Notes under the pieces: generated by a model
Told to the model about the DNA's origin: nothing
Database searches by the model: none
Seen by the model: the letters and a program-made list of their open reading frames with translations, nothing else
Source of the DNA: Pseudomonas marvdashtae
GTDB lineage: Bacteria; Pseudomonadota; Gammaproteobacteria; Pseudomonadales; Pseudomonadaceae
Reading direction: 5' to 3'
Assembly: GCF_014268655.2 (NCBI RefSeq)
Contig: NZ_JABWQX020000001.1
Location: forward strand, 2,882,001 to 2,946,000
Length of the DNA: 64,000 nt
Made by a program: the position numbers and the translations under genes
Part shown: positions 1-64,000 of the stretch, one piece after another
Numbering within the stretch: position 1 is the first letter of the stretch
Layout of the letters: every line of letters begins with the position of its first letter

Positions 1-1
1 C

Positions 2-373
2 AAATTCGGCTGCGGTGCGGCCTTGTGTGGCGCCTGTACCGTTCACTTGGATGGCCAGGCCATCCGGTCCTGCGTGACGCCGATCGCCGCGGCGGTTGGC
101 AAGAAGATCACCACCATTGAAGCGGCGACCGATGGCAGCGACCCGGTGGGCAGCGCCGTGCATGAGGCCTGGGTCAAGCACGATGTGGCGCAATGCGGTT
201 ACTGCCAGAGCGGCCAGATCATGAGCGCCACGGCGTTCCTCAAGGCCCAGCCCAAGGGCAAGCAACCTACGCCGGCCGAGATCGATTCGGCCATGGCCGG
301 CAATATCTGCCGCTGCGGCACTTACGCCCGCATCCGCGCCGCAGTGGCCGATGCCGCCAAAGCCCTCGCCTGA
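2..373 (+). CDS. (2Fe-2S)-binding subunit of a molybdenum hydroxylase (IorA-like), 5'-truncated
   Basis: This is the C-terminal ~123 residues of a small iron-sulfur subunit of the xanthine dehydrogenase/isoquinoline 1-oxidoreductase family; the reading frame is already open at base 2, so the start lies outside the window. Visible are the end of the plant-type ferredoxin cluster ([15 protein letters not shown]) and the second 2Fe-2S domain with CGYCQSGQ and [12 protein letters not shown]. In this family the subunit passes electrons from the molybdenum site to an outside acceptor. It ends 13 bp before the large subunit on the same strand, so the two form one transcript. A third, cytochrome-type subunit common in such operons is not in view and could lie upstream. 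The substrate cannot be told from the sequence. Confidence 0.93.
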
Positions 374-386
374 CAGGAGCTAGCCC

Positions 387-2627
387 ATGCTGAACGAGAT
401 TTTTCCAAATGAGCTGCCGCGCGCGCTGCAACACCTGCTGGATCGCGACGGGACTGAAGGCCCAGCCACCCTGCCCCGGCGCAGCTTTCTCAAGATCGTC
501 GGCATCGGCGGCCTGGCCTTGGGCGCGTTCCCTCACCTCGCCTTGGCGCAACAGGCCAATGGCGCGAGCGAAGGACCGCTCAAGCCCACTCAGCAACCTT
601 TGGCCTTCGTACAGATCGCGCCCAACGGCGAAGTTACCGTGACGATCAATCGCCTGGAGTTCGGCCAGGGTGTGCAGACTGGCTTGCCAATGATCCTCGC
701 CGAAGAACTCGACGCCGACTGGACCCTGGTGCGCACGCGCAACGGCAGCAACGATGCGGCCTACATGGACCCGGCGTTTGGCATCCATCTCACCGGCGGC
801 TCCAATTCGATCAAGAACAGCTACACCCAGTACCGCGAACTGGGCGCCCGCGCCCGCGCCATGTTGCTCGCCGCCGCAGCCGCGCGCTGGAACGTCGACG
901 CCGCGAGCCTGACCACGCAAAACGGCAAAGTGCTGGGCCCGGGTGGCCGCAAGGCGACTTACGGCGAGCTGGCCGAAGCCGCCATGGCGATGCCCGTGCC
1001 GGAGAAAGTCACGCTCAAGGATCCCAAGGATTTCCGCATCATCGGCCAGGCCACGACCCGCCTCGATGCCAAGGTCAAGAGCAGCGGCCAGCAGGATTTC
1101 GGCATCGACATGCGTCTGCCGGGACAACTGACCGCCGTGGTCGCTCGCCCGCCGGTGTTCGGTGCCAGGATCGCGTCTCTGGACGACAGCGCGGCGCGCG
1201 CAACCAAAGGCGTGAAAGCCGTGCTGCGCGTGCCGCTGGATGGCGGTGCCGAAGGCGTTGCCGTGGTCGCCGACGGTTACTGGCAGGCAAAACTTGCGCG
1301 TGATGCGCTGAAGGTCGAATGGGACGTGGCTAAAGTCGAAAAGGTCGACACGGAAAAACAACTGGCCCAGTACCGGGAGCTGGCCGGCCAACCCGGCGCG
1401 CTCCATTTCGATGCCGACATGACACCCCTCGCCTCGGCCCCGCACCGGTTGGAGGCTGAGTTTGTGTTCCCCTATCTGGCCCACGCCCCAATGGAGCCGT
1501 TGAACTGCACTGTTCAGCTATCCGAAGGCCGCGCCCAGTTGTGGGTCGGCACCCAGTTCCCAGGCGGCGACGCCGCGGCAGCGGCGAAGGTGCTGAACCT
1601 CAAGCCCGAGCAAGTCCAGGTAAATGTACAGACGGCGGGCGGCGGTTTCGGTCGTCGTGGCGTGCCGACCAATGATTTTGCAGTGCAGGCTTGTGAAGTG
1701 GCCAAGGCCGCGCGCGCTGCGGGGCTTGATGCGCCAATCCGCACCCTGTGGAGTCGCGAGGACGATATCAAGGGCGGCTACTACCGTCCGCTGAATCTGC
1801 ACCGCGCGCGCATCGGCTTTGATGACAGCGGCAAGGTGTTGGCGTGGGATCACGCCCTGGTCGGGCAGTCCATCCTCGTCGGCACCCCGTTCGCGGGGCA
1901 GATAAAGAACGGCATCGACCCCACCGCGACGGAAGGCATGCGTGATCCCTATCCCTTGCCGATGCGACTGACCGTGCATCACCCCAAGCTCAACGTGCCT
2001 GTGCTGTGGTGGCGCAGCGTGGGTTCTACTCATACCGCGTTCGTGATGGAGACGCTGATCGACGAAATCGCCCGTACGACGAAACAGGACCCGGTGGCAT
2101 ACCGGATGAAGCTGTTCGGCGACCAGAACCCCCGCCATCGCGCCGCGCTGCAACTGGCGGTGGACAAGAGCGAGTACGGCAAACGCCAGCTGCCGGCGGG
2201 CCAGGCCTGGGGCGTGGCGGTGCACGAGTCGTTCAGTTCGGTGGTGGCCTATGTGGTGCAAGCCTCGGTGCAGGATGGTCGTCCCGTGCTGCACAACGTG
2301 ACGGCGGGCGTGCACTGTAATCTGGTGGTCAACCCGCGCAGTGTCGAGGCCCAGGTACAAGGCGCAGCCCTGATGGGCCTGTCGATGTGCTTGCCCGGTG
2401 GCGCGATCACGCTCAAGGATGGCGTCGTGCAACAGAGCAATTTCGCCGACTTCAGCGTGCCGCGCATTACCGACATGCCGCAGATCGCCGTCCACATCGT
2501 CCCCAGCGCAGAGCCGCCGACCGGAATGGGCGAGCCCGGCCTGCCCGCCTTGGCCCCGGCATTTGCCAACGCCATTGCGAGCCTGACCGGGAAACCGCTG
2601 CGGCAGTTGCCGTTCAACCTGGCGTAG
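387..2627 (+). CDS. Molybdopterin-binding large subunit of a xanthine dehydrogenase-family oxidoreductase (IorB-like), Tat-exported
   Basis: A 746-residue molybdenum hydroxylase large subunit, probably working in the periplasm. Residues 30-37 read PRRSFLKI, a twin-arginine motif, followed by a hydrophobic stretch and a likely signal-peptidase site near ALA-QQ at about residue 54. The molybdenum-cofactor loop GGGFGRRG lies near residue 420, and the C-terminal [12 protein letters not shown] carries the conserved catalytic glutamate. Length and layout match the IorB/aldehyde oxidase type with a single large subunit, not the XdhA/XdhB split. It follows the 2Fe-2S subunit by 13 bp. These enzymes hydroxylate N-heterocycles or oxidise aldehydes; the exact substrate is not assignable. 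The start ATG follows an AGGAG sequence (374-380) at suitable spacing. Confidence 0.92.
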
Positions 2628-2657
2628 TCGCAAGCAAGTGACAACCCGTCGATCGTC

Positions 2658-2771
2658 GATCGTTCCCACGCTCCTGCGTGGGAACGCCGCCAGGGACGCT
2701 CCGCGTTCCGCTTCTGGGGGGTGACGCGGAGCGTCACGGGATGCATTTCCACGCAGAGCGTGGGAACGATC
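2658..2771. repeat. 114-bp palindromic repeat element, copy 1
   Basis: The element starts GATCGTTCCCACGC and ends GCGTGGGAACGATC, perfect 14-bp inverted termini. Inside are three nested hairpins: a stem directly behind the left end (CGTTCCCACGC/GCGTGGGAACG), a central stem (ACGCTCCGCGT/ACGCGGAGCGT) and a stem at the right end (CCACGC/GCGTGG). A near-identical second copy lies at 14008-14122. It contains no coding capacity and sits in the gap between two convergent genes. It could be a non-autonomous mobile element or a REP-class repeat. Confidence 0.85.
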
Positions 2772-2788
2772 ATCAGTTCGTATCGACG

Positions 2789-4309
2789 CTATTTTCGCCC
2801 AAGCTGCCGGTCTGTCCCATGAAACGCCTGCCCCAGCGCCGCCAGCCGCTCCGCCAAAGGCGGCAGGCATTGGCTGCTGCGGGTCAGCACGGCGATGTTG
2901 TCGGCGTTGCGCTCGGCCACGGCCTGCACGGTTTGCAGCCGCTCATTGATGCCCATTGACGCCGCGGACTGTTGCTGGGTCGTGCTGGCGATCAGATCGT
3001 TGAAATGGTTGATCACCGCGATGTCCTCCACGACGGCATGCAGCAGCTGCGAGGCCTGCTGGCTGGCGGACACGCAACGCTCGACCCCTTCGCGGCTGTC
3101 TTGCATGGCGATGGCGGCCTGGCGGCTGCCCTGTTGCAGCTTGGCGATGATCTGCTGGATTTCCGTGGTGGATGTCGAGGTCCGTTGTGACAGCGTCCGG
3201 ACCTCGTCGGCCACCACGGCGAACCCGCGCCCCTGCTCACCGGCGCGGGCCGCCTCGATGGCGGCGTTGAGGGCCAGCAGGTTGGTTTGCTCGGCGATGC
3301 TGTTGATCACGTCCAGCACCTGGCCGATCTGCTGCGCCTGCTCGGCGAGCAGTTGCACGGTTTCATTGGTCAGGTTGATGCGCCCCGCCAATTCGAGAAT
3401 ATCTTCCCGGGTCTGGTCAACGGTGGTGCGCCCCCGGTTGACTTGCTCGTTGGCCTGTCCGGCGCGTTGCAGCGTCTGGCCGACATGGCCGGTAATATTT
3501 TCCATGGCCTGCATCAACTGGCCGATCGCGCCGCTCATCTGCGCCACTTCGTCCAACTGGTGCCGGGCACCGTTTTCCAGGGTCTGGCCGACCTGGGACA
3601 AATCCTGGCCGAGGTCCGACAGCTGGCGGGTGTCGCGTACCACGCCGTCCACCAGGCGGGTCACTTGCGCGAGGAAATGGTCGAAACGCTCGCCGGACGA
3701 GACTTTCACGCCCTGGCTGCGTTGTGTACCGGGGTCACGGCTCAACTGCGCAGCGGCGGCCAGCACCTTGTCGAGCACGTCCTGGTTGTCCGTTGCATCG
3801 GCCAGGCTCTGGTTCGCCAGGTAGATCAGAATCACGCTTTCGACAACGACATAAAAGGCATGGACGAAAATCATCGTCCATCCACCGTGGGCATCCATCA
3901 CAAATACCGGGTATCCCAGATGCTGGAGCCAATGAAAACCGACGTGGTGAACGGCAATGGTGGCGGCGGCCACGACGATCGGCAGCCAATCGCGATAGAA
4001 CGTCAACACCGCCAGCAGCACGAAGATGCCGAAGTGGAACTCGATCACGCCGCGAGTCTGGTTGATGTGCAGCGCCGCCATGACCATCAGCGCCATGGCG
4101 ATGATGCAGCGCATGGCACGGGTGCCGCCAAGGCCGCGGTAGAGCAGCGTGGCCAGCAGGCACGTCGGTGCACCGATCAGCAATGCCTGGGTGAAGGTCG
4201 AATGAAGAAATGCCAGGCCCAGCGAATACAAGAGCGTGAGCCAGAGCAGCCCGAGCATGATGCGATCGGCTTTGCGGTAGTGATCGTTAAAGCGCAGGGG
4301 CGATGTCAT
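2789..4309 (-). CDS. Methyl-accepting chemotaxis protein with a multi-pass membrane sensor
   Basis: A 506-residue chemoreceptor. The first ~175 residues form about six closely spaced hydrophobic segments with no large periplasmic domain, so the signal is probably sensed in or near the membrane. Several histidines lie in or beside these segments ([26 protein letters not shown]). The C-terminal half holds the signalling hairpin with the hallmark [18 protein letters not shown] and [15 protein letters not shown]. The start chosen is the third in-frame ATG at 4309, preceded by AAGGA 8 bases upstream; the ATG at 4327 lacks a clear ribosome site. No chemotaxis genes are adjacent, as is usual for scattered pseudomonad receptors. 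The ligand is unknown. Confidence 0.93.
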
Positions 4310-4476
4310 CGGGGCTGTCCTTGTCATGAACGGGTGTCCGTCGTCGGCGTATCGACGTCTCGGGACGAAACTGTAGCGCATTGCGGCCAATTAATGGCAA
4401 TTAGCTACCAACCTTTTTGTTCAGCTTCTTTGCTTTATGATGGCGCGATTCCGACTCCCTGACTGATGGAACCACG

Positions 4477-5625
4477 ATGACTTTCGATTTCGACCTGGTG
4501 TTCGAACGCCACGGCACCGGCAGCACCAAATGGAGCCGCTATCCAGCCGAGGTATTGCCGATGTGGGTGGCCGATATGGATTTCGCCGCACCGCCAGTGG
4601 TCATCGATGCGCTGCGCAAGCGCCTGGAGCACCCGATGCTCGGCTACAGCGTGGCCCAGGACAACCTGCGCGCCGCCATCGTGGCGGATCTGTGGAGCAA
4701 ATACGCCTGGCGCGTCGAGGCGCAGCAGATCCTGTTCCTGCCGGGGGTCGAGCCGGGGTTCAACATGGCGTTGCATTCCTTGGTCGAGCCGCAGCAAAAC
4801 GTCGTGGTGCAGGTCCCGAACTACCCTCCTCTACGGCAGGCGCCGGGCCATTGGCACCTGAACAAGGTGGAGCTGGCGTTCACTCCGGTCGATGGCGAGT
4901 TCCATACCCCCCTGGCCGAACTGCGCGACGCCTTGCGCGGCGGCGGCGCGCTGTTGCTGAGCAACCCGCACAACCCGCTGGGCAAGGTGTTTGGGCGCGA
5001 AGAACTCAAGGCCGTGGCGGACATCTGCCTGGAGCAGGACGCCTGGATCATCTCCGATGAAATCCATGCCGAGCTGTGCTTCGATGGCCGCGTGCACATC
5101 CCCACCGCGTCCCTCAGCCCGGAGATTGCCGACCGGACCATCACGCTGATGTCGGCCAGCAAGGCCTACAACATCGCAGGGCTGAAGACTTCGTTCGCGA
5201 TCATCCAGAATGCCAAGCTGCGCGAGCGCGTCAACGGCGCCAGGGCCGGCATGGTCGACAGCGTCAACGCCCTGGGCCTCGAAGCGACCCGTGCCGCCTA
5301 CAGCGAAGCGGGCCCGTGGCTCGACGCGTTGAAAGGCTACTTGCAGGCCAACCGCGATTATCTGGTCGAGGCGGTCAAGACTCGCCTTCCCGGCATCACC
5401 ATGACCGTGCCCCAGGGTACTTACCTGGCGTGGCTGGACTGCTCGGCGCTGGGGCTGGACGATCCGCAAGGGTTTTTCCTGAAGGATGCCAAGGTCGGAC
5501 TGAGCGCCGGGCTGGATTTTGCTGACGACGCAGGACAATTCGTGCGCCTGAACTTCGGTTGCCCGCGGGCGTTGCTGGAAGAAGGAATCGCGCGGATGGA
5601 ACGCAGCCTCAAGGCCAGGAGCTGA
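4477..5625 (+). CDS. MalY/PatB-family C-S lyase (cystathionine beta-lyase type)
   Basis: A 382-residue fold-type I pyridoxal-phosphate enzyme. The N-terminus with LPMWVADMDFAAPP is characteristic of the MalY/PatB branch. The cofactor lysine sits in SASKAYNIAGLK at about residue 229, and SNPHNPLGKVF plus IISDEIHAEL give the other cofactor contacts. Members cleave C-S bonds of cystathionine or related cysteine conjugates to pyruvate, ammonia and a thiol. It is divergent from the chemoreceptor gene; the 167-bp gap must hold both promoters. It stands alone, so its physiological substrate (cystathionine or a sulfur conjugate) is open. Confidence 0.9.
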   Translation: MTFDFDLVFERHGTGSTKWSRYPAEVLPMWVADMDFAAPPVVIDALRKRLEHPMLGYSVAQDNLRAAIVADLWSKYAWRVEAQQILFLPGVEPGFNMALHSLVEPQQNVVVQVPNYPPLRQAPGHWHLNKVELAFTPVDGEFHTPLAELRDALRGGGALLLSNPHNPLGKVFGREELKAVADICLEQDAWIISDEIHAELCFDGRVHIPTASLSPEIADRTITLMSASKAYNIAGLKTSFAIIQNAKLRERVNGARAGMVDSVNALGLEATRAAYSEAGPWLDALKGYLQANRDYLVEAVKTRLPGITMTVPQGTYLAWLDCSALGLDDPQGFFLKDAKVGLSAGLDFADDAGQFVRLNFGCPRALLEEGIARMERSLKARS

Positions 5626-5647
5626 TCAGGCCGACAATGAGCCCTTT

Positions 5648-5742
5648 TGTGGCGAGGGGATTTATCCCCGCTGGGTCGCGCAGCGGCCCCGTTTTCCTTA
5701 CGGTCGCTGCGCAACCGAGCGGGGATAAATCCCCTCGCCACA
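5648..5742. repeat. REP doublet (REPIN-like) with 25-bp perfect arms
   Basis: Two REP sequences in inverted orientation: the left arm begins TGTGGCGAGGGGATTTAT and the right arm ends with its exact complement at 5742, giving a 25-bp perfect stem. Inner sequence adds GCGCAGCGGCC/GGTCGCTGCGC complementarity. It lies between a plus gene and a minus gene that converge, a usual position for pseudomonad REP elements. It is the same family as 7238-7329 but with the ATTTATCC variant of the core. Confidence 0.88.
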
Positions 5743-5766
5743 GGAGCGGATCACTTCAGACGGGGG

Positions 5767-6171
5767 TCAGTCATGCATATCCGGCGTATGCACGAAGCAC
5801 AGCTTGTTTCCCTCCGGATCCCGGCAATAGGCGCCGTAGTAATCCTTTGAATATTGCGGCCTCGGGCCCGGGGCGCCTTCGTCGAAGCCGCCCATGTCGA
5901 TCGCCGTCTCCCAGGCGTCGCGTACGGCCTGCTGCGAGTCGGCGGCGAAGCTGACTTGCATGCCGTTGCCCCACGTGGCCGGCAGGCCGTTGATGGGCAC
6001 CTGGACGAACACCTGCGGCCAATGTTTGCCGGGCTGATGCCAGCCTTCCCCGGGCGGGCCCGAATCGTCTTCGCTGGGCATGCGCTCCAATCCCAGGCAA
6101 CCGAGGACGGCATCATAAAACGCGACCATTCTAGTCAGGTCACGTGCACCGATTTGTATGTGACTGAACAT
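5767..6171 (-). CDS. VOC (glyoxalase/dioxygenase-fold) family protein
   Basis: A 134-residue single-domain vicinal oxygen chelate protein. The N-terminus FSHIQIGARDLTRMVAFYDAVLG and the C-terminus YYGAYCRDPEGNKLCFVH are the standard paired beta-alpha-beta-beta-beta halves, with a histidine near residue 4 and a late RDPEGN loop. The family includes glyoxalases, bleomycin-resistance proteins and extradiol dioxygenases; this short form cannot be assigned to a reaction. It is divergent from the downstream short-chain dehydrogenase. The ATG at 6171 is preceded by GAAAAGGAGAAGGGC, a good ribosome site. Confidence 0.88.
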   Translation of the reverse strand: MFSHIQIGARDLTRMVAFYDAVLGCLGLERMPSEDDSGPPGEGWHQPGKHWPQVFVQVPINGLPATWGNGMQVSFAADSQQAVRDAWETAIDMGGFDEGAPGPRPQYSKDYYGAYCRDPEGNKLCFVHTPDMHD

Positions 6172-6356
6172 GCCCTTCTCCTTTTCAAGCCGTATCCCGT
6201 TTGGAGAATACGGCGTCGCCTGCGTTCACCGATAGCCCCTGGGCAGTCGACGAAACGCCTCTGCCACGCTCATCGATTGTTGGGGAAATCCGACCGAACT
6301 CTGGCCAAAAAACCGCAGTCCACCCTCCATCGCAACCACTTGGATGGAGAACGACA

Positions 6357-7214
6357 ATGGCCAACTACCCAACCCCACCTTTCCCGAAACAAAGCCAACC
6401 CGTGCCCGGCAGCCAACAGAAGATGGACCCGTACCCGGACTGCGGCGAACAGAGCTACAAAGGTTCCGGGCGCCTGGCGAACAAGATCGCCCTGATCACC
6501 GGCGCCGACAGCGGCATCGGGCGCGCCGTGGCGATTGCCTTCGCCCGAGAAGGCGCGGACGTAGCGATTTCCTACTTGAATGAACATGAGGACGCCAAGG
6601 AGACCGCACGCTGGGTCGAAGAGGCCGGTCGCCAATGCCTGTTGCTACCCGGTGACCTGGCGGACAAGGGGCAATGCCGCAAGGTCGTCGATGAGACCGT
6701 GGCGCGCTTCGGGCGCATCGACGTCCTCGTCAACAATGCCGCGTTCCAGATGACCCATGAGACCCTGGAAGAGATCCCGGACGAAGAATGGGTGCGCACG
6801 TTCGATATCAACATCACGGCGATGTTCAGGATCTGCCAGGCCGCCGTGCCACACATGAAGGCCGGGGGTTCGATCATCAATACCACCTCGGTCAACTCCG
6901 ACATGCCCAAGCCGACGCTGCTGGCCTACGCCACCACCAAGGGCGCCATCGCCAACTTCACCGGTGGCCTGGCGCAAATGCTCGGGTCCAAGGGCATCAG
7001 GGTCAACAGCGTCGCGCCAGGACCGATCTGGACGCCGCTGATTGTCGCCACCATGCCCGAAGAAGAGGTGCAGAATTTCGGTTCCCAGACACCGCTCGGC
7101 CGTCCTGGCCAGCCGGTGGAAGTGGCGCCAATTTTCGTGCTGCTGGCGTCGGATGAGTCCAGCTACATCTCCGGCTCGCGGTACGCGGTGACGGGCGGCA
7201 AGCCGATCCTCTAA
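6357..7214 (+). CDS. SDR family oxidoreductase, YghA-like
   Basis: A 285-residue NAD(P)-dependent short-chain dehydrogenase. An N-terminal tail (PPFPKQSQPVPGSQQKMDPY) precedes the Rossmann fold, as in E. coli YghA and stress-associated SDRs. The nucleotide-binding glycine motif is TGADSGIGRAVA, followed by NNAA, and the active site is Y191-A-T-T-K195 with a serine in NTTSVNS. The start is the ATG at 6357 behind GGAGA; a longer in-frame extension to 6201 lacks family similarity. In other Pseudomonas, relatives of this gene sit in stress-induced regions, which fits neighbours such as ligD and cinA here, but the substrate is unknown. Confidence 0.92.
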   Translation: MANYPTPPFPKQSQPVPGSQQKMDPYPDCGEQSYKGSGRLANKIALITGADSGIGRAVAIAFAREGADVAISYLNEHEDAKETARWVEEAGRQCLLLPGDLADKGQCRKVVDETVARFGRIDVLVNNAAFQMTHETLEEIPDEEWVRTFDINITAMFRICQAAVPHMKAGGSIINTTSVNSDMPKPTLLAYATTKGAIANFTGGLAQMLGSKGIRVNSVAPGPIWTPLIVATMPEEEVQNFGSQTPLGRPGQPVEVAPIFVLLASDESSYISGSRYAVTGGKPIL

Positions 7215-7237
7215 GGTAAGGAAGCGCACGTTCCACC

Positions 7238-7329
7238 GTGGCGAGGGAGCTTGCTCCCGCTGGGCTGCGAAGCGGCCCCAAGATTTTGCGGCCGCTGCGC
7301 GCCCGAGCGGGAGCAAGCTCCCTCGCCAC
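7238..7329. repeat. REP doublet (REPIN-like) with 24-bp perfect arms
   Basis: The left arm starts GTGGCGAGGGAGCTTGCTCC and the right arm at 7306-7329 is its exact reverse complement. It sits between the stop of the plus-strand SDR and the stop of the minus-strand DUF421 gene. The core matches the abundant pseudomonad REP family. A single arm of the same family occurs at 22952-22992. Confidence 0.88.
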
Positions 7330-7356
7330 AAAAGCACTGCGCGCCAAGGCTTAGGC

Positions 7357-7800
7357 TCACTCCTTGGCAATCACCGAAATCTTGCCGTTGCGCTCGATAA
7401 TCGCAAACTTGATCTGCTCCAGGGTCTCGATGCCCTGGCTCGAGCGTGCCGCCTCCATGATGTCCGCTTCCGCCAGCCGGGCGTGGCGCATGCGCCCCTG
7501 AAGGATGCGGCCGTCCTCGACGATGATCGTCGGCCCGCCGTCGATCAGCCGCGACACCCAATTGGAACGCAGCTTGAGCAACGAAAATCCGACATCGATG
7601 GCGATCAGTGTGACGATGACCATGAACGCGTTGGTCAGCGAGAAATCGTCCCCCAGCAACGCCTGCTGGGTAGCCTCGCCAATGATCATCAACAGGACGA
7701 AATCGAAGGTGGTGATCTCCGCCAGCGAACGTCGGCCGGCGATCTTGAACAACACCATCAATACCGCATACATAACGGCGGCTCGCAGTACCGAATCCAT
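7357..7800 (-). CDS. DUF421 (YetF-like) membrane protein
   Basis: A 147-residue protein with N-terminal transmembrane segments (MDSVLRAAVMYAVLMVLFKI, then FDFVLLMIIGEATQQALL and NAFMVIVTLIAIDV) and a C-terminal cytoplasmic DUF421 domain with IIVEDGRILQGRMRHARL. It has the YetF arrangement in short form. It is the last gene of a three-gene minus-strand operon (CinA-like, 172-residue protein, DUF421) with gaps of 12 and 7 bp. The molecular function of DUF421 proteins is not established; Bacillus relatives are spore membrane proteins. Confidence 0.9.
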   Translation of the reverse strand: MDSVLRAAVMYAVLMVLFKIAGRRSLAEITTFDFVLLMIIGEATQQALLGDDFSLTNAFMVIVTLIAIDVGFSLLKLRSNWVSRLIDGGPTIIVEDGRILQGRMRHARLAEADIMEAARSSQGIETLEQIKFAIIERNGKISVIAKE

Positions 7801-7807
7801 ACGTCAC

Positions 7808-8326
7808 CTAAGGGAAGATGAATTGATTGAAGCTCACTGTCGCCCCGCCAGGAATAACGATGCGGCTGTGATAAGTCCCGACGCCTTCGCTGAGCAATGA
7901 CAGGTGCAGGTTGGCCTGCCCCTGGCTATCCGCCTGGATCCAGAGCTTTACACCCTGCCCGGCGGCAGCTGAGCGTATGGGCTGCGGTTGCACGCTCTGG
8001 ACATCGAACGCCTCCAGCCAATCGCCCCCGAGCTCGACTTCCAGCACCGCGTTGGGCGCGCCTTTGAGACGCAGGACCATCGGATTGGTCGAGCCGTTGC
8101 GATGGAACGCCTCGTATTCGACGCCAATGTTGCCGTCAGCGCTTTGCAGTTCGCGGCTGCTCAACGGCCCGCGGGAAAACAGCCCGAGCAAAGTCAGGAT
8201 GACCAACAGCACCAATACGTACCAGCCCACCCGCTCGAACCGCCAGACCTTATGTTGGTACACCATGTCTTCGCGCACCGGAAATTCGCGGCTACGGTGG
8301 TCGTCTTGCTCCCATTGATCGGTCAT
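7808..8326 (-). CDS. Conserved hypothetical single-pass membrane protein
   Basis: A 172-residue protein that I do not recognise by name. A charged cytoplasmic N-terminus (about 30 residues) is followed by one transmembrane helix (WYVLVLLVILTLLGLF, about residues 35-50) and a ~115-residue domain probably in the periplasm, rich in beta-strand-like stretches. It contains no enzyme motif or cysteine. It is translated 12 bp after the CinA-like gene and 7 bp before the DUF421 gene, so the three are co-expressed. ATG 8326 is preceded by AGGAGAGTGCGCCC, a convincing ribosome site. Confidence 0.75.
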   Translation of the reverse strand: MTDQWEQDDHRSREFPVREDMVYQHKVWRFERVGWYVLVLLVILTLLGLFSRGPLSSRELQSADGNIGVEYEAFHRNGSTNPMVLRLKGAPNAVLEVELGGDWLEAFDVQSVQPQPIRSAAAGQGVKLWIQADSQGQANLHLSLLSEGVGTYHSRIVIPGGATVSFNQFIFP

Positions 8327-8338
8327 GGGCGCACTCTC

Positions 8339-8839
8339 CTAGCGGCGTTCACCCGCCACGGCACGTTGGTGATACCGGGGCAACTGCTGCAAGACGTACT
8401 CGCTGGCCTGCAGTTGCACCTGGTGACGGTCGCCAAAAAAGCGTTCCTGGCGGCTGAACAGCGCGCGCTGGCCGTTCACTTGGAACGCCCAGGCAAAGCA
8501 GATCGTGCCGGCGGGTATGCCGTCCTTATCGTCCGGCCCGAGCAGGCCAGTGGTAGCGACGGCGACGTTGGCGTTGGCGTCGTGCAGCGCGCCAAGGGCC
8601 ATTTCCTCGGCGACTTCGCGACTGGTGAGATTGAAGGTGTCGATGGTGCGCGGCTTAACGCCGAGCAAGCGCTGCTTGGCTTCCGGGGAATACACCACAT
8701 AGCCGCTTTCGATCAGCGAACCGCTGCCCGGCACTTCGGCCAGGAGCGTGACGATCAGCCCGGCAGTGCAGGACTCAGCGGTGGTCAGGCGCAAGTCATG
8801 CTCGCGCATGTAATCAACCAGGGATTGGGCAACAGTCAT
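8339..8839 (-). CDS. CinA-family protein (PncC-like nicotinamide-nucleotide amidohydrolase domain)
   Basis: A 166-residue stand-alone C-terminal CinA domain. The hallmark is RLTTAESCTAGLIVTLLAEV near the N-terminus, followed by VYSPEAKQRLLGV and the late TTGLLGPDDKDGIPAGTICFAW. Such proteins deamidate nicotinamide mononucleotide in NAD salvage, though many paralogues lack proven activity. The start used is ATG 8839 with GAAGGA upstream; a TTG at 8926 would add 29 unrelated residues. It is the first gene of the operon with the 172-residue protein and DUF421. Pseudomonads usually carry another pncC/cinA linked to recA, so this may be an accessory copy. Confidence 0.87.
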   Translation of the reverse strand: MTVAQSLVDYMREHDLRLTTAESCTAGLIVTLLAEVPGSGSLIESGYVVYSPEAKQRLLGVKPRTIDTFNLTSREVAEEMALGALHDANANVAVATTGLLGPDDKDGIPAGTICFAWAFQVNGQRALFSRQERFFGDRHQVQLQASEYVLQQLPRYHQRAVAGERR

Positions 8840-9008
8840 GGCATACAGTCCTTCATGGATGCTGATGGGTTGACCCCTGCCGTTTTGAATCATTCCCTTT
8901 ATCGCGCCGTCGCGCCGCCCGGCCAAATAAATGAAACCCCCGGCCGATCCCGTACCTCATAACGGTATGAGCCTCATTGCGGAGGCTGTCCCTGATCAGG
9001 AGGTCGTC

Positions 9009-9620
9009 ATGTCTGTACTTTTCGTCAAACTGTTCACCCATCCCGAATTCGCCTGGGTGGACATTCGCGAGCAGGAACAGGCTCATCCACACCACTACCT
9101 GGCCCATTTGTTGTTGCTCGCACTGATTCCGGCGGTGTGCCTGTTCATCGGCACCACCTGGACCGGTTGGAGCCTGGCCGAGAACGAAACGGTGAGGCTG
9201 AGTCGCGCCAGCGCATTGCAGTTGTGCGCGCTGCTGTACCTGACCATTGTCATTGGCGTCACGTTGATGGGGCTGTTCATCCGCTGGATGTCGCGCACGT
9301 TCGAAGCTCGCCCCTCGATCAACCAGTGCATCGGATTCGCGGCCTACACCGCTACACCGTATTTCCTCGCCGGGATCTGCGGCCTCTATCCCAGCCGATG
9401 GCTGGCCGTAGCGGTGCTGCTGGCGGCGTCGGCCTATTCGACGTTCTTGCTGTTCGTCGGGCTGCCGAAATTCATGAACCTGAAGAAGGAACAAGGCCTT
9501 TTGTACTCGGCCAGCGTCTGGGGTGTCGGCTTGCTGGTGCTGGTGACGATCATGGTGGAAATGATCCTGCTGTGGTTCAACTACTTGCAGCCGGAGTACC
9601 TTCGCGTGCCGGTAGGCTGA
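9009..9620 (+). CDS. Yip1-family multi-pass membrane protein
   Basis: A 203-residue integral membrane protein with about five hydrophobic segments (LLLLALIPAVCLFIG, LCALLYLTIVIGVTLMG, ATPYFLAGICGLY, VAVLLAASAYSTFLLFVG, GVGLLVLVTIMVEMILLW). The pattern and the YTATPYFLAG motif match bacterial Yip1-domain proteins of unknown function. The start is the ATG at 9009 behind AGGAGG; the upstream in-frame ATGs have no ribosome site. It is divergent from the CinA operon and followed by the large sensor kinase gene 154 bp later on the same strand. Confidence 0.85.
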   Translation: MSVLFVKLFTHPEFAWVDIREQEQAHPHHYLAHLLLLALIPAVCLFIGTTWTGWSLAENETVRLSRASALQLCALLYLTIVIGVTLMGLFIRWMSRTFEARPSINQCIGFAAYTATPYFLAGICGLYPSRWLAVAVLLAASAYSTFLLFVGLPKFMNLKKEQGLLYSASVWGVGLLVLVTIMVEMILLWFNYLQPEYLRVPVG

Positions 9621-9695
9621 TTCGCCTTGAAGGCGCACAATGCCTGAAGGGGCGGCGTTGCAGGCGTCCGTTTTCGCAATCTTCGCGCAACCCGA

Positions 9696-9702
9696 CTATC
9701 CT
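9696..9702 (+). promoter_or_regulatory. Possible -10 element before the CheB-CheR hybrid kinase gene
   Basis: CTATCCT, 73 bp before the start codon and preceded by C-rich sequence, resembles an RpoS-type -10 (CTATACT) with one mismatch. No convincing -35 is visible. The assignment rests on sequence likeness only. Confidence 0.25.
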
Positions 9703-9774
9703 GCGAGTTTTTGTATCAATGAAATCGAGTCGGCAGCGCCGGACCGCCCCGCCGCCCTTTAAGGCCAAACTTAT

Positions 9775-12700
9775 ATGTCATCTCCTAGCAAACGCTCTCC
9801 CAACGTGCCGCAACGACGAGAGCTGAGCCCCAGCGAATTGGACTTCCCCGTAGTGGGAATCGGTGCCTCCGCGGGTGGATTGCAGGCCATCAAGCAATTT
9901 TTCGAACACATGCCCAAGGACAATGGCATGGCGTTTGTCGTCGTCTTGCACCTGGCACCGGATCATCAAAGCGTCGCGGATAAAATCATCCAGGAATCGA
10001 CCAAGATGACCGTGCTGCAAGTCACCGAGACGGTGCCTATCGAGAAAAATCACGTCTACGTGATCTCCCCGGCCCATCAACTGTTGATGAATGACGGTTA
10101 CTTGAAGATTTCCCCGGCCGAACCACGCCAGGGCGGACACGTGGCCATCGACCTGTTCTTTCGTGACCTGGCCGACGTGCACAAGGAACGGTCCTTCTGC
10201 CTGGTGCTGTCGGGTACCGGCTCGGACGGCGCGGTGGGGCTGTCGCGAATCAAGGAACAAGGCGGCGTGACCCTCGCGCAATCCCCGGAAGACGCGGAAT
10301 TCGATGGCATGCCGCAAGCGGCCATCGACACTCAGATGGTCGACCTGGTGTTGCCCGTTGCGGAGATGCCGCAGAAACTCCTGGAGATCTGGCGCAACTC
10401 CCAGGCCATCCGCCTGCCGACCGCCAATGACCCGGAGATCCATACCCAGCCTCCTACGTCGGAACGTGAGGCCGCCGTCGCCGAACAGTTGCTGCATGAC
10501 ATCCTGGTCCAGCTGCGGTCCGGCACCGGGCACGACTTCAAACACTACAAGCGGGCCACCGTGCTGCGCCGCATAGAACGGCGCATGCAGGTTACCGCCC
10601 AGCCGGACCTGAGCGCCTATTACGCATATTTGCAGGGCCATCCGGAAGAAACCAAGGCGCTGTTGGGCGACCTGCTGATTGGCGTGACCAATTTCTTTCG
10701 CGACCGCGATGCGTTCGAGGCCCTGGAACGGGACGTCTTGCCCCTGCTGCTGCAACCGCTCGAGCCGGCCAGTGCGCCGCCCGAGGAAATACGCGTCTGG
10801 TCGGCCGGCTGCTCCACCGGTGAAGAAGCCTATACCTTGGCAATGTTGGTCAGCGATCAGCTGCAACACGAGAACAGCTCGGCCAAACTGCAGATCTTCG
10901 CCACCGACATTGATGAACGCGCCATAGCCGTCGGGCGTAACGGCGCCTACCCGGAAGCGATCATTACCGACGTGCCGCCGACGCGCTTGCGTCAGTACTT
11001 CATGAAGGACGGCGCGTCTTATCGGGTGCGCAAGGAAATCCGCGAGCGCGTGCTGTTCGCCAAGCACAGCCTGCTGTCTGACCCGCCCTTCTCCCAGATC
11101 GACCTGATCGTCTGCCGGAACCTGCTGATCTATCTTGATCGCGAGGTGCAACGCGAAATCCTGCAAATGTTCCACTTCGCCTTGCGACCGGGCGGCTACC
11201 TGTTCCTCGGCTCCTCGGAATCGGCCGATGCCTGCCACGAACTGTTCGCCCCGGTGGACAAGCGCAACCGGATTTTCCGCGCCAAGTACGGCACCGCCAG
11301 CAGCCGCCGCACGCCAACCATGCCCCGTGGCGGTTACGTGCGCAGCAGCGCCTCGCCGGCCGCGCCGCTGGCACCGGTGGTGCGCAAAGTGTCATTTTCC
11401 GATATCCACCTGCGCGCCATCGAGCACGCCGCCCCGCCCAGCATGATTGTCGATGCCAACGCTGACATCATGCACATGTCCGAAAGCGCCGGTCGTTTCC
11501 TGCGCCATGTAGGCGGCGAGCTGTCGCGTAACTTGCTGACCTTGGTCAACCCGCAACTGCGCCTGGAGATCCGCACCGCGCTGTTCCAGGTCCAACAGAA
11601 CGGCCAGCCGGTCAAATCCCGCCAGGTCAATCTGGAACGGGACGGACGACGCTACCTGGTGGATTTGCTGGTGCAGCCTTATCGCGACGACCAGTCCGAC
11701 GGCGAGTTCGTACTGGTACTGTTCGAGGAGGAGGAAGCCGATCCCATCCTGCAGGCCGACGCCATCACCAGCCAGACTGAAAACCAGGTGTTGGCGACCC
11801 TAGAGCGCGAGCTGCAGCGGACCAAAGTGCACCTGCAGGACACGATCGAGCAGGCTGAGGTATCCAGCGAAGAACTGAAGGCCTCCAACGAGGAAATGCA
11901 GGCCATCAACGAGGAACTGCGCTCGGCCACCGAAGAGCTGGAAACCAGCAAGGAAGAGCTGCAGTCGATCAATGAAGAACTGCTGACGGTCAACTACGAG
12001 CTCAAGACCAAGGTCGAAGAAACCGACAAGATCAACGATTACCTCACCAACCTGATCGCCTCCACGGACATCGCCACGGTGTTTGTCGATCGCAGCATGC
12101 GCATCAAATGGTTTACACCGAGGGCCACGGATATTTTCAGCATGCTGCCGGTGGACACCGGCCGCTCGCTGCTGGACATCACCCATCGCCTGGACTACCC
12201 GGGCATGGCCGCGGACGCAACCCAAGTGTTCGAGTCGCTGAACATGATCGAGCGCGAGGTCAGCAGCAACGACAGTCGCTGGTACATCGCCCGACTGTTG
12301 CCATACCGCTCCAGCGAGGACCATATCGACGGCACTGTGCTGACCTTCATCGATATCACCAAGCGCAGGTTAGCCGAGGACGAGCTGCGCATAGGAGAGG
12401 AGCGCATGCGCCTGGTAGCCGAAAGCACCCGGGACTACGCCATCATCCTGCTGGATGAGCATGGTGTGATCACCAGTTGGAACACCGGGGCCGAGTTGAT
12501 CTTCGGCCACACCAAGGCTGAAGCCGAAGGGGCCTATTACGATTTTCTCTTCACCCCTGACGACCGCGCGCTTGGCGCTCCGGAAACCGAACTGAGCACC
12601 GCCCGCGTCAACGGCCGCTGCGAAGATGAGCGCTGGCACCAACGCAAGGACGGCAGCCGTTTTTATTGCAGTGGCGAAGTGACGCTACTCAAAGGCGACC

Positions 12701-13920
12701 ACTTGCAGGGCTACGTGAAAATCGCCCGTGACCTCACCGGCCATAAGCGCATGCACGAAGAACAGACCCAGCGGCTGATGGAAACCCAGAACACCAGCCA
12801 CCTGAAAGATGAATTCTTCGCGGTGATGTCCCACGAACTCAAGCACCCGCTGAACCTGATCCAGCTCAACGCCGAATTGCTTCGGCGCCTGCCCGTGACC
12901 AAGTCGGTCAGCGCGGCGGCCAAGGCGGTCAACACCATTTGCGACGCGGTCACCAGCCAGGCGCGGATCATCGACGACCTGCTGGACGTGGCGCGGGTGC
13001 GCACCGGCAAACTCAAGCTCAAGCGCCAGGCAGTCAACCTTGCCCGCGTGCTGCAAGACATCTACACCGTGGTGATCAACGACAACCACCCGAACAAGGT
13101 CACCCTGGAATTACCCGAAGGGCCCGGCACCGAGCTGATCATCAACGCCGACCCGACCCGGTTGGAGCAGATCATCTGGAACCTGGTGAACAACGCACTG
13201 AAATTCACCCCCAGCGGTGGCCGCGTGCAACTCGTCGCCAGCCACGACGGCCGCATGGCGCGCCTGGACGTGAAGGATTCCGGCGTCGGCATCGCGGCGG
13301 AGCATCTGAGCGAGGTGTTCGACCTGTTTGGCCAGGCCGAGACCCAGCACGCCACGCATCAACGCGAAGGGCTCGGTATCGGTCTGTCCCTGGTACGGCA
13401 GTTGACCGAAGCCCATGGCGGTAGTGTCGAAGTCAAATCCGAAGGGCTGGGCAAAGGCTGCACGTTCACCATTCGCCTGCCGTTGAGCAACGCCGAGATG
13501 GTCCCCGCGCCGCAAGCCTGCGAGGAGCAATCCGGACGCCTGAGCGGCTTGACGGTGCTGCTGGTGGATGACTCCCCCGAGGTGCTCGATACCCTGAAGT
13601 TGCTGTTGGAGATGGAAGACGCCCATGTCCTCGCTTTTGACCAGCCGCAGGAAGCCTTGAAAGCAGCCAGGGACGCCCGTTTCGACGTAGTGATTTCGGA
13701 CTTGGGCATGCCAGTGATGAACGGCCATGAATTGATGGAGGCGTTGCGGCAGTTGCCCCACGTCAAACATATCCCCGCCATTGCCCTGACCGGGTACGGC
13801 GCGTCCAACGACCTGAAAAAATCCAAGCAATCGGGCTTCGACCAGCACATCGGCAAGCCGGTGTCCTATGACGAACTGATCGACGCGATCGAGCAGTTGC
13901 GGCGTTCGCAGGTTTATTAA
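9775..13920 (+). CDS. CheB-CheR-PAS hybrid sensor histidine kinase with C-terminal receiver
   Basis: A 1381-residue soluble signalling protein. Order: CheB methylesterase-like domain (residues ~24-200; GIGASAGG near 33, VVLHLAPDH, GTGSDGAVG); CheR methyltransferase-like domain (~245-495; AM-binding SAGCSTGEEAY near 344); PAS-like region (~550-640); a glutamate-rich coiled coil (~673-756); a PAS domain (~757-860) and another (~880-990); HisKA with MSHELKHPLN (His ~1020); HATPase (NLVNNALKF, GLGIGLSLV); and receiver (DD..., phosphoacceptor Asp ~1309 in ISDLGMP, Lys in GKPVSYDEL). The CheB catalytic Ser, His and Asp motifs are present. Such fusions are common in Pseudomonas and Rhizobium, but their outputs are mostly unknown. 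No transmembrane segment is present and no cognate response regulator adjoins it. Confidence 0.93.
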   Translation: MSSPSKRSPNVPQRRELSPSELDFPVVGIGASAGGLQAIKQFFEHMPKDNGMAFVVVLHLAPDHQSVADKIIQESTKMTVLQVTETVPIEKNHVYVISPAHQLLMNDGYLKISPAEPRQGGHVAIDLFFRDLADVHKERSFCLVLSGTGSDGAVGLSRIKEQGGVTLAQSPEDAEFDGMPQAAIDTQMVDLVLPVAEMPQKLLEIWRNSQAIRLPTANDPEIHTQPPTSEREAAVAEQLLHDILVQLRSGTGHDFKHYKRATVLRRIERRMQVTAQPDLSAYYAYLQGHPEETKALLGDLLIGVTNFFRDRDAFEALERDVLPLLLQPLEPASAPPEEIRVWSAGCSTGEEAYTLAMLVSDQLQHENSSAKLQIFATDIDERAIAVGRNGAYPEAIITDVPPTRLRQYFMKDGASYRVRKEIRERVLFAKHSLLSDPPFSQIDLIVCRNLLIYLDREVQREILQMFHFALRPGGYLFLGSSESADACHELFAPVDKRNRIFRAKYGTASSRRTPTMPRGGYVRSSASPAAPLAPVVRKVSFSDIHLRAIEHAAPPSMIVDANADIMHMSESAGRFLRHVGGELSRNLLTLVNPQLRLEIRTALFQVQQNGQPVKSRQVNLERDGRRYLVDLLVQPYRDDQSDGEFVLVLFEEEEADPILQADAITSQTENQVLATLERELQRTKVHLQDTIEQAEVSSEELKASNEEMQAINEELRSATEELETSKEELQSINEELLTVNYELKTKVEETDKINDYLTNLIASTDIATVFVDRSMRIKWFTPRATDIFSMLPVDTGRSLLDITHRLDYPGMAADATQVFESLNMIEREVSSNDSRWYIARLLPYRSSEDHIDGTVLTFIDITKRRLAEDELRIGEERMRLVAESTRDYAIILLDEHGVITSWNTGAELIFGHTKAEAEGAYYDFLFTPDDRALGAPETELSTARVNGRCEDERWHQRKDGSRFYCSGEVTLLKGDHLQGYVKIARDLTGHKRMHEEQTQRLMETQNTSHLKDEFFAVMSHELKHPLNLIQLNAELLRRLPVTKSVSAAAKAVNTICDAVTSQARIIDDLLDVARVRTGKLKLKRQAVNLARVLQDIYTVVINDNHPNKVTLELPEGPGTELIINADPTRLEQIIWNLVNNALKFTPSGGRVQLVASHDGRMARLDVKDSGVGIAAEHLSEVFDLFGQAETQHATHQREGLGIGLSLVRQLTEAHGGSVEVKSEGLGKGCTFTIRLPLSNAEMVPAPQACEEQSGRLSGLTVLLVDDSPEVLDTLKLLLEMEDAHVLAFDQPQEALKAARDARFDVVISDLGMPVMNGHELMEALRQLPHVKHIPAIALTGYGASNDLKKSKQSGFDQHIGKPVSYDELIDAIEQLRRSQVY

Positions 13921-13964
13921 AGGGTCGCTGGAGGCTAAAGGTGCTTGGTGGCTGGAACGGCTCT

Positions 13965-14214
13965 TGTGGCGAGGGGATTTAGCGAAACGTCGCACCGCCC
14001 CGCTACTGATCGTTCCCACGCTCCTGCGTGGGAATGCCGCCAGGGACGCTCCGCGTTCCGCTTCTGGGGGGGTGACGCAGAGCGTCACGGGATGCATTCC
14101 CACGCAGAGCGTGGGAACGATCAAACGATCAAAAAACCGACATCTCGTAGACGGCGCTCCAGTTTCCTGCGCGACAGCGCAGCGTCGCAGACGCGGCGGC
14201 CACTCCCTCGCCAC
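13965..14214. repeat. Degenerate REP doublet split by a 114-bp element; whole non-coding gap before ligD
   Basis: This stretch fills most of the 324-bp gap 13921-14244. Its outer edges read TGTGGCGAGGG (13965-13975) and CCCTCGCCACA (about 14204-14214), a perfect 11-bp inverted pair matching the ends of the REP doublets at 5648 and 7238. Between them lies a full copy of the 114-bp palindromic element (14008-14122). The remaining interior is diverged GC-rich sequence. No gene or promoter is evident in the gap. Confidence 0.65.
14008..14122. repeat. 114-bp palindromic repeat element, copy 2
   Basis: Same 14-bp inverted ends and the same three internal hairpins as copy 1 (2658-2771), with only a few substitutions and one extra G in the central poly-G run. 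It is followed by a short direct echo of its end (ACGATC), which could be a target-site trace. Confidence 0.85.
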
Positions 14215-14244
14215 AAAAGCAAACCGACCGCGAACATATAGGGG

Positions 14245-16878
14245 CTATTTAGCGGTTTTCTTCATGCCGATCCGCCGGCGCATCTCGGCGGTGATGCCCT
14301 GGCGGGTCTTCTTCAGATCCGCCCACGGCTCATGCCCGACCTCTGCCAGCCGCTCATGCACGTTGTGCACGTTCCACAAGTTGGCGCCCTTGAGTTCGGC
14401 CATTTCTTCGCGGTAAATCGGCACCGACACCGGCAGCCCCTCGCGGGTCCGAGCCGCGTAAGCGCAGATGGTCGTAGCGCCGAGGCCGTTGCGCAGGTAA
14501 TCGATGAAGATCCGCCCTACCCGGTTTTTCGGCCCTGACACCGCCGAGAAGCGATCAGGCAACAGCTTGGCCATGTGACTGACGATGGCGTGACTGAAAC
14601 CCTTGACCTCGTCCCAGCCAAGTTTACGCGTGAGAGGCACCACCACGTGGATGCCCTTGCCGCCGCTGGTCTTGAGAAACGCCTTCAGGCCCAGCTCATC
14701 GAGCACCGACAAGGTCAACTGCGTGGCTTCCACCATGCTTTTCCACGGCAATGCTGGGTCTGGGTCGAGGTCGAGGACAAAGCGATCTGGCTTGTCCAGG
14801 TCGATGGACGTTGCGTTCCAGGTGTGCAATTCCACGGTGCTCATCTGTACCGCGCCAATCAGCGCTTCGGCGTTATTGATGATCATCACCGGTTGCCCGG
14901 TCAGGTCCTTGTCCAGGCTGGTGATGCCGGGAATGCCCAGCCGCTCGGGGTTTTTCTGGAAGAATAGCTCGCCGGCGATGCCATCCGGCGCCCGTACCAA
15001 CGCCACTGGACGGTCGGCCAGCTCCGGCAGGATGAAGTCGGCGACGCTGGCGTAATACTCGGCCAGCTGCATTTTTGTCGTGCCGCTGGTCGCATCGATG
15101 ATCCGGTCCGGATGGGTAATGCGCACCTTGCCCTCCAAGGCCGGCGCCTGGGTGGTCTTGGGTTTGGCTTTGGCTTTTGCCTTGGGTTTGGCGGGTGCTG
15201 GTTCCGCTTCGTCCTTGGCTGCGGCTTTTTTCCTAGCGGCTTTTTCGACCGGTTTCGGCAGTTCCTGGGTAATTGCCTTCGCCGGCTTGTCGTTGCGCAA
15301 ACCGTGGAACACCGCGTGGCGCACCGAACCTTCCTTGGTCATTTCGGCAAACGCCACTTCGGCCAGCAACTGGGGCTTGAGCCAGTGAACGCCCTTGGCG
15401 TCGTAGCCGGTGGGCGGGTTGACCACGGCGGCTTTTTTCGTTTCCAGTGGCAATAACTGCTGGTAGATGCTTTTTAGCGTGGTTTCGTTGAAGCCGGTGC
15501 CGACCTTGCCGGCGTAGCGCAGCTCACCGCTGTCGACGTCATGCAGGCCCAGCAACAGCGCGCCAAACGCGCTGCGGGCGCCCTTGGGGTCGCTGAAACC
15601 GACCACGACGAATTCCTGGCGATTCTTGCATTTGAGCTTGATCCAGTCGTTGCTGCGGCGCGACACATACGCACTGCCCTGACGCTTGCCGATCAACCCT
15701 TCCATCTGCATTTGGCAGGCACTGTTGAGCAGCGCCTCGGGAGTTTCCTCGAAGGCATCGGAGAAGCGCAGCAGCGGATCTTCGTTGGGCTCAAGCACGG
15801 CGGCCAGCGCGGCCCGGCGCTCTTCCACCGGGACGTTGCGCAAATCCATGCCGTTGAGGTACGGCAAGTCGAACAGGTAATAAGCGATCTTGCCGCTGCT
15901 GCCGGCGTCGAAGGCGTTTTGCAGGGCCTGGAAGTCCGGCACGCCTTGCTCATTGGCGACGACCATTTCGCCGTCGAGCCAGGCCGATTCCAATCCCAGC
16001 CCGGCCAAGGCCTCGGCCTGTTTCGGCAGTTTGTGGGTCCAGTCGTGGCCGTTGCGCGTGATCAAGCGCACATCGCCGTTGTCGATGCGCGCCATGACCC
16101 GGTAGCCGTCAAACTTGATCTCATAGAGCCAGTCACCACTGGGTGCGCTTTCCACCAAGGTCGCCAGTTCCGGCTTGAGGGTCTCGGGGATCGGGCCGGC
16201 CACCGCGCCGCTGAGGGTGGTCTTCGCGCTTTTTTTCGGTGGCTTCGGTTTGGCGGCTTTTTCCGGCTGTTTCACGGCTTTGGCGGCGGCAGCCTTGCCC
16301 CGACGCTTAGGCACGATGGTGCGGTCGCTGAGCACGCTGTCCGGCTCGGCCTCGACCACGTCGTACTCGCTTTCCGGACGAGCTGCGTCGTCCTGGTGCT
16401 TGATCAGGAACCATTGCTCCTGCTTCCCTGGCATGTGGGTGCGCACCAGGTTCCACAAGCCGGCGAGTTTTTCCCCGCGCAGTTCGAACTTGAGCCGGCC
16501 CTTTTCGTAGGCTTCGTGCACATCGCCCTGTGGGATCCACACGCCACGGTCCCAGACGATCACCTCGCCAGCGCCGTAGTGCCCCTCCGGGATACTGCCC
16601 TCGAATGTGGCGTAATCGAGCGGATGGTCTTCGACGTGCACGGCCAGGCGCTTGACCTTCGGGTCCAGGGACGGTCCCTTGGGCACCGCCCAGCTCTTGA
16701 GCGCGCCGTCCAGCTCCAGGCGGAAGTCGTAATGCAGTCGCGTGGCGTCGTGTTTCTGGATGCAGTACTGCAGGGCGTGGGCGGTTTTCGCCGACTTGCG
16801 CGAACGCTTCGCCGCCGGCTCCGAGGTGGCGGCGAAATCGCGCATGCGGTTGTAATCATCAAGGGTTTTGCTGGTCAT
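14245..16878 (-). CDS. ligD: LigD: multifunctional non-homologous end-joining DNA ligase/polymerase/phosphoesterase
   Basis: An 877-residue NHEJ enzyme with the Pseudomonas domain order. The N-terminal 3'-phosphoesterase has H43, H49 and D51 in QKHDATRLHYDFRLE; a lysine/alanine/proline linker follows (~195-230); the ATP-dependent ligase has its nucleotidyl lysine in EIKFDGYRV (~Lys256); a second long basic linker (~540-590) leads to the primase-like polymerase, with the DLDPDP metal motif at ~702-707 and SGGKGIHVVVPL. It is the last gene of a four-gene minus-strand operon, its ATG overlapping the stop of the YbdK-like gene by 4 bases. Its usual partner Ku is not in this window. NHEJ genes in pseudomonads act mainly in stationary phase (family knowledge). 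Confidence 0.96.
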   Translation of the reverse strand: MTSKTLDDYNRMRDFAATSEPAAKRSRKSAKTAHALQYCIQKHDATRLHYDFRLELDGALKSWAVPKGPSLDPKVKRLAVHVEDHPLDYATFEGSIPEGHYGAGEVIVWDRGVWIPQGDVHEAYEKGRLKFELRGEKLAGLWNLVRTHMPGKQEQWFLIKHQDDAARPESEYDVVEAEPDSVLSDRTIVPKRRGKAAAAKAVKQPEKAAKPKPPKKSAKTTLSGAVAGPIPETLKPELATLVESAPSGDWLYEIKFDGYRVMARIDNGDVRLITRNGHDWTHKLPKQAEALAGLGLESAWLDGEMVVANEQGVPDFQALQNAFDAGSSGKIAYYLFDLPYLNGMDLRNVPVEERRAALAAVLEPNEDPLLRFSDAFEETPEALLNSACQMQMEGLIGKRQGSAYVSRRSNDWIKLKCKNRQEFVVVGFSDPKGARSAFGALLLGLHDVDSGELRYAGKVGTGFNETTLKSIYQQLLPLETKKAAVVNPPTGYDAKGVHWLKPQLLAEVAFAEMTKEGSVRHAVFHGLRNDKPAKAITQELPKPVEKAARKKAAAKDEAEPAPAKPKAKAKAKPKTTQAPALEGKVRITHPDRIIDATSGTTKMQLAEYYASVADFILPELADRPVALVRAPDGIAGELFFQKNPERLGIPGITSLDKDLTGQPVMIINNAEALIGAVQMSTVELHTWNATSIDLDKPDRFVLDLDPDPALPWKSMVEATQLTLSVLDELGLKAFLKTSGGKGIHVVVPLTRKLGWDEVKGFSHAIVSHMAKLLPDRFSAVSGPKNRVGRIFIDYLRNGLGATTICAYAARTREGLPVSVPIYREEMAELKGANLWNVHNVHERLAEVGHEPWADLKKTRQGITAEMRRRIGMKKTAK

Positions 16879-18038
16879 GGGCCACCTGCAACTTGCGCAA
16901 GGGTGGGATCGGCCACGGGCATGCCCGCGGTTTCCGACAGCAGTTGATCGACCACTCGACTCAAGGCCTGCTCGATGGTATCGCCCAACAACAGGCCCTG
17001 TTCATACAGGACCACTTGGCGATCGGCGCTGGTGCCTTCCTGGATGATCCGGCGGGCTTGCTTGAAAACGTCCTGCACGCCCAGCGCCGTCGCGGTGTCG
17101 GCAAAGGTCTGCTCGGCGAGGTTCAGCCATTCGCCGATAAGCATGGGTTGATCCTGCCCTTCAACGATGAACTCCGCGAGGATGCCGTGGCGCTTGGCCC
17201 GGTAGCGGTTTTCCTTGAGGATCCAGTGGGACATCAGGCTGTAGTCGGCCCCCGGTTTGGGCTGAGCGACGGCATGGGCCACCATCAGGCGAAACAGCGA
17301 TACGAGACACAGGACATCGTCGATTCGCGGGCAGGCATCGCAGATGCGCAGCTCGAGGGTCGGGTACCGCGACGAAGGCCTGAGCACCCACCAGCAGTCG
17401 CTGGGCTGGCGAATGGAACCGGTGCGCGTGAGCATGTCGACGTAGCCATTGAATGCCGGCTCGCCGTCGAAAAACTCCGGTATACCCATGCGCGGCCATT
17501 CATCGCAGGCCACTTGGCGATAACTGCTGAAGCCGCTGTAGGCGCCATTCCAGAACGGCGAAGAGGCACTCAATGCCAACAGCATCGGCAGCCAGGGCAG
17601 CACTTCGTTCATGATCCGGACCCGGTCTTGGCCGGTCGGCACCTCTACGTGCACGTGCAGGCCCGACAACACACTGCGTCGCGCCACCCGCTGGTAATCG
17701 TCGAATAGTTGCTGGAAATGCAACTCGTCGGTGGGCTGCAAGCCAACGGTGGTCATCGGATGTGAGCCGGCGCTCAACAATCCCAGGCCATGGGGTGCGA
17801 GGCGTCGCGTCAGGCCGCTACGCACCTGGGCCAGGTAATCGGCCGCCTCGGCCAGGCTCTGGAAGATCGGCGAAGCCATCTCTACCTGGCTCAGGAACAT
17901 CTCGTGGGCAAAATGTTCGCCCAGCTCCTCCCGGCATGCCGCAACCGCCGCCGCGGGAGGCTGGTCGGGCATGCGCCGGGATTGCAGGTCGGTGATGAAA
18001 TATTCTTCTTCAATGCCGAACTTCAGACGCCTGTTCAT
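16875..18038 (-). CDS. YbdK-type carboxylate-amine ligase (glutamate-cysteine ligase family 2)
   Basis: A 387-residue GCS2-family enzyme. The N-terminal KFGIEEEYFIT is the family hallmark; further family stretches are HVHVEVP, WPRMGIPEFF and RPSSRYPTLELRICD. The E. coli homologue YbdK has weak gamma-glutamylcysteine ligase activity; its true role is not known. Start ATG 18038 has GGAGG 7 bases upstream; an in-frame start at 18077 has none. The start lies 29 bp inside the methyltransferase gene and the stop overlaps the ligD ATG by 4 bases, so translational coupling is likely. Family chemistry suggests amide formation between an amino acid carboxylate and an amine, possibly acting with the oxidase and methyltransferase encoded upstream. 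Confidence 0.9.
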   Translation of the reverse strand: MNRRLKFGIEEEYFITDLQSRRMPDQPPAAAVAACREELGEHFAHEMFLSQVEMASPIFQSLAEAADYLAQVRSGLTRRLAPHGLGLLSAGSHPMTTVGLQPTDELHFQQLFDDYQRVARRSVLSGLHVHVEVPTGQDRVRIMNEVLPWLPMLLALSASSPFWNGAYSGFSSYRQVACDEWPRMGIPEFFDGEPAFNGYVDMLTRTGSIRQPSDCWWVLRPSSRYPTLELRICDACPRIDDVLCLVSLFRLMVAHAVAQPKPGADYSLMSHWILKENRYRAKRHGILAEFIVEGQDQPMLIGEWLNLAEQTFADTATALGVQDVFKQARRIIQEGTSADRQVVLYEQGLLLGDTIEQALSRVVDQLLSETAGMPVADPTLAQVAGGP

Positions 18039-19011
18039 CGATGTTCCCTCCGATACCCGCACCCGTGCGGGTGACAACCAACGCCACCACGGCGATCCTT
18101 TCCACGTCCTGGTAACCCGGGGTCAGCAATTCCTCGCCGAAGACGTCCGGGTCCAACTCCCTGTAGGTCCAGCCGAACTCGGCCGAGTCGCGCCACGCGC
18201 CCAGGGCTTCGAGGAACGGATCGCGGCCATCGACCATCGCCACACCGGTATAGAGCACCAGCGAACCGCCAGGCGTAAGCCGGGGCAACGCCTGCTCGAC
18301 GATGCGCAGCGACAACCCGGCGCCCAGTGTCCCGCCGCCATGGCGGTAGGCACGCTCGGCCGGGTCGGCCATGTAAGGCGGATTGGCGACGATCAGGTCG
18401 AAGCTGCCGTCCACGTCTTGCAGCACATCACTGTGGGCAATCTCGACGTTGGCAACCTCAGCCAGCGCCGCGTTGACCGCGCACAGGCGCAAGGCCAGGG
18501 GATTGATGTCCACCGCCAGGACCTGAGCCTCGCGCCGGGCGCGGGCAATCACCATCGCCCCGACGCCGGCACCGCAGCCAATGTCCACGGCCCGATGCAC
18601 CGCGCTGAAGTTCTGTTGCAGATGAGTGTGGATCAGTTGGGCAAAACGGTAGCTGTCCGGACCAAAAAAAACCGCATCGGTAGCCTGCGTAGGAAACGGC
18701 GAATGAGCGAACAACATGCCGTCCAGGCTCGACCAGCGTACGCGGCTGTAGAGCAGGCCATCGCGCGCTTCGAGCACTTGGGCGTCCTGCAATTGGCGCT
18801 GTTCGTCGGCGGAGACCAGCCCCGGCGCAAACGGCCGCGACCAACCGAACACGTCTCGCAGGGTCTTCGAGCGCTCGTTACCGGGCCGTTGGTTGACGCG
18901 TTCGTGGGTCAACGGTGTCGGGGTGATAAAACGGTAGCCGTCGGCGTGCAGGCGACGACCCAGTTGCAACAGCGCCAGGTCAGGTTCGGACAGGCGATCT
19001 TCCTGATTCAT
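18010..19011 (-). CDS. Class I SAM-dependent methyltransferase with NPPY motif
   Basis: A 333-residue methyltransferase. A ~120-residue N-terminal region precedes the Rossmann fold, which has the SAM motif DIGCGAGVGAMVIA, the acidic LAVDINPLAL and the catalytic motif VANPPYMAD. NPPY marks enzymes acting on planar nitrogen groups (PrmC/HemK glutamine, or adenine/guanine bases), yet the rest is not PrmC-like and the substrate is open. It begins 9 bp after the haem-oxygenase-like gene and overlaps the YbdK-like start by 29 bp, so it is the second gene of the operon. Confidence 0.87.
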   Translation of the reverse strand: MNQEDRLSEPDLALLQLGRRLHADGYRFITPTPLTHERVNQRPGNERSKTLRDVFGWSRPFAPGLVSADEQRQLQDAQVLEARDGLLYSRVRWSSLDGMLFAHSPFPTQATDAVFFGPDSYRFAQLIHTHLQQNFSAVHRAVDIGCGAGVGAMVIARARREAQVLAVDINPLALRLCAVNAALAEVANVEIAHSDVLQDVDGSFDLIVANPPYMADPAERAYRHGGGTLGAGLSLRIVEQALPRLTPGGSLVLYTGVAMVDGRDPFLEALGAWRDSAEFGWTYRELDPDVFGEELLTPGYQDVERIAVVALVVTRTGAGIGGNIDEQASEVRH

Positions 19012-19020
19012 GCAAGGCTC

Positions 19021-20406
19021 CTAACGAAGGGCGGATTTGAGTTCGATGAAGCGGCGGGTCGCCAGCAACCCGGCCGGATGGCTGTGGCAGCGGGCCGAAA
19101 GCCAGGGCGTCAGGATCTGCATCTGCTCGTCGGGCGCCTTGCCCCGCAGCGTTTGTTGCAAGTTCTGCACGTCCGGGTCCTGCGCTGGTGTCGGCGGCTC
19201 ATGGGCCACGCCATGACTGCGACGGGCTCCGGGGCGGCCACGCTCGTCCAGCCAGTCACCGGCGATCCAATCGTGCAGCAGCTGTTTCTCATAGGGGCTG
19301 AACACCCCGAACATCGCGGCGCCGGCGCCTTCGATGAGGGTCCAGAACCGACTGTTTTGCGGGTCTTCGTGACGCCGGATCCAGCCTTTGCCCTGCATGG
19401 CCTTCAGGAAGCCCTCCAGTTGCCCGGGTTCCGCCAGCCATTGATTGACGGTCCGGCCTTCGAATTTGCAGTAGTCGGAATGCATGTGCTGGCCGAACGG
19501 GCGCTTGCGCTCGAGCATGTCAAGCAGTTCGCGATCCAGGTCAAACGACTCGATGACCGCACGACTGCCCTGCCCCAGATCATTGAGGCGATAGCCCCGG
19601 GTGACCCGGCGCCAGAACGATTCGCGGTCCGCCTCCATCGGCATCAACTGCATCAGCGACTGCACGGCTTTGTGGGCGTGGCCGGTGCTGGCGTTATCGA
19701 TGGTCACGTGCAGGGTGAAATAATACGGGTCAATGTCGAGTTCGCTCAGCTCGTAGGCGCTGATCAACAGGTGCAGGGGCAGTTGTTCGTAGCCCAGGTT
19801 ATAACCAATGACTTCGGGCAGGTAATCATCGCCGGCGTAGCCGAGGGCCAGTTGCACCGCGCCTTGCAGGTAGCGATCGTCATCGATGTCGGGCATGTCC
19901 GGCAGGCCGTGTTCGGCGAGCAATTTGCGGTAGAGCACCACATGGTTCTGCGCGGGCACGCCGTCACCGAGTTCTTCCAGATAGGTGCACAACAGCCCCT
20001 CGAAACGGTGGTCATGCCAGTGTTTGAGCACGCCGTACAACCAGGCGCCGTCCACCAGTTTGGTCGGCGCCACGGACTGGAGGAAATACAAGGCGTGGGC
20101 CTTGCTGGTGAAGAACTCCCGACGGCCGCCGTTTTTCCGACGTTCCAGGTAGTCGGCATATTGCAAGGCCACGTCAGCGCTGTGCTGCTCGACCCAGGCA
20201 AGCAACGCCGCGGGATCGTCGGGCATTTCCTGCGGCAGTGCGCCGGCCTGTTCGAGGCAGGGTTGCAGGAAGGCCTGGGCGACCGCTTGTTTATCAGCAT
20301 CGTCGGGGCCTTGCAGCAACCGCTCGTAGCATTGGCGCACGTTACCGACCGTGGAGAATGGCTGCGCGTCGGCAGGCCGGGATTGAAGGGGTGTCAGCGC
20401 AGTCAT
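19021..20406 (-). CDS. Iron-containing redox enzyme family protein (haem-oxygenase-like fold)
   Basis: A 461-residue predicted all-helical protein of the haem-oxygenase-like diiron family (Haem_oxygenas_2 type). Likely metal-ligand stretches are EFFTSKAHALYFL, HWHDHRFEGLLCTYLEELG and YYFTLHVTIDNASTGHA, with Glu/His/Asp spaced as expected for two iron ligands sets; this is by pattern only. Related enzymes (UndA, BesC, SznF, CADD) use iron and O2 for oxidative C-C or C-N bond chemistry. Start ATG 20406 has AGAGG 5 bases upstream; the in-frame extension to 20619 is not protein-like. It is the first gene of the operon with methyltransferase, YbdK-like ligase and LigD. Substrate unknown. Confidence 0.82.
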   Translation of the reverse strand: MTALTPLQSRPADAQPFSTVGNVRQCYERLLQGPDDADKQAVAQAFLQPCLEQAGALPQEMPDDPAALLAWVEQHSADVALQYADYLERRKNGGRREFFTSKAHALYFLQSVAPTKLVDGAWLYGVLKHWHDHRFEGLLCTYLEELGDGVPAQNHVVLYRKLLAEHGLPDMPDIDDDRYLQGAVQLALGYAGDDYLPEVIGYNLGYEQLPLHLLISAYELSELDIDPYYFTLHVTIDNASTGHAHKAVQSLMQLMPMEADRESFWRRVTRGYRLNDLGQGSRAVIESFDLDRELLDMLERKRPFGQHMHSDYCKFEGRTVNQWLAEPGQLEGFLKAMQGKGWIRRHEDPQNSRFWTLIEGAGAAMFGVFSPYEKQLLHDWIAGDWLDERGRPGARRSHGVAHEPPTPAQDPDVQNLQQTLRGKAPDEQMQILTPWLSARCHSHPAGLLATRRFIELKSALR

Positions 20407-20670
20407 AAGGGCCTCTTGGAATTCTCGGCAGGACGCTGGATCAGTACGTCTCTTCCTTTGCAGAGCCCTGCGCGGGGGAAAAAATTCCCCACAATCGAAA
20501 AGCGGCCGGATAAACGGAACCGCCTTCAGAAACGCGGAACCCTCGCTTCGCTCCGGCCCTCGAACCCTAGGCAACGACGACTCCTCCATGTAGCGAGGCA
20601 GCCTTTTGTGGTGAGCCACAGGGAATCGTGGTCATTGCCACCCGACACAGGCGTTATTCAAGGAGCAACC

Positions 20671-22014
20671 ATGATCTTCACCGTGTGGGTGGCCGTGCTC
20701 GGAGCCGTGTTGCTGACCCTGGCCCTGACGTCTTCCTACCTTCGCTGGATGCCGGTCACGACTTCGGCGGTGTGCCTGGCCTTGGGCGTCGCCATCGGGC
20801 CGGCGGGGCTCGGACTGCTGAGACTCGAAGTCGATGATTCTTCCGTATGGATGGAGCACCTGACCGAAGTCGCGGTGGTGTTCTCGCTGTTTGTCAGCGG
20901 CCTCAAGCTGCGCCTATCGCTCAAGAACCGCAGTTGGCGCGTGGCCTATGGCCTCGCCGGCCCAGTGATGATCCTGACCATCGCCGGCTTGTGCCTGGTC
21001 CTGCATTATCTGTTTGGCCTGGGCTGGGGAGTCTCGCTATTGATCGGCGCAATGCTGGCGCCCACCGATCCGGTGCTGGCGGCCCTGGTACAGGTGAACG
21101 ATGCCCGCGACGATGACCGCGTGCGTTTCGGCCTGTCCGGGGAAGCCGGATTGAACGACGGCACTGCATTTCCCTTTGTCATCCTTGGCCTGCTCATGCT
21201 GCGCGAACCCGACGGCGGTTTTCTCGGTGAGTGGGCTTTACGCAATGTCTTGTGGGCCGTGCCGGCGGGCTTGCTGATTGGCTATTGGCTGGGGCGCGGC
21301 ATCGGTCGACTGACCTTGTCGATGCGCATCAAGAACGCCGACAGCACCTTGTCGCCCAATGACTACCTGGCCCTGGCCTTGATTGCCCTTGCCTACGTCG
21401 CGGCGGAAGCCGTCCAGGGCTACGGCTTTCTCTCCGTTTTCGCCGCCGGCCTGGGGCTGCGTCAGGCCGAGGTCGACTCCGGCGATGAAGACGCGCCACC
21501 GGCCGAGCATCTGGTGCAAGCGGTGGTCGGACACGAAACGGTGGATCCCGAGCAGGCGGTGGTGGGCGACGCGCAGGGGTTGGACGACGGCCAGGTGGCG
21601 GCCGGTGTGATGATGAGCGACATGCTGGCGTTCGGCAGTTTGGTGGAGCGGTCCATGGAGGTCTTCCTGGTAACGCTCTTGGGGGTCGTGCTCGCCAGTC
21701 ACTGGGATTGGCGCGCCTTGATCGTCGGCGGACTGCTGTTCGTGGTGATACGCCCGCTGAGCGTGCTGGCGATGCCTTGGGGGCGCTTGTTGAAAGGACC
21801 GCAACGGATGTTGATCGGCTGGTTCGGCATCCGTGGCATCGGCAGTCTGTTCTACCTGTTCTATGCCTTGAACCATGATTTGCAGCCAGAAGTCGCGGCG
21901 CTGTGCATCGACCTCACGTTGTCGGTGGTAGCGCTGAGCATCCTGGTGCACGGGGTAAGCACCCAGCCCGCGCTGGCCTGGTATGAGCGCCATAAAGCGA
22001 AGCCCGACGATTAG
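20671..22014 (+). CDS. CPA1-family Na+(K+)/H+ antiporter
   Basis: A 447-residue cation:proton antiporter with about 12 transmembrane helices. Hallmarks are GAMLAPTDPVLAALV and SGEAGLNDGTAFPFVI, the E..ND motif of CPA1 exchangers, and a late GWFGIRGIGSLFYL. A ~55-residue acidic cytoplasmic loop (EVDSGDEDAPPAEHL onward) splits the protein before the last helices. The start ATG at 20671 follows AAGGAGCAACC. The same frame is open far upstream to 17971, but that part is antisense to three minus genes and is not coding. Role: extrusion of sodium or potassium in exchange for protons, for pH and salt homeostasis. Confidence 0.92.
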   Translation: MIFTVWVAVLGAVLLTLALTSSYLRWMPVTTSAVCLALGVAIGPAGLGLLRLEVDDSSVWMEHLTEVAVVFSLFVSGLKLRLSLKNRSWRVAYGLAGPVMILTIAGLCLVLHYLFGLGWGVSLLIGAMLAPTDPVLAALVQVNDARDDDRVRFGLSGEAGLNDGTAFPFVILGLLMLREPDGGFLGEWALRNVLWAVPAGLLIGYWLGRGIGRLTLSMRIKNADSTLSPNDYLALALIALAYVAAEAVQGYGFLSVFAAGLGLRQAEVDSGDEDAPPAEHLVQAVVGHETVDPEQAVVGDAQGLDDGQVAAGVMMSDMLAFGSLVERSMEVFLVTLLGVVLASHWDWRALIVGGLLFVVIRPLSVLAMPWGRLLKGPQRMLIGWFGIRGIGSLFYLFYALNHDLQPEVAALCIDLTLSVVALSILVHGVSTQPALAWYERHKAKPDD

Positions 22015-22547
22015 CCGCCCGGATCGGTGACTTGGATGAACACTGAGTACACCCCCAGCAGCACCCAGAACGCGGCAAAAATCCACGGCGTGCGCAACGA
22101 AAACAGCAGCGACTTGCGATAGCCCTTGTGCGTGGACTCGCGCTCGCTGAACAGCGGCGATTCATCGTAGGCCAGACCCATCAGCGGTTCACTGCGCAGC
22201 AGTTCGCTTTGCTTGAAATGCCAATGATCGATGATCTCGTAGGCGGCGCGGATGCCCGGCCAGGCATTGAGCGAACTGAGGAAACCCAGCAGCGCCAGGA
22301 ATGGCGGCACGATCAGCGTAAACAGCTTGCCCCACTCCGGATTGAGGTTGGCCATGCAGGAGGCGAAGGCGATCACCAGGAAAGACTGGGCGGTCAGGTA
22401 GGCATCGGTTCGATTGGCCAAAATGCTGGTTTCGTACTGGATTTCCCGACGGTAAAAGTCCAGCCGTTCCTTGGGCGAGCCGAACAGCTTGGCGTTGTGC
22501 TCGGTGAGTTCTTCTTCCGGGGTCTGGCGGGTAAGGATTCTGGGCAT
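22011..22547 (-). CDS. Conserved hypothetical membrane protein
   Basis: A 178-residue protein I cannot name. A ~60-residue charged N-terminus with coiled-coil character (TPEEELTEHNAKLFGS, RLDFYRREIQYE) precedes two hydrophobic segments (SFLVIAFASCMANL and LFTLIVPPFLALLGFLSSL), a charged middle, and a last helix (WIFAAFWVLLGVYSVFI). The layout resembles small SLATT/RipA-like membrane proteins, but no diagnostic motif is seen. It converges on the antiporter gene with a 4-base overlap of stops. Confidence 0.75.
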   Translation of the reverse strand: MPRILTRQTPEEELTEHNAKLFGSPKERLDFYRREIQYETSILANRTDAYLTAQSFLVIAFASCMANLNPEWGKLFTLIVPPFLALLGFLSSLNAWPGIRAAYEIIDHWHFKQSELLRSEPLMGLAYDESPLFSERESTHKGYRKSLLFSLRTPWIFAAFWVLLGVYSVFIQVTDPGG

Positions 22548-22690
22548 TGCGTAAGTTGTCCCTCGGCGTGGTAGAGGGCCATTAGAAGGGAGCGCCGCGA
22601 GGCAAGTTCAAGCGGATGGACCAAAGGTCCGAGGAAACGCTACGGCGCCGTTGGGGTCTCTAAAGACAACGAGGGCAAGAGGAAAACCGC

Positions 22691-22921
22691 GTGGATTATC
22701 TGGGATGGGTCCAATGGCCCGCGATGGGGGTAACGGTGCTGGCCGCTTGGCTGATCGGCTCACGCCAGCCGCGCCGGCGGGTGGCGGGATTCAGCTGTTT
22801 TATCGTCAGCAATATCTTGTGGGTGGTGTGGGGCCTGCATACCAGCGCTTATGCGCTGATCGTCTTGCAGTTCTGCCTGTGTGCGATGAATTTGCGCGGG
22901 TTCAAGAAAAACACACAGTAG
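22691..22921 (+). CDS. Small membrane protein of unknown function
   Basis: A 76-residue protein with GTG start and two to three hydrophobic stretches (MGVTVLAAWLIGS, FSCFIVSNILWVVWGL, ALIVLQFCLCAMNLRG). It resembles short SWEET/PQ-loop-like or amino-acid-transporter-fragment proteins (NILWVVWGLHTSAYALI), but is too short to assign. A purine-rich AAGAGGAAA lies about 8 bases before the GTG. It is flanked downstream by a REP half-element. Confidence 0.6.
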   Translation: MDYLGWVQWPAMGVTVLAAWLIGSRQPRRRVAGFSCFIVSNILWVVWGLHTSAYALIVLQFCLCAMNLRGFKKNTQ

Positions 22922-22951
22922 TTCAAGTGCGTGGCGCCCACGGATTTTGGG

Positions 22952-22992
22952 GGTCGCTACGCAACCCAGCGGGAGCAAGCTCCCTCGCCACA
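22952..22992. repeat. Single REP arm
   Basis: One half of the REP doublet family: GGTCGCTACGCAACC then AGCGGGAGCAAGCTCC and CCTCGCCACA. It lies between two convergent genes; no matching left arm is seen. Confidence 0.7.
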
Positions 22993-23012
22993 TTGGATCT
23001 ACGCCGGGTGTT

Positions 23013-24950
23013 TTATTTCATTGTCTGCCCAATGATCTGCACCAGGTCGATCTGTTTGAACGGCTTGGTCAGCCGTGGCAGCTCGGTGGCGAAGCCTTCC
23101 AGGCGTTCGGCATAACCGGTCGCGAGGATGATCGGCAGGTTCGGCTGGCGCATACGCAGCAACTTTGCCAGCTGCGCGCCATCCATTTGTGGCATGGCCA
23201 TGTCGGTGATCACCAGATCGATGTCCTGGTTGCGCTCATACAACTCCAGCGCCTGGGCGCCCGACGGTGCGCAGAGAACCCGATGGCCCAGGTCTTCGAT
23301 CATCAGGCGGGTGCTGGTCAGCACCAGGCTGTCATCGTCCACCACCAGCACGCGCAACTCCTCGACCGGGGGCGCCTGCGCCGGCGTCGCAGGCGGCGTC
23401 TGCGCTACCGAATCATCCGCCACCGGCAGCCAAAGCTCGGCGGTGGTGCCGACACTTTTTTCGCTCCTGAGTATCAGCCTTCCGCCCAACTGCTCGGCGA
23501 GACCATGCACCATGGACAAGCCCAGGCCGGTGCCCTTGCCCACGCCCTTGGTGGTGAAAAACGGATCAACCGCCGAGGCCAGCGTCAGCTCATCCATGCC
23601 CTCGCCCTCGTCCGTGATCGCCAGGCAAATGTACCGCCCGGGGGCCAAGGGCTTGTCCAGTCCCGTTACCTCGGTCGCCAACCGTTCCTGCGCCTGGATG
23701 AGTATCCTGCCGCCGTGTGGCATGGCGTCCCGGGCGTTGGTCGCCAGGTTGAGGATCGCCAGTTCGAGTTGATTGACATCGGCCAGCACCGGCGCCAACG
23801 CCTCGGCGAACTGGGTCTGGATATGAATCGAAGGCCCCATGGAGCTTTGCAGCAGACCGCTGATGCCCTGCACCAACGCCGACAGCTCCACCGATTCGGA
23901 GGTGAGCTTCTGCCGGCGGGCAAACGCGAGCATGCGCTGGGTCAGCGACACGCCGCGAAGCGCGCCTTGGGTCGCGTTATCCAACAGCTGGCTGAGCTTC
24001 GGCTCGCTGGGCATGCGCTTGCGCACGATCTCCAGGTTGCCGAGGATCACCGTCAACAGATTGTTGAAATCATGGGCGATGCCGCCGGTAAGCTGCCCGA
24101 TGGCTTGCAGTTTCTGGGACTGGAACAGCGCCTCGCGGGCCTGTTCAAGGGCCTGCTGAGCCTGGGTGGCATCGGTGATGTCGCGGGTGATCTTGGCAAA
24201 GCCCAGCAGCGTTCCGGTATCGCTGCGAATCGCATCGATGACCACATGCGCCATGAATCGCGTGCCATCCATGCGCACGCGCCAGCCCTTCTTTTCGAAC
24301 CGGCCCTCACTGGCGGCGATGCTCAGGGCACGCTGCGGCTCACCGGCTTCGCGGTCTTCGGGCGTATAGAACATTGAAAAATGCTGGCCGATGGCTTGCG
24401 CCGGCAAGTACCCCTTGATCCGCTGCGCGCCCTGGTTCCAGTTGGTCACCTGGCCATCCGGGTCGAGCATGTAGATGGCGTAGTCGGTGACGCTCTGCAC
24501 CAACAGACGAAACTGTTGCTCGCTTTGCTTGAGGGTTTCTTCGGCCATCTTGCGATCGGTCAGGTCGCGGGTGATCTTGGCGAAACCGAGCAGTTCTGCG
24601 CTCTGGCTGTCGATGATCGGATCAATGACCACATGGGACCAGAACAGCGTGCCGTCCTTGCGCACCCGCCAACCCTCGCCTTCGAAGCGCCCCTCGCTCA
24701 CGGCCGTATCCAGCGCCCGCTGCGGCAGGCCGGCGGCACGGTCCTGGTCGGTGTAGAAACGGGAAAAATGCTCGCCCAAGATCTCGGACTCTTCGTAGCC
24801 CTTGAAACGTCGGGCGCCGGAGTTCCAACTGGTGATGATGCCCGAAGGGTCAGTCATGTAGATCGCATAGTCGACCACCGCGTCGATGAGCAGTCGAAAG
24901 CGCTGGTCTTCACTGATGACGGGGGCGGTCTTTGGGTCGTTCTCAAGCAT
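23013..24950 (-). CDS. PAS-PAS hybrid sensor histidine kinase with receiver
   Basis: A 645-residue soluble hybrid kinase. Two similar PAS domains (~15-130 and ~145-265) share the pattern DYAIYMxDPxGxxTxWNxGAxRxKGY and end GFAKITRDLTD and GFAKITRDITD, pointing to internal duplication. HisKA follows with GGIAHDFNNLLTVI (His ~293), HATPase with GTGLGLSMVHGL (~470-480), and a receiver whose phosphoacceptor is in LVITDMAMPQMDG (Asp ~582) with a lysine in RLTKPFKQ. The H-box is of the IAHDFNN type used by kinases that often signal through their own receiver. No transmembrane helix is present; the PAS ligand cannot be predicted. Confidence 0.93.
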   Translation of the reverse strand: MLENDPKTAPVISEDQRFRLLIDAVVDYAIYMTDPSGIITSWNSGARRFKGYEESEILGEHFSRFYTDQDRAAGLPQRALDTAVSEGRFEGEGWRVRKDGTLFWSHVVIDPIIDSQSAELLGFAKITRDLTDRKMAEETLKQSEQQFRLLVQSVTDYAIYMLDPDGQVTNWNQGAQRIKGYLPAQAIGQHFSMFYTPEDREAGEPQRALSIAASEGRFEKKGWRVRMDGTRFMAHVVIDAIRSDTGTLLGFAKITRDITDATQAQQALEQAREALFQSQKLQAIGQLTGGIAHDFNNLLTVILGNLEIVRKRMPSEPKLSQLLDNATQGALRGVSLTQRMLAFARRQKLTSESVELSALVQGISGLLQSSMGPSIHIQTQFAEALAPVLADVNQLELAILNLATNARDAMPHGGRILIQAQERLATEVTGLDKPLAPGRYICLAITDEGEGMDELTLASAVDPFFTTKGVGKGTGLGLSMVHGLAEQLGGRLILRSEKSVGTTAELWLPVADDSVAQTPPATPAQAPPVEELRVLVVDDDSLVLTSTRLMIEDLGHRVLCAPSGAQALELYERNQDIDLVITDMAMPQMDGAQLAKLLRMRQPNLPIILATGYAERLEGFATELPRLTKPFKQIDLVQIIGQTMK

Positions 24951-25018
24951 GGTGGCCGAGGAATCCTTGGGGATTTTCGTGGAGTATGAAACAAGTCCCG
25001 CGCCAGGAAAAACCTGCT

Positions 25019-27331
25019 TTATGTGGGGTTATGGTGATATTTGTCGGGGGATGGGGCTTGTTCCGGCCTGACCGACCACCATTGCGGTAGCAGCCGTTGC
25101 ACCTTGGCCTCGCCAAACCGGTCGTCGATGAGCATGACGACGCCTTGATCCTGCTGGGTGCGGATGACGCGACCCGCCGCTTGCACGACCTTTTGCAGGC
25201 CGGGGTACAAATAGGTGTAATCGTAGCCATCGCCAAAAATGACCGCCATGCGTTGCTTGATCTGTTCGTTGACCGGGTTGAACTGCGCCAATCCCAAGGT
25301 GGCGATGAAGGCGCCGATCAGTCGCGAACCCGGCAGATCGATCCCCTCCCCGAACGCACCGCCCAGCACCGCGAAGCCGACGCCCTGGCTGTGTTCCATG
25401 AATCGGTCGAGGAACGCCTGGCGAGGCGCCTCGCCCATGCCGCGCGATTGCGTCCAGGTGACAATGTGCGGGTGCCGTTCGGCGAACAGTTCGGCCACTT
25501 GCTGCAAATAATCGAAGCTGCTGAAGAACGCGAGGTAGTTGCCAGGACGTTCTTCGAACTGGCGCGCCATCAGCGCGACGATAGGCTCCAGGGATGCCTG
25601 GCGATGGGCAAACCGAGTGGAAATCCGGCTGATCACCTGCACATCCAGCTGTTGCGCCTGGAACGGCGACTCGACGTCGATCCATACAGTGTCGGCCGGT
25701 GTTCCCAGCAGGTCCGCGTAATACTGGCGCGGGCCCAGGGTCGCGGAAAACAGCACGCTGCTGCGCGACGCCGTGAACCTGGGCCGCAGGAAACCGGCCG
25801 GCACGACGTTGCGCAGGCATAACGTGGAGAGGCTGCGCTGGCGACCGGACTCGCGCTTGTGGATGTCGAACAGGAAATGCTCGTCGAACGACTCCGCCAC
25901 GCGGCCGAATTGCAACGCGTCGAAGTAGAACGCTTGCAGCCCGCTGTCGAGTCCCTGGGGATGGTCGTTGAGGTAATCACCGAAGGCCGTGACGCAGGAT
26001 CCCAGCGCCTGGAGCAGCTTTTCCGGGGGTTTTCCATAGGCTTGGTAAGCGGCGATTTGCGGTTCATGCAAGGCGTTCCACTGCCGATTGACTTTCTGCA
26101 GCGCCTTCTTCAAGGGCGCGGGCGCGGTTTTCAGCACCGCCGTCAGCGCCGGCTGGTCAAGGGTCGCGCTGTACATCTGGCGGCCTCGCTCCACCAGGTT
26201 GTGCGCTTCGTCCACCAAGGTCGCGACCGTCCAGGCATTGGCCTGGGCAAGGCCGAAGAGCAAGGCGCTGAAGTCGAAGTAATAGTTGTAGTCGGCCACC
26301 ACCACATCCGCCCATCGGGCCATTTCCTGGCTCAAGTAGTACGGACAGACCTCATGAGCCAGCGCGATGTCACGCAACGCCGCCTGATCGAGCAGCGTGA
26401 TCTGGCTCGCCGCCTCGCGGGCCTGCGGCAGCCGATCGTAAAACCCGCGGGCCAGGGGACACGACTCGCCATGGCAGGCTTTGTCCGGATGCTCGCAAGC
26501 TTTGTCCCGGGCGATCATTTCCAATACCCGCAGCGGCAGCGCGGGGTCGCTTTGGGTGATCAGCCGAGCCGCGTCCAGCGCCAGCTTGCGTCCCGGGGTT
26601 TTCGCGGTGAGGAAAAATACCTTGTCCAGGCGCTGCGGCGCGAGAGCCTTGAGCATCGGAAACAGGGTGCCAACGGTCTTGCCGATCCCCGTGGGCGCCT
26701 GGGCCATCAGGCAACGACCGGTGCTCACGGCCTTGAACACCGACTCGGCCAGGTGCCGTTGCCCGGGCCTGAAACCGGCGTGGGGAAATGCCAGGGCCTG
26801 GGCCCCCAGGTTACGTGCCAGGCGATGGCCCATTTCCTGTTCGGCCCAGGCCAGGAATAGCGCGCACTGCTGCTCGAAAAACGCCTGGAGTTGCGGCGCG
26901 TCGAAGCTTTGCGCCAGGCAGGTCTCCTTTTCACTGACAATGTCGAAATACACCAAGGCCACGTCGATGCGCGGCAGTTGCAGCTTCTGGCACATCAGCC
27001 AGCCATAGATCTTCGCCTGGGCCCAATGCAACTGGCGATGGTTGTCGGGTTGTTTGCCCAGGTCGCCCCGGTACGTCTTCACCTCTTCGAGGCAGTTGCG
27101 GACCGGGTCGTAGCCGTCCGCCCTGCCCTTGACTTTCAGCGCGTGATAGACGCCCTCCAGGCTCACTTCGGCCTGATAGCCCTCACTGCGCCGCGATGCC
27201 ACGGTGCGGTGGCCGACAATGCCTTCCAGCGCCGTGGGCGACGGGGTGAAACGCAGGTCCAGATCGCCGACCTTGGCAGTGAATTCACACAACGCCCGGA
27301 CCGCGATGCTGTAGCTCGGCGCCTCGGTCAT
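25019..27331 (-). CDS. PD-(D/E)XK nuclease-DinG/XPD-family helicase fusion
   Basis: A 770-residue superfamily 2 Fe-S helicase with an N-terminal nuclease-like domain. Residues ~1-135 carry a RecB/Cas4-type pattern: D72 in GRADGY, E83-V-K85 in LEEVKTYRG and Q105-xxx-Y109. The helicase has Walker A APTGIGKT (~209-216), a cysteine set (CEHPDKAC, ESC, then HEVCPYY, ~277-327) for a 4Fe-4S cluster, DEAH at ~371-374 (LVDEAHN) and late motifs GGAFGEGIDLPG and QAAGRVIRT. Start ATG 27331 overlaps the stop of the upstream FAN1-type nuclease gene by 4 bases (ATGA), so the two are coupled. Probable 5'-3' helicase unwinding damaged or branched DNA. Confidence 0.9.
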   Translation of the reverse strand: MTEAPSYSIAVRALCEFTAKVGDLDLRFTPSPTALEGIVGHRTVASRRSEGYQAEVSLEGVYHALKVKGRADGYDPVRNCLEEVKTYRGDLGKQPDNHRQLHWAQAKIYGWLMCQKLQLPRIDVALVYFDIVSEKETCLAQSFDAPQLQAFFEQQCALFLAWAEQEMGHRLARNLGAQALAFPHAGFRPGQRHLAESVFKAVSTGRCLMAQAPTGIGKTVGTLFPMLKALAPQRLDKVFFLTAKTPGRKLALDAARLITQSDPALPLRVLEMIARDKACEHPDKACHGESCPLARGFYDRLPQAREAASQITLLDQAALRDIALAHEVCPYYLSQEMARWADVVVADYNYYFDFSALLFGLAQANAWTVATLVDEAHNLVERGRQMYSATLDQPALTAVLKTAPAPLKKALQKVNRQWNALHEPQIAAYQAYGKPPEKLLQALGSCVTAFGDYLNDHPQGLDSGLQAFYFDALQFGRVAESFDEHFLFDIHKRESGRQRSLSTLCLRNVVPAGFLRPRFTASRSSVLFSATLGPRQYYADLLGTPADTVWIDVESPFQAQQLDVQVISRISTRFAHRQASLEPIVALMARQFEERPGNYLAFFSSFDYLQQVAELFAERHPHIVTWTQSRGMGEAPRQAFLDRFMEHSQGVGFAVLGGAFGEGIDLPGSRLIGAFIATLGLAQFNPVNEQIKQRMAVIFGDGYDYTYLYPGLQKVVQAAGRVIRTQQDQGVVMLIDDRFGEAKVQRLLPQWWSVRPEQAPSPDKYHHNPT

Positions 27332-28980
27332 GCGCCCTGCTCCGCCCATTGCACGTAACAGACTGCAACGGGCATCCGGTGCTCATGGCAGAAGTCCAAC
27401 CAGCGCAATTGGTTGTCCTGCAGGCGATCACCCGGGCCTTTGACTTCAATCATGCGGTAGGTCTTGTGCTGCGGCCAGAACTGGATCAGGTCGGGCATGC
27501 CGGCGCGGTTGGCCTTGATATCCAACAGCAGGCGGTTGAACCAGTGCCTGAGGTGTTCAGCCGGCAAGCAATCGAGCGCTTGGTCCAGCAGTTCCTCGGA
27601 CAGCGCGCCCCAGAATACGAAAGGCGATTGCACGCCCGATTTTTCTGCGTAGCGGCGGCGGATGGTGTGCCGATAGCGACCGTCCTCCAGCTCGGCGAAA
27701 CACGCCGCGAACAGCTCGGCGCGGCGGTCATGGAAATCTTCATGGAGCAGGTCCACCGGGCCGCGCTGGAACGGGTGGAAAAAGGCGCCCGGCAGCGGCG
27801 CGAAGATCGCCGGCCAGCACAACAGGCCGAACAGCGAGTTGACCAGACTGTTCTCGACGTAATGTACCGGCGCGGCCTCATCATGCAGATGCGCCTGGAC
27901 GCAATACTCCACCGACAGGGCCGGGTCGACGCGGGGCAAATGCAGGTCCAGCCGCTCCACCGCCCGAGCCATCGCCCGTGGCACCGGTGGCCCACCCAGT
28001 TTGCGTCGCAATCGAGGCACTATCCTCAGCACGGCCTGATGTTCGGCGCCATTTTGCGGCGACTGGGCTGCCGCTTCGCCCAGCTCGAGGGCCAACGCAT
28101 ATTCGCCGATCCGCTCCAGCACGCGGATCATCCGCAGCCGCGCGCCGGGGTACGTGCAATCGCGATAAATGCGCAGGGCCAAGGCAAAATCGCCGATACG
28201 CTCGCCGTGCTGGCCGATCTGGAACAACAATTTGCCCCGGCGGCGCTCCAGCCAAGGGTTGTCCAGAACCAGGCTGTCGACCTGGGTGACGATCGATTCG
28301 AGCGGCTCGCCAGCCTCGAAAGCTTGCTGGCATTGATGCAGGAAAAAACACGCATTGATGTCCTGTCGGCTGCGCAATCCCCGCGATTCGACGCTGAACT
28401 CGACCGTTTCATAAGTAAAGATGCCCAGGTCCGCCAGCACGAACTCCGACCAGTCCTGGTAAAGATTACCGAAAAACATCAGTCGCAAGCGGTCGCATAG
28501 CGCCATGACCGTGACGCTGAACAGTCGATCCTCGAGCTGAGGGCACCAATCGCGAAACGGCTGGGGTTGGCTGCAATGATCGCTCAATGCTTGCAGCCAT
28601 TGGGTCTTCTTCGCCTTGGGGTGCTCGATCAAATGACCCAGGCAAAGGAGGACTTCCTGCTTGAGCAACACGTCAAACAGCTCGACCAGAGTAAGATCGG
28701 CGTGCTCCTCGACCCAGCCCAGCGCCAACAACGGCGCCACGGCGAGGTCGATTTCGCCGATTTCGCCGTAGTGCAGTTTGTTGCGGCGAAAGTGCAGCCC
28801 CTTGCGCATCACCAACCGTACCAACAACCCCTGGGACGAGCGCGGCAATGCCGAGAAATCCTCGATGAAGCGCAGTTCTTCGCTGCCGAGCACATCGGCG
28901 TAACGTTGCGTCAGCCATGCGAGTACTCGCTGGAAGTTGTTCAGATAGTAAAAGGGATCGTCGAGGGGGTTGGCTGTCAC
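27328..28980 (-). CDS. FAN1-type VRR-NUC structure-specific nuclease
   Basis: A ~550-residue nuclease. The C-terminal VRR-NUC domain shows the active-site pattern MPDLIQFW (~495) followed by IEVKGPGDRLQDNQ (~510), the same block as in human FAN1 and the structurally studied P. aeruginosa enzyme. The N-terminal half contains the SAP-like/DNA-binding and helical parts (LRFIEDFSALPRSSQGLLVRLVMRKG). FAN1 cuts 5' flaps and unhooks interstrand crosslinks (family knowledge). Start is uncertain: GTG 28980 (VTANPLDDPFYYL) fits the family length best, while TTG 29055 would add 25 residues; neither has a strong ribosome site. Coupled by ATGA to the downstream helicase. Confidence 0.88.
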   Translation of the reverse strand: MTANPLDDPFYYLNNFQRVLAWLTQRYADVLGSEELRFIEDFSALPRSSQGLLVRLVMRKGLHFRRNKLHYGEIGEIDLAVAPLLALGWVEEHADLTLVELFDVLLKQEVLLCLGHLIEHPKAKKTQWLQALSDHCSQPQPFRDWCPQLEDRLFSVTVMALCDRLRLMFFGNLYQDWSEFVLADLGIFTYETVEFSVESRGLRSRQDINACFFLHQCQQAFEAGEPLESIVTQVDSLVLDNPWLERRRGKLLFQIGQHGERIGDFALALRIYRDCTYPGARLRMIRVLERIGEYALALELGEAAAQSPQNGAEHQAVLRIVPRLRRKLGGPPVPRAMARAVERLDLHLPRVDPALSVEYCVQAHLHDEAAPVHYVENSLVNSLFGLLCWPAIFAPLPGAFFHPFQRGPVDLLHEDFHDRRAELFAACFAELEDGRYRHTIRRRYAEKSGVQSPFVFWGALSEELLDQALDCLPAEHLRHWFNRLLLDIKANRAGMPDLIQFWPQHKTYRMIEVKGPGDRLQDNQLRWLDFCHEHRMPVAVCYVQWAEQGA

Positions 28981-29202
28981 GGAAAAGCGCCACGCATGCG
29001 GGAAGTACTGGTTATGCGTACAGATATCAGCTACTCGCGGCCCAAGCAACTGCAAAAGATGAGCGGTCTTCTATATTTAAAGGTGAAATCCTTCAATCGG
29101 CGATGAACTTTCCTACGGCAAGCGAGACCAATGGCGGTTAACTCAGTGATGGCCTGGTCGAATCAGCCAGGCTCGCGTCTTTTTGACTAGAGGTTATGGA
29201 CT

Positions 29203-29427
29203 ATGAACATCAGGTTTCTCGGGCTGCCCTTGGTCGCCGTGACATTCCTGGCGCTGGCCGGCTGTTCGACACCGACCGTAGTGACCTTGCAGAACGGTAC
29301 CCAGTATTTGACCGAGGACACCCCCAATACCCGTACCGCCGACGGCTTCTACGAGTTCGAAGACATTTCGGGCAAGAAAGTCCGGGTGCGCGCCGATGAG
29401 GTGGCGACGATACGCAAGGAAGACTGA
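29203..29427 (+). CDS. YgdI/YgdR-family (DUF903) small lipoprotein
   Basis: A 74-residue outer-membrane or periplasmic lipoprotein: signal peptide with lipobox LALAGC (Cys21), then one SH3-like DUF903 domain (VVTLQNGTQYLTEDTP ... YEFEDISGKKVRVRADEVATI). An AGGTTATGGACT sequence precedes the ATG. The family is small, stress-related and of unknown function. It sits alone between two minus-strand genes. Confidence 0.92.
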   Translation: MNIRFLGLPLVAVTFLALAGCSTPTVVTLQNGTQYLTEDTPNTRTADGFYEFEDISGKKVRVRADEVATIRKED

Positions 29428-29436
29428 CTGTAATCG

Positions 29437-29455
29437 AGCCCTCTCCGTGAGGGCT
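29437..29455 (+). terminator. Possible hairpin terminator after the DUF903 lipoprotein
   Basis: AGCCCTC, loop TCCGT, GAGGGCT begins 10 bp after the stop codon. It is a perfect 7-bp stem, but no T-run follows, so it may be a transcript 3'-end stabiliser instead of an intrinsic terminator. Confidence 0.4.
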
Positions 29456-29498
29456 GGCCTCTTCTGGCCCGGGGCAAACCGGCCCGAGCCTGTCAGCA

Positions 29499-30386
29499 TC
29501 ACGCACACACCTCCCGCAGACAGCCCCTTAGCCAACGGTGCACGGGGTCGGCATCCATCCGCGGGTGCCAAAGCATGGCAATGGTGAATTCGGGCACCGC
29601 CACTGGCAGCACGAAACTGTGCATGCCAATTCGCAAACGGGCGGTGTAGCGTTCCGGCACGCTGGCGATCAGGTCGCTTGAACGGGCGAGGCCCAGCGCG
29701 GTGGAAAAGCCCGGTACGGTGGTAATGATTTGGCGAGTCAAATCCATCGAGCCCAGGGCCTTGTCGATCAGGCCATGCTCAAGGCCACGCATGGAAACTC
29801 CGATGTGCTGGCCCGCCGCATAGTCGGTAACGTTCACCTCGCCCCGACTCAGGGGATGCCCCGCCCGCACCACACCCATCAGGCGGTCGGTGAACAGCGC
29901 TTGCGTGCGCAGCTCCGGGCGGGTGTCCTCGCCCACCACGGCGGTCTCCAGATCCACGCTGCCTTCGCGTAGCGCCGTGCTGTCGCGGTCCGCCTTGTCG
30001 ACAAAACGCAGCCTAATTCCAGGGGCTTGCCCACCAATGTGGGCAAGCAGCTCAACCGCGAAGTTTTCCACGAACCCTTGGCGGGTGCGCAGCGTGAAGG
30101 TGCGGTTGATTCGTCGAAGATCCGGGGCCTGCACCGGGCGCAGCGCCGCCTGGACGTCCTGTAGCAGTTGACCGACCTGCTCGCGCAACTCCTGCGCCCG
30201 TGGCGTCGGAACCAGCCCACGCCCCGCCCGTACCAACAATGGATCACCGGTCGCCTGCCGTAGACGCGCCAGCGCTCGGCTCATGGCCGAGGGGCTCAAT
30301 CGCAGCCGTCGGGCCGCACCGGCCACGCTGCCTTCGGACAGCAAGGCGTCAAGGGTAACGAGCAGGTTGAGGTCAGGTGTGGACAT
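29499..30386 (-). CDS. LysR-type transcriptional regulator
   Basis: A 295-residue regulator. N-terminal winged helix-turn-helix: LNLLVTLDALLSEGSVAGAA RRL then LSPSAMSRALARLR (residues ~5-60); C-terminal effector-binding domain. The NodD-like start DLNLLVTLDAL places it in the subgroup that controls divergent transporter or catabolic genes. ATG 30386 is used; the frame extends to 30560 without a good start. It is divergent from the MFS gene, with an inverted repeat in the 128-bp gap as candidate operator. Confidence 0.92.
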   Translation of the reverse strand: MSTPDLNLLVTLDALLSEGSVAGAARRLRLSPSAMSRALARLRQATGDPLLVRAGRGLVPTPRAQELREQVGQLLQDVQAALRPVQAPDLRRINRTFTLRTRQGFVENFAVELLAHIGGQAPGIRLRFVDKADRDSTALREGSVDLETAVVGEDTRPELRTQALFTDRLMGVVRAGHPLSRGEVNVTDYAAGQHIGVSMRGLEHGLIDKALGSMDLTRQIITTVPGFSTALGLARSSDLIASVPERYTARLRIGMHSFVLPVAVPEFTIAMLWHPRMDADPVHRWLRGCLREVCA

Positions 30387-30425
30387 GGTCGGCCCCGGAT
30401 CTGATAGATGGCGTTTGACGCAGCT

Positions 30426-30460
30426 ATAACATGCAACTCGTGCGTCTTCCGTCATGTTAT
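30426..30460. promoter_or_regulatory. Inverted repeat in LysR/MFS intergenic region (candidate operator)
   Basis: ATAACATG (30426-30433) and CATGTTAT (30453-30460) form a perfect 8-bp inverted repeat with a 19-bp spacer between the divergent LysR and MFS genes. LysR proteins commonly bind such dyads next to their target. Confidence 0.5.
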
Positions 30461-30514
30461 GCCTCGGCGTACTGTTCCGACAGCTCCAATGCGAGAGCAG
30501 CAAACAGAGGGAAC

Positions 30515-31981
30515 ATGATGAAGCCAGCCGATACAGAGCAACGCGTGCTATCGGACGCATTTCGCCATCAGGGTGTTTCTACACGCTGGGCCCTGGCCAG
30601 CCTGGCACTTTCCACACTGCTCGCCGCCTTGGGCGCCAGCGTAGCCACCGTGGCCTTGCCGGTGCTGGCCCAGGCATTCGATGCATCTTTCGCGCAGGTG
30701 CAATGGGTGGTGCTGGCTTACCTGCTGGCGATCACAACGCTGATCGTCAGCATGGGACGCCTGGGAGACCTGATGGGCCGCCGCACGCTTTTGCTGATGG
30801 GCATTGCGTTGTTTACGCTAGCGTCAGCCCTGTGTGGCTTGGCGCCCTCGTTGTGGTTGCTGATTGCCGCCCGGGCGCTGCAAGGCCTGGGGGCGGCCAT
30901 CATGATGACCCTGACGATGGCGCTGCTTGGCGAAACGGTCGAGAAGTCCAAGACCGGTGCCGCGATGGGACTGCTGGCCACGCTATCGGCGGTGGGCACC
31001 GCCCTGGGCCCGTCGGTAGGTGGCCTGTTGATCAGCGGGTTCGGTTGGCATGCGGTGTTCCTGATCAACGTGCCACTCGGGCTGCTGACGCTGCTGCTGG
31101 CTTGGCGATCCCTTCCGGCCGGACCCACGGCAACAAAGGCCGGGCATGTGCGCTTCGATGGCCTGGGCACATTGCTCCTGGCAACGACGCTGGGCGCTTA
31201 TGCCTTGGCGATGACGCTTGGGCGCGGGAGCTTTGGTGGGTTGAATGCCGGATTGCTGCTGACGGCAATCCTCAGCGGTGGGCTATTCGTCCGGGTGCAG
31301 CGTCGGCTGGGGTCGCCACTGATCCCCTTGGCGATGCTTGGCGACCGTTTGCTGGTGTCGGGCCTGGCGACGAATGCGCTGGTCGCAACGGTGATGATGG
31401 CGACCTTGCTCGTCGGGCCGTTCTATTTGTCCATCACGCTCGGCCTGCCTTCGGCCATCGTCGGGCTGGTATTGGCAGCGGGACCGTGCGTCGCGGCCCT
31501 TTCCGGGGTTCCCGCCGGGCGCCTGGCTGACCGATTCGGTGCGCGCCCCATGCGGCTGGCCGGGTTGGCGACAATGGTCCTTGGCACCTCGCTGTTGTCA
31601 TTGCTCTCCCCGGCGCTTGGCATCGGTGGCTATGTCGCTGCGATCGTGGTGACGACCCTTGGCTACGCGATGTTCCAGACGGCCAACAATACGGCGGTGA
31701 TGGCACCCGTCGCCGATAACCAGCGCGGCGTCGTCTCGGGTCTGCTGAACTTGTCCCGCAACCTCGGCTTTTTTACCGGTGCCTCGGTGCTCGGCGCGGT
31801 TTTCGCGGCCACGCTTCCGACCAACGGTATCTCTACAGCCAGCCCCGACGACGTTGCAAACGGCTTGCACATGACCTTCGGCGTAGCGCTGGCATTGACG
31901 GCCCTGGGATGGCTTATCGCGTTTAAACACCGCGTCCCAGAGCCATCGCAGGCCTATCAGGAAAGCACAGGCGAACGATGA
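30515..31981 (+). CDS. MFS transporter of the DHA2 (14-TM) drug-efflux family
   Basis: A 488-residue multidrug efflux-type permease. The first helix ends ASVATVALPVLAQAF; the cytoplasmic loop 2-3 motif GRLGDLMGRRTLLL and motif C-like GLGAAIMMTLTMALLGE with GPSVGGLLI are present. About 14 helices fit the length. ATG 30515 is preceded by GAGGGAAC; an adjacent ATG at 30518 is equally possible. It is divergent from and probably regulated by the LysR protein. The substrate is not predictable. Confidence 0.92.
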   Translation: MMKPADTEQRVLSDAFRHQGVSTRWALASLALSTLLAALGASVATVALPVLAQAFDASFAQVQWVVLAYLLAITTLIVSMGRLGDLMGRRTLLLMGIALFTLASALCGLAPSLWLLIAARALQGLGAAIMMTLTMALLGETVEKSKTGAAMGLLATLSAVGTALGPSVGGLLISGFGWHAVFLINVPLGLLTLLLAWRSLPAGPTATKAGHVRFDGLGTLLLATTLGAYALAMTLGRGSFGGLNAGLLLTAILSGGLFVRVQRRLGSPLIPLAMLGDRLLVSGLATNALVATVMMATLLVGPFYLSITLGLPSAIVGLVLAAGPCVAALSGVPAGRLADRFGARPMRLAGLATMVLGTSLLSLLSPALGIGGYVAAIVVTTLGYAMFQTANNTAVMAPVADNQRGVVSGLLNLSRNLGFFTGASVLGAVFAATLPTNGISTASPDDVANGLHMTFGVALALTALGWLIAFKHRVPEPSQAYQESTGER

Positions 31982-32173
31982 TGGCACTCTGAACATTTGC
32001 CTTTAGGTCATGACGCAGATCAAAAAAACTGAACCAATCGCCAAACGGACTGAAAAAATCCACGTGACGTTCATTTTCAGGTGCTATTTTTAGTTCTCAT
32101 TGGTAGAGCCATGATGGCTCTTCCTTCCTGACATGAGCAAAAGGAAGCGCTTGATGAAGAAGGCGGGCCGCAA

Positions 32174-32452
32174 ATGAATAAAGGATCTTTCAGCAAGGTG
32201 ACGTTCCCCAATGCCTGCCAATTGATGCGCTGGCATTTCCATCCTATGGGCTTCGAAGCCAGCATGGACGCGCCAGGCAGCATGGTTGCCCGGTTGTTCG
32301 ACCGCGCCAGCGGCGAAACCATGATCGCGATTGCAGGCATTCCCTGCGCAACCGTAATGAACGCTCCCGACGTCGAGCGAATCATCGAAGCGGTGGAAGC
32401 CGAGCTTGAAGCCTTCGTGCCGCCAGTTGGCTTGCAACGATTCGCCTCCTGA
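32174..32452 (+). CDS. DUF1652 family protein
   Basis: A 92-residue protein of the Pseudomonas-typical DUF1652 family (CQLMRWHFHPMGFEASMD, later GETMIAIAGIPC and VERIIEAVEAELEAF). The function is not known. An intrinsic terminator follows 17 bp after its stop, marking it as a monocistronic unit; 192 bp of AT-richer sequence lies upstream. Confidence 0.9.
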   Translation: MNKGSFSKVTFPNACQLMRWHFHPMGFEASMDAPGSMVARLFDRASGETMIAIAGIPCATVMNAPDVERIIEAVEAELEAFVPPVGLQRFAS

Positions 32453-32469
32453 CGCGTCCTGGCAAACCA

Positions 32470-32496
32470 AAGCCCACAATTGATGTGGGCTTTTTT
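32470..32496 (+). terminator. Intrinsic terminator after DUF1652 gene
   Basis: AAGCCCACA, loop ATTGA, TGTGGGCTT followed by a T-run. The stem is 9 bp and perfect. The reverse orientation also has an A/T tail, so it could act for the convergent UvrD-like gene too. Confidence 0.88.
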
Positions 32497-32516
32497 ATGG
32501 GCGATTCAATCTGATC

Positions 32517-35021
32517 TCAACCTCGGGCACGGCGATGGTCGAGGAAGAACGGCTTGCCCGCGCCGATCCGGTCCGAAGCCTTCGGTGCATTGACCGCCTG
32601 GCCTTCCTGGGAGTCGACATACCAGTAGCAATGCTGGATCGCACGGGTGATGCCCACATAGGCCAGGCGCAGGACCTCATCTTTCTGCGCCGTGTCGTAC
32701 GGTTCGATGTCACCTTTTTGGCCCAACCCGGCCATCCGGTAAACCTGATTCTTGTAGGGCGAACGGGTGAGGTGCTGGCAATCCCCTAAGAGGAACACCG
32801 CATCGGCTTGAAGACCTTTGGCGCTGTGATAGGTCATCTGCCTGAGCCGCCGCTGCGGGTACGGCAGGCTAGAATCCACATTAACTATTTGGCTAATGTT
32901 CTTTTCCATCAAGGATTTATCGCTGCTTTTTCGATACAACATCAAGATCGAATCACCGTTGCGGTAATGTTCTTCGAGTCGCCGCGCCAACCCTTCGTCG
33001 TCCCGGTCCAGCACCGTGACCGGATTGGGTACACGGGGCTTGCCGCTTGCCTTGGCTTTTTTACCGGGGATGGATTGCGCCGAGCGAACGATGTGCTCGG
33101 CCGCATCAATGATGTATTGGTGGCTACGGTAGTTTTCAGTGAGCATCACCCGAGTTGTGGCCGGTGACGGGAACTGCTTGTCGAAGCCCATGAAGAAACT
33201 CGGCGAACTGCCGCGCCAACCGTAGATTGACTGCCAGTCATCGCCCACGCACAGCAAGGATGAACGTTGCGCACCGCGCCCCACGTGCATGGCGGGTCCG
33301 CGCCTGCGCACCTCGTCCAGACTCGCCCGTATCCAAGAGACGATTTGTGGAGAAACGTCCTGGAACTCGTCGATCATCAGATGCGAAAGCGGCCTCAGTA
33401 ATGTGTCGTCGAGCAGCTTGAAGTTTTCTGGCGAATGCTCGCTGAACAGCGCAAACATTCTGTTGTAAGTCATCACTGGTGGCGACTGGTCGAGCAAATG
33501 GTCTTCAAACGCCCGCCAGAATCGACTCAAGGCTTCAAAAAAATACCGATCGGGATCGTCTTGGGCGAAACACATTTTGCCAACCGCATCCGGGACGTCC
33601 AGGCCGAGGTTTTCGATAAAGCCTGCCGCCGAGACGAAACAATCCAGCAACGGTGCTGAACTCAATTCACCCTTGACCCGGTAATCGAACCCGGGCCCCG
33701 AGCTGGCGTTCCCCGCCAGCGAGGTCATGACGCGTTTGGAATCTTCATAGCTGTCTAACCAAATCAATGGTTTACGCGAAAAAGCTTGAAACAAGGTTCG
33801 CTTTACAGCCCATTCGGCGCGCAGGCTCAGCTTGGCACCGGGTCGGCTCAGTTGGGAATTTTCACGGGGATCGAATCCCAACATCACCCATGCATCGAGC
33901 GACTGACTATAGCCATGGCAATAGAACCGTGATCCGTTGATCTCGAACACCTGGCGCTTGGGCTCAATGCCCTTGATCGGCCAGGCACCCGCGCGAAACC
34001 ATAGGTCTTCAATCGCATCGCACAACGCTTCATCGCGCTGAGCCGCCAACTCAGTCACTGCCACACGCTTTTGCACATCCGGGTGGTCACGTTCCAGCGC
34101 CTTGAGTTGCAGCGCGTGGAGGGAAAGCGGCTTGATCAGCTCGCGGAAGCGCTCGTCGCGCTGGTAGAGTTTGTGATAACAGGCATTGAGTTGCTGGCGC
34201 TGGGCATCGTTGATACGTAAATCGAACGGATTGCCCTGGGTGTCGTCGTCATCCGCCCCGGTGCGGTGGCTCAGCGTCTCGAACGCCTGCAGCCGCTCAA
34301 ACCCCGGCAGGCTACGGACCATGGGCAGGAGACGGGAATGGAAGGTGCGCACTAGGTCGCGCGCCTCCTTGAGGCTGATGGTGCGCCCCCAAAGCGCAAA
34401 CACCGCGACCAGTTTTTCGATGAAGTCCTTGCGCGACTCCCGGGTAAACGTCACCACGGTCATCGAATCCAGCTCGAAACCCAAGTACTGGGAGAGCAGC
34501 ACAACCCGCAGCACCAACGTCGTGGACTTGCCCGCACCCGCGCCGGCTATGACCGAAGTCGTGGGCGTGTCGCTGAAAATCATTTTCCATTGCGCACTGC
34601 TGGGCTGCTCATCCGTCGGTAAACGTCGCGCAACGTCGGCCTTGACGCGCTTCTTCAGCTCAGCGGTGACGGGCAGGCGCCAATCGTCGAATAACAGATC
34701 ATCGACCTTGGGAGGCGGGTGCTCGGTACTTCGTGAGTCACGGATCAACAGGACCTGACGGCCCTCCTCCAGTCCTTCGGCTTTGCCTTCGCCGAAACCG
34801 TAGTCGAATCCGGCGGCATGACCGCTGCGAAAACCATCAGCCTGGCCGTGCAGCCAGGATGCGCGATGCTGGGCGCGCAGACGGGTCAGGCCGTGGCCGA
34901 AAAATCGCGCGGCCAGGCGTTTTAACCAGGGCATCTGAGCCAGGGGCAAAAGTTCGGGAGGAAGATCGGGGCTGTGTTGCGACACGCTGGAAACTCCGGT
35001 GTTCAGAACCATGGCGACCAT
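32517..35021 (-). CDS. UvrD/Rep-like superfamily 1 DNA helicase with a period-4 glycine N-terminus
   Basis: An 834-residue ATP-dependent helicase. Motif I is GAGAGKSTT (Lys165), motif Ia VVTFTRES, motif II MIDEFQDVSP, motif III CVGDDWQSIYGWRGS, and motifs V/VI appear near the end (TYHSAKGLQADAVFLL, LAYVGITRAIQHCYW). The N-terminal ~150 residues are not helicase; residues 59-87 hold eight glycines at exactly every fourth position (GQADGFRSGHAAG ... GLEEG), a pattern best known from FliH/YscL-type proteins. ATG 35021 is used, but ATG 35012 is possible and neither has a clear ribosome site. It stands alone, ahead of the convergent-ended hairpin region and pgm. Confidence 0.9.
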   Translation of the reverse strand: MVAMVLNTGVSSVSQHSPDLPPELLPLAQMPWLKRLAARFFGHGLTRLRAQHRASWLHGQADGFRSGHAAGFDYGFGEGKAEGLEEGRQVLLIRDSRSTEHPPPKVDDLLFDDWRLPVTAELKKRVKADVARRLPTDEQPSSAQWKMIFSDTPTTSVIAGAGAGKSTTLVLRVVLLSQYLGFELDSMTVVTFTRESRKDFIEKLVAVFALWGRTISLKEARDLVRTFHSRLLPMVRSLPGFERLQAFETLSHRTGADDDDTQGNPFDLRINDAQRQQLNACYHKLYQRDERFRELIKPLSLHALQLKALERDHPDVQKRVAVTELAAQRDEALCDAIEDLWFRAGAWPIKGIEPKRQVFEINGSRFYCHGYSQSLDAWVMLGFDPRENSQLSRPGAKLSLRAEWAVKRTLFQAFSRKPLIWLDSYEDSKRVMTSLAGNASSGPGFDYRVKGELSSAPLLDCFVSAAGFIENLGLDVPDAVGKMCFAQDDPDRYFFEALSRFWRAFEDHLLDQSPPVMTYNRMFALFSEHSPENFKLLDDTLLRPLSHLMIDEFQDVSPQIVSWIRASLDEVRRRGPAMHVGRGAQRSSLLCVGDDWQSIYGWRGSSPSFFMGFDKQFPSPATTRVMLTENYRSHQYIIDAAEHIVRSAQSIPGKKAKASGKPRVPNPVTVLDRDDEGLARRLEEHYRNGDSILMLYRKSSDKSLMEKNISQIVNVDSSLPYPQRRLRQMTYHSAKGLQADAVFLLGDCQHLTRSPYKNQVYRMAGLGQKGDIEPYDTAQKDEVLRLAYVGITRAIQHCYWYVDSQEGQAVNAPKASDRIGAGKPFFLDHRRARG

Positions 35022-35122
35022 GGTGTCTGGATTTGCCAGCGGATTCCAGCCAAAAGCTTTTAACTCAGGGATTTAGGCGATGAAATGAAAGTGTCGTATC
35101 AGGATGCCCATTGCCAATTACA

Positions 35123-35186
35123 AGCAGCCTCGCCCCCATAAAACGATTTGCATCGTTGCAAATCGTATCGTGTGGGTGAGGCTGCT
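35123..35186. terminator. 64-bp extended hairpin between pgm and the UvrD-like gene
   Basis: AGCAGCCTC at the left edge pairs with GAGGCTGCT at the right edge, and the centre is a perfect 10-bp stem ACGATTTGCA/TGCAAATCGT around TCGT (35143-35166). CCC/GGG pairing links the two. It lies 11 bp after the pgm stop on the minus strand and upstream of the helicase start. It probably ends pgm transcription, but it is unusually long and has no clear T-run. Confidence 0.6.
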
Positions 35187-35196
35187 TAGCTGTTTA

Positions 35197-36843
35197 TTAC
35201 CGTCCGGAAATAGCCCCGTCCACCAGTGCCTGGGCCTCGACCACCAATTGTTTCAGGTGCTCGTCGCCGATGAAGCTTTCGGCGTAGATCTTGTAGATGT
35301 CTTCGGTACCGGATGGACGCGCCGCGAACCAGCCGTTTTCGGTCATGACCTTCAAGCCGCCGATGGCCTGGTCGTTGCCTGGCGCATGGCTGAGGATGCT
35401 CTGGATCGCCTCCCCGGCCAGCTCGGTGGATTGGACCTGATCCGGCGACAGCTTGCTCAGCAGTGCTTTCTGTTGCGGGCTGGCCTTGGCGTCGACGCGC
35501 ACCGAGAACGGTTCGCCCAGCTCATCCGTCAGGGCACGGTAGGCCTGGCTTGGGTCACGACCGGTACGAGCGGTCATTTCAGCAGCCAGCAGCGCCGGGA
35601 TCAGGCCGTCCTTGTCAGTACTCCAGACGCCGCCGTCCTTGCGCAGGAACGAAGCACCAGCACTTTCCTCGCCACCAAAACCCAGGGAGCCATCGAACAG
35701 ACCGTCGGCAAACCACTTGAAGCCCACCGGCACCTCATAGAGGCGTCGCCCCAGGCGCTTGGCCACGCGATCGATCAGGCCGCTGCTGACCACGGTCTTG
35801 CCGATGGCGGCATCGGCCCGCCATTGCGGACGATTCTGGAACAGGTAATCGATGGACACCGCCAGGTAGTTGTTCGGGGCAAGCAGGCCACCACTCGGCG
35901 TCACGATACCGTGGCGGTCGTGATCCGGATCGCAGGCAAAAGCCACGTCGAAGCGTTCTTTAAGGCCAATCAGGCCTTGCATGGCGTGACTCGAAGAAGG
36001 GTCCATGCGGATTTGCCCATCCCAGTCGACCGTCATGAAGCGGAAGGTCGAATCCACATGGGTGTTGACCACTTCAAGATCCAGCCGGTAGTGCTCGGCA
36101 ATGGCTGGCCAGTAGCATACGCCCGCGCCGCCCAGCGGGTCGACGCCCAGGCGCAACCCGGCACCACGGATGGCATCGAAATCGATGACGTTGACCAGGT
36201 CAGCCACGTAGGTATTGAGGAAATCGTGGCGGTGGGTGGTCTCGGCCTTGAGCGCCTGTTCATAGCTGATGCGCTTGACGCCAGCCAGCTGATTGGCCAG
36301 CAGCTCATTGGCCTTGGCTTCGATCCATTTGGTGATGTGGGTATCTGCCGGACCGCCATTGGTGGGGTTGTATTTATAGCCACCACTCTGCGGCGGATTG
36401 TGGGACGGTGTGATGACGATGCCGTCAGCCAGGCCGGTGGTACGGCCACGGTTGTAGCAAAGGATGGCGTGGGAAATCGCCGGCGTGGGCGTGTACTCGT
36501 CTCCTTCGGCGATCATGACGGTCACGCCGTTGGCGGCCAGCACTTCCAACGCGCTGGCGCCCGCCGGGGTCGACAACGCATGGGTGTCGATACCGACGAA
36601 CAACGGCCCATTGATGCCCTGGGCTTCACGGTACAGGCAGATCGCCTGGCTGATGGCCAATACGTGCCATTCATTGAAGCCCAGGTCGAAGGAGCTTCCC
36701 CGGTGGCCCGAAGTGCCAAAAGCCACGCGTTGGGTCGAAACCGAAGCATCGGGCCGGCCAGTGTAATAGGCCGTCACCAGTCGCGGGATATCGATCAACA
36801 ACTCTGCCGGTGCCGGCTTGCCCGCAAATGGACTGACTGTCAT
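35197..36843 (-). CDS. pgm: Alpha-D-glucose phosphate-specific phosphoglucomutase
   Basis: A 548-residue phosphohexomutase interconverting glucose-1-phosphate and glucose-6-phosphate, linking glycolysis/gluconeogenesis to UDP-glucose and polysaccharide synthesis. Seen: [10 protein letters not shown] (~42-50), the phosphoserine loop [15 protein letters not shown], metal loop [10 protein letters not shown], sugar-specificity loop GGEESAG and phosphate-binding [10 protein letters not shown] at the C-terminus. Start ATG 36843 follows GAGG with 6-base spacing; the frame to 36924 is not protein-like. Size and motifs match E. coli Pgm rather than AlgC-type enzymes. It has no operon partner here; a long hairpin follows its stop. 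Confidence 0.95.
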
Positions 36844-36934
36844 GCAAAACCTCGGAATGGAGTGGCTCGAGAAATGAACGCAGTTTACTGACAGTTCGAC
36901 CATCAAGCGATGGGTTCGATCCATCGCCCTGTCA

Positions 36935-38332
36935 TCATGATTGTTCGGCCCTCAACGCATCGGCCAACGCGCAGAAGGCTGCGTCTGGATCCTCGGTCCC
37001 GCTGACCACGTGAGCCAAACGCAAATGCTGATCGTATAGTCCCTGTATGCTGAACAACTCCCCCGGCGCGATAACGATTCGCTGGGCAAGAAGGCGCTGG
37101 AAAACGCGCCGCAGATCAGCTTGGCGCGATGACCGCACCCAGATCGTCGCGCCACCTTCAGGCTCCACCCATTGCAGGCAGTCCCCTAGCCGCTCGCCTA
37201 TCCACTGCGTCGTCGAAACGGCACTTTCACGCAGCAAGCGCCGCAGCACCTGCAAGTGCTGGTCGATCCGACCATTGCTGTACAGGCGAGCAATCGCCTT
37301 CTGGCGAATTGGCGACAGACGAAACGCGCGCAACAGAAAATGCCGCTGCAGCGACAGCGTCAATTGCCGCGACAGCAGATAACCGTAGGGCGCTTCGGCA
37401 CCGATGGTTTTTTCGAAAGTGGAGTAGACAATCAGCCGATCCGGGTCAAGCAAGTCTCGGTAAGGCGTTCCTCCTGGCTCGAATATCAGGTCGGTATAGC
37501 TGTCGTTTTCCAGCACCCATGTGCCGTACGAATCCAACAGCCGCGCCACCGCGTGGCGATTGCCTTCACTTGCCTGCGTACCCATGGGCATGCTCAGGAC
37601 CGAGGACAGCACCACCAACCTTACCGTTTCGCTCGCCAGTAAACGGGCCAGTTGATCAACATCGATTTCGCCCCCTTCCTGCAACGACAGTTCGATGACC
37701 TGGACGTCGGCCGCTTGCAACAAGCGCAGGATCGTCCAGTCGCAGGGCGATTCGATCAACACCGTTGCGCCCTTGAGGGCCAGCACGGCAATCAGGATTT
37801 CCAGGACCCCTCTCAGGTCGGCCCCGATATACACGTCGTCGGCATTCCAGCATCTAGCCGGCGACGAGGTGTAGCGCGCCGCCAGCGCCATGCGCAGCTC
37901 CTGCTCGCCCCAAGGCTGCGAAGGCAGCTGCGAAGCGCGTGGATACTGGCGTAGCAACTCGCGCTCAAGCAACAGGAGCGGACTGTCCAGCGGCTGCAAG
38001 GACGCCGGTTCGTCGTCGCTCAGCGCCAGCATGCCTGGCCGGCGTGCATTGACATACAAGGTCTCAAGCAAATCGTCGCTACCGCCGAGTGTAGCAACGC
38101 AGGGCACCGGCAACGCGTAATAACCGGACTTGGCGATCGAATACACACGCCCTTCTTTCTCCAGCAAGGAATAAGCGTACTGGATGGTCGAAATGGATAC
38201 GTTCAAGCGCTCGGATAATTGCCGCAACGACGGCAGGCGCACCCGGGCGTCGGTGCCCAACTCATTGATCAGGCTCGTCAGGTATCGATAGACCGCCTGG
38301 TAAGCAAAATCGGTTTCACGGCCACCCTTCAT
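36935..38332 (-). CDS. MocR-type (GntR wHTH + aminotransferase fold) transcriptional regulator
   Basis: A ~465-residue regulator. N-terminal GntR winged helix with [20 protein letters not shown] and [15 protein letters not shown] (~10-75), then a fold-type I aminotransferase-like domain. The PLP lysine is probably the K of [11 protein letters not shown]; the LENDSYTDL segment aligns with the usual EDDYD. The normal arginine-rich LRLGY after the lysine is changed to APYGYL. MocR proteins use PLP or its adducts to sense vitamin B6, GABA or amino acids. Start is uncertain (ATG 38332 or 38368; no ribosome site at either). The 495-residue orphan gene lies 75 bp upstream on the same strand. Confidence 0.85.
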
Positions 38333-38407
38333 GAAGAAAGGCCAACAAAATGTGCCATGACCGGACATGGCCGGATGATGGAGCAGAAATCGTTCAAGCA
38401 GTGCTCC

Positions 38408-39895
38408 TCAACGCCAAGCCGATCGTCCACACAGGCCGTCGCCCTCCTGCTCGTCGTCCTCCGTAGCAACGCTTCCGACAGCCGATTGCAGGTCGCTCGT
38501 CAAGACGCTTTCCGCTTCCGCCGGGCTAATACGCGTCCGGTACAACTTGCCCAGCATGGGAATGGGCAGGCCGCTGACATCAACCATCCATTGCGCAACC
38601 TGATCGGCCACGGCTCCGCCCCGCATGGCCTTGTGCAAATCTGGCATCGCCACCAGCATGCCGGGATGGCAACAGCGCAGGAAATGCTCCAGGCCGGCGC
38701 CGTTTTCCACGAAGGGTGCGAACAGCATGCAAACCAGTTGCGTTTCGTTGAGGCCCAGCGAGTTTTGCGCTTCGACAGCCGCCTGGGCGCGGCGCTCAGG
38801 AATGGCCGCCGGCGTGCCGAACAATTCCTGGACCTGCTGGCAGACGTGCATGGGCAGTTGCTTGCGATGCATGATCATGATGGTTCGCTGCACATAGTCG
38901 CTGTAGCCCGTTTCATAACTGCGCCCTTGCAGGTAACAAGCCTGCAAGCCGTACAAGTGGGCGGATAGATACGGACTGAGGTACTCATGTTCAAGCGTTG
39001 GCACGATCAGTCCGTGGGAGCGCACCCCCAGGAACTCGCTGAACAATGGCCAGTTGTTTTCTTCCGACCGGTCGACAATCAGGTCTTCGATGCTGATATG
39101 CCCTATCCGCCGACGGGCCTCGAACTGCCCCTCGGGCTGCCACGGCCCCAGGCATTCCTGCCCGTAGAAACCCCGGAAGACCTCGCCGCCCAAGGTCTCG
39201 AGATGGGAGAAAAGGCCGTCATAGCCACAACCTGGGTCAATGGCCCGGCCGATCTTGTGCATCGAGCGTTGGAGGCCCGTCATGAATTGCTTTTGCTGGC
39301 GTGGCGTGTCACAGGTGACCCATGAGTCCACGCCCGACTCCCAGCGCGCCATGTGCCTGTAGAACTCCGCCATCGCCAGGTAGCCGTCGTCGCCCATGCC
39401 CAAGAGGCTGTCATTCGACCGCAGGTGCCCGAAGACCAGCATATCCAAGCGATTGGCCTCGTGCCCCGCCGTCGACAACGCTTTGTTGTGGTTGAACGGC
39501 ACCACTTCACGATTGTCCGCCATCAGCAGCTCCACACGCGGATCATCGTAGACAAACAGAGCGCTATAGCAGCGATGGATATTTTCCAGGCTGGCCTGCG
39601 TGGTCTCGCCCAGGCGAGGCGTGGCGACGCGCAGATCGAACGTCGTCGGATGCCGGCCAGCAATGCTCAACTGCGCGGCGCGCAAGGCCGTGAGAACATA
39701 GAATCCTTCCCGGCTTCCGTTCTGGACGGTCAACACGCGGTATTCGCCTATGCGGTCGATGCCTCCGGCTGCGACGATCAAGCGCTGAATCAAAAGCTGC
39801 AATGCAGTCCGTTCCGCACGAGAATAAAAATCCAGCAAGCGCTGCAATACTTGCTGATATACGTAAGTCATCGCCTGCTCATGAATTGCACTCAT
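38408..39895 (-). CDS. Unrecognised 495-residue protein
   Basis: I do not recognise this family. It shows no signal peptide, no transmembrane helix and no familiar catalytic signature. It is predicted largely alpha/beta, with several histidine-, tryptophan- and tyrosine-rich stretches (NHNKALSTAGHEANRLD, YLSPYLSAHLYGLQ, FAPFVENGAGLEHF, CCHPGM). The C-terminal ~25 residues are acidic and probably disordered. ATG 39895 follows AGG at 9 bases; ATG 39901 is an alternative. It precedes the MocR-type regulator by 75 bp on the same strand and is preceded by a 683-bp gap, which could hold its promoter. The N-terminus resembles neither a regulator nor an enzyme I know. Confidence 0.72.
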   Translation of the reverse strand: MSAIHEQAMTYVYQQVLQRLLDFYSRAERTALQLLIQRLIVAAGGIDRIGEYRVLTVQNGSREGFYVLTALRAAQLSIAGRHPTTFDLRVATPRLGETTQASLENIHRCYSALFVYDDPRVELLMADNREVVPFNHNKALSTAGHEANRLDMLVFGHLRSNDSLLGMGDDGYLAMAEFYRHMARWESGVDSWVTCDTPRQQKQFMTGLQRSMHKIGRAIDPGCGYDGLFSHLETLGGEVFRGFYGQECLGPWQPEGQFEARRRIGHISIEDLIVDRSEENNWPLFSEFLGVRSHGLIVPTLEHEYLSPYLSAHLYGLQACYLQGRSYETGYSDYVQRTIMIMHRKQLPMHVCQQVQELFGTPAAIPERRAQAAVEAQNSLGLNETQLVCMLFAPFVENGAGLEHFLRCCHPGMLVAMPDLHKAMRGGAVADQVAQWMVDVSGLPIPMLGKLYRTRISPAEAESVLTSDLQSAVGSVATEDDEQEGDGLCGRSAWR

Positions 39896-40578
39896 AACCA
39901 TTTACCTGGAAATTCGATTATCGGCGTCGCGCCCGCTTGATTTACACGACGTGTTGGTCTGGAGGATTGTTTTGCTATTGCCCGAAGTATTGGCGACAGG
40001 CTTGAATACTGTCCTGCGTAATTATTTGACACATACGAGCAGTGCCACCCCTTCTCCGCCACTGGCGCTGGCAATCCCCCCGGAAACATGGGGCATCGCC
40101 AAACGTTTAAAGTGTCCTAGGAGATTTCTTACAACTTCCCACAGACAGGGGATACAACAAATAAGGAAGATGCCGAGCGGCGACCTGCCTGCTGCCCCAG
40201 CCACTCTTCCCCTTTGTCGACGCACAGCCATGAAGGAAATAACGCGGAAGTCACTTGGAACATGCGCAGAAGATTCGAAATCAGTACAAAGTCTGTATCG
40301 CGCCACGACTTCTTCCTTGAGTTGGAAACAAGCGCTCAATTATCAGGACTTAAATAATGATTAGAAGATACAGATTAACGGCAAAAACCAGTTCAGTTGC
40401 CGTTCTCGCGGGGTGAGCCTTCAACGCGCCGTAGTGAAACGGCCTTGCGTCACGCGTGCCAGGCGCAGGTGCGCACTTTCCGGCGGACACGATGGATTAC
40501 GAACGAGGAAGAAAATGGTCGGTACGACCAGGGCAGCGCAAGAGTCGAAGCCCGTGACTCTTGCGCAAGGGGGGATAA
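39896..40578. other. 683-bp region without a convincing gene
   Basis: This gap is AT-richer than its neighbours. A TTGACA lies at 40026-40031 without a good -10. Small dyads are CGGCAA/TTGCCG (40379-40402) and GGTCG/CGACC (40518-40530). A perfect 11-bp hairpin (listed separately) lies next to the reductase stop. Short frames, including a 137-codon one on the plus strand, have neither ribosome site nor protein-like composition. Confidence 0.6.
40536..40566 (-). terminator. 11-bp perfect hairpin downstream of the MDR reductase
   Basis: GCGCAAGAGTC (40536-40546), 9-base loop, GACTCTTGCGC (40556-40566). It lies 12 bp after the stop of the minus-strand reductase. No T-run follows, so it is a weak or Rho-assisted terminator, or a transcript stabiliser. 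Confidence 0.5.
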
Positions 40579-41604
40579 TCAGGCGGGATCGACTACCTGA
40601 AGGGCAACACGTTCACGGCAAGGGCATTCGCCCATGTAACGGTGAGCTTCGACAAACTCGGAGAACGGAAACACCCGAGTCTTGAGCGGCAGCAGCACGC
40701 GATCAGCAGTCAGCTGATTGATATCGCGCAACGCCCGCTGCAACGCCACCTGGTCCTGGACAATGCCCAGCTCCGGCTTACCGGTGAAATTGCCGATGCA
40801 GTGCACAAAGAACTGAATGTTCTTCTGGAACGCCGCGCAGGCTGGAAAGGGTGTCTGGTTACCGCCCTGCAAGCCATATAGCACCAGGCTGCCACGGGGT
40901 GCCAGCACGTCGCCGAGAAGCGACATCTGCGGCCCGCCGAGACCATCGAACACGACATCGACGCCACGACCATCAGTGAGCTTGTTGATTTGCATCAGCA
41001 AGTCCTGTTCTTCGGTGACGATGACCTTTTCAGCGCCAAGCGACAGAAGATAGTCGCGTTCGTCGGAAGTCTTGGTCGCCGCAATCACCCGTACGCCCAA
41101 GGCCTTGCCCAATTGCACAAAGGATGGGCCGGCGCAATGGCTGGCGTCGGTCACCAAGGCAAATTGCCCGGGTTTCACCCGCGCCAGATCCATATAGGCA
41201 AAGTAGGCGATCAGCAGCGGCGTGTAGTGCACTGCGGCTTCGATCGGGCTGAGCACGTCGGGGTAACGAGTCAACGCCGTACGGGGCAGCACGATGATTT
41301 CACCGTACACCGGGTAATCGTTCGGGCTCTCGGCGGGGAAGCTGGCGACCTTGTCGCCCACGGCCAGGTCATCGACACCCCCGCCAACCGCCGTCACCAC
41401 CCCAGCCATCTCATGACCCAGCCCGGAAGGCAGGCGGGCCTGGGACGACGCCAGGTTCTGGCGCCACAGGGTGTCATACCAACTGATGCCGATCGCTTCG
41501 ACGCGGACCTGCACTTCTCCTGGCGCAGGAAGAGCCGCCGCATGCTCTTCGCATTTGAGCACCTCGGCACCACCAAACTTGTGAAAACGGATCGTGCGGG
41601 ACAT
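40579..41604 (-). CDS. MDR-superfamily oxidoreductase (quinone reductase-like)
   Basis: A 341-residue medium-chain dehydrogenase/reductase. The GroES-like part has LGHEMAGVV and VGDKVASFP; the Rossmann part has TDASHCAGPSFVQLGKALG where most members have a glycine-rich motif, then DGLGGPQMSLLGD. The catalytic-zinc cysteine and the four structural-zinc cysteines are absent, so it is probably a zinc-free NADPH reductase despite frequent 'alcohol dehydrogenase' labels. Start ATG 41604 follows GAGG at 6 bases. It is divergent from a LysR gene with a dyad in the 256-bp gap, which is probably its regulator. Confidence 0.88.
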   Translation of the reverse strand: MSRTIRFHKFGGAEVLKCEEHAAALPAPGEVQVRVEAIGISWYDTLWRQNLASSQARLPSGLGHEMAGVVTAVGGGVDDLAVGDKVASFPAESPNDYPVYGEIIVLPRTALTRYPDVLSPIEAAVHYTPLLIAYFAYMDLARVKPGQFALVTDASHCAGPSFVQLGKALGVRVIAATKTSDERDYLLSLGAEKVIVTEEQDLLMQINKLTDGRGVDVVFDGLGGPQMSLLGDVLAPRGSLVLYGLQGGNQTPFPACAAFQKNIQFFVHCIGNFTGKPELGIVQDQVALQRALRDINQLTADRVLLPLKTRVFPFSEFVEAHRYMGECPCRERVALQVVDPA

Positions 41605-41675
41605 CGCAAACCTCGTCAAAGTTACCTCTAATGCCATGAACTCTATCCGGGCTTTGTACCCAAGACCATCAGTGG

Positions 41676-41685
41676 CTATTAATAG
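41676..41685. promoter_or_regulatory. Short palindrome in MDR reductase/LysR gap (candidate operator)
   Basis: CTATTAATAG, a perfect 10-bp palindrome, 72 bp before the reductase start, in the shared promoter region of the divergent pair. Confidence 0.35.
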
Positions 41686-41860
41686 TCGACATGCCTGTCA
41701 TTGATTCCGCGTAGGAAAACCGAACCAGTCCGGTAAGACTTATCCCTAAAAAATGCAATTAGCCGATGCAGAGTACCAGCCTTTCCCCGTAAGATTCACG
41801 CCGGTCATTGTTCTCATATGGCCGCCCACGTCAAGCTTGCCGAATCTGCCAGGACCCCAG

Positions 41861-42775
41861 ATGAATCGTAATGACCTGCGTCGTGTCGACCTGAACCTGT
41901 TGATCGTGTTCGAAACATTGATGCATGAACGCAGTGTGACCCGCGCCGCCGAGAAGCTGTTTCTCGGCCAGCCGGCCATCAGTGCCGCGCTGTCGCGCCT
42001 GCGCAGCCTGTTCGATGACCCGTTGTTCGTGCGCACCGGGCGCAGCATGGAGCCCACGGCCCGGGCGATCGAGATCTTCGCCCTGCTGTCCCCGGCCCTG
42101 GATTCGATTTCCACGGCCGTCAGCCGGGCGGCGGAGTTCGATCCGGCCACCAGCACGTCGGTGTTTCGTATCGGTCTGTCAGATGACGCCGAGTTCGCCC
42201 TGCTGCCCATGCTGCTCAAGCGCCTGCGAGCGGAAGCGCCAGGCATTGTGCTGGTGGTGCGGCGAGTCAACTACATCTTGATGCCAGGTCTGCTCGCCTC
42301 AGGTGAAATTTCCATTGGTGTCAGCTACACCGACGACCTCCCGGCGAACGCCAAGCGCAAGGTATTGCGCCGCAGCTTACCCAAAGTGTTGCGCGCCGAC
42401 ACCGCGCCGGGACGATTGACCCTGGACGAATTTTGCGCCCGCCCCCATGCATTGGTTTCCTTTGCCGGCGACTTGAGCGGCTTCATCGACGAAGAGTTGG
42501 AAAAACTCGACCGCAAGCGCCATGTGGTGCTGGCCGTGCCGCAGTTCAACGGCTTGAGCACGTTGCTGGCGGGCACCGACATCGTCGCTACGGTGCCCGA
42601 CTACACCGCCGACGCATTGACCGCCGCTGGCGGCGTACGCGCCGAAGACCCACCGATCCCGGTGCGCAGCTTCGAGCTGCACATGGCCTGGCGCGGATCC
42701 CAGGACAACGACCCGGGCGAACGCTGGTTGAGATCGCGGATTCAGATGTTTTTTGGCGACCCTGAGAGTCTCTAA
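41861..42775 (+). CDS. LysR-type transcriptional regulator
   Basis: A 304-residue regulator with the N-terminal helix-turn-helix in the order DLNLLIVFETLMHERSVT, FLGQPAISAALSRLRSLF, DDPLFVRTGRSMEPT and a PBP-fold effector domain. The DLNLLIVFE start is of the NodD/LinR subgroup. ATG 41861 has AGGA at 6 bases; the frame back to 41753 has no good start. Divergent from the MDR reductase, which it likely controls; the next gene downstream converges. Confidence 0.92.
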   Translation: MNRNDLRRVDLNLLIVFETLMHERSVTRAAEKLFLGQPAISAALSRLRSLFDDPLFVRTGRSMEPTARAIEIFALLSPALDSISTAVSRAAEFDPATSTSVFRIGLSDDAEFALLPMLLKRLRAEAPGIVLVVRRVNYILMPGLLASGEISIGVSYTDDLPANAKRKVLRRSLPKVLRADTAPGRLTLDEFCARPHALVSFAGDLSGFIDEELEKLDRKRHVVLAVPQFNGLSTLLAGTDIVATVPDYTADALTAAGGVRAEDPPIPVRSFELHMAWRGSQDNDPGERWLRSRIQMFFGDPESL

Positions 42776-42896
42776 CTGCGGGCAGCTTCAGCGACGTCCA
42801 CGCAGTTGGTGCGCAAGAATTGCCGGCGCGTATCGCTCGCGCCGTGAAAGCGTCATGGATGACTCCTCAGTTCCAAATGGCCGCGAGAAGCGTAGG

Positions 42897-43883
42897 TCAC
42901 GCGTTCACATCGACGACCGTGCGCCCCCGGACCTTGCCTTCCAGCACCTGACTGGCGACCGCTGGAACCTGTGCCAAACCCACCACCTGAGTGGTTCGGG
43001 CGAGCTTGCTCAAGTCGAGGTCCCGCGCCAGTCGTGACCATGCCTGCAACCGGACGTCTTGCGGCGCATTGACAGAATCGATACCGGCCAGGGTCACGTT
43101 ACGCAAGATGAAGGGCAACACCGATCCGGGCAGGTCCGCCCCCTGGGCCAGGCCGAAAGCAGCGACAACGCCACGGTATTGAGTCTGCGCCAAGGCGTTG
43201 GCCAAGGTATGGCTGCCGACCGAGTCGATGACGCCCGCCCAGCGCTCCTTGGCAATGGGTGCGCCCGGCTCTGACAAGGTGTGGCGATCGATGACTTGTG
43301 TCGCACCCAGATCGCTCAGGTAGCCGGCTTCCTCTTGACGCCCGGTCGAGGCCACCACCCGATAGCCAAGGCCCGAGAGCAGCGCGATCGCCACCGAGCC
43401 GGCGCCGCCGCTGGCGCCCGTGACCAGGATATCGCCGCGCTCCGGGGTCAGTCCGCCATGCTCCAGCGCCAAGACGCTGAGCATCGCCGTATAACCTGCC
43501 GTGCCGATCGCCATCGCTTCCCGGGTCGAAAATACCTCGGGGACTTTTACCAGCCAATCGCCGCTCACCCGTGCCTTCTGGGCAAAACCGCCGTGATGGG
43601 TCTGGCTCAGCCCCCAACCGTTGACCAGCACCCGGTCGCCAGCCTGGAAACCGGCGTGGCTGGAGCTTTCGACGATGCCGGCGAAGTCGATGCCTGGGAT
43701 CAATGGAAACTGGCGGATCACCGGCGTGCGGCCACTGAGGGCCATGGCGTCCTTGTAGTTCACGGTGGAATATTCGATCGCGACAGTGACGTCTCCGGGC
43801 ATCAAGTCCTCGTCGTTGAAGTCGACAAGGTTGGTGGAGATGACATCGCCAGTTTTATTGGAAAGCAGCGCTTTGAAGGTCAT
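42897..43883 (-). CDS. YhdH/AcuI-type acrylyl-CoA reductase family protein
   Basis: A 328-residue MDR-family NADPH-dependent reductase. Hallmarks of the YhdH/AcuI branch: VNYKDAMALSG near the N-terminus, IPGIDFAGIVE, GTAGYTAMLSVLALEHGG and the cofactor motif VTGASGGAGSVAIALLS. E. coli AcuI reduces acrylyl-CoA to propionyl-CoA; the present substrate is open. Start ATG 43883 has AGGA 8 bases upstream; the frame to 44114 overlaps the SDR gene and is not used. It is separated from the upstream SDR gene by 73 bp on the same strand, so they may be co-transcribed. Confidence 0.9.
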   Translation of the reverse strand: MTFKALLSNKTGDVISTNLVDFNDEDLMPGDVTVAIEYSTVNYKDAMALSGRTPVIRQFPLIPGIDFAGIVESSSHAGFQAGDRVLVNGWGLSQTHHGGFAQKARVSGDWLVKVPEVFSTREAMAIGTAGYTAMLSVLALEHGGLTPERGDILVTGASGGAGSVAIALLSGLGYRVVASTGRQEEAGYLSDLGATQVIDRHTLSEPGAPIAKERWAGVIDSVGSHTLANALAQTQYRGVVAAFGLAQGADLPGSVLPFILRNVTLAGIDSVNAPQDVRLQAWSRLARDLDLSKLARTTQVVGLAQVPAVASQVLEGKVRGRTVVDVNA

Positions 43884-43956
43884 TGTTGTTTTCCTGTCCG
43901 TTTGAGCGAATTCGGGCCAGCGCTTGTGCTCCAGAGCGCTGGACAGCGTAGGCGAT

Positions 43957-44769
43957 TCAGGCCAATTGCATGGCTTTGCGAATGCCCGAGTCCAGCAGGC
44001 CTGCCGGAGCGAAGCGGCGCATGAATTGCAACTGGGCGGCGGCCTTGCCAGCGGTATAGCGCAATTTCGGCCGATCGGCACGAGCAGCCTTGAGCACCAC
44101 GTCGGCGACCACATCGGGCCCCTCGGCAGACGCCATTGCCTGATTGACGACTTTGGTTACCTTTACCCGAATATCCTCATACAGGTCCAGCTTGGCGTCG
44201 GCCTGGAAGCTGTTGCTCTCGAATGCGGTTTTCGTATAGCCGGGCTCGATGACCACAACCCGGATGCCATGGGTACGCAGTTCGTGATCCAGCGCCTGGG
44301 AATAGCCATCCACCGCATGTTTACTGGCCACATAGAGCGCGACATAAGGCACGGGGACAACACCGAGTATCGAACCGATGTTGATGATTCGACCGACACC
44401 TAGGCGTCGCATGTGAGGCACGACGGCGCGGGTCATTCGCACGACACCGAGGAAATTGGTATCGAGGAGCGCCTTGGCTTGCTCGATCGAGCTCTCTTCG
44501 GCTGCGGCCGGGGCGAGTCCGAAGCCCGCGTTGTTGATCAACAAATCGATGCGCCCTTCCAACCGCAACAGCTCTGCGACGGCGGCTTCGACGCTGGCAT
44601 CGTCAGTCACGTCCAGGGCCAGCATCGCAAACGCCTGACGTTCCGCCCGAGCTCCTCGTCGACTGGTGCCGTACACACGGTAGCCAGCGGCCACGAGTTT
44701 GTTGGCAATGGCTTCTCCGATGCCAGACGAAGCGCCTGTCACCAACGCTACGGGTTTAGGGATTGTCAT
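43957..44769 (-). CDS. SDR family oxidoreductase
   Basis: A 270-residue classical short-chain dehydrogenase: TGASSGIGEAIA, LLINNAGFG, serine in INIGSILG and Y-V-A-S-K in YVASKHAVDGYS. The second half (RVVVIEPGYTKTAF and a long tail) is like retinol-dehydrogenase-type SDRs acting on lipophilic substrates. ATG 44769 has GAGGAG upstream. Transcribed toward the YhdH-like gene with a 73-bp gap. A LysR gene lies 199 bp upstream on the same strand. Confidence 0.9.
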   Translation of the reverse strand: MTIPKPVALVTGASSGIGEAIANKLVAAGYRVYGTSRRGARAERQAFAMLALDVTDDASVEAAVAELLRLEGRIDLLINNAGFGLAPAAAEESSIEQAKALLDTNFLGVVRMTRAVVPHMRRLGVGRIINIGSILGVVPVPYVALYVASKHAVDGYSQALDHELRTHGIRVVVIEPGYTKTAFESNSFQADAKLDLYEDIRVKVTKVVNQAMASAEGPDVVADVVLKAARADRPKLRYTAGKAAAQLQFMRRFAPAGLLDSGIRKAMQLA

Positions 44770-44968
44770 AGGAACTCCTCGGGCTGGGTCGGCCCGGCAT
44801 CGAAGCGTGTCGGGCGAAGCTATGATGATGGTCATAATCTTCGCCGTCAATATTTTGATTTCGATCAACATCTAACTGATGACTCGAATACCCGCTCTAC
44901 CGGGCGCCACCCCGTTGTCAGGCCGCTCTTACTAGCTGTTCCGGTTGTTTTGATCCGCTGTGCTGCGC

Positions 44969-45853
44969 TTATCGCTTGAATAACTCAGTGCACATGAAAT
45001 CAATGAACACCCGCAACTTGGGCGCCAGATGTTTGCTGGAAGGCCAAAGCATGCGGAACGTGTTCTGGTGCTGATTGAAGTCATCCAGAACGGTGACCAA
45101 TTCCCCAGCGGCGAGCGCATCGCGTACGGTGAAGTCCGGCACACAGGCAATCCCCAGTGCATCGCGTACAACGTGTAGCAACGCTTCGGTGGTGTTGCAG
45201 ATCAGAGCCGCCGGCAGAGCGAGATCCGCCTCCCCTTCCCCGGCGACCGGCCAAACCTGCAATCTGCCGGAGCTCGGAAATCTGTACAGCAGGCAGGCAT
45301 GCTGCAACAAATCCGCCGGGACCTGCGGCCGGCCATGTTCGACGAAGTACCGGGGTGAACCGACCACCAACAGTTTAAATGTGCCCAACGGCCTGGACAT
45401 CAGCCGGGAATCGTTCGGTTCGCCGGTACGAATAACCGCGTCAAAACCTTCCTCGACGATGTCCACCAATCGATCAGAAAAATCCAGGTCCAGCTCAATA
45501 CTCGGATAGCGGCGCATAAACGCAATCAGCGTCGGCATGACCAGCCCCGCCACCAAAGGCAGGCTCACCCGCAATCGCCCGCGCGGCGCTTTTCGGGTTT
45601 CGGACAACTCGAACTCCGCCGCTTCGATTTCGCACAGGATGCGCCGGCAGCGTTCCAGGAAAAGCGCGCCCTCCGCCGTCAGCGTGATACTTCGCGTGCT
45701 GCGATGGAACAGACGCACGCCCAATCTTTCTTCAAGGCGAGCCACGCTTTTGCCCACCGCCGACGAGGAGACCCCGAGTACCCGGCCCGCCTCTGAAAAG
45801 CTTCGAGCCTCGGCGGCCCGAACAAAAAAATCTATCCCGCTTAACGATTCCAT
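44969..45853 (-). CDS. LysR-type transcriptional regulator
   Basis: A 294-residue regulator. HTH: IDFFVRAAEARSFSEAG then GVSSSAVGKSVARLEERLG, with RLFHRSTRSITLTAEG, the CrgA/DsdC-like subgroup with long helix; effector domain follows. ATG 45853. It is divergent from the MFS gene (149-bp gap) and probably controls it; a GACAA-T-TTGTC palindrome lies in the gap. Confidence 0.92.
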   Translation of the reverse strand: MESLSGIDFFVRAAEARSFSEAGRVLGVSSSAVGKSVARLEERLGVRLFHRSTRSITLTAEGALFLERCRRILCEIEAAEFELSETRKAPRGRLRVSLPLVAGLVMPTLIAFMRRYPSIELDLDFSDRLVDIVEEGFDAVIRTGEPNDSRLMSRPLGTFKLLVVGSPRYFVEHGRPQVPADLLQHACLLYRFPSSGRLQVWPVAGEGEADLALPAALICNTTEALLHVVRDALGIACVPDFTVRDALAAGELVTVLDDFNQHQNTFRMLWPSSKHLAPKLRVFIDFMCTELFKR

Positions 45854-45868
45854 GGCAGATCCATTAGA

Positions 45869-45879
45869 GACAATTTGTC
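45869..45879. promoter_or_regulatory. Palindrome between LysR and MFS genes (candidate operator)
   Basis: GACAA-T-TTGTC, perfect 5+1+5 dyad, 15 bp before the LysR start codon. Position fits an autoregulatory site. Confidence 0.4.
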
Positions 45880-46002
45880 CGTTGTGTTCCGAACCTTAGC
45901 ATTATTGTCTTCACTCTGAAGCGCACTTACCGTAGCCGCCAGATAGTCATCCTTGAGGGACGGAATCATCCAGTCCACCAGCGGCTTACAGGAAGGTGAA
46001 AC

Positions 46003-47235
46003 ATGACGATTGCCAATACCCGGATCGGCGCAGATCGAAACGACGGCGAAGATGCCGCACCACTCCCCCTCGGATCGCTGTTTGCCTTGGCACTGGCAGC
46101 GTTCGTCACTATCCTCACCGAAGCACTTCCCGCTGGCCTGTTGCCGCAGATCAGCGAAGGGCTGGCGGTCTCGCAAGCTCTCGCAGGCCAACTCGTTACT
46201 GTCTATGCGCTCGGTTCGTTGCTCGCAGCCATCCCGTTGACGGCAGCCACCCAAGGCATGCGCAGAAGGCCCTTGTTGTTATTGGCCATCGCCGGCTTCG
46301 CCATCGCCAATACCGTCACGACACTGTCCACCAGCTACGGTTTGACGATCATCGCTCGGTTGCTCGGTGGTGTTTCAGCCGGGCTGCTCTGGGCATTGCT
46401 GGCCGGTTATGCCGCCCGCCTGGTGCCAGAACGCCAAAAAGGTCGGGCAATCGCGATTGCGATGGTTGGAGCGCCGCTGGCACTGTCCCTGGGCGTGCCG
46501 GCAGGCACTCTGCTTGGCAACCTGATTGGCTGGCGGATGAGCTTCGCCATCATGAGCGTGTTTGCGATTGCCTTGATGGTCTGGGTACGTCTCAAGGTGC
46601 CTGACTTTACTGGGCAACCCCGGGCGACGCGGCTTGAATTAGGTCGGGTGTTTGCTATGCCCGGTGTCCGCAGCGTGTTGTTCGTGGTGCTGACCTTCGT
46701 ATTGGCGCACAACATCTTGTACACCTACATCGCTCCCTTCCTGGCAGCGTCCGGGTTGGCCGAACGAACGGATCTTGTATTACTGGTGTTTGGCGTCGCC
46801 TCGCTACTCGGCATCTGGATCGTCGGCGTATTGATTGATCGACACCTTCGGGCCCTGACGCTCGCCAGCACAGTCCTGTTTGCCATCGCCGCGTTGATGC
46901 TAGGGATGATGCGCGACATGCCGGTCGCGATCTATGTCGCGATGGCAGCGTGGGGAATCGCTTTCGGTGGGGCCGGCACGCTGTTCCAGACAGCCATTGT
47001 CAAGACGGCGGCACAAGCAGCTGATCTCGCCCAGTCCATGCTGGTCACCGCATGGAACGTTGCGATTGCCGGCGGTGGAATCATCGGAGGCGCCATGTTG
47101 AATCATCTGGGGGTCGTTGCGTTTGCGCCTGCGCTGACGGTCCTGCTGCTTTTGGCACTGGCGGTGGCGTGGTCGTCGCAACATGGCTTTGCGGCACACG
47201 CCAAGCGTGACGCCGCTGCCGCTGCGGTGACCTGA
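46003..47235 (+). CDS. MFS transporter (DHA1 efflux type)
   Basis: A 410-residue 12-helix major-facilitator permease. Motif region PLTAATQGMRRRPLLLLAIAG follows the second helix, and ARLLGGVSAGLLWALLAGYAARLVP plus a mid-protein GAPLALSLGVPAGTLLG are present; this is the AraJ/PucA-like sugar or drug efflux type. ATG 46003 has AGGAAGGTGAAAC upstream. It converges on the RTX protease gene, with a hairpin between. Confidence 0.9.
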   Translation: MTIANTRIGADRNDGEDAAPLPLGSLFALALAAFVTILTEALPAGLLPQISEGLAVSQALAGQLVTVYALGSLLAAIPLTAATQGMRRRPLLLLAIAGFAIANTVTTLSTSYGLTIIARLLGGVSAGLLWALLAGYAARLVPERQKGRAIAIAMVGAPLALSLGVPAGTLLGNLIGWRMSFAIMSVFAIALMVWVRLKVPDFTGQPRATRLELGRVFAMPGVRSVLFVVLTFVLAHNILYTYIAPFLAASGLAERTDLVLLVFGVASLLGIWIVGVLIDRHLRALTLASTVLFAIAALMLGMMRDMPVAIYVAMAAWGIAFGGAGTLFQTAIVKTAAQAADLAQSMLVTAWNVAIAGGGIIGGAMLNHLGVVAFAPALTVLLLLALAVAWSSQHGFAAHAKRDAAAAAVT

Positions 47236-47260
47236 TATCCGCCCAAGGCAAAGCCTTCAA

Positions 47261-47299
47261 ATCGCTCAGCCGCCCCTCATCGAAGGCAGGCTGAGCGAT
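47261..47299. terminator. Hairpin between MFS and RTX protease genes
   Basis: ATCGCTCAGC (47261-47270) and GCTGAGCGAT (47290-47299), a perfect 10-bp inverted repeat with a 19-base loop in the 67-bp gap between convergent stops. It could end both transcripts. No long T-run. Confidence 0.55.
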
Positions 47300-47302
47300 T
47301 GA

Positions 47303-50300
47303 TCAAGCAACCAGATCGTTGGCACTGAACGTGTTGACACCGAGCAACTGAATCTCGAAATCAGCGTTCAGGTCGCCGTTGACGTTGCCATACAGCACAT
47401 GGTCAATGAAGCGCAGTTGCCCTGCTCCGGTGAAATCGTTCGCGTCGATAAAGCTGAACTTACTGAATAACGGTGTCAGGGCATTGGCATCCAATTTCGA
47501 CAGATCGATCTTGTCGCCCTGCAGGCGGCTGAAATCGAGAATGACGTCACCGGTACCGTCCTTGCCCAGCTCACTCAACGTGCTGAAGACGAAACGGTCG
47601 GCTCCGGCGCCACCGATCAAGGTGTCGGTGCCAACACCGCCCATCAGCGTGTCATTGCCGGCTCCGCCATCGAGGCGATCATTGCCTGCGCCGCCGTTGA
47701 ACACGTTGTTGCCAGCATTGCCGGTCATGACGTTATCCAGCGCATTGCCGCTGCCGTTGATGTGAGCGACGCCCGTCAGCGTCAGGTTTTCCAGATTGGC
47801 GCCCAAGCTCCAGCTCACCGAGGAACGCACGGTATCGATCTCGCCGTCCAACGTACTGGTTTCGCTGACGATGTCCTTGAGGTTGTCGACCACGTAAGTG
47901 TCGTTGCCGGTGCCACCGATTAAGGTGTCGATGCCGGCGCCGCCGTCCAGGAAGTCCGCGCCATCCAGGCCATTGAGCACGTTGGCCGCGGCGTTGCCGA
48001 CCAAGCTGTTGTTCGAGGCGTTGCCGGTTAAATTGAGCGCGGCAACGCCGAGCAGCTGGCCGTCCTCGACGTTGGCCGACAAGACATGGCTGACCGAAGT
48101 GCGGACCACGTCGCGGCCTTCATCGGCGAGTTCGACAACACTGTCGCCAACGTTATCGAGCATATAGGTGTCGTTGCCCGCACCGCCGATCAACGTGTCG
48201 CGTCCGGCCAGGCCATTGAGTAGGTTGTTGCCGGCATTGCCGGTCAGCACGTTGTTCAAGGCGTTGCCGCTGCCGTTGATAGGGGCAATGCCAGTCAGCG
48301 TGAGGTTTTCCAGATTGGCGCCCAGCGTCCAGCTCAGGGAGGAACGAACCGTGTCGATTTCGCTGGCCAGGACACTGGTTTCGCTGATGACGTCCCGGAG
48401 GTTATCGACCACATAAATGTCGTTGCCGGTGCCGCCAACCAACGTGTCGATACCGACTCCGCCGTCCAGCAGGTTCGCCCCGGTGTTGCCGGTGATGCGG
48501 TTGTTCAGGGCGTTACCGGTGCCGTTGAGGCTGGCGGCGCCGAGCAGCGTCAGGTTCTCGAAGTTGGTGCCCAGGTTGTAGCTGATGCTTGAAAAGACAC
48601 TGTCAATTTCAATCAGCGACGCACCCCGCTCAATCACTGTGTCGCCAAGATTATCGATGTAATACGTGTCGTTGCCCGCACCACCGTCCAGTTGGTCGAC
48701 GCCTGCGCCACCATTCAACACGTTATTGCCGGCATTGCCGGTCATGACGTTATCCAGCGCATTGCCGCTGCCGTTGATGTGGGCGACGCCCGTCAGCGTG
48801 AGGTTTTCCAGGTTCGCGCCCAAGCTCCAGCTCACCGAGGAGCGCACGGTGTCGATCTCGCCGTCCAGCGTACTGGTTTCGCTGACGATGTCCTTGAGGT
48901 TGTCGACCACGTAAGTGTCGTTGCCGGTGCCACCGATTAAGGTGTCGATGCCGGCGCCGCCGTCCAGGAAGTCCGCGCCATCCAGGCCATTGAGCACGTT
49001 GGCCGCGGCGTTGCCGACCAAGCTGTTGTTCGAGGCGTTGCCGGTTAAATTGAGCGCGGCAACGCCGAGCAGCTGGCCGTCCTCGACGTTGGCCGACAAG
49101 ACATGGCTGACCGAAGTGCGGACCACGTCGCGGCCTTCATCGGCGAGTTCGACAATGCTGTCGCCAACATTATCGAGCATATAGGTGTCGTTGCCCGCAC
49201 CGCCGATCAACGTATCGCGTCCGGCCAGGCCATTGAGTAGGTTGTTGCCGGCATTGCCGGTCAGCACGTTGTTCAAGGCGTTGCCGCTGCCGTTGATAGG
49301 GGCAATGCCAGTCAGGGTGAGGTTTTCCAGATTGGCGCCAAGGGTCCAGCTCAGGGAGGAACGAACCGTGTCGATTTCGCTGGCCAGGACACTGGTTTCG
49401 CTGATGACGTCCCGGAGATTATCGACCACATAAATGTCGTTGCCGGTGCCGCCAACCAACGTGTCGATACCGATGCCGCCGTCCAGCATATTCGCCCCGG
49501 TGTTGCCGGTGATGCGGTTGTTCAGGGCGTTGCCGATGCCGTTGATATTGCCGGAACCGCTTAACGTCAGGTTTTCGAGATTGGCGCCCAGGGCGTAGTT
49601 GACGGACGAAATAACGCTGTCGATTTCAACCAGCGAAGCGCCTCGCTCGGTGACCGTATCGCCGAGATTATCCACGTAGTAGGTATCGTTGCCGGCACCG
49701 CCGTCCAGTTGGTCGACGCCTGCGCCACCATTCAACACGTTATTGCCGGCATTGCCGACCAGCACGTTGGCGAGCGCATTGCCGCTGCCGTTGATGTGAG
49801 CGACGCCCGTCAGCGTCAGGTTTTCCAGATTGGCGCCAAGGCTCCAGCTCACCGAGGAGCGCACGGTGTCGATCTCGCCGTCCACAGTGCTGGTTTCGCT
49901 GACGACGTCCTTGAGGTTGTCGACCACGTAAGTGTCGTTGCCGGTGCCACCGATCAAGGTGTCGATGCCGGCGCCACCGTCCAGGAAGTCCGCGCCATCC
50001 AGGCCATTGAGCACGTTGGCCGCGGCGTTGCCGATCAAGCTGTTGTTCGAGGCGTTGCCGGTTAAATTGAGCGCGGCAACGCCGAGCAGCTGGCCGTCCT
50101 CGACGTTGGCCGACAAGACATGACTGACCGAAGTGCGGACCACGTCGCGGCCTTCATCGGCGAGTTCGACAATGCTGTCGCCAACATTATCGAGCATATA
50201 GGTGTCGTTGCCCGCACCGCCGATCAACGTATCGCGTCCGGTCAGGCCATCCAAAACGTTGTTGCCGGCATTGCCGGTCAGCACGTTGTTCGAAGCGTTG

Positions 50301-51691
50301 CCAAGGCCGTTGAGGTTGGCGAGCCCGGTCAGGGTGAGGTTCTCCAGGTTGGCGCCCAGCGTCCAATTCAAAGAGGAACGTACGGTATCGATTTCGCTGG
50401 CCAGGGTGCTGGTTTCGCTGATCACGTCCTTGAGGTTGTCGACCACGTAGGTGTCGTTGCCGGTACCACCAACGAGCGTGTCGATACCGATGCCGCCGTC
50501 CAGCACATTCGCCGCGGTGTTGCCGGTGATGCGGTTGTTCAGGGCGTTGCCGGTGCCGTTGATATTGCCGACACCACTGAGCGTCAGGGTCTCGATGTTG
50601 GCGCTCAAGACATAATTGCTGGAGGCCAGGACTGTATCGACTCCGCTATTGAGCGCACTGCTTTCCTGAATAACATCGTCGATATTGTCGACGACGTAGG
50701 TATCGTTACCTGCCCCGCCAATCATCACGTCCTTGCCAGCGCGACCGTTCAGCACGTTGGCCAGCGCGTTGCCAATCAGCGTGTCGTCATTGGCCGAGCC
50801 GACTGCGTTTTCGATTTTGGTGCCATAGGCGATCGCCAGGCCTTCATTGAAATCAGTGTCGGTACTGAGGTTCACGAATGCCTGGCCGATCTTGCTGAAC
50901 TGCCCTTCGTTCAAGTTGATACGCACAGCTTGCGCCTGGCTGCTCGCATCAATGGTATCGATGCCGCCCGCGTCCCAGATCGTCTCGAACACAGACTGGT
51001 TGGCAGTCCAGCTATAGGTGTTATTACCGATTTGCCACTGGTTGTTCGCGCCGTAAAGACTCTGGATCGCGGCGATATCCAGCAACATCGGTGTCGTGGG
51101 CTGATACGAGTAATTGTTGTTGTAGCTCATGATCGTATAACGAACGTCATCGAACTGAGCGGACAGGACTGTGGCGTTTGAATCGCTTGGCGAAAACGGA
51201 TGCTTGAGGCCTAGCCCGTGGCCGATCTCATGCATGAACGTCATGTAGTCGTAGGTGCCTTTGACAGGACTCGGGTCATTGGTGACTGGACCGATCCACA
51301 CATCACCCCCGCTAGGGCTATTGGCCGGGTAATAGCCCCAGGCAGCGAAGCTATCGGGCATATCCATGTAGCCGCCGAATCGCAAGTCTCCAGTGTTGGC
51401 GAGTGTATCGGAGACCTGTTTGAACTTGAGGTTGGAGACCGAGCTCCACGCACCTAGCGCGCTGGTGATGCTGTTTTGCTGTGCCGAGGTGAGGGAGTAG
51501 CTGGCTCGATATTCGTCGAAATCACTGTAGTTCCTGGCGAAATAGGAATTCGTACCCAAGAAGCTGTACGTCAACGACGTACCCGTGGTCGCGCTGCCAG
51601 CCCAATAAGTGCCGTATAGCAAACTGTTGACCTGCACATTGCTAGTCAGCTTTGCATACGAAATCGAGGAATAACCAAGTGGACTGGGCAT
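47303..51691 (-). CDS. Large serralysin-type (M10) RTX metalloprotease exported by type I secretion
   Basis: A 1462-residue secreted protease. Residues ~1-260 hold the catalytic domain: zinc site H154-E155-I-G-H158-GLGLK-H164 and Met-turn with M188 and Y190 in TIMSYNNN. From ~residue 300 come many calcium-binding nonapeptide stretches (GNxxxNxLxGxxGxDTLxGGxGNDTYxxDN) of a module ~85 residues long. A three-fold block of 339 residues (1017 bp) occupies ~316-1330. The C-terminus has a final RTX cluster and the end FEIQLLGVNTFSANDLVA, a likely uncleaved type I signal. Typical serralysins are ~480 residues; this one is three times as long. Its exporter genes are directly upstream. No protease inhibitor gene (inh/aprI) follows; the next gene is convergent. 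Confidence 0.93.
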   Translation of the reverse strand: MPSPLGYSSISYAKLTSNVQVNSLLYGTYWAGSATTGTSLTYSFLGTNSYFARNYSDFDEYRASYSLTSAQQNSITSALGAWSSVSNLKFKQVSDTLANTGDLRFGGYMDMPDSFAAWGYYPANSPSGGDVWIGPVTNDPSPVKGTYDYMTFMHEIGHGLGLKHPFSPSDSNATVLSAQFDDVRYTIMSYNNNYSYQPTTPMLLDIAAIQSLYGANNQWQIGNNTYSWTANQSVFETIWDAGGIDTIDASSQAQAVRINLNEGQFSKIGQAFVNLSTDTDFNEGLAIAYGTKIENAVGSANDDTLIGNALANVLNGRAGKDVMIGGAGNDTYVVDNIDDVIQESSALNSGVDTVLASSNYVLSANIETLTLSGVGNINGTGNALNNRITGNTAANVLDGGIGIDTLVGGTGNDTYVVDNLKDVISETSTLASEIDTVRSSLNWTLGANLENLTLTGLANLNGLGNASNNVLTGNAGNNVLDGLTGRDTLIGGAGNDTYMLDNVGDSIVELADEGRDVVRTSVSHVLSANVEDGQLLGVAALNLTGNASNNSLIGNAAANVLNGLDGADFLDGGAGIDTLIGGTGNDTYVVDNLKDVVSETSTVDGEIDTVRSSVSWSLGANLENLTLTGVAHINGSGNALANVLVGNAGNNVLNGGAGVDQLDGGAGNDTYYVDNLGDTVTERGASLVEIDSVISSVNYALGANLENLTLSGSGNINGIGNALNNRITGNTGANMLDGGIGIDTLVGGTGNDIYVVDNLRDVISETSVLASEIDTVRSSLSWTLGANLENLTLTGIAPINGSGNALNNVLTGNAGNNLLNGLAGRDTLIGGAGNDTYMLDNVGDSIVELADEGRDVVRTSVSHVLSANVEDGQLLGVAALNLTGNASNNSLVGNAAANVLNGLDGADFLDGGAGIDTLIGGTGNDTYVVDNLKDIVSETSTLDGEIDTVRSSVSWSLGANLENLTLTGVAHINGSGNALDNVMTGNAGNNVLNGGAGVDQLDGGAGNDTYYIDNLGDTVIERGASLIEIDSVFSSISYNLGTNFENLTLLGAASLNGTGNALNNRITGNTGANLLDGGVGIDTLVGGTGNDIYVVDNLRDVISETSVLASEIDTVRSSLSWTLGANLENLTLTGIAPINGSGNALNNVLTGNAGNNLLNGLAGRDTLIGGAGNDTYMLDNVGDSVVELADEGRDVVRTSVSHVLSANVEDGQLLGVAALNLTGNASNNSLVGNAAANVLNGLDGADFLDGGAGIDTLIGGTGNDTYVVDNLKDIVSETSTLDGEIDTVRSSVSWSLGANLENLTLTGVAHINGSGNALDNVMTGNAGNNVFNGGAGNDRLDGGAGNDTLMGGVGTDTLIGGAGADRFVFSTLSELGKDGTGDVILDFSRLQGDKIDLSKLDANALTPLFSKFSFIDANDFTGAGQLRFIDHVLYGNVNGDLNADFEIQLLGVNTFSANDLVA
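47690..50740. repeat. Three tandem 1017-bp copies inside the RTX protease gene
   Basis: Homologous points recur every 1017 bp: 47898, 48915 and 49932; 48168, 49185 and 50202; 48692 and 49709. The two downstream (C-terminal) copies are almost identical in protein, differing by few residues, while the third is more diverged. One unit is 339 codons, four RTX modules. Unit edges are approximate. Confidence 0.88.
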
Positions 51692-51782
51692 ACGAGCTTC
51701 CTATGGGCGATCTGCGGCCTTTCCCGGGTGCGGCCGCGACAAGTGGTTCATTTTGCCCGAAAAATGGCGTCAATAATATTAC

Positions 51783-53126
51783 TTAGCCATCATTTTTTGA
51801 CCGTATATCCGACGAGGCGGGGGCAACGAGCCATTCGTTGGCTTTGCGGATATCCCCCTCCCCCAACCTTCCGCTCCAGCGGTGCAGGACCAGCAGGCTG
51901 GTGACGAAGCGGTATTGGGACTGAAGGAAATCACGCCGCGCGCGAAACTCCTCCTTGATGCTATCGAGTACATCCACGGCATTCTTGACGCCGTAGGTGA
52001 AGGCTTTTTCGGTGGCGACCCGGGACTTTTCAGCGGAATCCAAAGCGCGGCGCGTCGCCTTGATACGACTCAGCTCGGCGCTCATGCCCAGGTAGGCCGT
52101 ACGGGTTTCCTTGATGACCTGGCGTCGCAAGGCTTCCAGTTCCTGCTGGGCGACTTCCTTGTCGCTTTCGGAACTTGAGACTCGGGCACGGGTGGCGCCG
52201 CCACTGTAAAGCGGAACTTGCAAATCGAGGGACGCGACGAGGTTGTCCGAGCGAGGCGCCAACGCGCCTTCATAGCCGATGTCGCTGCGTTGCGCCATCA
52301 GGTTGAGGCCCAGTCGGGGCAGATGCCCGGCCCTGGCTTCACCGATAGCCGCCTCGGCGGCGCGGATACTGTGTTCGCGCGCATGCAGCGCCGGGTTGCT
52401 GTCCAGCGCGGTCTGCACCCAATAATCCTGCGCTTGTGCCGGCAAGCTGAACGCCGGATTATCGGCGATGCGCTTGAACGGCTCGGTGACGGCGCGCCCC
52501 ACCAGTTCGGACACTGCTTCGCGGCTGACCTCGACCTTGTTGCTGGCCTCGATCTCATCAGCCTTGAGCGCATCCACGCGCGCCTCGAGGTCCAACGTAT
52601 CGGTCACCATCGCCATCTGGCGCGCATAGAGGGCGTTGAGACGCTTGAGGTTGCGCTCGGTCGCGCCGAGCTCGCTGCGCACCAGAGCCAGTTCGTCTTC
52701 CGCTGCGAGCACCGCAAAATACCGCTCGGACAGGTCAATGCTGGCCTGCACCTGGGTATCGTCGGATTCGTACTCGCTTTGCCGGGCCAGCTCCACGTAC
52801 CGCTGATAACTGCGCCAGACCTGCGGGTCGTAGATCACCTGATTGAGCATCACCGCCATGCGCTTGCCGTTGTACTGGATACGGCTCAGATCATCGTCGC
52901 GCCGACTGCGGTTGACGCTACCGCTGGCGTTGAGCTGCGGCAACAACTGACCGAAGGCCGCTCGCTCGTTGCCCTCTCCGCTGCGAATCAGGGCTTGTGC
53001 CCGAAGGATGCGCGGATCCGCCCCCTGCGCCTCTTGATGCAATTGCCAGAGGTCCAGGTAAGCGTCGTTGTCAGCTAGAGCGCCAAACGGCATGAGCGCC
53101 AGGCACAGCAGGACCAGAGGCTTCAT
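51783..53126 (-). CDS. aprF: TolC-family outer-membrane channel of the type I secretion system (AprF-like)
   Basis: A 447-residue outer-membrane efflux protein. Signal peptide LVLLCLALMPFGALA (cleavage near residue 19), then two repeats of coiled helices typical of TolC. The last ~40 residues have LLVLHRWSGRLGEGDI. Gene order D-E-F, overlapping or nearly overlapping, with the protease directly downstream, identifies it as the outer component of that exporter. It is separated from the HlyD-type gene by 1 bp. The 91-bp gap after its stop must carry the protease's promoter or ribosome site. Confidence 0.92.
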   Translation of the reverse strand: MKPLVLLCLALMPFGALADNDAYLDLWQLHQEAQGADPRILRAQALIRSGEGNERAAFGQLLPQLNASGSVNRSRRDDDLSRIQYNGKRMAVMLNQVIYDPQVWRSYQRYVELARQSEYESDDTQVQASIDLSERYFAVLAAEDELALVRSELGATERNLKRLNALYARQMAMVTDTLDLEARVDALKADEIEASNKVEVSREAVSELVGRAVTEPFKRIADNPAFSLPAQAQDYWVQTALDSNPALHAREHSIRAAEAAIGEARAGHLPRLGLNLMAQRSDIGYEGALAPRSDNLVASLDLQVPLYSGGATRARVSSSESDKEVAQQELEALRRQVIKETRTAYLGMSAELSRIKATRRALDSAEKSRVATEKAFTYGVKNAVDVLDSIKEEFRARRDFLQSQYRFVTSLLVLHRWSGRLGEGDIRKANEWLVAPASSDIRSKNDG

Positions 53127-53127
53127 A

Positions 53128-54447
53128 TCAATCCTCGATCAGCGAGCGGGCGAATGCATTGCTCGCAGGCTGCATCAAATACTCCAGCAGCGTCCGCGCG
53201 CCGGTATTGATCAGCACCTCCACCGGCATACCCGGCACCAAAGCGAGGTCGCCCAGCGCCAAGCGCCCGTTGTCGGTCAACGCCACCCGCGCCAGGTAAT
53301 AAGGCGCGCCGGTGTCTTTGTTGACCAGGCGATCGGCGGATACCTGCACCAGCTGCCCTTCCATGACGGGCGTGGTGCCGCTTTTGAACGCGCTGAAGCG
53401 AATACCCGCCAGTTTGCCGACCTTGATCCGGTCAATGTCCATTGGCGAAACCTGCGCCTCGACGATCAATTCCTCATTGGCCGGGACAATGTCCAGCAGC
53501 GCGGTGCCAGGGCTGACCACGGCGCCCAGGGTGTGCACCGTCATGCCCATGATCCGGCCTGATTCTGGCGCAAGGATATCGGTGCGCTGGTCGCGATCCT
53601 GCAAGGTGGCCAGTCGTTCACGCAGCTCGTAGACCTTGGTCCGCGCATCGCCGAGCAAACCCGCGACTTCGGTAGCGAAGGTTTTTTTCAGCTGAAGTAT
53701 CTTCAGCCGCGCTTCGTCGACATGAACCCCCGCTCGCGCGCTTTCGGACTGGCTTTCGGCAATTTCGGCGTGCAGGCGCGCAAGGCTGCGCTCCTGCTCG
53801 CGAAGGCGTTGCTTGTCGACGTAGCCTTCAGCCAACAACGCACGCAAATCGGAAATTTCTTCCTGATAGGACACCGCGAGCAATTGTTTGCTGGCGACGA
53901 TGGCCTTGTAGCCACGAATCTGTTCTTCGATCTGCCCGATGGACTTCTCCAGCAAGGCGATCTCGCCGAGCAACGAAGTGCGGCGGGTCTGGAAAATCCG
54001 CGCCTCGCTGTCGCGGGCCTCGCGTACGCGCAGGTCGGCAGGATCCAGGGTCGGGACGGCCAACGGCTCGGGCAATGCATCACGTTCAGCCACCAGCCGG
54101 GCTTCGAGTTCGAGGGCGGCAATCAGCTGGCTGCGCATCGCCTCCATCTCCGAACGTGCCTGGGTGTTGTCGAGCACCAGCAGCACATCGCCCAACTTCA
54201 CCAAGTCGCCGTCATGCACGCGCAGTTCACGGACGATGCCGCCTTCCAGATGCTGCACGGTCTTGCGATAGCTTTTGACCGTGACCACGCCCGGCGCAAG
54301 CGCCGCGCTGTTGAGCGGCGCCAGGGTCGCCCAGCCGCCGAACAGGCCGAAGGTCACCAGCAGCATCAGATAACCCACTCGGCGCACCGGTTTGTCGTCG
54401 ATAGGCAAGCCGACCCTGTCGACGGATGAGGGACTACTGTTTTGCAT
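53128..54447 (-). CDS. aprE: HlyD-family membrane fusion protein (AprE-like)
   Basis: A 439-residue periplasmic adaptor of the type I system. One N-terminal membrane helix (VGYLMLLVTFGLFGGWATL) is followed by a lipoyl half-motif VQHLEGGIVRELRV, long coiled-coil hairpin (~100-260), second half AGIRFSAFKS and the C-terminal PGMPVEVLINTG. ATG 54447 lies 14 bp inside the ABC transporter gene (ends 54434), which indicates coupling; a TTG at 54477 is less likely. It is followed after 1 bp by the TolC-type gene. Confidence 0.92.
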   Translation of the reverse strand: MQNSSPSSVDRVGLPIDDKPVRRVGYLMLLVTFGLFGGWATLAPLNSAALAPGVVTVKSYRKTVQHLEGGIVRELRVHDGDLVKLGDVLLVLDNTQARSEMEAMRSQLIAALELEARLVAERDALPEPLAVPTLDPADLRVREARDSEARIFQTRRTSLLGEIALLEKSIGQIEEQIRGYKAIVASKQLLAVSYQEEISDLRALLAEGYVDKQRLREQERSLARLHAEIAESQSESARAGVHVDEARLKILQLKKTFATEVAGLLGDARTKVYELRERLATLQDRDQRTDILAPESGRIMGMTVHTLGAVVSPGTALLDIVPANEELIVEAQVSPMDIDRIKVGKLAGIRFSAFKSGTTPVMEGQLVQVSADRLVNKDTGAPYYLARVALTDNGRLALGDLALVPGMPVEVLINTGARTLLEYLMQPASNAFARSLIED

Positions 54448-56182
54448 AAAGCTGTTCACCCGTTTTCTGCGCTTCAACCGCGGCGACCTGCTGGGTGGCT
54501 GGGGCTGCGCCCTGCAACCGCGCCAGCACCTTGTCCCGTGGACCGAACAGGCTCAGCTCGCCTTGATTGAGGACCAACAGTTTGTCGACCTGCGCCAGCA
54601 CCCCGGAACGATGGGTGATGACGAACACCGTGGCCCCACTCTGCTTGAGCTTTTTCAGCGCCTCGGTGAGCATCTTCTCTCCGGCGTCGTCCAGGTTGGA
54701 GTTCGGTTCATCCAGCACCACCAGGCGGGGCTCGCCGTAAAGCGCGCGGGCCAAACCGATGCGCTGGCGCTGGCCACCGGACAATCCACCACCATTGGCG
54801 CCGATCACGGTGTCGTAGCCATCGGGCAGTTGCAGCACCAGCTCGTGGACCCCGGCCATGCGTGCGGCAGCGACCACCGCGGGCGCGTCCACCGGGCCGA
54901 AGCGTGAGATGTTCTGGCTGATCGTGCCCTCGAACAACTCGATGTCTTGCGGCAGATAACCAATGTACGGGCCCAATTCGTCCCGGCGCCATTGGCTGAT
55001 GTCCGCGCCGTCCAGGCGCACCGTGCCGGACTGGCCAGGCCAGATCCCGAGCAGCGCTCTGGCGAGGGTCGACTTACCGGCGCCGCTGGGACCAATGATG
55101 CCCACCACCTCTCCCGCCGGCACTTCGAAACTCAGGCCACGAATGATCGCCTGGCGGCTGTTCGGCGATCCGACACAAAGCCCTTCGACGCGGATCGCTC
55201 CTTCGGGTGCCGGCAACGACATGCGTTCCGGTTCGGCGGCGATCTTGAGCAGTAGTTCATGCAGCCTGGCGTATTGCCCCCGCGCACTCAAAAAGCCTTT
55301 CCAGACGCCGATCAACTGATCGATGGGGGCCAGGGCGCGGCCGAGCAAAATCGAACCGGCGATCATCAGTCCCGGCGAAATCTCCTGATTGATCGTCAGG
55401 TATGCGCCAAGGCCCAGCACCAGCGATTGGACAATCTGGCGGAACGTCCTGGACACCGCGGCAACGCTCGTGGCGCGGTCACTGGCCAGACTTTGCAAAG
55501 ACAGGATGTTGTAGGTTTGTCCATCCCAGCGCTGGCGCAGACTGCCCAGCATGCCCATGGATTCAACCACTTCGGCGTTGCGCAGGCTTTTGTTGGTAAA
55601 CGCGGTGGCCGCCATCTGTTCACGGTTGGCGGCTTGCAACGGCGCGTGGGTCAGCTTCTCGTTGACGAAGGCCAGCGCCCCCAGCAATAACGCGCTCAGC
55701 AGCCCCATCCAGCCGTACCAGGGATGGAAAATGAACATGACGGTGAGGTAAATCGGAATCCACGGCGTGTCGAAAAACGCGAACAGACCATTGCCAGTCA
55801 GGAACTGGCGCAACGCATTCAAGTCACTCAGCGGTTGGGCCGTGGCGTTCATGCCACAGGAGTTGAGTGCCTGCTTGAAGCTCGCATCGAACAGACGCCG
55901 CCCAAGCAGCGTGTCCAGGCGCGTGCTGATCCGCACCATGATCCGAGAGCGAACCCATTCCAGGCCGCCCATGGTAGTCATCATCAGCAGCATGATCAGC
56001 GTCAACATCAATAACGTCGACAGGCTGGTGCTGGCGACTGCGCGGTCGTAGACCTGCAGCATATAGAACGAGGGGACCAGCATCAGCAAGTTGACGAAAA
56101 AGCTGAAAAAGGCAACGGAAAGAAAACTGCCTTTGCACGCGGCAAGGGCGCCTTCCAATTCGGTCCGGGGATGGGCTGACAT
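54434..56182 (-). CDS. aprD: Type I secretion permease/ATPase (AprD-like)
   Basis: A 582-residue fused membrane/ATPase ABC exporter. The transmembrane domain (~20-310) contains FFVNLLMLVPSFYMLQVYDRA; the ATPase has Walker A GPSGAGKST (~365), signature LSGGQRQRIGLARAL (~466) and Walker B VVLDEPNSNLD. The short N-terminal region has no C39 peptidase domain, so it is the RTX-protease type and not a bacteriocin type. First gene of D-E-F; the protease is the likely cargo. ATG 56182 follows AGGGA. Confidence 0.94.
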   Translation of the reverse strand: MSAHPRTELEGALAACKGSFLSVAFFSFFVNLLMLVPSFYMLQVYDRAVASTSLSTLLMLTLIMLLMMTTMGGLEWVRSRIMVRISTRLDTLLGRRLFDASFKQALNSCGMNATAQPLSDLNALRQFLTGNGLFAFFDTPWIPIYLTVMFIFHPWYGWMGLLSALLLGALAFVNEKLTHAPLQAANREQMAATAFTNKSLRNAEVVESMGMLGSLRQRWDGQTYNILSLQSLASDRATSVAAVSRTFRQIVQSLVLGLGAYLTINQEISPGLMIAGSILLGRALAPIDQLIGVWKGFLSARGQYARLHELLLKIAAEPERMSLPAPEGAIRVEGLCVGSPNSRQAIIRGLSFEVPAGEVVGIIGPSGAGKSTLARALLGIWPGQSGTVRLDGADISQWRRDELGPYIGYLPQDIELFEGTISQNISRFGPVDAPAVVAAARMAGVHELVLQLPDGYDTVIGANGGGLSGGQRQRIGLARALYGEPRLVVLDEPNSNLDDAGEKMLTEALKKLKQSGATVFVITHRSGVLAQVDKLLVLNQGELSLFGPRDKVLARLQGAAPATQQVAAVEAQKTGEQLYAKQ

Positions 56183-56593
56183 GGTTCTTTCCCTGAGGTC
56201 CGCTTATGTTCATACCTGCGAAAATCGTAGGGAGTACAAGTACACGAACGCCTTGATTTTCCTGGCTGGGGCGCTCGAAAGCGACCGCGCAATAGAAGTT
56301 ATGTGCGCTGTATCGGCATGGGCGCGCGGTTCTGAAGGGGCGCTGCTTTACAAGGTTCGATGGAGTGCACCCGCCTGACATCAAATCCCGCGCACCCGGG
56401 TTTTTATCGTCGGGATGATCTATACCTTCAGGAACACGCAATCAGGCCGGATGACAAACGCGGACATGTCCACACAAGAACGCGCCGTGTATGCAAGCGC
56501 GTCCCCATGACACAGCGGCCTGCAAGACGATGTGACTGGCGCCCGGCATGCGTAGAATGGCGCCCCGCCCTTTCAATGCCTGAAGTATCGATC
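56183..56593. other. 411-bp gap between divergent aprD-like and solute-binding genes
   Basis: No gene seen. It should carry the promoters of both neighbours. A TAGAAT (56553-56558) with TGACT-like sequence 15-17 bp upstream is a weak candidate -10/-35 for the rightward gene. Short plus-strand in-frame extension of the solute-binding protein gene is present but not used. Confidence 0.5.
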
Positions 56594-57349
56594 ATGAGCC
56601 GGATCAACCGCGTTTTGAATGGCCGTACCCAAGCATTGTGCCTGCTCTGCCTGTTGCTGCTGGTAGTCGATCACGCCCGCAGCGAGTCCCAGGTGCTTGA
56701 ACTGCACATCCTCGACGCGCCCCCGCTGACCTTCGTCGACGACCCCAGGGGGCACGGGATTATCGGCGATGTCGCGGTGCAAGCCATGACCCGGGCCGGG
56801 TACACCGCGAAGATCCATCTGCTTCCCTGGGCCAGGGCACAGAAACACGTGAGCGAAGAACACGATTACTTGATAACGCCCCTGTCGCGCATTCCGGGGC
56901 GAGAGGATCGCTTCACCTGGATCGCCCGGATCATGCCCATGGAGCGAGCCTTCTTCAGCCTCGACCGGCAGGTGGACAGCTTCGCCCAAGCGAAAGAAAC
57001 CTTCCGCAAGATAGGCGTCGGCCTGGGCAGCGCGCAAGAGGAGATCCTGCGCACCGAGGGCTTCCGGGACGACCAGATCTACCCCCTGGCCATCGGCGAC
57101 AACCCTGCCCAGATGCTACTGATGGGGCGTATCGATGCCTGGTTCAACGGTGTCCCGGAGAGTCGCTACATCTGGCCGAAAGTGTCCAAGCGCAAACTGC
57201 TGATGAGTTCGGTCGGCAGCAGCGCCGACCTTTACCTGGCCTGCTCGCGGCGCTGCTCGGCGAAGATTGTCGACGACTTGCGTGAGGCGGTGGAAGCGTT
57301 GCGCAAGGAGGGTGCGATCAAGCGTATTCATGATGTTTACCTGCCATAA
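56594..57349 (+). CDS. Periplasmic solute-binding protein family (PBPb-type) of unknown ligand
   Basis: A 251-residue exported protein. N-terminal hydrophobic stretch (LCLLCLLLLVVDHARSES, cleavage near residue 30) is followed by a bilobal binding fold: LHILDAPPLTFVDDPRGHG, an RAGYTAKIHLLPW start of lobe one and EILRTEGFRDDQIYPLA mid region. It resembles polar amino-acid or HisJ-type proteins. ATG 56594 has only a weak TGAAG upstream; longer in-frame starts to 56360 lack a signal sequence. No ABC permease adjoins it, so it may act as an orphan receptor or in signalling. Confidence 0.8.
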   Translation: MSRINRVLNGRTQALCLLCLLLLVVDHARSESQVLELHILDAPPLTFVDDPRGHGIIGDVAVQAMTRAGYTAKIHLLPWARAQKHVSEEHDYLITPLSRIPGREDRFTWIARIMPMERAFFSLDRQVDSFAQAKETFRKIGVGLGSAQEEILRTEGFRDDQIYPLAIGDNPAQMLLMGRIDAWFNGVPESRYIWPKVSKRKLLMSSVGSSADLYLACSRRCSAKIVDDLREAVEALRKEGAIKRIHDVYLP

Positions 57350-57363
57350 GACGTGCCCGAAAC

Positions 57364-57440
57364 ATCATTGCAAATGATAGCCACCTAACGAAAGCCCCGC
57401 TCCAGAGGGCTCGCCAATGGCTTATATCATTCCGAATGAT
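57364..57440. promoter_or_regulatory. Two identical-arm palindromes upstream of mexE
   Basis: ATCATT-GCA-AATGAT (57364-57378) and ATCATT-CCG-AATGAT (57426-57440): same 6-bp arms, 3-base centres, starts 62 bp apart (about six helix turns). The second ends 86 bp before the mexE start. This pattern suggests one regulator binding twice and looping or cooperating. MexT of P. aeruginosa is known to activate mexEF-oprN through a LysR-type box; whether these are the equivalent is not shown. Confidence 0.6.
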
Positions 57441-57525
57441 AGTTACCTTTGCTTCATTCGATTCGTTCCTCTGCGCCTCGCCACGCATCATCCGGCCATC
57501 TCAATACACTTGGCGGATGCTATCC

Positions 57526-58779
57526 ATGGAACATTCACTTTCTAAACTGCGCTTTCCCCTCGCACTGTTGGCAGTGCTGGTGATCAGCGCTTGCGGCAAG
57601 ACTCCCGACACGGCAGCTTCCATGCCGGCGGCCAAAGTCAGCGTGGCCAAGGTGCTGGAGCAGCCCGTCAACGAATGGGATGAATTCACCGGACGCCTCG
57701 AAGCGCCGGAAACCGTCGAGATTCGCCCGCGTGTTTCCGGGCAGATCGATGAAGTGGCCTTCACCGAAGGTGCGCTGGTCAAGAAAGGCGACCTGCTGTT
57801 CCAGATCGACCCGCGCCCCTTCCAGGCAGAAGTGCGTCGTCTCGAAGCCCAGTTGGCCCAGGCCCGCGCCACTGCAACCCGCAGCGAGAACGAAGCCCAG
57901 CGTGGCGAACGCCTGCGCTTGAGCAATGCCATCTCCGCCGAACTGGCGGATTCGCGCACCACCGCGGCCCAGGAAGCTCGCGCCGCCGTAGCGGGCATCC
58001 AGGCGCAGTTGGACCTGGCGAAACTGAACCTGAGCTTCACCCGAGTCACCTCGCCCATCAGCGGCCGCGTCAGCCGTGCGGAGATCACCGCTGGCAACCT
58101 GGTGACCGCCGACGTCACGCCGCTGACCAGCGTCGTGTCCACCGACAAGGTCTACGCCTACTTCGACGCCGACGAGCGCGTCTTCCTCAAGTACACCCAA
58201 CTCGCCCGCCAGGGCCAGCGCGGCCAGGCCACGCCGGTCTACATGGGCCTGTCCAACGAAGACGGCAACCCGCACCTGGGCCAGATGAACTTCGTCGACA
58301 ACCAGGTCAACCCGCAGACCGGCACCATCCGCGGTCGCGCGGTATTCGACAACAAGGACGGCGCCTTCACGCCAGGCCTCTACACTCGCCTGAAGCTGGT
58401 GGGCAGCGGCACCTACTCCGCCGTGCTGATCAACGACGAAGCCGTCGGCACCGACCTTGGCAAGAAATTCGTGCTGGTGATGGACGCCGAGAACAAGCCT
58501 GCGTACCGCGCCGTCGAGCTGGGGCCGAAGATCGAAGGCCTGCGCATCGTGCGCAACGGCTTGAGCAAGGACGACACCATCATCGTCAAGGGCCTGCAAC
58601 GCGCCCGTCCAGGTTCGCCGGTTACGCCTGAAACGGTGCCGATGGCCAGCGAAGCCACCCTCGCCGCCCTGGCACAACAACGCAAAGCGCTCGAAGCCAG
58701 CAACTTGCCTCAGGTCGCGCCCGCCAAGGCGCCGTCCGGATCGGCAGGCAAACTGGCCTCTGCGTCCCCACGCGGTTAA
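57526..58779 (+). CDS. mexE: MexE: RND efflux periplasmic adaptor (lipoprotein)
   Basis: A 417-residue membrane-fusion protein. Lipobox LVISAC (Cys23) anchors it to the inner membrane; VSGQIDEVAFTEGALVKKGD is the lipoyl half, followed by a helical hairpin and YFDADERVFLKYTQLA of MexE type. Sequence agrees closely, from memory, with P. aeruginosa MexE through the whole length. Start ATG 57526 (MEHSLSKLRF) matches family length; ATG 57517 would add three residues. It is followed after 15 bp by mexF. Function: links pump and channel for chloramphenicol, quinolone and nitro-aromatic-type substrates (family knowledge). Confidence 0.94.
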   Translation: MEHSLSKLRFPLALLAVLVISACGKTPDTAASMPAAKVSVAKVLEQPVNEWDEFTGRLEAPETVEIRPRVSGQIDEVAFTEGALVKKGDLLFQIDPRPFQAEVRRLEAQLAQARATATRSENEAQRGERLRLSNAISAELADSRTTAAQEARAAVAGIQAQLDLAKLNLSFTRVTSPISGRVSRAEITAGNLVTADVTPLTSVVSTDKVYAYFDADERVFLKYTQLARQGQRGQATPVYMGLSNEDGNPHLGQMNFVDNQVNPQTGTIRGRAVFDNKDGAFTPGLYTRLKLVGSGTYSAVLINDEAVGTDLGKKFVLVMDAENKPAYRAVELGPKIEGLRIVRNGLSKDDTIIVKGLQRARPGSPVTPETVPMASEATLAALAQQRKALEASNLPQVAPAKAPSGSAGKLASASPRG

Positions 58780-58794
58780 GGGACTGAACTCAAG

Positions 58795-61700
58795 ATGAAA
58801 TTTTCCCAGTTCTTCATTTCACGGCCGATCTTTGCCGCGGTGCTCTCGCTGCTGATCCTGATCGCCGGCGCCATCTCGCTATTCCAGCTACCGATCAGCG
58901 AATACCCGGAAGTCGTGCCACCGACCGTGGTCGTGCGCGCCAACTTCCCAGGCGCCAACCCCAAAGTGATCGGCGAAACCGTTGCCGCGCCCTTGGAGCA
59001 AGCCATCACCGGTGTCGAGAACATGCTGTACATGTCCTCGCAGTCCACCGCCGACGGCAAGATCACCCTGACCATCACCTTTGCCCTGGGCACCGACCTG
59101 GACAACGCCCAGGTGCAGGTGCAGAACCGCGTCACCCGAACCGAGCCCAAGTTGCCGGAGGAAGTGACCCGCATCGGTATCACGGTGGACAAGGCATCGC
59201 CCGACCTGACGATGGTCGTGCACTTGACCTCGCCGGACCAACGCTACGACATGCTCTACCTGTCCAACTACGCCTTGCTCAACATCAAGGATGAGCTGGC
59301 GCGCCTCGGCGGCGTGGGTGATGTGCAGCTGTTCGGCATGGGCGATTACTCCTTGCGGGTCTGGCTGGATCCGAACAAGACCGCTTCGCGCAACCTGACC
59401 GCCACCGACGTGGTCACGGCGATCCGTGAACAGAACCGCCAGGTTGCCGCCGGTGCCCTGGGCGCCCCGCCAGCGCCGAATGCACAGGCGTTTCAACTCT
59501 CGGTCAACACCCAGGGTCGCCTAGTGAGCGAAGAAGAGTTCGAGAACATCATCATCCGTTCTGGCGCCAACGGTGAAATCACTCGCCTGAAAGACATCGC
59601 ACGGATTGAGCTGGGTTCCAGCCAATACGCCCTGCGCTCGTTGCTCGACAACCAGCCGGCGGTAGCGATCCCGATCTTCCAGCGCCCAGGCTCCAACGCC
59701 ATCCAGATTTCCAACGATGTGCGCGAGAAAATGGACGAGTTGAAGAAAGGCTTCCCGGCCGGCATGGACTACAGCATCGTCTATGACCCGACGATTTTCG
59801 TGCGCGGCTCCATCGAAGCGGTGGTCCACACCCTGTTCGAAGCGCTGATTCTCGTGGTGCTGGTCGTCATCCTGTTCCTACAGACCTGGCGCGCCTCGAT
59901 CATCCCGTTGGTGGCCGTTCCGGTGTCGCTGATCGGTACCTTCGCGGTCATGCACCTGTTCGGCTTCTCCCTTAACGCGCTGTCGCTATTCGGCCTGGTA
60001 TTGGCCATCGGGATCGTCGTGGACGACGCCATCGTGGTGGTGGAGAACGTCGAACGGAACATCGGCCTCGGGCTCACGCCGGTGGAAGCGACCAAGCGCG
60101 CCATGGGCGAAGTGACGGGGCCGATCATTGCCACGGCACTGGTGCTGTGCGCGGTGTTCGTGCCAGCGGCCTTCATCAGTGGCTTGACCGGACAGTTCTA
60201 TAAGCAGTTTGCCTTGACCATTGCCATCTCGACGGTGATCTCGGCGTTCAACTCGCTGACCCTGTCGCCAGCGCTGGCCGCGGTATTGCTCAAGAGCCAT
60301 GACGCGCCCAAGGACCGTTTCTCGCGGTTCCTCGACAAGATCTTCGGCGGCTGGCTGTTCCGACCGTTCAACCGTTTCTTCGACCGCGCCAGCCACAGCT
60401 ATGTGGGCGCCGTCGGCCGCGTAATCCGCAGCAGCGGCATTGCCCTCGTCCTGTACGCAGGCCTGATGGTGCTGACGTTCTTCGGCTTCTCGAGCACACC
60501 GACCGGTTTCGTGCCTGGCCAGGACAAGCAATACCTGGTGGCCTTCGCCCAATTGCCGGACGCCGCGAGCCTGGACCGCACCGAAGACGTGATCAAACGC
60601 ATGTCCGACATGGCCCTCAAACAGCCAGGCGTTGAAAGCGCGGTGGCCTTCCCGGGCCTGTCGATCAACGGTTTCACCAACAGCCCGAACTCCGGCATCG
60701 TGTTCGTCACCCTCAAGCCTTTTAACGAGCGCAAGGACCCGAGCATGTCGGCCGGTGCGATCGCCGGTGCGTTGAACGGCCAGTACTCGGAAATCCAGGA
60801 AGCCTACATGGCGATCTTCCCGCCGCCGCCAGTACAAGGCCTGGGCACTATCGGTGGTTTCCGCCTGCAAATCGAAGACCGGGGCAACCTGGGCTACGAC
60901 GAGCTGTACAAAGAAACCATGAACATCATCACCAAGAGCCACAACGTGCCGGAACTGGCCGGTCTGTTCACCAGCTACACCGTGAACGTGCCCCAGGTCG
61001 ATGCCGCCATCGACCGTGAAAAAGCCAAGACCCACGGCGTGGCTGTCAGCGATATCTTCGACACCCTGCAGATTTACCTGGGTTCGCTGTATGCCAACGA
61101 CTTCAACCGCTTCGGCCGCACCTATCAGGTCAACGTCCAGGCCGAGCAGCAGTTCCGCCTCGAGTCGGACCAGATCGGCCAGCTCAAGGTACGTAACAAC
61201 CGTGGCGAGATGATCCCGCTGGCGACCTTCATCAAGGTCAGCGACACCTCGGGGCCGGACCGCGTGATGCACTACAACGGTTTCATTACCGCTGAAATCA
61301 ACGGTGCCGCCGCCCCGGGCTACAGCTCCGGCCAGGCTGAAAAAGCCATCGAGAAACTGCTCAAGGACGAACTGCCCAACGGCATGACCTACGAGTGGAC
61401 CGACCTGACGTACCAGCAGATCCTCTCGGGCAACACCGCGCTGTTCGTGTTCCCGCTCTGCGTCCTGCTGGCGTTCCTGGTACTCGCGGCACAGTACGAA
61501 AGCTGGAGCCTGCCGTTGGCGGTCATCCTGATCGTTCCGATGACCCTGCTGTCGGCCATCACCGGTGTGATTCTGTCGGGCGGTGACAACAACATCTTCA
61601 CGCAGATCGGCTTGATCGTACTGGTGGGGCTTGCCTGTAAGAACGCGATTCTGATCGTCGAGTTCGCCAAGGATAAACAGCTCGAAGGCATGACCCCGCT

Positions 61701-61974
61701 GGCCGCCGTGCTCGAAGCCTGCCGCCTGCGTCTGCGGCCGATCCTGATGACCTCGTTCGCCTTCATCATGGGTGTGGTGCCCCTGGTGTTCTCCAGCGGC
61801 GCCGGTGCGGAAATGCGCCATGCCATGGGTGTCGCGGTGTTCTCGGGGATGCTCGGCGTGACGTTCTTTGGTCTGCTGCTGACGCCCGTGTTCTATGTAT
61901 TGATCCGCAACTTTGTCGAGCGCAGCGAGGCCCGCAAAGCGGCCCGGGCCTTGAAACTGGAGGCGCAACAATGA
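58795..61974 (+). CDS. mexF: MexF: RND multidrug efflux pump
   Basis: A 1059-residue inner-membrane proton-driven pump. N-terminus KFSQFFISRPIFAAVLSLL and the proton-relay motif GIVVDDAIVVVENVERNI (TM4) are typical; two large periplasmic loops and 12 helices fit the length. GLGTIGGFRLQIEDRGN and the C-terminal FVERSEARKAARALK are of MexF type. AAG...ATG spacing is short; ribosome site is weak, suggesting coupling with mexE. Stop overlaps the oprN start (ATGA, 61971-61974). Middle gene of mexEF-oprN. Confidence 0.95.
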   Translation: MKFSQFFISRPIFAAVLSLLILIAGAISLFQLPISEYPEVVPPTVVVRANFPGANPKVIGETVAAPLEQAITGVENMLYMSSQSTADGKITLTITFALGTDLDNAQVQVQNRVTRTEPKLPEEVTRIGITVDKASPDLTMVVHLTSPDQRYDMLYLSNYALLNIKDELARLGGVGDVQLFGMGDYSLRVWLDPNKTASRNLTATDVVTAIREQNRQVAAGALGAPPAPNAQAFQLSVNTQGRLVSEEEFENIIIRSGANGEITRLKDIARIELGSSQYALRSLLDNQPAVAIPIFQRPGSNAIQISNDVREKMDELKKGFPAGMDYSIVYDPTIFVRGSIEAVVHTLFEALILVVLVVILFLQTWRASIIPLVAVPVSLIGTFAVMHLFGFSLNALSLFGLVLAIGIVVDDAIVVVENVERNIGLGLTPVEATKRAMGEVTGPIIATALVLCAVFVPAAFISGLTGQFYKQFALTIAISTVISAFNSLTLSPALAAVLLKSHDAPKDRFSRFLDKIFGGWLFRPFNRFFDRASHSYVGAVGRVIRSSGIALVLYAGLMVLTFFGFSSTPTGFVPGQDKQYLVAFAQLPDAASLDRTEDVIKRMSDMALKQPGVESAVAFPGLSINGFTNSPNSGIVFVTLKPFNERKDPSMSAGAIAGALNGQYSEIQEAYMAIFPPPPVQGLGTIGGFRLQIEDRGNLGYDELYKETMNIITKSHNVPELAGLFTSYTVNVPQVDAAIDREKAKTHGVAVSDIFDTLQIYLGSLYANDFNRFGRTYQVNVQAEQQFRLESDQIGQLKVRNNRGEMIPLATFIKVSDTSGPDRVMHYNGFITAEINGAAAPGYSSGQAEKAIEKLLKDELPNGMTYEWTDLTYQQILSGNTALFVFPLCVLLAFLVLAAQYESWSLPLAVILIVPMTLLSAITGVILSGGDNNIFTQIGLIVLVGLACKNAILIVEFAKDKQLEGMTPLAAVLEACRLRLRPILMTSFAFIMGVVPLVFSSGAGAEMRHAMGVAVFSGMLGVTFFGLLLTPVFYVLIRNFVERSEARKAARALKLEAQQ

Positions 61975-63395
61975 GTTTGAAAGTGTTCATTCCGAGCTTG
62001 CTGGTCCTGGCACTGAGTGCCTGCGCCGTGGGCCCGGACTACAAGGAGCCAGAAACGGAGGCGGCGAATATCACCACCGCCACCGACGGCGCCGCCGGCC
62101 AGAAAAACTTCGACCGCGCGCGCTTCGAAGGCATCTGGTGGCAGCAGTTCGACGACCCGACCCTCAACGCGTTGGTGACCCGCTCCCTGGAAGGCAACCG
62201 CGAGTTGCGCGTGGCCTTCGCCCGTCTGCGGGCCGCCCGTGCGATTCGCGATGACGCCAGCAATGACGCCATGCCGACCATCACCAGCCGTGCCAGCAGC
62301 GAGTTGGGCAAGGGGCAGAACCCGATGGGCCAGACCGATGATCGGGTCAACAGCGAGCGCTACGACCTGGGCCTGGATATGGCCTGGGAGCTGGACTTGT
62401 TCGGTCGCATCCGGCGTAACCTGGAGGCCACCGACGCCGACCAGCAGGCCACCGAAGCCGACCTCTACCAGTTGCAGGTGACGATGATCGCCGAACTGGT
62501 GGATGCCTACGGCCAACTGCGCGGCGCCCAGCTTCGGGAGAAGATTGCCCTGGCGAACCTGGACAACCAGCAGGCGTCACGCAAGATCACCGAAAGCCTG
62601 CGCGATGCCGGCGTCGGCGATCAACTCGATGTGGTCCGTGCCGATGCTCGGCTGGCCGCAGTGGAAGCCAGCGTGCCGCAACTGCAAGCCGAACAGGCCC
62701 GCCAGCGCAACCGCATCGCGACATTGCTGGGCGAGCGGCCGGACAAGCTGAGCGTGGACCTGAGCCCCAAACAGTTGCCGGCCATTGCCAAGGCCCTGCC
62801 GATTGGCGACCCCGGTCAACTGCTGCAACGCCGCCCGGACGTGCTCAGCGCCGAGCGTCAGTTGGCAGCCGCCACGGCACGCATCGGCGTGGCCAAGGCC
62901 GACCTGTTCCCACGGGTCAGCCTCAGCGGCTTCCTCGGCTTTACCGCTGGACGCGGTTCGCAGATCGGCTCTTCGGCGGCCAATGCCTGGGCACTGGGTC
63001 CGAGCATTACCTGGGCAGCTTTCGACTTGGGCAGCGTGCGGGCTCGCCTGCGCGGTGCCAGCGCCGAGGCGGATGGCGCCCTGGCGAACTACGAGCAACA
63101 AGTGCTGCTGGCCTTGGAAGAATCGGAAAATGCTTTCAGCGACTACGGCAAGCGCCAGCAACGGCTGATCTCGCTGATCCGCCAGAGCGAATCGAGCCGC
63201 GCGGCCGCCAACCTCGCCGAAATTCGCTACCGCGAAGGCACGGAGGATTTCCTCGTGCTCCTCGACGCCCAACGTGAGCGCCTGGCTGCGGAAGATAGCC
63301 AGGCCCAGGCCGAAGTCGACCTGTATCGCGGCATCGTCGCGATCTACAAGGCCCTCGGCGGCGGCTGGCAACCGGAAACCGTCGCCCGCAACTGA
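61971..63395 (+). CDS. oprN: OprN: outer-membrane channel of the MexEF system
   Basis: A 474-residue outer-membrane efflux lipoprotein: lipobox LALSAC (Cys18), then AVGPDYKEPE and the two repeat halves of the TolC/OprM fold (FDDPTLNALVTRSLEGNRELRVA and SPSITWAAFDLGSVRARLRGA). It is translated by a 4-base overlap from mexF and completes the tripartite pump. A strong intrinsic terminator follows 51 bp after its stop. Confidence 0.94.
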   Translation: MSLKVFIPSLLVLALSACAVGPDYKEPETEAANITTATDGAAGQKNFDRARFEGIWWQQFDDPTLNALVTRSLEGNRELRVAFARLRAARAIRDDASNDAMPTITSRASSELGKGQNPMGQTDDRVNSERYDLGLDMAWELDLFGRIRRNLEATDADQQATEADLYQLQVTMIAELVDAYGQLRGAQLREKIALANLDNQQASRKITESLRDAGVGDQLDVVRADARLAAVEASVPQLQAEQARQRNRIATLLGERPDKLSVDLSPKQLPAIAKALPIGDPGQLLQRRPDVLSAERQLAAATARIGVAKADLFPRVSLSGFLGFTAGRGSQIGSSAANAWALGPSITWAAFDLGSVRARLRGASAEADGALANYEQQVLLALEESENAFSDYGKRQQRLISLIRQSESSRAAANLAEIRYREGTEDFLVLLDAQRERLAAEDSQAQAEVDLYRGIVAIYKALGGGWQPETVARN

Positions 63396-63446
63396 CCAGC
63401 CGGCTCAACCGAGCTCCTTTGGTTGGCCGCAACCAGCCAAATTTTT

Positions 63447-63480
63447 GCCCCGCCTCCCATCTGGACGCGGGGCTTTTTTT
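63447..63480 (+). terminator. Intrinsic terminator after oprN
   Basis: GCCCCGC (63447-63453), 13-base loop, GCGGGGC (63467-63473), then seven T's. It ends the mexEF-oprN transcript. Confidence 0.93.
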
Positions 63481-63587
63481 GGTCGATCGCCGATACGTTT
63501 CGTGCGCGGATAGCCACAAGGTTTGACTAAGGTCGCGGCCTGACCGAAGCTTGCGACATTTCACGCTCCTGGTTATGGATTACCTGC

Positions 63588-64000
63588 ATGCCCTCGCCTC
63601 GCCGCTACCTGCTCCTCAGTCTTGCCGTTGTGTTGGCGATCGGTCTTGTCGCGATATGGCAGCGCGGTACGACGCCGCAGATTCCCGAGGCTATCAAGCG
63701 CGGTTACAGCGAAGCCCTGGAACAAGCACGCAATGGCCAGCCCGGCGCCGCGCGGATGTTGTATCAGCAATTGGGACGTCCGGACCTGTCGCCCAAGCGT
63801 CGGGTATGGCTGCACGCGGAACTGCCCAACTACCCCAGCCCCCAAGCCCTGAAACTGGCACAGGCGGACCTGCAAAGCGAAGCGCCAGAAGTGCGGCGAG
63901 CGGCCATCGGCAGTATCGTCGGGCTGGTGCCGAACGCCCATCGCAGCCTGTTGCTCGGCCCGCTGCTGGATGACAACGAGCCAAGCGTCCGATTCGCTGC
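63588..64000 (+). CDS. Membrane-anchored HEAT/TPR-like protein, 3'-truncated
   Basis: An open frame running off the window end (at least 137 codons). ATG 63588 gives an N-terminal signal anchor (RRYLLLSLAVVLAIGLVAIW) followed by helical repeats (YSEALEQARNGQPGAARMLY then VRRAAIGSIVGLVPNAHRSL and PLLDDNEPSVRFA) of the HEAT or TPR kind. Codon composition favours this frame over the overlapping 63551-63973 one. Function not assignable from the part seen. It follows the oprN terminator, so it has its own promoter. Confidence 0.72.
   Translation, partial: MPSPRRYLLLSLAVVLAIGLVAIWQRGTTPQIPEAIKRGYSEALEQARNGQPGAARMLYQQLGRPDLSPKRRVWLHAELPNYPSPQALKLAQADLQSEAPEVRRAAIGSIVGLVPNAHRSLLLGPLLDDNEPSVRFA

What the first reader, a model, noticed from the sequence alone, without database searches (positions are those of the whole stretch)
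14245..20406. Four-gene operon joining a haem-oxygenase-like oxidase, an NPPY methyltransferase, a YbdK carboxylate-amine ligase and LigD
All four genes are on the minus strand and tightly packed: 9-bp gap, 29-bp overlap and 4-bp overlap. An O2-using diiron-type enzyme, a methyltransferase and an amide-forming ligase together look like a small-molecule or protein-modification route, yet they are locked to the NHEJ ligase. One idea is that the first three make a compound or modification tied to stationary-phase DNA repair; another is that ligD is only co-regulated. Sequence shows the packing; function is inference.
Basis: partly seen in the sequence, partly recalled or inferred. Interest (0 to 1): 0.72.

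Follow-up and report, generated by a model that had tools for sequence, protein, structure and literature searches.

The report
Drying-stress operon with DNA-repair ligase
Four packed bacterial genes join a relative of a newly described drying-tolerance protein with a methyltransferase, an amide-forming ligase and a DNA-break repair ligase, which suggests one stress-survival operon and gives a way to test how that protein protects cells.

Summary
The four-gene operon is real and as described; the joint-function idea is partly supported. The first gene encodes a homologue of Acinetobacter baumannii DtpC (39.8% identity over 417 residues; the three residues DtpC needs for protection are kept), a haem-oxygenase-like oxidase that limits peroxide and mutation in dried cells. 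In 37 of 37 oxidase-bearing genomes of the genus (59 searched) the methyltransferase lies directly downstream: the pair is the core unit. YbdK occurs in 17 of 59, always with the oxidase, beside the pair in 13. All 37 carry Ku and LigD; Ku is in 9 of the other 22, and the association survives a tree-aware test. LigD adjoins the pair in one clade; Ku or LigD lies within 10 kb in 20 of 37. An AlgU-like promoter motif precedes the operon. Predicted structures place the oxidase nearest N-oxygenases and the methyltransferase nearest N-methyltransferases. Best reading: a desiccation/oxidative-stress operon in which that pair makes or modifies a small molecule and LigD repairs breaks. The chemistry is inferred; A. 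baumannii lacks the methyltransferase.

The parts
19021..20406 (-). Haem-oxygenase-like oxidase (HDO), 461 aa, DtpC homologue; HDO domain about residues 15-300; the part after about 300 was barely tested in the structure comparison
18010..19011 (-). Class I SAM methyltransferase, 333 aa, NPPY at 210-213, likely N-methyltransferase
16875..18038 (-). YbdK-family carboxylate-amine ligase, 387 aa
   Evidence: PRK13515 406.8 bits (cut-off 371), TIGR02050 302 bits (cut-off 176.4); present in 17 of 59 genomes, all oxidase-bearing, within 1.5 kb of the oxidase in 13
14245..16878 (-). ATP-dependent DNA ligase LigD, 877 aa, with phosphoesterase, ligase and primase-polymerase domains
   Evidence: PF13298, PF01068, PF04679, PF21686; PRK05972 1246 bits
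20461..20487 (-). Putative ECF-sigma (AlgU-like) promoter: GAATTT-17 nt-TCTG, 55-81 nt upstream of the oxidase start
   Evidence: only match in the window, 0.16 expected; GAATTT-N16/17-TCTG found in 22 of 51 oxidase upstream regions (21 of 48 distinct loci) and 0 of 252 control genes (3 of the 252 have GAACTT-N16/17-TCT); AlgU consensus GAACTT-N16/17-TCTNN as quoted in PMC7641640 (passage)

Best explanation
This is a stress-survival operon, probably switched on by an ECF sigma factor of the AlgU type under drying, osmotic or envelope/oxidative stress. Its core is a two-enzyme module: an oxygen-activating dimetal oxidase homologous to the desiccation-tolerance protein DtpC, and an N-methyltransferase. 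The oxidase most likely N-oxygenates, and the methyltransferase N-methylates, a nitrogen-bearing small molecule or peptide; YbdK, an optional third enzyme, forms an amide bond (glutamyl type) on substrate or product. The outcome, by analogy with DtpC, is less peroxide and less DNA damage in dried cells. LigD, the last gene, contributes by sealing the double-strand breaks that still arise. LigD shares the programme, not the chemistry. Shown here: gene order, homology, conserved candidate metal ligands, co-occurrence, promoter motif. Inferred: metal binding, N-oxygenation, N-methylation, the product, the inducing signal, co-transcription.
For: DtpC homology: 39.8% identity over 417 residues with the A. 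baumannii protein whose ORF ends 54 bp before a catalase ORF, the distance given for dtpC-katE; DtpC E143, H153 and H232, each needed for protection, are E145, H155 and H233 here. Either DtpC or KatE limits peroxide and desiccation-induced mutation. Stress setting: in the 3 plasmid hits opened (of 30 records matched) the homologue lies near catalase, DUF421 and trehalose genes (two Acinetobacter) or ferritin-like and YsnF/AvaK genes (Comamonadaceae). Pairing: methyltransferase directly downstream in 37 of 37. YbdK only in oxidase-bearing genomes, 17 of 17 (tree-aware p = 4.8e-4). NHEJ: 37 of 37 with Ku and LigD, p = 1.7e-5. Enzyme type: closest structures are N-oxygenases and N-methyltransferases. 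Promoter motif 22 of 51 against 0 of 252.
Against: The A. baumannii record has no orthologue of the methyltransferase (best 56 bits), nor have G253 and G264 (55 and 53 bits); in G351 it lies elsewhere in the genome. Outside the window's family it is beside the oxidase in 4 of 8 families seen. YbdK is missing from 20 of 37 oxidase-bearing genomes. LigD is not within 10 kb on the same contig in 19 of 37. Outside the genus 2 of 9 oxidase-bearing genomes lack Ku (G339, G417), and within it G444 does. DtpC did not protect against acute peroxide, and the dtpC single mutant had a wild-type mutation frequency. The motif has T where the AlgU consensus has C, so another ECF factor may be meant; it was not found upstream of the Acinetobacter and Comamonadaceae homologues. 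Stress genes may cluster, so linkage to Ku/LigD may reflect a shared island; no control stress gene was run through the same test. N-oxygenase is the nearest fold class, not a demonstrated reaction: identity is 10-16% and Foldseek alone gave no match at E 0.001 or less.
Confidence: 0.6

Rival explanations
1. LigD is only a passenger: the oxidase-methyltransferase(-YbdK) unit and LigD sit together because stress genes cluster in one island, and the four proteins share nothing but a promoter. (The confidences of the rivals overlap; they do not exclude each other or the stress-operon reading.)
For: Directly attached LigD marks one oxidase clade only and LigD is not within 10 kb in 19 of 37. DtpC acts in A. 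baumannii from an operon with katE, not ligD. In G033 Ku lies 3 kb from the oxidase with an Asp/Arg hydroxylase and a glucose/sorbosone dehydrogenase gene nearby.
Against: Co-occurrence holds even where the genes are unlinked: 37 of 37 oxidase-bearing genomes have Ku, 9 of 22 others do, p = 1.7e-5 on the gyrB tree. Linkage is seen in five unlike forms, four in the genus and one in another genus.
Confidence: 0.35
2. The oxidase protects by holding iron or scavenging reactive oxygen itself; the methyltransferase and YbdK do something separate.
For: The DtpC authors leave this open: iron sequestration, scavenging, or making a protective molecule; a chelator improved drying survival of dtpC mutants. 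The A. baumannii record has no methyltransferase orthologue.
Against: The methyltransferase is beside the oxidase in 37 of 37 genomes of the genus and in 4 of 8 other families, which is hard to explain if the oxidase works alone there. The fold is closest to substrate-converting HDOs.
Confidence: 0.25
3. The pair modifies a protein or peptide (for example an Asn/Gln side chain of a stress or repair protein) and not a small molecule.
For: The closest structure to the methyltransferase is AerE, solved with a peptide substrate (7rc6); that it methylates Asn side chains, and that PrmC acts on a protein Gln, is partly recalled.
Confidence: 0.2

Closest known systems
DtpC of Acinetobacter baumannii (PMC13232832)
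   Same: Homologous over nearly the whole length (39.8% over 417 residues), same three tested residues, stress setting
   Different: In A. baumannii it is co-transcribed with katE, and the record searched has no orthologue of the methyltransferase; here it leads an operon with methyltransferase, YbdK and LigD
HDO N-oxygenases RohS, HrmI, SznF
   Different: 10-16% identity; about 160 further C-terminal residues, barely tested; different gene company; substrate unknown
AerE (aeronamide N-methyltransferase) and GenN (gentamicin N-methyltransferase)
   Different: 20-23% identity; different gene company; substrate unknown
Bacterial NHEJ (Ku-LigD)
   Same: LigD complete with three domains; Ku elsewhere in the genome
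   Different: Here the full-length ligD is in the oxidase operon, about 74 kb from ku, which has its own shorter LigD-like gene beside it
YbdK / PRK13515 carboxylate-amine ligases
   Same: Above NCBIfam cut-offs
   Different: In this genus sample found only in genomes with the oxidase-methyltransferase pair (17 of 17)

Membership tests
HDO superfamily (PF14518) | Curated family match | tested here: met
   102.3 bits, cut-off 28.9
HDO superfamily (PF14518) | Three-His/three-carboxylate ligand set on core helices 1-3 | tested here: inconclusive
   E145, H155, E207, H233, D237 and H243 kept in 53 of 53 loci, but the third His is five residues from the Asp (two in SznF, recalled) and the model stretch 236-240 has pLDDT below 50, so the geometry is open
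HDO superfamily (PF14518) | Binds two metals and activates O2 | not testable with these tools
   needs protein
DtpC | Full-length sequence homology with the functional residues | tested here: met
   39.8% over 417 residues; E143/H153/H232 equivalents present; strict orthology not tested
DtpC | Operon with katE | tested here: not met
   the flanking genes are a Na+/H+ exchanger and a long sensor-kinase-like frame (read by eye); no catalase adjoins
DtpC | Protects dried cells | not testable with these tools
   needs mutants
3H/4C N-oxygenases (SznF type) | Extra carboxylate ligand from an auxiliary helix | tested here: inconclusive
   D119 kept in 53 of 53; its match to the SznF ligand rests on recalled numbering
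PrmC (release-factor methyltransferase) | NCBIfam TIGR03534 cut-off | tested here: not met
   75.2 bits against 199.1
AerE/GenN-like N-methyltransferases | Shared whole-length fold with N-terminal domain | tested here: met
AerE/GenN-like N-methyltransferases | Methylates nitrogen | not testable with these tools
   needs assay
YbdK carboxylate-amine ligase | PRK13515 / TIGR02050 cut-offs | tested here: met
   406.8 / 371 and 302 / 176.4 bits
NHEJ LigD | PE, ligase and Prim-Pol domains, with Ku in the genome | tested here: met
   Ku at G000:C1:2973033-2973581
AlgU promoter | GAACTT-N16/17-TCTNN | tested here: inconclusive
   GAATTT-N17-TCTG: one mismatch; the search allowed C or T and all 22 matches had T

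The most novel reading that the evidence does not exclude
The oxidase, methyltransferase and YbdK make a new kind of protectant: an N-oxygenated, N-methylated, glutamyl-linked small molecule that soaks up oxidants or iron in drying cells, and this pathway co-evolves with non-homologous end joining as the 'prevent' half of a prevent-and-repair programme. It would also mean that DtpC-type proteins protect by biosynthesis, not by binding iron.
Probability: 0.3. Interest if true: 0.82.

Novelty: new variant of a known kind. Interest (0 to 1): 0.62.

Why it matters
The studied member of this oxidase branch (DtpC, 2026) protects dried cells by an unknown mechanism; its authors name three options. 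The constant methyltransferase partner in Pseudomonas-type genomes, the frequent amide ligase and the N-oxygenase-like fold point to the biosynthetic option and name the genes to delete. The recurrent tie to Ku and LigD suggests that NHEJ in this genus belongs to a drying/oxidative-stress programme, which would give a testable physiological role to a repair pathway whose natural use in these bacteria is, to my own knowledge, little explored.

Tried and rejected
Rejected: PrmC identity of the methyltransferase (75.2 bits against a cut-off of 199.1). Rejected: anti-phage defence; PADLOC gave no match for oxidase, YbdK or LigD, and for the methyltransferase seven models matched over the shared methyltransferase fold only (best 75.5 bits over residues 136-262). 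Not found: a near copy of the oxidase-methyltransferase stretch on plasmids. Led nowhere: a sigma-70 promoter scan (0 found); literature searches for ligD with the partner genes, with RpoS, AlgU or stationary phase. Of those I saw listings only (0 papers; 10 of 360 listed), so 'not in print' means no more than that these listings of an open-licence library showed nothing. A paper on water-stressed P. synxantha holds none of five terms tried (term search only).

Rows dropped before counts: G044's oxidase match (49 residues, E 5.9e-5) was not counted, hence 37, not 38, of 59. Four phylum matches of 62-79 bits to frames of 736-758 codons were not counted, hence 17, not 21, of 398. LigD is in 48 of 59 at E 1e-60, two of them (G044, G052) partial only. 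Alignments used part of what was held: A1 the window and 18 of the 30 oxidase loci, A2 21 rows, A3 19 rows. Distances are between alignment ends on one contig; a contig break can hide a neighbour. In some searches the upstream set of 51 holds three loci twice (L031/L085, L038/L069, L039/L068), and a few loci given dropped out for want of a start; distinct counts are 21 of 48 strict, 31 of 48 relaxed, 9 of 24 relaxed outside the core group. The Fisher values use the undeduplicated counts and related sequences, so I do not lean on them. Control genes are crude gene calls from the window and L068-L089. In one search some rates ran to their bounds, so its p values are approximate. In one search the label 'M only' was a default: G264 has no methyltransferase orthologue and G351 has it elsewhere.
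Full report
What is there. The four minus-strand genes at 14245-20406 are present as described. From the 5' end: a haem-oxygenase-like oxidase (19021-20406, 461 aa), a class I SAM methyltransferase with an NPPY motif (18010-19011, 333 aa), a YbdK-family carboxylate-amine ligase (16875-18038, 387 aa) and LigD (14245-16878, 877 aa). Junctions are 9 bp apart, 29 bp overlapping and 4 bp overlapping (ATGA), each start preceded by a purine-rich stretch. Pfam and NCBIfam support each name; LigD has all three NHEJ domains, and the methyltransferase falls far short of the PrmC cut-off. The genome is 5.9 Mb in 18 contigs; that it is a Pseudomonas is my inference. Ku lies outside the window at C1:2973033, next to a second, shorter LigD-like gene.

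What travels together. In 59 genomes of the same genus, the oxidase is in 37 and the methyltransferase in the same 37 (one 49-residue oxidase match in G044 not counted). The methyltransferase lies downstream on the same strand, alignment ends at most 219 bp apart, in 37 of 37. YbdK is in 17 of 59, every one oxidase-bearing, and within 1.5 kb of the oxidase in 13 of those 17, in three arrangements: downstream (8), divergent upstream (4) and convergent downstream (1). LigD follows on the same strand within 2.6 kb in 16 of 37; the exact four-gene form is in 4 (G000, G010, G035, G039). In the oxidase tree the directly attached LigD marks one clade. In the sister clade, G005 and G049 keep a 64%-identical YbdK elsewhere in the genome, so YbdK entered or left the operon within this group; the direction is not settled. 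Beyond the genus the oxidase is uncommon: 10 of 244 genomes of the order match, one of them (G187) the weak, longer type. Outside the window's family the methyltransferase adjoins the oxidase in 4 of 8 families seen (G339, G417 divergently, G479, G530) and not in the families of G253/G264 and G351, in Acinetobacter or in the Comamonadaceae plasmid.

The tie to end joining. All 37 oxidase-bearing genomes have Ku and a LigD match; of the 22 others 9 have Ku. On a gyrB tree of the 59, a dependent model of gain and loss beats an independent one for oxidase and Ku (likelihood ratio 27.4, p = 1.7e-5) and for oxidase and YbdK (20.1, p = 4.8e-4) (one-gene tree, midpoint root, my own script, some rates at their bounds). 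By parsimony the oxidase changes 13 times, Ku 9 and YbdK 11. Ku or LigD lies within 10 kb of the oxidase in 20 of 37, in unlike forms: LigD attached (15), LigD 2.5 kb from the oxidase (G020), Ku 3-4 kb downstream beyond YbdK with LigD 7-8 kb off (G045, G057), Ku 3-4 kb downstream on the other strand (G033, G034); in another genus (G115) LigD lies beyond a divergent YbdK. Across 398 genomes of the phylum, 14 of 17 oxidase-bearing genomes have Ku against 75 of 381 others; G444, G339 and G417 have the oxidase without Ku. These phylum counts are not corrected for kinship. A shared stress island could produce part of this; no control stress gene was tested.

What the oxidase is. A tblastn search of plasmid records matched 30 records, 14 of them Acinetobacter, those at about 38-39% identity, and a Comamonadaceae plasmid at 44%. 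In the A. baumannii record the oxidase ORF ends 54 bp before a catalase ORF, the distance given for dtpC and katE in PMC13232832 (abstract, sections 6, 9 and 10 and passages read). Counting from the start that gives a 469-residue protein, its residues 143, 153 and 232 are E, H and H, as in the paper, and they align with E145, H155 and H233 here. Complementation with alanine at any of the three failed to restore survival. [quoted passage not shown] So this gene belongs to the DtpC branch; orthology in the strict sense was not tested. Of the plasmid hits, three were opened: A. ursingii and Acinetobacter sp. LUNF3 (catalase, DUF421, trehalose genes nearby) and the Comamonadaceae strain (YsnF/AvaK, ferritin-like). 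The window itself has a DUF421 gene at 7357-7800, and a FAN1-type nuclease and DEAD_2 helicase pair at 25019-29055.

Regulation. Upstream of the oxidase, GAATTT-17 nt-TCTG lies 55-81 nt before the start (20461-20487, minus strand), the only match in the window. The motif recurs in 22 of 51 oxidase upstream regions, 21 of 48 without repeats, and in 0 of 252 control genes, of which 3 have the AlgU form GAACTT-N16/17-TCT; a looser form is in 34 of 51 (31 of 48) against 8 of 252. It resembles the AlgU consensus GAACTT-N16/17-TCTNN (passages of PMC7641640 and PMC10651043) with T for C at one place. AlgU is described as needed for withstanding oxidative stress and for forming desiccation-resistant cysts in Azotobacter (passages). 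No motif was found upstream of the Acinetobacter and Comamonadaceae homologues.

Against the reading. The A. baumannii record, G253 and G264 have no methyltransferase orthologue. YbdK is absent in 20 of 37 and LigD is not within 10 kb in 19 of 37 oxidase-bearing genomes. Nothing here shows co-transcription, metal binding or any reaction.

Verdict. The new element is the constant methyltransferase partner in this genus, the YbdK tie, the NHEJ co-occurrence and the ECF-type promoter motif, which together favour biosynthesis of a protective compound as the way these oxidases work. New variant of a known kind.

Noticed in passing
window 25019-29055 (minus strand): FAN1-type nuclease (VRR_NUC, FAN1_HTH, SAP) beside a DEAD_2 helicase, another DNA-repair pair about 5 kb from the operon.
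   Followed up: no
L064 (genome G187): At a site flanked by the same DUF533 and cupin genes as in the LigD clade, and next to LigD, there is in place of the oxidase-methyltransferase pair a cluster with a 703-aa protein with a C-terminal HDO domain, a carbamoyltransferase, a TauD-type dioxygenase, an ATP-grasp ligase and an SDR.
   Followed up: partly
L063 (genome G417): A second, 34%-identical oxidase has N and Q in place of E145 and H155 and no methyltransferase beside it: a likely metal-free paralogue.
   Followed up: no
G000:C1:2973033-2975885, outside the window: Ku with its own shorter LigD-like gene (matching residues 229-874 of the window LigD, not the phosphoesterase part), so the genome has two LigD-type proteins.
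   Followed up: no
window 17971-22014 (plus strand): A 1347-codon open frame runs antisense through the oxidase and methyltransferase genes into a Na+/H+ exchanger gene (20671-22011); the antisense part is most likely a high-GC artefact.
   Followed up: partly
window about 20432-20450 (minus strand), alignments A4 and A5: A conserved near-palindrome (GACGTGCTGATTCAGCGTC type) follows the promoter motif in the 5' leader of the close relatives; it could be an operator or hairpin.
   Followed up: no
L101, L103 (Acinetobacter plasmids): The DtpC homologue lies near a separate gene set of acyl-CoA dehydrogenase, PIG-L deacetylase, methyltransferase and glycosyltransferase; that methyltransferase gave no match to the window's.
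   Followed up: no
literature, PMC12914303: One passage says that ABUW_2437 (dtpC) and katE are downregulated in glutathione-deficient A. baumannii, and calls both Fe-S proteins, which does not fit an HDO; a possible thiol link, of interest beside YbdK.
   Followed up: no
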